Positions 1 to 21,120 of a stretch of 21,120 bases of DNA are shown piece by piece (the first letter of the stretch is position 1; each line of letters opens with the position of its first letter). A program made the position numbers and the translations under genes. The notes below the pieces were generated by a model that made no database searches, was not told the origin of the DNA, and saw nothing but the letters and a program-made list of their open reading frames with translations. The stretch comes from a virus. The DNA lies in IMG/VR virus record IMGVR_UViG_3300045930_000185, positions 1-21,120 of that record, one strand, 5' to 3'.

Positions 1-371
1 AGCCCTTGCGTCGGCAGGAACCACACCGCTGTGTTGCCCGGACGAATCCCTAAGATGGCGTTATGAGCGGCCTTGATCCATCGCGCGAGCCCGCGTCCCA
101 TGACGCCGGGAGGATTCAGCGCATTGAATGGCGTCTCCTCGTTTGGGAACGGCACGTCGGCCGTGTCACCAGTGATCGAGCTCAGGGCGACCATGGCCGA
201 CGTCTTCGCCCCCGTCGCGAGATCGTAGAGAGGATCGGCGCGCTCGCGCAGGTACTTGGTTCGGTTGGCGAGCGCCTGCGCCGTCGCCTTGTGCTCGGCG
301 TTGCAGCACGGATCCCCGTCGTCGATGACGGGGACGACGCTCGTGAAGTCATTCTGTTCTTCGAGGTTCAC
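1..371 (-). CDS. Probable tail fibre or fibre-region protein, N-terminal part (runs off the left edge)
   Basis: An open frame from a GTG at 371, overlapping the previous stop as GTGA, continues without a stop to base 1. It gives 123 residues: (M)NLEEQNDFTSVVPVIDDGD..., 'AEHKATAQALANRTKYLRER', 'LNPPGVMGRGLARWIKAAHN'. The 'AxANRTxYLxER' phrase is frequent near the start of phage fibre and fibre-base proteins, and the position after tail protein I is the usual place for a fibre gene. No ATG marks the start, which is why it is easily missed. The rest lies outside the window. Confidence 0.75.
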   Translation of the reverse strand, partial: MNLEEQNDFTSVVPVIDDGDPCCNAEHKATAQALANRTKYLRERADPLYDLATGAKTSAMVALSSITGDTADVPFPNEETPFNALNPPGVMGRGLARWIKAAHNAILGIRPGNTAVWFLPTQG

Positions 372-1135
372 GCTTCAATCACTCCGGTTCCGATGAGACC
401 CACCGTGCCGCCACAGAGCGCGCCGCTGCCTCCGTTCGGCACCGTTCCGCAGAAGAGATTCGTGCCGCAGATGGGCCCGTCGATCTCGACGATGATCTGG
501 CGACAGACCTCGTGCCCAGCCTTGAACGTTTTCATGATGTAACGAAGTTCGTCGATGACTTCGGGCGCCGCCGTGATCCCCGCCGTGTGCTGCCCCGCGA
601 TCGCTGGCGTTGATCCAGCGAGGCGCGGTGGATCGAATGGCGTGCCGTCGCCGGCCACGACACCAGACGCACCGCAGAGCGCACCGCCGCCACAGAGGAA
701 GAAGCTCGAGCCGTCCGCATGGCTCGCGAACGGGAGAAACGCCCAGATTTGAGTGATGTGATTGAGCGGCGTGCGATCCCATTCGCGGGGTGAATAGACC
801 GCGGCGCTCTCGTAGCCTGCCGCGCCGAGCTCGCCGAGGAGGCAGTCGGCGGTCCCGCTCGACTCCCAAATCTCGAGCGCACGGCCGAGGCGCTCACGGT
901 AACCCTCGTCGTCCTCCGCGAGGTAGCGGCGAAGCCGCCGATCGCTACCCTGGTAGCCGAGCACGTCGCTCGGCTGCCCGGCGATGAGCCAGAGCGCTTG
1001 CACCGCCGTAGCTGCGCCGAGCGCGATGATGTCGGCGAGCAATCCCCCGACGAGGCCCGAGAAACGCTCGCCGAGTGTTCCCTTCCACGGCCGCGCTGGG
1101 AGGCGGCGCGCGATGAGTTCGCGATAGTTGCCCAT
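368..1135 (-). CDS. Tail protein I / Mu gp48-like baseplate wedge protein
   Basis: A 255-residue protein. 'RRLRRYLAEDDEGYRERLGR' and 'ALEIWESSGTADCLLGELGA' (about residues 66-105) fit the tail protein I family (P2 gpI, Mu gp48), which attaches fibres to the wedge; 'MKTFKAGHEVCRQIIVEIDG' (201-220) is the matching late segment. Unusual are repeated Cys-Gly motifs: Cys148, Cys154, Cys223, Cys229 and Cys241, the last three in 'PICGTNLFCG' and 'SGALCGGTVG'. The stop overlaps the GTG start of the next gene (GTGA). It follows the J-like gene as in P2 and Mu. Confidence 0.82.
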   Translation of the reverse strand: MGNYRELIARRLPARPWKGTLGERFSGLVGGLLADIIALGAATAVQALWLIAGQPSDVLGYQGSDRRLRRYLAEDDEGYRERLGRALEIWESSGTADCLLGELGAAGYESAAVYSPREWDRTPLNHITQIWAFLPFASHADGSSFFLCGGGALCGASGVVAGDGTPFDPPRLAGSTPAIAGQHTAGITAAPEVIDELRYIMKTFKAGHEVCRQIIVEIDGPICGTNLFCGTVPNGGSGALCGGTVGLIGTGVIEA

Positions 1136-2277
1136 CAGGCCGAGAGGAAGGTGATGCCGCTGAGATCACCGGGTTCGACGATCTCGAAGGCCGTCAGGAG
1201 GAAATCGGTCAGCCCCGGGAGGCGCACGGACACTACGCCCGGGATCTGGCTCATCGCAGTGATGAGCTCGCTCACCGGGAAGACGCCCGTTGTGGATGGC
1301 GGGAGAATCACGCCACCGATGTCCACGGCACCGCAAAAGTCCTGGATCGCGTTCAGTACCTCGCTCTGCCGTGCCGGCGTGTTGAACGCGCTCAGGATGT
1401 GCACCGTTCCGACCGGGTTCAGTTGGATGGTCGGCGGCGCCACGGCGAGCGGATCGCAAGATGGGGAGCGTTTCGCGTCGAGCTCCGCCTGGACGTTCGA
1501 GACGTCGGTCGGTCCGGCTGGGCCGGTCGAAGTCGCGACGTACACGTCGAGAGTGTGCGGCCCTCGCGGGTTCGAGTCGTCCACCTTGACGCGCTCGATC
1601 CCCGCGACGCTCCGCGCGAGGAATTCGTACCCGTCCGCGGGAAGCGAGATCTGATTCAGCGTCGTAATGCGGGTGCGATTCCGCTGCCGGATGGAAGTGA
1701 TGCTCTCCTCGTCCGAGCCCGCCGTCGTGTACCAGGGCGCGCCACCAACGCCAGCAGGATTCGTGACCGTTACGCCCGCGAGCGACGAGCGGAGGTGCTT
1801 GATCGCGCCGTTCGCGACGTTGCCTGACGAGCCACCGAGGACGGCTCGAACCGTGACGGTCAGCGTCGCTCCGATGTTGAGCGAGCCGCCTGTACGGTTC
1901 TGAAACTCTATTCCAGCGTCCGTGGCGACGAGAACTTCACCGACGCCGATGGTGTAATTCTTAGTCCCGACGTTCGTGAGAACGCACGGGCCCACGGTGT
2001 TGACGGCAGGATGCTGAATGTTCTGGTAGTTCGACCGGGAGAGCTCGCGCAGAGGGGTTCCCGTCGCGAAGTCGTTCAGGGCGAAGTCGACCGTCTGCCG
2101 CACGGTCTCGGTGAGGTCCGACCATACGGTCGAGAACGCGCGGACGAATCGGTACTGCTTCGAGTCGAGCGCCCAATTCGTCGGGGTGAATCCGAGCGCG
2201 CCGAGCTGCCCGAGCACGAACTCGATCGCCTCGGTGCGCTTCAGGCGCTTTCTGAGTTGGTCGACACCGACGGTCAT
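1135..2277 (-). CDS. Baseplate J-like wedge protein (Mu gp47-like)
   Basis: A 380-residue protein that builds the baseplate wedges around the hub. Landmarks fit Baseplate_J: 'FATGTPLRELSRSNYQNIQH' near residue 75, 'FQNRTGGSLNIGATLTVTVR', 'GSSGNVANGAIKHL', 'GGAPWYTTAGSDEESITSIR' and 'RSVAGIERVKVDDSNPRGPH', followed by the C-terminal 'VSELITAMSQIPGVVSVRLP'. Length matches the family. It starts inside the gp25-like stop (ATGA) and its stop overlaps the next ATG (TGATG), so the three wedge genes are translationally coupled. Confidence 0.92.
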   Translation of the reverse strand: MTVGVDQLRKRLKRTEAIEFVLGQLGALGFTPTNWALDSKQYRFVRAFSTVWSDLTETVRQTVDFALNDFATGTPLRELSRSNYQNIQHPAVNTVGPCVLTNVGTKNYTIGVGEVLVATDAGIEFQNRTGGSLNIGATLTVTVRAVLGGSSGNVANGAIKHLRSSLAGVTVTNPAGVGGAPWYTTAGSDEESITSIRQRNRTRITTLNQISLPADGYEFLARSVAGIERVKVDDSNPRGPHTLDVYVATSTGPAGPTDVSNVQAELDAKRSPSCDPLAVAPPTIQLNPVGTVHILSAFNTPARQSEVLNAIQDFCGAVDIGGVILPPSTTGVFPVSELITAMSQIPGVVSVRLPGLTDFLLTAFEIVEPGDLSGITFLSA

Positions 2278-2663
2278 GCGGCTTCTTGGAGGTTGAACTC
2301 GACGAGTTTCACGGCAGCCACGGTCACCGAAATGACCATCTCGAACGCCTCACCGCCCGATGCGACGACACCGATCGTCACCGTCAGCGTGGAGCCGTTC
2401 TGAACGACCTTCGCGGTAGCGCTCGCGACGCGTTCGTCCGCTTTCATCTGCTCGACGATCTTCTGCTCGACCTCGCCCGCATCCACGACGTCGCCGACCA
2501 CGAGCGTGAGGTCGTAGCCGTTCGTGGGCTCGTCCTCGGCGGTGCCGGGGATGTTGCCGAGGCGACAGCAGAGATTCTCGGCGAGGCAGCGCAGGCCCGA
2601 GACGAATGAGAGCTCGGCGTCTAGGTCTTCGATGCCGCCGAGGTCTTCGCCGTAGTCGGGCAT
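2274..2663 (-). CDS. Baseplate wedge protein, gp25 / Mu gp46-like
   Basis: A 129-residue protein, 'MPDYGEDLGGIEDLDAELSF' at the start, then 'GLRCLAENLCCRLGNIPGTA' and 'GYDLTLVVGDVVDAGEV', the conserved order 'DyG.DL ... L.eal..RL.t..G ... yG.dL' of gp25-like proteins, which nucleate the sheath at the baseplate. The start overlaps the preceding stop (TGATG) and the stop overlaps the J-like gene (ATGA). Position directly before the J-like gene is the rule in Mu and P2-like phages. Confidence 0.87.
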   Translation of the reverse strand: MPDYGEDLGGIEDLDAELSFVSGLRCLAENLCCRLGNIPGTAEDEPTNGYDLTLVVGDVVDAGEVEQKIVEQMKADERVASATAKVVQNGSTLTVTIGVVASGGEAFEMVISVTVAAVKLVEFNLQEAA

Positions 2664-3283
2664 CAGGCGGCCGTGGCGAAGGCTTGCTGCGCGGCAGCCA
2701 TCGCGCCCCCATCCGACGCCGCGAAGATCCAGGCGACGCAGCCGTCGCCGCCGTTCCCCTCGGGGAAGCCGTTCTCGGTCGCCGCCGCGAGCTCGTCACC
2801 GAGGTCCCGCACCGCGCCGGTGTACTGGTAGGCGTGGATGCCGGGGGTGCCGAGCAGAAGGCCGAGGTCGAGCGAAAAGTCTACCGACGCCTCGAGCAGC
2901 GCCTTGATCTCGGCCGCGAACGAAATGCTCGCGTTGAAGTGACCAATGTCCGCCTGAATCTGCGCGATGAGCTTCGCGACGGCCGCGAGCTGGAAGCTCA
3001 GGCCTGGAAGCCCGAGGCTGATCGCCGCTTCAAGAGCAGCAACCAGCTTCAACGCTGCTTCGAGCTGGGCCGTGAGGCTCGGGGGCGTGAGCACGAGCGA
3101 GGCTTGGAGCTTCAGCGCGGCCGCGAGCTTCGCGTTCAGGCTGGGCAGCACGAGGCCCACGTCGGCCTCGAGCCGTGCGCTCGCAGCGAGGCCGGCAGCA
3201 AGGGCAGCGTCGAGCTCGACCTTCGCGCGCCCAGCGATGGGCACGCAGTTACCGAGCGTGAGGGAGCCGAGGTGGACGAGCAT
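2663..3283 (-). CDS. Ala/Leu-rich repeat-bearing protein of the baseplate region
   Basis: A 206-residue protein with three related units beginning at Pro47, Pro68 and Pro93: 'PSLNAKLAAALKLQASL', 'PSLTAQLEAALKLVAALEA', 'PGLSFQLAAVAKLIAQIQA'. Each is an amphipathic helix of about 21-25 residues with pattern P-(S/G)-L-x3-L-x-A-x2-K-L. A helix pair comes before and after. The last 65 residues form a globular, glycine-rich domain ('AYQYTGAVRDLGDEL', 'GGDGCVAWIFAAS', 'AAAQQAFA'). I cannot assign a family. Its position between the spike and the gp25-like gene suggests a tip, hub-extension or envelope-active role; it is not a PAAR protein by sequence. Confidence 0.75.
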   Translation of the reverse strand: MLVHLGSLTLGNCVPIAGRAKVELDAALAAGLAASARLEADVGLVLPSLNAKLAAALKLQASLVLTPPSLTAQLEAALKLVAALEAAISLGLPGLSFQLAAVAKLIAQIQADIGHFNASISFAAEIKALLEASVDFSLDLGLLLGTPGIHAYQYTGAVRDLGDELAAATENGFPEGNGGDGCVAWIFAASDGGAMAAAQQAFATAA

Positions 3284-3293
3284 CGGGATCGTT

Positions 3294-3827
3294 TCAGGGG
3301 ATCAGGAACTTCGGATTTCCGCCGGCGACGATGGCCGTCACGCTTCCCGTCGGGAGGGTGGCGGTCCCGCTGAACGGGAGGCCGCCAGGCGGCGTCGGTA
3401 TCGGCGGCGGGGGCGGGGCGCCGGGCGCTTGTGTGAAGCCCTCGAGCAGGCCCTCGACGGTCACGACGTCGGGAAGGAGGACATCGACCGGGTAGCCCAT
3501 GCCGGAGACGCTCGCCGCGCCCTCGTCGACGGCGACCAGGTTGGGCGCAGTCCCTGCCTCCCACGCCGAGATATACGGGCGTTTCGGGTCACCCGACTGA
3601 AAGCCAACGAGGCACCGCGATCCCTGCGCTCCGCTCGCCCTGGTGGCAGGAAGGCCAGCAAGCGCGAAGAGGGGCGGAAGGCCTCGCCCTCGTATCGACT
3701 CGTCGTCGGGCGTCACGTCCATCGAGCCGTCGGCGTGCACGAGCTCGACGGTCGCGGGGTAGTGGCGATGAAATCTGAGGTCGCGGCAAACCCACCGGAT
3801 GAACGCCGCGAGCTTTTCGCCGATCAT
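3294..3827 (-). CDS. Baseplate spike protein, second copy (paralogue of the preceding gene)
   Basis: A 177-residue paralogue of the preceding gene. Shared landmarks: 'LAAFIRWVxRDxRxHxxYPxTVE', 'DGxxDxTPDDExIRGxGL', 'GxRxLxGFxxGDPxRPYxSxWE'. The C-terminus differs: a proline-rich linker (APGAPPPPPIPTPPGG) then 'LPFSGTATLPTGSVTAIVAG', so the two may be spikes or tip variants with different ends, perhaps forming hetero-trimers or successive layers. It begins in an ATGA overlap with the first copy. Confidence 0.82.
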   Translation of the reverse strand: MIGEKLAAFIRWVCRDLRFHRHYPATVELVHADGSMDVTPDDESIRGRGLPPLFALAGLPATRASGAQGSRCLVGFQSGDPKRPYISAWEAGTAPNLVAVDEGAASVSGMGYPVDVLLPDVVTVEGLLEGFTQAPGAPPPPPIPTPPGGLPFSGTATLPTGSVTAIVAGGNPKFLIP

Positions 3828-4294
3828 GCCTTGAACCCCGTTGCGCCGCCGTCGATGAGCCCCGAGGCCGAGGTAGTGATCGTCATGGTGCCCGTGAACG
3901 CTCCGACCGGCGTCACACCCACGACCGGGACCGTTGGAGGGAAGAAGACCGTGACCGGATCTCCGTCGCGCGCGATCGGCCTGTCACCGTTGTCGAAGGC
4001 GATTTCGTCCACCGCCCCGGGCTCCCAGAGCGAAGCGTATGGCCGCGCCGGGTCTCCGGCCTCGAAGCCCAGCAAGAGCCTCGCCCCTGCCTTCACTTTC
4101 ACGCGGAAGCCAGGAAGGCCATGGCGTATCGGGACAGCTTGCAACCCACCCCCGCGGATCGCTTCGTCGTCGGGCGTGAGATCGAGCGTGCCGTCATCGG
4201 CCTGGCGCTCGACCGTGCACGGGTATTGGGCGTGATAGCGGGTATCCCGCATCACCCAACGGATGAACGCGGCGAGCGATTTCCCGAGCGTCAC
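3824..4294 (-). CDS. Baseplate spike protein, first copy (Mu gp45-like)
   Basis: A 156-residue protein, 'MTLGKSLAAFIRWVMRDTRY' at its start, then 'TLDLTPDDEAIRGGGL', 'RLLLGFEAGDPARPYASLWE' and a C-terminal beta part ('GVTPVGAFTGTMTITTSASG'). The OB-like domain followed by a repetitive beta end is the layout of membrane-puncturing spikes such as Mu gp45 and P2 gpV. A very similar gene follows at once. I see no HxH iron-binding tip, so a tip protein may be supplied by another gene. Start and stop both overlap neighbours (ATGA). Confidence 0.83.
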   Translation of the reverse strand: MTLGKSLAAFIRWVMRDTRYHAQYPCTVERQADDGTLDLTPDDEAIRGGGLQAVPIRHGLPGFRVKVKAGARLLLGFEAGDPARPYASLWEPGAVDEIAFDNGDRPIARDGDPVTVFFPPTVPVVGVTPVGAFTGTMTITTSASGLIDGGATGFKA

Positions 4295-4626
4295 GCATCG
4301 ACCCCGAGCATCTCGAGCGCGCCTCGCACGGCCGCGGCGGTCTTGTACCGGAGCATGAGGTTGTCGCCCGGGGTCCCGGTCTCACCGAGCGTCGAGGTCA
4401 CAGCTACGTCGACGGCTTCGATGGCGAGGTCGATGAGGTCGTCGGCCGCGCGCGCCCGCACGGTCGGCGGGTTGATGCTCAGGAGTCCGCGAGCTCGCTC
4501 CGATCCGGAAACGGTGCGTTGCGGCTCGAGCCCATCGATGCCATCGATCACGCACTCGAACGACCCGCCCTCGAGCGTCACGGTCGCGCGTGGCCAGTTG
4601 GTTCGGTCCCAGGTTGCGGTTGCCAT
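4291..4626 (-). CDS. Small hypothetical baseplate-region protein (111 aa)
   Basis: Starts MATATWDRTNWPRATVTLEG, with 'FECVIDGIDGLEPQRTVSGS' and a helical end 'RYKTAAAVRGALEMLGVDA'. I do not recognise it. The start at 4626 is chosen because the ATG overlaps the hub stop (TGATG) and a longer frame would begin inside the hub gene. The stop overlaps the ATG of the first spike gene (ATGA). Position between hub and spike suggests a baseplate component. Confidence 0.7.
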   Translation of the reverse strand: MATATWDRTNWPRATVTLEGGSFECVIDGIDGLEPQRTVSGSERARGLLSINPPTVRARAADDLIDLAIEAVDVAVTSTLGETGTPGDNLMLRYKTAAAVRGALEMLGVDA

Positions 4627-5303
4627 CAGGCGGCCTCGAGCCAATACGTCGCGCGCAGGTCTCCGCCCTCGACCCGATACTCGACATCACCCACCCGATC
4701 GCCGTTCACGGTCGAATCCGGCAAGAGATCGAGCGCGTCGAGCGCCACGTGAACTCGCTGGCGGGCAGGCTCACGGTCGAGCTCGACGAGACCATCGGGC
4801 GTGGCCCGGTTGAAAGCAGGAGCGCCCACCCAAACGGTGCCGGCGGGAAGCACTCGCCACGTCGCATCCACGGCCTCGAGGACCAGCGTGAGCTGCTCGG
4901 CCGCCGAGCTCGCGGCGGTCGAGGCATTGCCGGCGCGGGTCCAATGGTCGATTCGCGCCCGGAGCGCCGGCGCCGTCAGGGCACGCTGCGAGAGCGTTTC
5001 CTTCGCGTCCGCCAGGATGTCGAGCACGACCGTTCGCACGATCGTCCCGACGTACGACTTCGCGGGCGCGGGCAGGCGAAGGCCGCCAGAGCCACCCACG
5101 ACAACCGCCGTGCACACTTCCGCGACGACGCCCGACGTGAGGATCTTTCCGATCCACTCGTTCTCGCCATCCGAAATCGTTGCCTTGCCGGACAGCGCGT
5201 CGATCGCGCGGGCACTCACGTCCGCTACCCACACGCCCTCGAGGGGCGACCGGAGCTTCATGCCGAGAACGGGTGCGCCGTTCAGGGTGATCGAGCGTGC
5301 CAC
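4626..5303 (-). CDS. Baseplate hub protein (Mu gene P / gp44-like)
   Basis: A 225-residue beta-rich protein, 'MARSITLNGAPVLGMKLRSP', with 'GVWVADVSARAIDALSGKAT' then 'WIGKILTSGVVAEVCTAVVV', a helical part ('IVRTVVLDILADAKETLS') and a second beta part 'LDREPARQRVHVALDALDLL' ending 'GDLRATYWLEAA'. The 'G..VW.AD' opening is typical of hubs joining the tube, spike and baseplate. It starts with GTG at 5303, with GAGGGG about 7 bases upstream, just after the preceding stop. Its stop overlaps the next ATG (TGATG). Confidence 0.75.
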   Translation of the reverse strand: MARSITLNGAPVLGMKLRSPLEGVWVADVSARAIDALSGKATISDGENEWIGKILTSGVVAEVCTAVVVGGSGGLRLPAPAKSYVGTIVRTVVLDILADAKETLSQRALTAPALRARIDHWTRAGNASTAASSAAEQLTLVLEAVDATWRVLPAGTVWVGAPAFNRATPDGLVELDREPARQRVHVALDALDLLPDSTVNGDRVGDVEYRVEGGDLRATYWLEAA

Positions 5304-5306
5304 GCC

Positions 5307-5882
5307 TCATCCCCTCGGATCGGGCATGTTGTCGTGCACCGACCCGCCGCTCGGGGGCGCACCGGAGCCGGCGACTCCGTCGTCACGGAACGGAATCCAA
5401 GCGCTGGCGTCGTCTTTCGGCTTCTTCTTCTGATCCTTCACGTTCTTCGAGAGCGCCGCATCGGGGAGCCACTCGAAGGCTTGAAGGTTCCACACCCAGC
5501 CCTCTACCGGATCGGGGTGTTCGATGTCGCAATCCCCGAGCACCACCGCAGTGACACCAAAGTAGTTGGCTGACTCGTGGAGGATCTCCAGCGGATCCAT
5601 CGGATCGCCACTGGCCTTGCCGATGATGAAGTCGCGCAAGTCGTCGGCGAGCAGCCGATCCTCGGCCGTGTCGTTGATGACGATCTCGATGTCGAGCTCC
5701 CTTGGATCGGAGCCCACGTCTTTCAACCCGGCTCCACGCTTCCCCGTAGCCTTCCGCTTCTTGATGCCGGTCGGCAGCTTCAGCTTCACCCGCGCCATGC
5801 CCGGGATGCGTTTGCCGCCGAGGACGAGCGTGTCCCAAGTCCCACGCTCTTCATCTGCGGAACTCCAGGAACGGATCGGCAT
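5307..5882 (-). CDS. Baseplate hub-associated tail protein (Mu gene N position)
   Basis: A 191-residue protein. 'GTWDTLVLGGKRIPGMARVKL' leads into a basic 'KKRKATGKRGAGLKDVGSDP' segment, then 'ELDIEIVINDT' and, near the end, 'DPLEILHESANYFGVTAVVL' and 'GWVWNLQAFEWLPD'. This order (gly/pro-rich opening, Lys-rich 'KKA.GK.G.T..D.G..P', HPxANxxG, and 'W...I..F.W.P') is that of baseplate proteins found beside the hub in many contractile phages. It is followed three bases later by the hub gene. The C-terminal 35 residues are low in complexity and poly-Lys/Gly rich. Start ATG 5882 has no strong ribosome binding site, so it is the weakest part of this call. Confidence 0.7.
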   Translation of the reverse strand: MPIRSWSSADEERGTWDTLVLGGKRIPGMARVKLKLPTGIKKRKATGKRGAGLKDVGSDPRELDIEIVINDTAEDRLLADDLRDFIIGKASGDPMDPLEILHESANYFGVTAVVLGDCDIEHPDPVEGWVWNLQAFEWLPDAALSKNVKDQKKKPKDDASAWIPFRDDGVAGSGAPPSGGSVHDNMPDPRG

Positions 5883-6012
5883 CGTTGCACGTGGCTAGAA
5901 AAGTGGACCGACGATCGGCTCTCGTGGGATCGCGCACTCCGCCAGGCGATCACCCAGGGAGGGGGGCAAGCGACGGGAGCGGCGCGAACGCACGCGACCG
6001 TCGGTCCATGCT
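5883..6012. other. 130-base intergenic gap with a 10-base inverted repeat
   Basis: No gene is visible: the only ATG on the minus strand here (6009) gives a 19-codon frame. Two perfect inverted arms, TGGACCGACG (5904-5913) and CGTCGGTCCA (5999-6008), bracket 85 bases. No T tract follows, so it is not an ordinary terminator. No clear ribosome binding site stands before the next gene. Confidence 0.6.
5904..6008. repeat. Perfect 10-bp inverted repeat spanning the gap after the tape measure gene
   Basis: Arms at 5904-5913 and 5999-6008 are exact reverse complements. In RNA they could pair into a long-range stem in the gap between the tape measure and baseplate genes, the largest gap of the operon. 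Confidence 0.6.
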
Positions 6013-7818
6013 TCATGCGGCGCCGACGGTGCGCGCGAGGTCCGAGACCTCGTCCTCGAGCGCGCGCCGTACCCGCACCTCGAGGTCGTCGGCGAGCTCG
6101 GCGGAGCTCTGGCCGGGTTGCTGGGTGATCTGGAAAACCGGAGCGAAGCGCACGCTCACGGAAGAGCCCCCGGGTGCCATGTCGCCGGCACGCGGACGAT
6201 CCGCGAAACTCGAAGCGACAGGCCCAACCTGGGCCTGGGCGCGTGACGTTACCGCGTTGTCGTTTGCTGCGAGCGTCACCGACCCGCGCGCGAGCCTGTC
6301 GATCGCACTGCCGACATCGATCGACTCGATGCCTCGCCTCAGTCCGAGCGAGATGAGGGTGCCCTTTTCCTCCATCGCCTTCGAAGGGCTGCCGAAGTTG
6401 AAGATCTTGCCAAGCTTGCCCATGATCGCCGCGCCGACGCGTCCCGCGACATCGGAGACCTTGGTGATACCCGCCTCGAGGCCGCTCACGAGGCCGTCGA
6501 TGATCCGCGGTCCCCACGTGGCTGCCGCGTCGATGACCTTGGAGGCCGCACTCCGAACGACATCGAAGGGCTTTTGGATGGCGTCCCCCAGGCGAAACAG
6601 CGCCGGGAGGATCTCGAGAACCAGCGTGGTGAGCTTGCCGAGCATCCCGACGATCATGCCGAGACGCTTCCCCCAACTCTCCGCCGCCTTTGCCACCTCG
6701 GGTTTGGCCAGGGCCGAGAGGAATCGGTCGAGCGATTCCCCCATCTTCGGGAGATCCTTGCTGAGCTCGCCGCCGAAGCCCTTGAAGAAGCGCTGGGCGA
6801 TCGGCGTCACCTTTTCGATGAGCTTGCCGATGAACTCGAACGCCTGCCCGAGACCGGTGGCAAGCCTGTCGATCGCCTGCTGCCCCTCTGGGCTCGTGAG
6901 GAATGCATCGAGCTTCGCGGCGATGGGCCCGATAGCTCGCTCGATTTGCGGGACCATCTGCTCACCGAGGGAGACCATGAGGTTCTGCCCTCGTGCCTTC
7001 AGGCGGCCGGCCATGCCCGTGAGCGTCGTGTCGGCGAAGCGTTTCCCTGCCTCTCCCAACACCTTCGAACCGGTCTTCTCTTGGACCGCTTGGAGGATGG
7101 CGGAGATCGCCGTGTCGGCGTCGATCTTCCCGCCCTCTTGCAGCTTCAGCACTTCGGCGTTGCTCGAGACGCCGAGCAGCTTCTGCATCTTCTGACGGAT
7201 GAGGTCGATCGAAACCCCAGCGTTCGCGAGCTGGTTCAGCTCGTCGCCCTGCAGGATTCCCGTCCCCTTGATCTGCGTTATCGCACGAATGGCGCCGGCG
7301 ACATCCTCGCCACCGGCACCGATGACGCGGAGGTCGGCACCCATTCGGATGATGTCGCTCGCGAGTTCGGGGTTGAACTGCGCCGCGAGAAGCTTCTTGA
7401 AGTTCCCCGTCGTGTCCTGGACGTCCATCCCGAACTCGACGGCGAGGTTTCGCGCGCGCTCGAATAGTTTCGCCCCGGACGCGCCGTGCTTCGCGAGCGC
7501 GTTGAACGCGAGCTCTGAGTTTTCAGCGAACGTCGTGAATTCGATGACGGTTGCGATCGCGCCCTTGCCGAGGTCCACGATCGCGCCGAGCGCGCGCGCG
7601 GCGCCGTCCGCAATGAGGCTGCCAATGGCCACGCCCTTCACCCCGAGACCGCCGAGCGACCTTCCGGTGCTAGTGCTCTGAGTCTCGAGCTTCTTGAATC
7701 CCTCGGTCGCAGGACGGACCTGCTTTCGCGTGAGCTTGTCGATCCCCGAACCGATGCGACTCAGCGGTCGACTCATCTTGTCGATGAGCTCGAGTACGAA
7801 ACGAGAGCGGTTAGCCAA
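6013..7818 (-). CDS. Tail tape measure protein (601 aa), TTG start
   Basis: The protein that sets tail length and is ejected first. It begins 'MANRSRFVLELIDKMSRPLS', the typical 'F.L..IDKMS.PL' opening of Mu-like tape measures. A tape-measure core follows with 'AFNALAKHGASGAKLF' and 'ITQIKGTGILQGDELNQLAN' (about residues 110-215), then Ala/Leu-rich helices and hydrophobic segments (about 395-455). The C-terminus has 'NFGSPSKAMEEKG' (474-486), a common tape measure ending motif, and a final helix. It starts with TTG at 7818, with GAGG 7 bases upstream and an 8-base overlap with the gpG gene; the first ATG (Met15) would cut a conserved part. By the usual ~0.15 nm per residue rule the tail would be near 90 nm. 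Confidence 0.92.
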   Translation of the reverse strand: MANRSRFVLELIDKMSRPLSRIGSGIDKLTRKQVRPATEGFKKLETQSTSTGRSLGGLGVKGVAIGSLIADGAARALGAIVDLGKGAIATVIEFTTFAENSELAFNALAKHGASGAKLFERARNLAVEFGMDVQDTTGNFKKLLAAQFNPELASDIIRMGADLRVIGAGGEDVAGAIRAITQIKGTGILQGDELNQLANAGVSIDLIRQKMQKLLGVSSNAEVLKLQEGGKIDADTAISAILQAVQEKTGSKVLGEAGKRFADTTLTGMAGRLKARGQNLMVSLGEQMVPQIERAIGPIAAKLDAFLTSPEGQQAIDRLATGLGQAFEFIGKLIEKVTPIAQRFFKGFGGELSKDLPKMGESLDRFLSALAKPEVAKAAESWGKRLGMIVGMLGKLTTLVLEILPALFRLGDAIQKPFDVVRSAASKVIDAAATWGPRIIDGLVSGLEAGITKVSDVAGRVGAAIMGKLGKIFNFGSPSKAMEEKGTLISLGLRRGIESIDVGSAIDRLARGSVTLAANDNAVTSRAQAQVGPVASSFADRPRAGDMAPGGSSVSVRFAPVFQITQQPGQSSAELADDLEVRVRRALEDEVSDLARTVGAA

Positions 7819-8230
7819 AGGTCTGCCTCAAAATCTCTTGAACGGATTCGTTGATGCGGTCGCCCCACGCCCTCGGCAGGACGCCCTCGGGAACCATCTT
7901 TCGCGCGACCATTCGCTTCGTGCCCTGCTGATGAAAGTCAGCGTAATCGACCGCCGGCGCGATCGTCACCGAGGTGCGCCCCATCTTCTCGACGTGCCAA
8001 CCACGGCGTAGCCTCGCCGTCTTTCCGACGAGGACCTGCCTGCCATCGGGGCGCTTCTTCCGCTCCCAACGCCGCCCGGCCGGATCCGTCTCGCTGCGAA
8101 ACCCATCCTGAACGAGGCCGAGCAATTCTTCGGCGACGCTCTTCGTGATGCGCCGCATGAGCACGGCGTCGCGGCCCACCTTGCGGCGGAGCTCGCGCAG
8201 TGCTCGGAGATCGGCCTTCAGTCGAATCAT
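7811..8230 (-). CDS. Phage virion morphogenesis / tail completion protein (Mu gpG-like)
   Basis: A 139-residue protein with a basic N-terminal helical part, then 'FRSETDPAGRRWERKKRPDG' (Asp-Pro-x-Gly-x-x-Trp at about 49-55), 'VGKTARLRRGW' (68-78) and 'VDYADFHQQG' (94-103). These are the hallmarks of the Mu gpG-like / phage_tail_S virion morphogenesis family. In Mu gene G follows F in the head cluster; here it lies between the chaperone and the tape measure, so it may act on the tail. ATG at 8230 overlaps the frameshifted chaperone's stop (ATGA). Confidence 0.87.
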   Translation of the reverse strand: MIRLKADLRALRELRRKVGRDAVLMRRITKSVAEELLGLVQDGFRSETDPAGRRWERKKRPDGRQVLVGKTARLRRGWHVEKMGRTSVTIAPAVDYADFHQQGTKRMVARKMVPEGVLPRAWGDRINESVQEILRQTFG

Positions 8231-8750
8231 CGGCGTCTACGTCCCGGTCTCTTCTTCGTGGCCCGCCTGAGCGCCTTGTCGTACGCGACGACCCAGCTCT
8301 TCAGGTAGCGGACATTGTCGTAGAATTCGGCGGTGTGCAGCGCGCCGACGTGCGCTTCCTCGGTCTCGGGCCTGTGCAAATAAGCGAAAAGCGCCCGCGC
8401 GGTTCCGTACAGGTACCGTCGCGAGCGCTGCCAGGCCTCTATCCTTTTTTTGCGATGATTTCGACTTCAGAGCCCGCGAGCTTTTCGAGCTCGAGCGCGA
8501 TCGCTGGCGGCGCAGCCGGGTACCGGTTGAATGCCTGCTCGAGCACGTCTGGGCCCGGCTCGACGAGCGCCTTCAGGCAGAGCTGCCGACTCCAAAGGAC
8601 GCCCTTCGAGCGGTCCTTCTGCATCTGCGCCTGAAACTCTTCGTAGTCGGTCTGATTCGGGCACTTGAACGCGAACTCTTTGCCAGAGAGCTTCGCGTAG
8701 ATGAGATCGCCGTGCTGGGCCTCGAGGCCCTTCTTCGTATCGTTGTCCAC
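8227..8750 (-). CDS. Tail assembly chaperone, long form produced by -1 frameshift
   Basis: Slipping back one base on the A7 run at 8445-8451 joins the first 102 residues to a 72-residue extension beginning RIEAWQRSRRYLYGTARALF and ending in 'RRATKKRPGRRRR'. The extended frame runs exactly to a TGA at 8227-8229, overlapping the next gene's ATG at 8230 (ATGA). The resulting 174-residue protein would be the GT-type chaperone that links the short chaperone to the tape measure. The extension has no start of its own. Known biology: most long-tailed phages frameshift here; Mu itself is reported to use a -2 shift. Here -1 is the visible option. Confidence 0.85.
8439..8750 (-). CDS. Tail assembly chaperone, short (zero-frame) form
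   Basis: A 103-residue, helical, charged protein ('QTDYEEFQAQMQKDRSKGV', 'LCLKALVEPGPDVLEQAFNR', 'AIALELEKLAGSEVEIIAKKG') of the gpG/gp41 type, which protects the tape measure protein during tail assembly. The start is GTG at 8750, behind an excellent Shine-Dalgarno (AGGGAGGTGA). The frame ends in Ala-Lys-Lys-Gly-stop, where the two Lys codons lie on an A7 run: a programmed frameshift site. It lies between the tube and the gpG-like and tape measure genes, the fixed place for such chaperones. Confidence 0.88.
   Translation of the reverse strand: MDNDTKKGLEAQHGDLIYAKLSGKEFAFKCPNQTDYEEFQAQMQKDRSKGVLWSRQLCLKALVEPGPDVLEQAFNRYPAAPPAIALELEKLAGSEVEIIAKKG
8445..8451 (-). promoter_or_regulatory. Ribosomal -1 frameshift slippery site (A AAA AAA)
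   Basis: Reads GC-AAAAAAA-GG on the minus strand, in the X XXY YYZ register relative to the zero frame (GCA AAA AAA GGA TAG). A stop follows two codons later in the zero frame. About 15 bases downstream is a possible stem: AGCGC (8425-8429) with GCGCT (8390-8394), and CGCG (8420-8423) with CGCG (8398-8401), with small bulges. The spacer is longer than usual, so the stem is uncertain; the heptamer is not. Confidence 0.85.
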
Positions 8751-8753
8751 CGT

Positions 8754-8763
8754 TCACCTCCCT
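8754..8763 (-). promoter_or_regulatory. Strong ribosome binding site of the tail chaperone
   Basis: AGGGAGGTGA on the minus strand, 3-6 bases before the GTG start at 8750. It is one of the closest matches to the anti-Shine-Dalgarno in this window and fixes the start where no ATG exists. High chaperone expression is expected. Confidence 0.75.
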
Positions 8764-8802
8764 TGGTTGATGGTGGGTTTTCACCGGCTATGGCCGGATG
8801 AA

Positions 8803-9267
8803 TCAAATTCGCTGGTTCCTGAACGGCTTCTTTCCGTCGAATGTGCGGTACAGGAACGAGATGGGGAACGACGTCTGGACGCCCTCGGGCCCGTCGCCCG
8901 GGTCTTCGTCCACGTCGAGAATGCGACACGAGACGAGCTCGCGCGTGATGCCTGGCTTGTTCGGCGCGATGTAGCGCACGACGATGTTGAAGATCATGTC
9001 GGAGAAACCATCTCCGAGGTGATTGATTAGGGCCTGCGCTTCCTCGACGTCGTCCGTCTCGAGCGAGCCCTCGCCGACTTGCATCTTGCCGCGTGTGCGC
9101 CCGAGCACCTCGGGCACCGAGGCCGTTTCCCCGATGATGCCCTCCTCGATGGGCTGCGAGTGCGTGACCTTGAAGGTCGTGAAGAGGCGGCGTCCGATGC
9201 GGATCTCGGTGCCGGATTGGCTGTACTTGAAGCCCCGCGTGTCGGGGTAGAGGGGATCAGTAGTCAT
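8803..9267 (-). CDS. Tail tube protein (Mu gpM-like)
   Basis: A 154-residue protein that should form the inner tube within the sheath. It is mostly beta with 'IRIGRRLFTTFKVTHSQPIE' near the start, 'TRGKMQVGEGSLETDDVEEA' in the middle and 'QTSFPISFLYRTFDGKKP' near the end. Length and placement directly after the sheath and before the chaperone are typical of contractile-tail tubes. A GAGGAG-like ribosome binding site lies 3 bases before the ATG. Confidence 0.87.
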   Translation of the reverse strand: MTTDPLYPDTRGFKYSQSGTEIRIGRRLFTTFKVTHSQPIEEGIIGETASVPEVLGRTRGKMQVGEGSLETDDVEEAQALINHLGDGFSDMIFNIVVRYIAPNKPGITRELVSCRILDVDEDPGDGPEGVQTSFPISFLYRTFDGKKPFRNQRI

Positions 9268-9274
9268 TGACTCC

Positions 9275-10714
9275 TCACGTCTGGACCGGCTGCGCGAGCA
9301 CGAAGCTGAAGGTCGTCGCGATGTTGTCCACGTAGGCGAGCGAAGTGATCGCCACTTGCGACAGCAGGAGACCCGTGGAGAGCATGTTGTTCGTGAGGTC
9401 GACCGTGTAGCTCACGGCAGTCACGTGACCCTGCTTTCCGCCGGCGTTCTTCGGCTGGCGCAGCAAAGCCCGTAGGCCTTCGTTCACATCGGTCTCGAGA
9501 TCGGCGGCGTCGCCTGGGTCGATGCGTCCCGTGCCATCGACGAGCGTGAAGAGCCCTTCGCCGATGAACTCCGTCTGCTTGCCGTAGACGAAGTTGCAGG
9601 CCGTATCCATCACGCGACGGTGTGGCCAGTAGCGGAAGTCGCTGCCCGACTGCGACTTCAGGTGTCCCTGGGTCGCGAAGAAGCCGACCTTGTTCGGCCA
9701 GGTCCGGAGCGTCGAAACCTTGATGTCGTTGAGACCGGCGTCTTGCAGGTAGCCGTCGTGCGTGATCGACTTCGCGCCAGGGATGGGCCCGCCGCGCACG
9801 CGCTTGAGATCCGTCGAGATGAGGCTCCGCGCCGCGAGGTAAGCGAACGCGCTGTTCACGCGACGTTGCGGCATCGACCAACCGGGGAAGGGCTTCGCGC
9901 TCGGGCCGACCCACCCGCCGTAGGAGCCGAGCACGCGAACGCCGACCTGCGAGGTGAAGCTCGTGAGGACGTTGGCCGTCGTGTCGTCACCCACGTCGCA
10001 CATGCCAGCCTTGTGGCGGAAGTTCGTGGACGCGAGCGCGGCGAGCTGAGTCTGAAGGCCGGCGAATTGCGTCGCAGCGGCAGACGCCGTTGCGTGCTTG
10101 CCGGCCGCGTCGACGTAGTCCCAATCGAGACCCGGCGCGGCGGCAAGGGCGGCGAACGCGGTACCGAGGTTGGTCGCGTTCCACATCGGCGCTGTGCTCG
10201 TCCAGGAATGCGTGGTGCCGACGACGTGCGTGCCCGACACGAACGTCGCGGTGATTCCGGTGTTCGGGATGACGAACGAGCCGCCCGACGGAATGATGAT
10301 GGTTTCGGACCAGGTTTCCTGGTTGTCGAGCGTGTAGCGGAACTTCCCGACGCCGAGTGCGCCGCCTCCCACGATTTCGATCCGAGCCTGGTAGTCGTCG
10401 TTGGGCGTGCCCGAGACGGTGACATCGGGACCCGAAGGACCGGCCTCGGTCACCGTCGAGTTCGAGCCAGCGACCGAGCAGGTCGTCTTCATGAACCGCA
10501 CGGGTCCGCCGACGTTCGCCAGCACAAAGGCCGCGTCCTCGACGGCCGGCCCCTGTCCCTCGGTCGCCACGAGATCGGGAACCCGGCTGTAGGTCTTCAG
10601 GACGTTCTCGGAGCCGCCGGAGCTGTAGCCGAGGAACAACGGGATCGACGTCGCGGGTACGACGACATTCGTCCCGAATTCGTTGATCGTGAAGGCTTGT
10701 GCCGGAATGGGCAT
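9275..10714 (-). CDS. Contractile tail sheath protein with an inserted beta module
   Basis: The 479-residue sheath subunit, which contracts to drive the tube through the host envelope. The N-terminal strand 'MPIPAQAFTINEFGTNVVVP' and the C-terminal conserved part ('GGWVGPSAKPFPGWSMPQRR', 'SLISTDLKRVRGG', 'NKVGFFATQGH', 'WPHRRVMDTACN') fit Mu gpL-like sheaths. Residues about 92-175 carry an extra module ('VTVSGTPNDDYQARIEI', 'KFRYTLDNQETWS', 'TGITATFVSGT') similar to that in the capsid protein. It precedes the tube gene, as in all contractile tails. The start is ATG at 10714, three bases after the upstream stop. Confidence 0.92.
   Translation of the reverse strand: MPIPAQAFTINEFGTNVVVPATSIPLFLGYSSGGSENVLKTYSRVPDLVATEGQGPAVEDAAFVLANVGGPVRFMKTTCSVAGSNSTVTEAGPSGPDVTVSGTPNDDYQARIEIVGGGALGVGKFRYTLDNQETWSETIIIPSGGSFVIPNTGITATFVSGTHVVGTTHSWTSTAPMWNATNLGTAFAALAAAPGLDWDYVDAAGKHATASAAATQFAGLQTQLAALASTNFRHKAGMCDVGDDTTANVLTSFTSQVGVRVLGSYGGWVGPSAKPFPGWSMPQRRVNSAFAYLAARSLISTDLKRVRGGPIPGAKSITHDGYLQDAGLNDIKVSTLRTWPNKVGFFATQGHLKSQSGSDFRYWPHRRVMDTACNFVYGKQTEFIGEGLFTLVDGTGRIDPGDAADLETDVNEGLRALLRQPKNAGGKQGHVTAVSYTVDLTNNMLSTGLLLSQVAITSLAYVDNIATTFSFVLAQPVQT
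10190..10441 (-). other. Ig-like/beta module in the sheath protein
   Basis: Residues about 92-175 of the sheath. Pattern: GTPNDDY, a strand pair around 'FRYTLDNQETWSETIIIP', then 'NTGITATFVSGT', then 'HSWTS'. A module with the same order of landmarks is inserted in the capsid protein. The strand '...DNQETWS' parallels the bacterial Ig-like 'S.DGGxTWS' motif. Confidence 0.65.
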
Positions 10715-10717
10715 CGA

Positions 10718-11164
10718 TCAGACTCCAGTGGTTTCGGCGCGCGCCTTCGCGCACGCCTTCGCGATGTGCTCGGGAACGCTCGTATCCGGGCAGCCGGGCG
10801 CGAGCGCTCGCTCGTGTGCGGGGACTGCCGGGTACTCGCCAGCGGCTGCGAGCGCGGCGTCGAAGTCGGCTTCGGACAGGCGGAAAGCTTTCGCAGGGTC
10901 CTGCTCGTCCTGGGCGTGCTTCGTCCAGCCGTGAAGCGTTGCGGCCTCGTAGTAGAAGCCTTTCGCGTGCGGCTCCACCCAAGGCTGCTTTTCGCTCGGC
11001 TCGAAGAGCAAGCCCTTACGGTGGGCCCACTCTCGAGGTGTGAGAAGATCGGCGCTTGCCGATGCGGCCGGTTGCACCGGAAGGATTTCGGCCCTGGTGG
11101 GCGCTGGCAGCGGCGGCAGTGCGCCCGCCTCCGCGTCGCTTTCAGAACTTCGATTGCGAGGCAT
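10718..11164 (-). CDS. Hypothetical protein in the Mu gp38 position (148 aa)
   Basis: Starts MPRNRSSESDAEAGALPPLP, with a disordered, acidic and proline-rich N-terminus, then 'LTPREWAHRKGLL' and a helical segment 'FRLSEADFDAALAAAGEYP', and ends 'HIAKACAKARAETTGV'. I know no function. ATG at 11164 was chosen because GGGAG lies about 4 bases upstream and the previous gene stops at 11176; longer open frame upstream overlaps that gene. Position just before the sheath gene matches Mu gp38. Confidence 0.75.
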   Translation of the reverse strand: MPRNRSSESDAEAGALPPLPAPTRAEILPVQPAASASADLLTPREWAHRKGLLFEPSEKQPWVEPHAKGFYYEAATLHGWTKHAQDEQDPAKAFRLSEADFDAALAAAGEYPAVPAHERALAPGCPDTSVPEHIAKACAKARAETTGV

Positions 11165-11175
11165 GATTCTCCCTG

Positions 11176-11742
11176 TCACGTGAACGTGTTGTCGAGCTTG
11201 CAGGTCTCCTGCTGCCCGGTGAGCCGCACGAGCTTGCGGGTCTCGTAGATGACCGGCAGATTGAATCCGATCGTCAACATCACCGCTTGACCGGTGACGC
11301 CGTACGACGCTCGTTCTTCTTCCTGAGTGATCCAGCGCTCGAGCTCGTAGACGACGTCGTGCGCGAACATTCGGAACGTCGCGCTGATAACCGCTTCGAG
11401 GAGCTCCTCGACTTCGTCGATCGCTGACGGCTCTTCCTTCTTGTCGCCTGCGATGCAGATCACCATCACGCGCGGCTGCCGTCGCACACACTCGAATTGA
11501 CGCGTATCGACGTTCGGTTGCGTGAGGCTCGCTTCCGGCCCGGGCTCGATGGGACCCGCCGAGCCCGCGACCTTCTTCCCTCCCGGTTGCCCAGCCTCCG
11601 CGATCGGCCCACCCACGGGGATGAAGCAGACGCGGCGGCCGCTCTGATGGTTCTGGGCTGCGAGGCGCCCGAAGACGAACTTCACCGAAGGATCAGCGAG
11701 GGCATCGAAAATCTTCTGACAGTTCGCGCGGAGCTTCGCCAC
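11176..11742 (-). CDS. Probable tail terminator / Mu gp37-position protein
   Basis: A 188-residue protein, 'MAKLRANCQKIFDAL' at the start, with 'VRRQPRVMVICIAGDKKEE', 'IDEVEELLEAVISATFRMFA' and a final beta part 'GQAVMLTIGFNLPVIYETRK'. This alternation (N-terminal helix, central strands with a Gln-Pro-x-Val pattern, a charged helix pair, then a strand) resembles tail-terminator and minor tail proteins that cap the sheath and tube. It lies exactly where Mu gp37 does. The start is GTG at 11742, just after the connector stop. Family membership is inferred from layout and context, not a clear motif. Confidence 0.7.
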   Translation of the reverse strand: MAKLRANCQKIFDALADPSVKFVFGRLAAQNHQSGRRVCFIPVGGPIAEAGQPGGKKVAGSAGPIEPGPEASLTQPNVDTRQFECVRRQPRVMVICIAGDKKEEPSAIDEVEELLEAVISATFRMFAHDVVYELERWITQEEERASYGVTGQAVMLTIGFNLPVIYETRKLVRLTGQQETCKLDNTFT

Positions 11743-11746
11743 CTCT

Positions 11747-12484
11747 TCACCACTCGATCGGAGGGTCGCTCGCTACTGCGAAGGCGCGCTCTTCGACTTC
11801 GGGTGTCGCGTCCACGATGCCCGGCGGCACGATGGTCCCCTTCGAGACGCCGATGAGCCACTTGAGCGCGTTCTTGTGGCCCGCGTCGATGATGTCGTCA
11901 GGGCCGAGCGGTTGTCGCCCTCGAGCGCTCAGCAAGTGATAGACGGCGAGCCTCGCGCCGTGAAGCCGTACATCGGGGCCCCACTTCGCGAGCGGAAGCG
12001 TGAAACCGCCCCCGAGGTACCCGTCCATCTCCGTCGAAGCGACGATGCAAAACTCGGCGAGGGCGTTGTCGTCCAGGTCATCGAGCGCGCCTGCCTGAAT
12101 GCCGAGCCCGCGCACGTGCCGCGGTTCGGCGTAGAGGACATGGGCCGTTCCGACGACCTGGAACGTGAACGAGGGCGAGCCAGAGCCCTCAATCGTCCAC
12201 GAGACCCGCACGTAGCGGTCGAGGTCGCCGAAGTGCTTTTGGACCTTGAGCTGCCCCGTCGATGTCACGGGCGGGAAGCTCCCGACGACGCGAAAGCCCG
12301 CCCCGCTCTGCTCGCTCGTCTCGAGCGTGACCGTCAGAAGCGCATCGGCGCCGACGGGCGTCACCGAAACGAGAAGCTCGAGCTCGGCGCCTGTGCGCAG
12401 CACGCCGATGTCGATGGCCGAACCGAACCCACTCGCATCCCGAGCCAGACTCGGGGCCGGCTCGATGTCGAGCGGGTTTGCCAC
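11747..12484 (-). CDS. Head-tail connector, DUF1320 (Mu gp36-like) fused to an N-terminal beta domain
   Basis: The C-terminal part (residues about 119-225) matches DUF1320: 'EFCIVASTEMDGYLGGGFTLPL', 'LHGARLAVYHLL' and 'NALKWLIGVSKG', the family's key Asp-Gly-Tyr-Leu and Ala-Leu-Lys-Trp-Leu patterns. These proteins act at the head-tail junction. The first 118 residues are a separate beta domain ('LLVSVTPVGADALLTVTLET', 'GFRVVGSFPP', 'YVRVSWTIEG') that in many phages is a stand-alone small gene. The start is GTG at 12484; the previous TAA stop is only 3 bases upstream, so little else fits. Position after gp35-like genes and before the terminator agrees with Mu order. Confidence 0.85.
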   Translation of the reverse strand: MANPLDIEPAPSLARDASGFGSAIDIGVLRTGAELELLVSVTPVGADALLTVTLETSEQSGAGFRVVGSFPPVTSTGQLKVQKHFGDLDRYVRVSWTIEGSGSPSFTFQVVGTAHVLYAEPRHVRGLGIQAGALDDLDDNALAEFCIVASTEMDGYLGGGFTLPLAKWGPDVRLHGARLAVYHLLSARGRQPLGPDDIIDAGHKNALKWLIGVSKGTIVPPGIVDATPEVEERAFAVASDPPIEW

Positions 12485-12487
12485 GGC

Positions 12488-13036
12488 TTACGCCGCCTTG
12501 GCGCGCGGAACGAACTTCACTTCGACGTGCGCGAGACGAACGGGGTCATTCGCGTGCGTGCCGGGAACGAGCTGGATGTTCAGGAAGGAGGCGGCGTCCG
12601 GGATGTCGGCGGCAGAGATCACAGCCGTGATCTTATGGAAGGTCTCCGACGGCACCGAGTCGGTCGCGGTGTCGGTGACCTGCGCGCCGCCGTCCCAGCT
12701 CGTGAGAACTGAGAATGTCGCGGCCTCGATACCGCCGCCGCCGGCGTTGTCGGTGCGCACCCAGAGTTCGACGAGCACGTCGTCCCTGCCATCGAAGTCA
12801 TCGGGTAGGGTCTTCGTTGCTTGGATGATCGTCTGATTCGTCGCGATCCACGTGAGCGACATGATCTCGCTCGTGGCTTCGGCTCCGAGAACAGGCGCCG
12901 TGTTCGACGAGAATAGGCCGCCATTCGCGGTGGTGTCCCCTACCGCTCCCGCGGAAGAGACGATACGGAAGTCGTTCAGCGAGAACCCGACCGGCTTGCG
13001 GAATTCGTAGTAGTGGCCCTTGGTAGCTTGCGGCAT
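12488..13036 (-). CDS. Beta-rich virion protein (182 aa), family unknown
   Basis: Begins MPQATKGHYYEFRKPVGFSL and is predicted almost all beta ('ILTSWDGGA'-like strand pairs, 'DDVLVELWVRTDNAGGGG', 'LNIQLVPGTHANDPVRLAHV'). It looks like a jelly-roll or carbohydrate-binding-like sandwich, as in decoration or collar proteins, but I do not recognise a family. ATG at 13036 was chosen because GGAG lies 4 bases upstream and the previous gene ends at 13057; the open frame extends to 13240 but that stretch is arginine-rich and overlaps the previous gene. Mu has no clear counterpart here, so it may be an added decoration protein. Confidence 0.75.
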   Translation of the reverse strand: MPQATKGHYYEFRKPVGFSLNDFRIVSSAGAVGDTTANGGLFSSNTAPVLGAEATSEIMSLTWIATNQTIIQATKTLPDDFDGRDDVLVELWVRTDNAGGGGIEAATFSVLTSWDGGAQVTDTATDSVPSETFHKITAVISAADIPDAASFLNIQLVPGTHANDPVRLAHVEVKFVPRAKAA

Positions 13037-13056
13037 GGTGCTCCGTTGGCTCGCGC

Positions 13057-13593
13057 TCAGCCGAGCGCGGCAATGATCTTCTTCGCCTGGTTCGACTTGA
13101 ACCCAGCGCGCTCGAGCTCGGCCTGATCGGCTCCGTCGAGATCTTCTTCGGTCGTGTAACCGACCTTTGCGAGGTCGGCTTTCAGCGGGAAGTCGGCGGC
13201 GAGCGGTGTGCCCGGTTCCGCTTCCTGCTTTGCCTGCCAAACGTTCGCGTCGTCGGGAACGCTCTGGAGGCGCTTGTGCAGGTAGAAGCGTCGAACGTTT
13301 CGGATCTCCGCCATGCCGACCTCCGCTGCGAGTGCACCGAGCGCCGCGCCGAGCTCGCCCTCGAGCCCCTCCACCTGCTCTTGGAGCTCGGCGACGCGCT
13401 TGTCGTCGGTCGAATCGACCGTTGGCGCGCCGCCGCCCGCCGCCTTGAGCTCGGCCGCGTGCTTCTTGCGAAGCTCGTAGAGGGCCGTTTCGTGCTCTTG
13501 GTAGGGGATGAAGTCGGGCAGGCGGGGAGGCGGCTCCGGCAAGCCGGCCGCCTCCCGTGCGCGGTGCTCGTGCATGCGGCGAGCGGTGATCAT
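13057..13593 (-). CDS. Coiled-coil protein in the Mu gp35 position
   Basis: A 178-residue protein I cannot assign by family. It starts 'MITARRMHEHRAREAAGLPE', has a long heptad-rich helix (residues about 45-90, 'KRVAELQEQVEGLEGELGAAL') likely to form a coiled coil, and ends in 'LDGADQAELERAGFKSNQAKKIIAALG', which resembles a helix-hairpin-helix or helical anchor. It follows the capsid gene with a TGATG junction and precedes the connector genes, the place held by Mu gp35. A head accessory or assembly role is inferred from position. Confidence 0.75.
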   Translation of the reverse strand: MITARRMHEHRAREAAGLPEPPPRLPDFIPYQEHETALYELRKKHAAELKAAGGGAPTVDSTDDKRVAELQEQVEGLEGELGAALGALAAEVGMAEIRNVRRFYLHKRLQSVPDDANVWQAKQEAEPGTPLAADFPLKADLAKVGYTTEEDLDGADQAELERAGFKSNQAKKIIAALG

Positions 13594-14828
13594 CAGAACG
13601 TCAGCGCCCCGATGTAGTTTTTGACGTTGTGCTTAATGGCGACGCAACCCGGTCGGCTTCCACCACGACGGCGGCGATAGAGCTTGGTCGCGTGGTAGAG
13701 GTGCATCGCGACGATGTCGGCATCCGCGAGGATGTCGACGTCGCTCTGCGCCCCGAGCCGCTGCTGGTTGTACCAGAACGCGAGCGCGTCTTGCTGCAGG
13801 ATGAGGTCGGTGACCTTGAGGTTCGCTTGCGCCTTCCAGGTGTTGTCGGCGTTGAAGGTGCCAGATGCGAACGCCACGCTAAGGCCGGTCTTGCCGTTCA
13901 TGCCGACCAGCGAATCGGCAGCAGTGTCGGTGAGCGCGACCGGCACGCCGTCGTCGAGCGCGACGAGCGTGTTGGAGAACGTGTTTCCGCCGTCCGTGGA
14001 GAACTTGAAGTTGTTGGTCGTGCCGTCGCCTGTGATGCAGTCGATCAAGAGCTTCCACGGACCGTTCGGGGTGCCGGTGATCGTCAGAACCGGTGGGGAG
14101 GTGCCGGCCGAGGTGACGGCGCCCATCGTGCTGCCGGTGAGCGGAACGAGGTCGGAGACGAGGACCGGAACGCCGCAGAACCGGGTCACCTGACCTTGGC
14201 CTTCGGTCAAGTTCATGAGCAAGAGCGGGCGCCCCTGCGAGTCCTTGAGTTTCGCCATGTCGGCGAGGGTCGTCGAGTGAACGACCATCGCAACGATGTT
14301 GTCTTGCTCGTCGCCCCACATCGTTTTCGCGTCCACCGCGAGATCCCAGTCGAGATAGACGGGGCTCGTCGCGCTGTAGACGTCGCTCACGAGCGGCGTC
14401 GTGGCAGCCTCTACCACGCACAGCTTGTCCATCGCGCGCGTAGCCTGAACCATCACTTGGTTGGCGGCTTCCTGGTGGGGATCGCCGACAGCCGGATCGA
14501 TTTGACCGACACCCTGAGCCCAGCGGCTTGTTTCGGCCGCGAGTGACTGCCGTGCGACGGTGGCCTGCTCGAGCACCTGCTGAAGTTTGCTCGGGGTGAC
14601 TGCCGATCCGTCTGCGTTATTGACGAATTCGGCGATCGTTCCGAAGTAGGGAATGTCGATCTTCTTGGCGATCGCGCCAGGACCAGCCGCCATCGTGCCG
14701 CTCACGCGGACGGCGCCCTGCGACGCTAGAATCGATCCCATGAAGGCGTTCTTTCCCTTGAAGACGCCGCGAACGGCATCGACGAGCACTTGAACGTCGA
14801 TGAGGTCGGTGTTGACGGTAATTGCCAT
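13593..14828 (-). CDS. Major capsid protein (HK97-fold) with inserted beta domain
   Basis: The 411-residue main shell protein. The N-terminal third ('FMGSILASQGAVRVSGTMA', 'IPYFGTIAEFVNN', 'SAVTPSKL') and the middle ('HSTTLADMAKLKDSQGRPLL', 'RFCGVPVLVSDLVPL') fit an HK97-type coat protein and its place after the protease confirms it. Residues about 241-345 form an inserted module ('LTITGTPNGPWKLLID', 'FKFSTDGGNTFS', 'TGLSVAFASGTF', 'TWKAQ') absent from simple coat proteins and resembling the module in the sheath protein of this same phage. The chain then resumes the capsid fold ('DLILQQDALAFWYNQQRLG'), ending in a basic RRRRGG stretch. Strong start with AAGGA upstream. The stop overlaps the next ATG (TGATG). 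Confidence 0.9.
   Translation of the reverse strand: MAITVNTDLIDVQVLVDAVRGVFKGKNAFMGSILASQGAVRVSGTMAAGPGAIAKKIDIPYFGTIAEFVNNADGSAVTPSKLQQVLEQATVARQSLAAETSRWAQGVGQIDPAVGDPHQEAANQVMVQATRAMDKLCVVEAATTPLVSDVYSATSPVYLDWDLAVDAKTMWGDEQDNIVAMVVHSTTLADMAKLKDSQGRPLLLMNLTEGQGQVTRFCGVPVLVSDLVPLTGSTMGAVTSAGTSPPVLTITGTPNGPWKLLIDCITGDGTTNNFKFSTDGGNTFSNTLVALDDGVPVALTDTAADSLVGMNGKTGLSVAFASGTFNADNTWKAQANLKVTDLILQQDALAFWYNQQRLGAQSDVDILADADIVAMHLYHATKLYRRRRGGSRPGCVAIKHNVKNYIGALTF
13794..14108 (-). other. Inserted Ig-like/beta module in the capsid protein
   Basis: Residues about 241-345 of the capsid protein. The module has the pattern 'ltItGTPN... F-FSTDGGNTFS... TGLSVAFASGT... TWKAQ', matching the module in the sheath protein of this phage ('vTVSGTPNDDYQ... 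KFRYTLDNQETWS... TGITATFVSGT... HSWTS'). Capsid sequence flanks it on both sides. Surface display is likely for an insertion of this type; the function is unknown. Confidence 0.65.
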
Positions 14829-14939
14829 GGCTGTTTTTCCTTGGGTCTTTCGGGTGGGCTACGCCGTTCGCGACTCGGCGCAGGCGCCGCGCGTGACGGA
14901 ACGAGTTGGTTTATTTTTCGTTCGGTAGGGTTCGGAGGA
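14829..14939 (-). other. 111-base intergenic gap before the capsid gene
   Basis: Holds no gene. It contains a short perfect hairpin (CGGCG-CAGG-CGCCG, bases 14876-14889) without a T tract, an A/T-rich patch near 14910-14925, and AAGGA about 9 bases before the capsid ATG, which is a good ribosome binding site. The gap may allow independent high-level expression or processing before the most abundant structural gene, but no convincing promoter is visible. Confidence 0.5.
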
Positions 14940-15545
14940 TCAGAGGGCGCCGCGCGCCTGAGCGTCTTCGCGGAGCGTGTTGTAGAGCTCGACGTTCTCG
15001 CCCTTGAGCTTGAGCCGCGCCGCCGGCGTCATGTCCTCGAACGCTTTGCCGTTGTGCGTGGCGACGCCGCTCGGAGACGAGCCATCGGGGGTGGGTTGCT
15101 GGACGACCACCGCGGTCGCGCCTTGGCGGTGCGAGACGGCGAGGAAGCCTCGGAGGTCGTTCACGACCTCGTTGCCGTCGCTTGCAGGGATGCCGTTCTC
15201 GTCGGCCTTTACGGCCTTGTCGAATTTCTCGGTGTAGAACTTCGCCTGCGCGGGCGAGAGCTTCTTGTCCTTGCAACCCTGCTCGCGAAGCGCCTCGAAG
15301 TCGCGGCGGGAGTTCACGACCTTCAGCTTCTCGACCTCGTCGTGGAGCCCGGCGTTCGCCTCGCTCGACTCCTTCAGCGCACGCACGGCGCCGACGGCGG
15401 CGTCACCGCTCGTACCGAGCAGCGCCTCGATGGCGACACCCGCGCGCGCGCTGGCCTGAAGCTTCTTGATGGCTGCTTCGACGGCGGCTTCGTCCGCGTC
15501 TTCGGCGAGGGAGAGGGCCTTGAGGATGTTCTTGGGGAATTGCAT
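14940..15545 (-). CDS. Nested scaffold protein from an internal start in the protease gene
   Basis: An in-frame ATG at 15545 (Met274 of the protease, start MQFPKNILKAL) is preceded by GAGGAG with a 6-base spacer, a near-ideal Shine-Dalgarno arrangement inside a coding region. Initiation here would give a 201-residue product made only of the linker-free helical C-terminal domain: acidic N-terminal helices (DADEAAVEAAIKKL), a charged middle, and 'SPAQAKFYTEKFDKA'. Mu (I/Z) and lambda (C/Nu3) make their scaffolds this way, so the role is supported by known biology plus the visible site. That it is translated separately is inferred. Confidence 0.7.
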   Translation of the reverse strand: MQFPKNILKALSLAEDADEAAVEAAIKKLQASARAGVAIEALLGTSGDAAVGAVRALKESSEANAGLHDEVEKLKVVNSRRDFEALREQGCKDKKLSPAQAKFYTEKFDKAVKADENGIPASDGNEVVNDLRGFLAVSHRQGATAVVVQQPTPDGSSPSGVATHNGKAFEDMTPAARLKLKGENVELYNTLREDAQARGAL

Positions 15546-16364
15546 GTCAGTCTCCTCGACTTCGGGCGTCGGCCCGAGGGCAAGTTGGAGTTGCGGGGTC
15601 GCTGGTTCGGGCGCCGGGGGCGCCGGCGACGGTTCGGGGTTCGTGGGCGTTTCGATGGCGGGGTCGCCCTCGAGCGCCGGAGATTCGGGAGCTGGCAGCG
15701 CGGCTCGCAGAGCTTCGGGGACTTTCTCGTAGTCGCCTGCCGCAATCGACCGAGCTACCGAGCGGCGAACCGAGTCGAGCGCTCGCTTTTCGTTCGCGGA
15801 TGCCGCTGCTTTCGCCTTCGCGGGGATGACTTCATCGACGAAGCCGAAGGCCTTCGCCTCGGCCGCCGTCATCCACGTCTCGGCGTCCATGAGCTGGACG
15901 ACCTTCTTCCGGTCGAGCCCGGAGCGCTTCGAGTAGATGTCGGCAAATGTGCCGCTCACCTTCCGAAGTACGTCGGCCCAGTCCTCGAGCTCCTCGGGAC
16001 CGCCCATCGCCATGCCCCACGCGTTGTGGACCATGAACCAGGCGCCCTCGGTGATACGGATCGTGTCACCGGCCATCGCGACGAGTGTCGCGGCCGAGGC
16101 GGCGAGCCCCATGATGTCGACCTCGACCCGCGCGCCGTGCGCTTGGAGTTCGGCGTAGATCGCCTGTGCCTCGAAGACGTCCCCACCGTCCGAATGGACG
16201 CGAATCTTGATGAGCTTCGCCTTCGAATTCTCCTTGAGCTTGCGTCGAACCTGGCTCGCTGAGATCGAGTCGTACCACCAAGACGACTGCGCGATCACCG
16301 AGTAGATGTCGAGCTCGAGCGTCTCCGTGCCGTCGCCGGCGAGAGCGAACGCAAAGTTTCCCAT
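14940..16364 (-). CDS. Prohead protease (ClpP/S14-like) with C-terminal scaffold domain
   Basis: The N-terminal 190 residues form a ClpP-fold serine protease that would mature the prohead by cutting scaffold and capsid proteins. Visible motifs are 'HSDGGDV' (57-63, oxyanion region), 'GLAASAATL' with nucleophile Ser90, 'FMVHNAWG' with His113, and 'MDAETWMTAAEAKAFGFVDEV' (149-169), which carries the third acidic position (Asp150 or Glu152). A Pro/Ala/Glu-rich linker follows (about 215-270), then a helical, charged C-terminal part from Met274 that looks like a scaffolding domain. The arrangement mirrors Mu gpI and its nested scaffold gpZ. The gene lies just before the capsid gene, the standard position. 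The start is ATG at 16364, giving a 474-residue protein. Confidence 0.92.
   Translation of the reverse strand: MGNFAFALAGDGTETLELDIYSVIAQSSWWYDSISASQVRRKLKENSKAKLIKIRVHSDGGDVFEAQAIYAELQAHGARVEVDIMGLAASAATLVAMAGDTIRITEGAWFMVHNAWGMAMGGPEELEDWADVLRKVSGTFADIYSKRSGLDRKKVVQLMDAETWMTAAEAKAFGFVDEVIPAKAKAAASANEKRALDSVRRSVARSIAAGDYEKVPEALRAALPAPESPALEGDPAIETPTNPEPSPAPPAPEPATPQLQLALGPTPEVEETDMQFPKNILKALSLAEDADEAAVEAAIKKLQASARAGVAIEALLGTSGDAAVGAVRALKESSEANAGLHDEVEKLKVVNSRRDFEALREQGCKDKKLSPAQAKFYTEKFDKAVKADENGIPASDGNEVVNDLRGFLAVSHRQGATAVVVQQPTPDGSSPSGVATHNGKAFEDMTPAARLKLKGENVELYNTLREDAQARGAL
15552..15557 (-). promoter_or_regulatory. Internal ribosome binding site for the nested scaffold
   Basis: Reads GAGGAG on the minus strand, followed by ACTGAC and then ATG. 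It lies inside the protease frame, encoding the Val-Glu-Glu-Thr-Asp stretch before Met274. Few start codons in this window have a stronger Shine-Dalgarno match. Confidence 0.7.
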
Positions 16365-16374
16365 GGCTTTGGTC

Positions 16375-16605
16375 TCAGTACTTGAGTCCGCGGATGCCGG
16401 TCGCAGTCGCGCCGGCCTTCACGCGCTTCGTCGCGAAGGGCCAGATCGTGTTTGCCCCAGCGGCAGCGATCGCGATTTCCGAGCCGTCCTGCAGAACGAG
16501 CGTCAGGTTCCCGGTGCCAGCGACGAAAATGGCATCAGCGACCGTGCCGGGCCAGATGTCGACGGTGTCGCTGGGGGTGACGGCGGTTGAAACGCTGTAG
16601 CGCAT
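16375..16605 (-). CDS. Small beta-rich virion protein, resembling spike-base / RCAP_Rcc01079-type proteins
   Basis: A 76-residue protein beginning MRYSVSTAVTPSDTVDIWPG and continuing with the pattern 'AIFVAGTGNLTLVLQDGS ... TIWPFATKRVKAGATATGI'. This layout (Val-Thr-Pro-Ser-Asp start, a GTGxLxLxL strand pair, then 'P.. .KRV.A.GTTA..I..LY') is common in small all-beta phage virion proteins, some annotated as spike base proteins. I recognise the pattern rather than a specific homologue. It sits immediately upstream of the protease gene, 10 bases away, so a head or vertex role is as likely as a spike role. Confidence 0.65.
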   Translation of the reverse strand: MRYSVSTAVTPSDTVDIWPGTVADAIFVAGTGNLTLVLQDGSEIAIAAAGANTIWPFATKRVKAGATATGIRGLKY

Positions 16606-16650
16606 GCTTCGGTGTCTCTCGCGCGCGCCGGCGCGAGCCGAAGCGCTGGT

Positions 16651-16950
16651 TCAGTAGATGGCGTCGCTCGGAACGTTTTTCGCGACGGCGTAGGGCGACG
16701 GCGGGAGGTTCGGGATTCTTTCGGGCGCCTCGACGAGCCGCACGCCCTCGAGCCTCGCCATCCGCTCGAGGTAGGCGTTCAGCATCGCCGCGTCGCTCGT
16801 ATCCACGTCGAGCGCGGGTGCGGGCTCAGGCCAGATCGTGACGTGCGCGCCGGTCTCGAAGTCGTCTCGAAGGATCTGGGCAAAGAGGGTCGCCCCCTCG
16901 ACCTTGCCGCCGAGCTCGACCGTCGTGCCGTCCGCAAAACGCCAGGTCAT
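16651..16950 (-). CDS. Small hypothetical phage protein (99 aa)
   Basis: I do not recognise this protein. It begins MTWRFADGTTVELGG, with a short beta-rich N-terminus, then acidic and proline-rich segments and a C-terminus 'NVPSDAIY'. No membrane segment or signal peptide is visible. A good ribosome binding site (GGTGAGG, about 5 bases before the ATG) and placement between the MuF gene and a second small gene in the same operon support it as real. A head-associated minor protein is a guess from position only. Confidence 0.7.
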   Translation of the reverse strand: MTWRFADGTTVELGGKVEGATLFAQILRDDFETGAHVTIWPEPAPALDVDTSDAAMLNAYLERMARLEGVRLVEAPERIPNLPPSPYAVAKNVPSDAIY

Positions 16951-16992
16951 GACGACCTCACCATGACCACTCCCGGCCCAACCGGCAAGGGG

Positions 16993-18546
16993 TCACCGGC
17001 CGGCGAGCTGCCCGAGCAGGAAAAGCACCATGTCTGGGTCTTTGCGCAGGAGCTTTTTCAGCTCCACGGTGTCGTGTAGGGCGTGCAATTTGCCGGCGAG
17101 GTACTCGTAGCCCATGGAGGTTATTTCCGTGGCCCTTTCCCCGTAGTCCTTGCCCATGTAGGCCTCGAGAAAGTCATCCTCTCTCGCGTACTCCCATGGT
17201 TCGTAGCCAAAGCCGAGGTGCTTTGGCTTCTCGCCCGCCGTGCGGGCTTTCAGGAATGCGCTTGACCGGGCGAGGGCCCGCGCGTCGTGGTGCTCGATGG
17301 CATGGGCCCACTCGTGGACGTAGACGGTGGGTGAGCGCCCGTTGAACGAGATCCGATTTTCAGACGGCGAGAAGTACGCTCGCTCGTGGTCGAGCCGCGC
17401 CACAACCCCCTTGGGTTGGGTGACTCGCTTGTCTGCTGTGAGACCGTAGAACCTACGTGCGCGTTCGACGCTGTCGTGGTTCGGGTTGCCGCCGGTGAAG
17501 GGGAAGTTCGCTTTCCCGAGCGGCTGAATGGTCCGCGTGTGCTCGGACAGCGCAGCGAAGAACGTCTGCTCTTCGGTGAGGACGAGTTTTCGGAGGGGCC
17601 GATTCCCTTGGCTGTTGAAGAGGTCGACGAACTCTTGAAGCGTCTTCGTTGCAACGCCTGGGTGCCCTTCGCTGTGCAGACGGTTCAATTCACCGAGTAC
17701 ATCGCCCGCGGAGCGGTCGAGCGCGCGCTCTTGCATCGCTCGCCCCCAACCGAGCGCCGGCGCTGCTTCCCCGTACTTCGCTTGGTATTGGTCCTCCCAA
17801 TACCTCGAGTCGTGTTTCTGCGGCGGCTTCTTCCGCCGGGGCCCGCTCTTCGGTTGCTTCCGCGACTTCCGCTCGAGCTCGTCCACGAGCACGGGGTCGT
17901 TCTTCGCGCGGCTCGGCTTCCAGACGGGCTGCGCGTCAGGCGGTAGCCCGAAGCCCTCGTCAGCGTCGATGAGCGGCGGGACGTTGGTGATCCCGCGGTT
18001 CTCGGCGTCGGTCTTCCGGAGGCTGCGAATGCCCGACCGGCAGCGGTGATGCAGCGGTGGGCAGTGCGTCTTCCAGAAGTCGTGGTCGGCCGGTAGGATC
18101 GTCGCGTCGAGCGGCCGGCAGATTTGCGTCGTGCGTGAATCGAGCACGGCGTCGAACATGAAGTACGGCCGTGCCTCGACGACGTCCGGGTCGTTCATCT
18201 GCCGCCACCGGCCGGCGCTGTAGCTGCGCTGTGTTGCGTTGCGGAAGACGGTTTCGGCGTGCGCGTCGTTCCGAAGCGTGCCCCTCACGCGCTTGCGCCA
18301 CTCCTCGAACGGCTCCCCCGACTCGATTGCCTTCGTGATTTCGTCGAAGACGCTCTGGACCTGCGCGAGCTGCAAGCCCCCGCCGATCCAAAACGCCCGC
18401 GTGCGAGCGTCGGTGTCGAGCCTGAGCGCCTCAGCCTTCGTCAGGACCGTGCGGGTTCGGAAGAAGTCGAGCGCCTCGTCGAACCGACCGACTTCGGCCG
18501 TTACGGTCCACCGTGCCGACGCTTTCCGCTCGGCGCTCGAGAGCAT
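16993..18546 (-). CDS. MuF-type head morphogenesis protein fused to a putative zincin metallopeptidase
   Basis: The N-terminal half is a Phage_Mu_F / SPP1 gp7-like minor head protein, usually a few copies inside the head and sometimes injected. Diagnostic parts are 'AETVFRNATQRSYSAGRW' (about residues 98-115), 'DAVLDSRTTQICRPLDATI' and the Cys/His cluster 'HCPPLHHRCRSGIRSL'. A basic, Lys/Arg-rich linker follows. The C-terminal half contains 'VYVHEWAHAIEHH', with HEWAH at residues 411-415, matching the zincin HExxH motif; E474 in 'RATEITSMGYEYL' is a plausible third zinc ligand (inference). At 517 residues it is much longer than a bare MuF domain. Start choice: ATG at 18546 gives MLSSAERK; a GTG at 18555 overlaps the portal stop as GTGA and is also possible, with AGGA upstream. 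The open frame back to 18732 overlaps the portal and is arginine-rich, so I rejected it. Confidence 0.88.
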   Translation of the reverse strand: MLSSAERKASARWTVTAEVGRFDEALDFFRTRTVLTKAEALRLDTDARTRAFWIGGGLQLAQVQSVFDEITKAIESGEPFEEWRKRVRGTLRNDAHAETVFRNATQRSYSAGRWRQMNDPDVVEARPYFMFDAVLDSRTTQICRPLDATILPADHDFWKTHCPPLHHRCRSGIRSLRKTDAENRGITNVPPLIDADEGFGLPPDAQPVWKPSRAKNDPVLVDELERKSRKQPKSGPRRKKPPQKHDSRYWEDQYQAKYGEAAPALGWGRAMQERALDRSAGDVLGELNRLHSEGHPGVATKTLQEFVDLFNSQGNRPLRKLVLTEEQTFFAALSEHTRTIQPLGKANFPFTGGNPNHDSVERARRFYGLTADKRVTQPKGVVARLDHERAYFSPSENRISFNGRSPTVYVHEWAHAIEHHDARALARSSAFLKARTAGEKPKHLGFGYEPWEYAREDDFLEAYMGKDYGERATEITSMGYEYLAGKLHALHDTVELKKLLRKDPDMVLFLLGQLAGR

Positions 18547-18551
18547 CGTGC

Positions 18552-20234
18552 TCACGCGTCCTGGTTCACGGCTGCCCGACCAGCGAGCTCGCCGAGCGCC
18601 ATCGCCGAGAAGACGATGTCGTTCAGCTCCTCGGGGTCGAGGTCTTGGTAGCGGGCGCGCAGGCGCGCGCGAAGGTCTTCGTAGTCGGTCGCCGCGTCGA
18701 GCTCTTCGGCGATCGCTTCGAGCGTGGGCCACAAAGCAGCGATGCCCGCCGCCGTGCTGTCCTCGGTGAGGGCGTCGGCGTAGAGCTGACCCTCGAGGAA
18801 GCCTCGACCCTTGCGGGGCGAGTCGCCGGAGGCGAGTCGGACGTGCCGTGCTCGAGCCGTCGGTGCTGGCTTGGCCTCTGGCGTCTCCGTCGCTGGCGCC
18901 GGGCTACCCGTCGCGCCCGTCGACGCCGGCGTTGGTGCGGGTGCCCCCGTGGGCTGCCCCGGCACTGGCTTCGGCGGCTCTTCACCGGGGTCGAGCCAAT
19001 CGTCGAGCTCGAACTCCTCGGTGAATTCCTTCCGCTTTACCTTGAAGCCGAGGTCGGTCGCCTTCTTGGCCGCATCGAGCGCGACGTTCGCCGTCTCGCC
19101 CTCTGCCTTGAGATTCTTTTTCGGCTCGACCGGGTAAACCGGGTATGGCGCGAGCTTTCGGTCGCCCCAGTTTCGCTCGGCGTAGGGCTTCAGCGATTGG
19201 TCGTGGACCGTCGAGGTCCAGGCCTGCGCGTCGAAGCGTAGTTTCGCCTGGTCGCCGGTTCGCTCTTGCGACTCAGCCGCAGCGCGGCTGCCGTCCTTCA
19301 CGACGGTCGTGAGGTTTCCGCCGCGGATGTTGACCGCGATGGCTTCGTTCGCCATCTCGATCTGGCTGTCGAAGAGCTCGTTCGAGCCCGCCGCTACCTG
19401 CACGAGCTTCAGGTCGAAGCCCGCCGGCAGCATGACGACCCCGTCACGTCCTCGACGCTTGATCTCGTCGGCTAGTTGGCGCCGGATGTCGGACGCCGGC
19501 ACTGCTTCGTCGCTCGAGAGATCGCCGTCCTCGCCGACGGTGCCGACGAGCAGCGCGCCCTTCTCACCAGCTCGCGCACGGTCTTCCCGCGCGAGGTGCT
19601 TCAGAAGCACAAGCGGAGCGAGCGCCCACAGTAGCCCCCACGCCCACGGCCGATTTCGCCCGTAGGGACGGTGCATCATCCAATCCCCGTCACCAGGGAC
19701 GAGGTCAATCTCTTGGTTCGCGCCCGTCGAGGCCTCGGACTGGATCCACGTCTTCCACGTGCGCGTCGGCCAGTCGAAGCGCAGGTGTTGCGGGTGCCAG
19801 AACTCCGGGCAGGGGAGAACGCGGCCTTCGTGCCCCTCGACGAGCTGCCACGTGTGACGCGCCGGACCGAGCCCGAGCACGATGCCCCACCGTAGAATCA
19901 GCCCGACTTCAGCCTCGGGGTAGGAGTCCCACCAATCCTCTTCGGCCTCGAGCGCCTTGACGGCACGGTTCGAACGGCGCTTGTCGCCGCTCGCTTCGAA
20001 GGTCGGGTCGAGCCCGAGGAGGGCATCGACGCGCGCCCCGAGCGCTCCCTGAACGCGGTCGTCTTTCAGGACCCATTCGGTGAGGTTCGCCGCCTGGGGG
20101 AGGTTCCCACCATCAGCAGAAATCTCAGCTGACCGGATCGCCTTCGGCGTCCACGTCGTGAAGACGCGCACGCTCGGCTCGATGCCGGTGCTGTCGCTGG
20201 CCTTGCCAGCCTTTCCCTTTTTGGCCGTCGCCAT
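18552..20234 (-). CDS. Portal protein, DUF935 / Mu gp29-like
   Basis: A 560-residue protein that should form the dodecameric portal at the unique capsid vertex, through which DNA enters and to which the tail joins. Recognisable DUF935-like stretches include the N-terminal 'NLTEWVLKDDRVQGALGARV' segment (about residues 50-69), 'WHPQHLRFDW' (about 146-155) and the stem/wing part 'FDSQIEMANEAIAVNIRGGN'. The C-terminal 130 residues hold a Pro/Ala/Thr-rich linker (PVPGQPTGAPAPTPAS) and then a helical acidic tail, the usual layout in this family. It lies between terminase and the MuF-type gene, as in Mu. Its stop overlaps a possible GTG start of the next gene (GTGA), suggesting coupled translation. 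Length fits Mu-like portals (about 500-550). Confidence 0.9.
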   Translation of the reverse strand: MATAKKGKAGKASDSTGIEPSVRVFTTWTPKAIRSAEISADGGNLPQAANLTEWVLKDDRVQGALGARVDALLGLDPTFEASGDKRRSNRAVKALEAEEDWWDSYPEAEVGLILRWGIVLGLGPARHTWQLVEGHEGRVLPCPEFWHPQHLRFDWPTRTWKTWIQSEASTGANQEIDLVPGDGDWMMHRPYGRNRPWAWGLLWALAPLVLLKHLAREDRARAGEKGALLVGTVGEDGDLSSDEAVPASDIRRQLADEIKRRGRDGVVMLPAGFDLKLVQVAAGSNELFDSQIEMANEAIAVNIRGGNLTTVVKDGSRAAAESQERTGDQAKLRFDAQAWTSTVHDQSLKPYAERNWGDRKLAPYPVYPVEPKKNLKAEGETANVALDAAKKATDLGFKVKRKEFTEEFELDDWLDPGEEPPKPVPGQPTGAPAPTPASTGATGSPAPATETPEAKPAPTARARHVRLASGDSPRKGRGFLEGQLYADALTEDSTAAGIAALWPTLEAIAEELDAATDYEDLRARLRARYQDLDPEELNDIVFSAMALGELAGRAAVNQDA

Positions 20235-20240
20235 CGTTCG

Positions 20241-21120
20241 TCATTCGCCCGGCGAAGGCCACGCGAGGGAAGTGTCGTCCGTACCCGTGCGGGTCAGACC
20301 GAAGTGAGCGTTTCCGATCGCGTCGGCGTCGTCGTCTTTCTCTTTGCCAGAGCCCGTGAAATTCGCGATCACGTCGAGGAATGGGTAGAGCCACTCTTCG
20401 AGCTCGATGAGGTCGGGCGAGCCCTTTTCGTACTGGTCCGGATCGGGGACGAGGAAGCGGCCGGCGTTCCACACGGCCGCAACGTCTGTGTTCGAGACGA
20501 GCTTGTCGCCCGGTGGCGGCGAAACCTTGATCGGGAGCCGCGCTCGAATGAGGAAGTCGGCGGTGCCCTTCTCGGTGCCGCTCGCCCGCCAAAACATCTT
20601 CCAGCCGCGGTGCTCGACGTGCCGCGCCTTCAGCGTGAGCGCGAACGACGGAGCATCCACCTGCTTCCGATCGACACGGGTGAGGAAGAACCGAGGGCCT
20701 TTGCCGTCACGCGGCTCGAGCTCCATCACGACGCCGGCGCAGATCGAAAAGTCAGCCGTTGTCTTCGCCGAGAAACCGAGGTCGATTCCGTAGGCGCCGC
20801 GGTAGCCCGAGTTCGGGAACTCTTTCGCGGTGTAGTAGGTCGGCTCGTGGAAGACGGTGCCGCCGCGCGGCCTCGGCCTGCCCTGGTAGAGCGCGGCCCA
20901 CGCGAACTCGAGGATCTTCTCGCGCTTCTTCTCGAGCGCGTCGACGGGCCACTTGTCCGGGAAGAGTGCTTCGCCGAGGAGCCGACCGTTCGGGTCGTCC
21001 GTGACGACGCCGTTGTCGTTTACCGGTCCTTCGGCGAGCGCACGAAGGTTGATGTAGGTCCACTTCTCCTCGACGAGCACGCCCGAGAGATCCTGGGGGT
21101 GCCATCGAGTCGAAGTGGAC
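20241..21120 (-). CDS. Phage terminase large subunit, 3' part (5' end outside window)
   Basis: This is the C-terminal part of the DNA-packaging motor, which pumps and cuts phage DNA at the portal. The frame is open to the right edge: about 292 residues are visible and the first read STSTRWHPQDLSGVLVEEKW, the conserved 'TRWHPxDLxG' segment found at the end of the ATPase domain. The nuclease domain follows: 'YGIDLGFSAKTTADFS' carries the first catalytic Asp of the RNase H-like fold, and 'DDDADAIGNAHFGL' near the C-terminus fits the last acidic motif. A GTG at 21080 is in frame but is internal, because the conserved motif lies upstream of it. The ATPase Walker motifs must lie beyond the window. 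The portal gene starts 6 bases after the stop, the normal order in Mu (gp28-gp29). Identity is from recognised motifs; the exact terminase subfamily is not settled. Confidence 0.93.
   Translation of the reverse strand, partial: STSTRWHPQDLSGVLVEEKWTYINLRALAEGPVNDNGVVTDDPNGRLLGEALFPDKWPVDALEKKREKILEFAWAALYQGRPRPRGGTVFHEPTYYTAKEFPNSGYRGAYGIDLGFSAKTTADFSICAGVVMELEPRDGKGPRFFLTRVDRKQVDAPSFALTLKARHVEHRGWKMFWRASGTEKGTADFLIRARLPIKVSPPPGDKLVSNTDVAAVWNAGRFLVPDPDQYEKGSPDLIELEEWLYPFLDVIANFTGSGKEKDDDADAIGNAHFGLTRTGTDDTSLAWPSPGE

Follow-up and report, generated by a model that had tools for sequence, protein, structure and literature searches.

The 21,120-bp sequence analyzed here (hereafter the window), a complete IMG/VR contig with a GC content of 65.7%, very probably encodes a tail-assembly chaperone of the lambda G/GT type whose synthesis would involve a programmed −1 frameshift on an A_AAA_AAA heptamer. 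The mechanism itself is already known, and the lambda frameshift has been reviewed (PMC5009743). What we add is a likely function for the Pfam family DUF6848 and a clade of Thermus/Meiothermus phages that carries a homologous extension in the +1 frame.

On the minus strand of the window, genes for portal, head morphogenesis, protease and capsid come first; next come a tail sheath gene of the DUF2586 family (9275–10714), a putative tail tube gene (8803–9267), a gene of 103 codons (8439–8750), a tail-completion/Neck1 gene (Phage_tail_S; 7811–8230) and the tape measure gene (TMP_3; 6013–7818). The head genes are Mu-like, and the sheath marks a contractile-tail phage. A family search with the putative tube gene gave no significant match; we assign it because it sits between the sheath and chaperone genes, where phage MMP7 has a gene annotated as XkdM. 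The 103-aa gene occupies the place of a chaperone, with sheath and putative tube upstream, the tape measure downstream and one tail-completion gene in between. Because a tblastn search of phage GenBank with the window's fusion protein gave no match, relatives were fetched through the sheath.

The chaperone gene begins with a GTG at 8750–8748 (−), preceded by GGGAGGTGA, and its 3′ end reads GCA AAA AAA GGA TAG, with the zero-frame stop at 8441–8439. An earlier note on this DNA had placed the feature at 8227–8751; its end at 8227 stands, whereas coding starts at 8750. As that note described, an A7 run (8451–8445) lies in the X_XXY_YYZ register, as A_AAA_AAA, one sense codon before the stop. A −1 slip at this point opens a frame that reads K-K-R-I-E-A-W and onward for 72 codons (8445–8227), ends at a TGA at 8229–8227 and would give a fusion product of 174 aa. 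The extension stop overlaps the start of the next gene (ATG, 8230–8228) as ATGA, again as described earlier.

Judged from its modeled structure, the zero-frame product is a phage tail-assembly chaperone. An AlphaFold model based on an alignment of 26 sequences has a mean pLDDT of 96, and its best match among solved structures is 3FGX (RBSTP2171; Z 12.9, 94 residues, 2.9 Å), followed by HK97 gp13 (2OB9, Z 5.6), YqbN (3KLU, Z 5.2) and 5IR0 (Z 4.7), with all remaining matches at or below 2.6. The three structures 3FGX, 2OB9 and 3KLU, which stand apart from unrelated matches, are named tail-assembly chaperones (PMC9603447); they have the fold of the zero-frame protein at a sequence identity of only 11–19%. 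A profile of chaperone relatives also finds 3FGX by sequence (E = 4.5e-16). Against Pfam DUF6848 (PF20941), the window protein scores 22.5 bits, below the curated cut-off of 27, although 23 of 29 aligned sequences match the family at E ≤ 0.01 (best 4e-19). We therefore regard it as a diverged relative of DUF6848 and not as a filed member. Since most of its aligned relatives match, DUF6848, which had no function in Pfam, is probably a chaperone family. In five loci (L014, L018, L036, L039 and L041) the chaperone domain is present in two tandem copies (domain E-values 4e-4 to 1e-16).

The slip site is conspicuous in its setting. No other A7 or T7 run occurs on either strand of the window, and in 43,232 codons from long ORFs of related loci, AAAAAA[AG] is found in register twice (4.6e-5 per codon) and GGGAAA[AG] three times (6.9e-5 per codon), a background near 1e-4 per codon. 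Because the run is the only one of its kind in a GC-rich contig and the in-frame background is this low, we do not take the site to be due to chance, which the earlier note had called unlikely. A canonical in-register heptamer is kept in 17 of the 20 non-redundant −1 loci with a recognized extension (window included), usually one codon ahead of the stop: A7 or A8 in 13, AAAAAAG in two (L016, L038) and GGGAAAA in two (L017, L080). It is absent from the other three (L012, L042 and L045). The slip site is thus conserved, and this despite a codon bias against AAA: the ratio of AAA to AAG among lysine codons in long ORFs is 31:154 in the window and 1:113 in the locus of Myxococcus phage Mx4.

The same protein would result if RNA polymerase, not the ribosome, slipped on the A7 run and added an A, so that the shift lay in the mRNA. 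A homopolymer of A is a substrate for such slippage, and at the protein level the two outcomes would be identical. The substituted sites make this improbable, however: GGGAAAA and AAAAAAG preserve tandem tRNA slippage while leaving only four or six As, and we therefore favor ribosomal slippage. The maintained X_XXY_YYZ register and the stable stems downstream also argue against the polymerase.

Behind the site lies real coding sequence for a conserved helical domain. When we searched the 427 frames of the window with an extension profile built without the window, its extension ranked first (E = 1.7e-14, or 6.6e-8 with L011 and L014 omitted too); the second-ranked frame had E > 0.2. Aligned relatives have in common a motif of roughly RRDL..AAR.LLA..RG.....A.GALL.AE, and the model of the extension (pLDDT 92) consists of three helices. 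Close pairs differ mainly at third codon positions of the extension, with 3, 1 and 16 changes at positions 1, 2 and 3 for L033/L035 and 15, 13 and 27 for L005/L024; the window and L011 (33, 30 and 34) are too diverged to inform. The 72-aa sequence matched no family in PHROGs or Pfam, and comparison with solved structures by sequence and fold gave no convincing match, which does not imply a new fold. The earlier note had named two observations that would count against its reading, an extension not conserved as the C-terminus of homologs and an A7 run varying freely between related phages; relatives do carry the extension as a conserved C-terminal part, and the heptamer counts above speak for constraint on the run.

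Could the extension instead be a gene of its own? The earlier note held that the −1 frame lacks a start codon. None is evident, but one TTG (8379) is in frame and could start a 50-aa protein, and public records (Mx4 p58 and others) list short separate ORFs at this place. We nevertheless think it very unlikely that two separate genes are present: no Shine-Dalgarno sequence is visible ahead of the TTG, part of the conserved domain lies upstream of it, and the conserved heptamer would be left unexplained. One long gene split by a single-base indel or a sequencing error is just as hard to credit, for although homopolymer runs are error-prone, two other IMG/VR contigs (L003 and L004) are identical to the window across the region, which makes an error in a single assembly unlikely, and diverged relatives break at the same place, some toward −1 and some toward +1.

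Downstream of the heptamer, a 40-nt stem at 8390–8429 (−), which the earlier note had suggested as a stimulator, folds with −27.9 kcal/mol (z = −4.88 against 200 dinucleotide shuffles), and a stem at the same offset in L011 has z = −4.96. Across the 19 loci with A-rich sites, mean z just past the site is −1.90, compared with −0.37 for randomly chosen positions within these loci (p = 2.2e-5, an optimistic value because the loci are related). No excess structure follows the slip site in the T-rich and +1 classes. Among four aligned stem sequences, three pairs have changed on both sides, which is suggestive only, as 132 of 500 shuffles score as high. The 15-nt spacer between heptamer and stem is longer than typical spacers. 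Given that distance, we consider stimulation of frameshifting by this stem plausible.

We propose that most ribosomes would end at the TAG and release the 103-aa chaperone, while a minority would slip −1 as two tRNA-Lys shift in tandem on A_AAA_AAA, probably with help from the downstream stem, to produce the 174-aa protein with its 72-residue helical domain. On the model of lambda G/GT, coating the tape measure would fall to the short product and recruiting tail-tube subunits to the long one. The gene, its frames and site, and their homology, fold and conservation are read from the data; from these we infer slippage, its rate and the role in this phage, as we do every statement about translation. 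Compared with lambda, the window phage is contractile-tailed, has an A7 slip site and a DUF6848-like chaperone, and carries a candidate stem. The tail-completion/Neck1 gene lies upstream of the sheath in relatives in which a homolog was found. Here it sits between extension and tape measure and begins within the ATGA overlap, so its translation may be coupled to ribosomes that have shifted frame. If such coupling operates, the frequency of the shift would also set expression of this gene.

How the window relates to phage Mu needs revision. Mu is known to use a −2 frameshift at the equivalent genes (PMC5009743, PMC2628397), and the earlier note had seen the −1 shift as a variation within a Mu-like operon. 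The position, the presumed purpose and the head genes are indeed like those of Mu. However, the extension lies in the −1 frame and not in the +1/−2 frame, and the tail is of the DUF2586-sheath family, whose members as a rule use −1. In Mx4, p57/p58 (OK085710) are homologous to the chaperone and its extension; the shift there is also −1, and the A8 run at the site contains A_AAA_AAA in register. Unlike the window, Mx4 has two codons instead of one before the stop, its tape measure gene comes directly next, and the pair is annotated as two hypothetical proteins; we found no mention of Mx4 together with frameshifting in the literature searched. The −1 frame after the chaperone is open in more remote relatives too (Bacillota, Spirochaetota and others), with T_TTT_TTN in nine when read by eye.

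The real departure within the DUF2586-sheath family is a Thermus/Meiothermus clade. In 13 loci of this type (L006, L007, L021, L023, L025–L029, L031, L034, L037 and L081), including phages Riverbug and MMP7 and their relatives, chaperone and extension are homologous to those of the window, but an invariant TTT C takes the place of A7, and the extension follows it in the +1 frame, not in −1. All 13 also carry a GA(A/G)GAG block ending 6 nt upstream of this site. The site fits a +1 slip of tRNA-Phe from UUU to UUC, and the Shine-Dalgarno-like block is reminiscent of prfB; it is also possible that these ribosomes would reach the extension by a −2 slip. On the sheath tree, the +1 class requires one change (support 89, quick search). 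We lean, if only slightly, toward the view that one homologous chaperone family changed its recoding direction and kept the extension, with −1 on A- or T-rich heptamers in most members and a single switch to +1 on UUU_C in Thermus/Meiothermus phages. Because different tailed phages are already known to use −1, −2 or +1 (PMC5009743), only a switch within one homologous pair would be new; we found no description of one in the mostly open-access literature searched.

These results support the presence of a recoded gene, one that is split or lost in automatic annotation, as the separate short ORFs of Mx4, MMP7 and Riverbug illustrate. The extension is filed as a short hypothetical protein at 9170–9358 in L005 (Mx4 p58), 9185–9334 in L006 and 9214–9306 in L007, with the frameshift unannotated. 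The relatives also form a natural series, one protein pair with different slip sites and two directions, that could be used to ask why the direction of recoding changes. Elsewhere in the window, two adjacent minus-strand genes (4294–3824 and 3827–3294) look alike, each starting with a LAAFIRWV stretch, and are possibly a duplicated baseplate gene.
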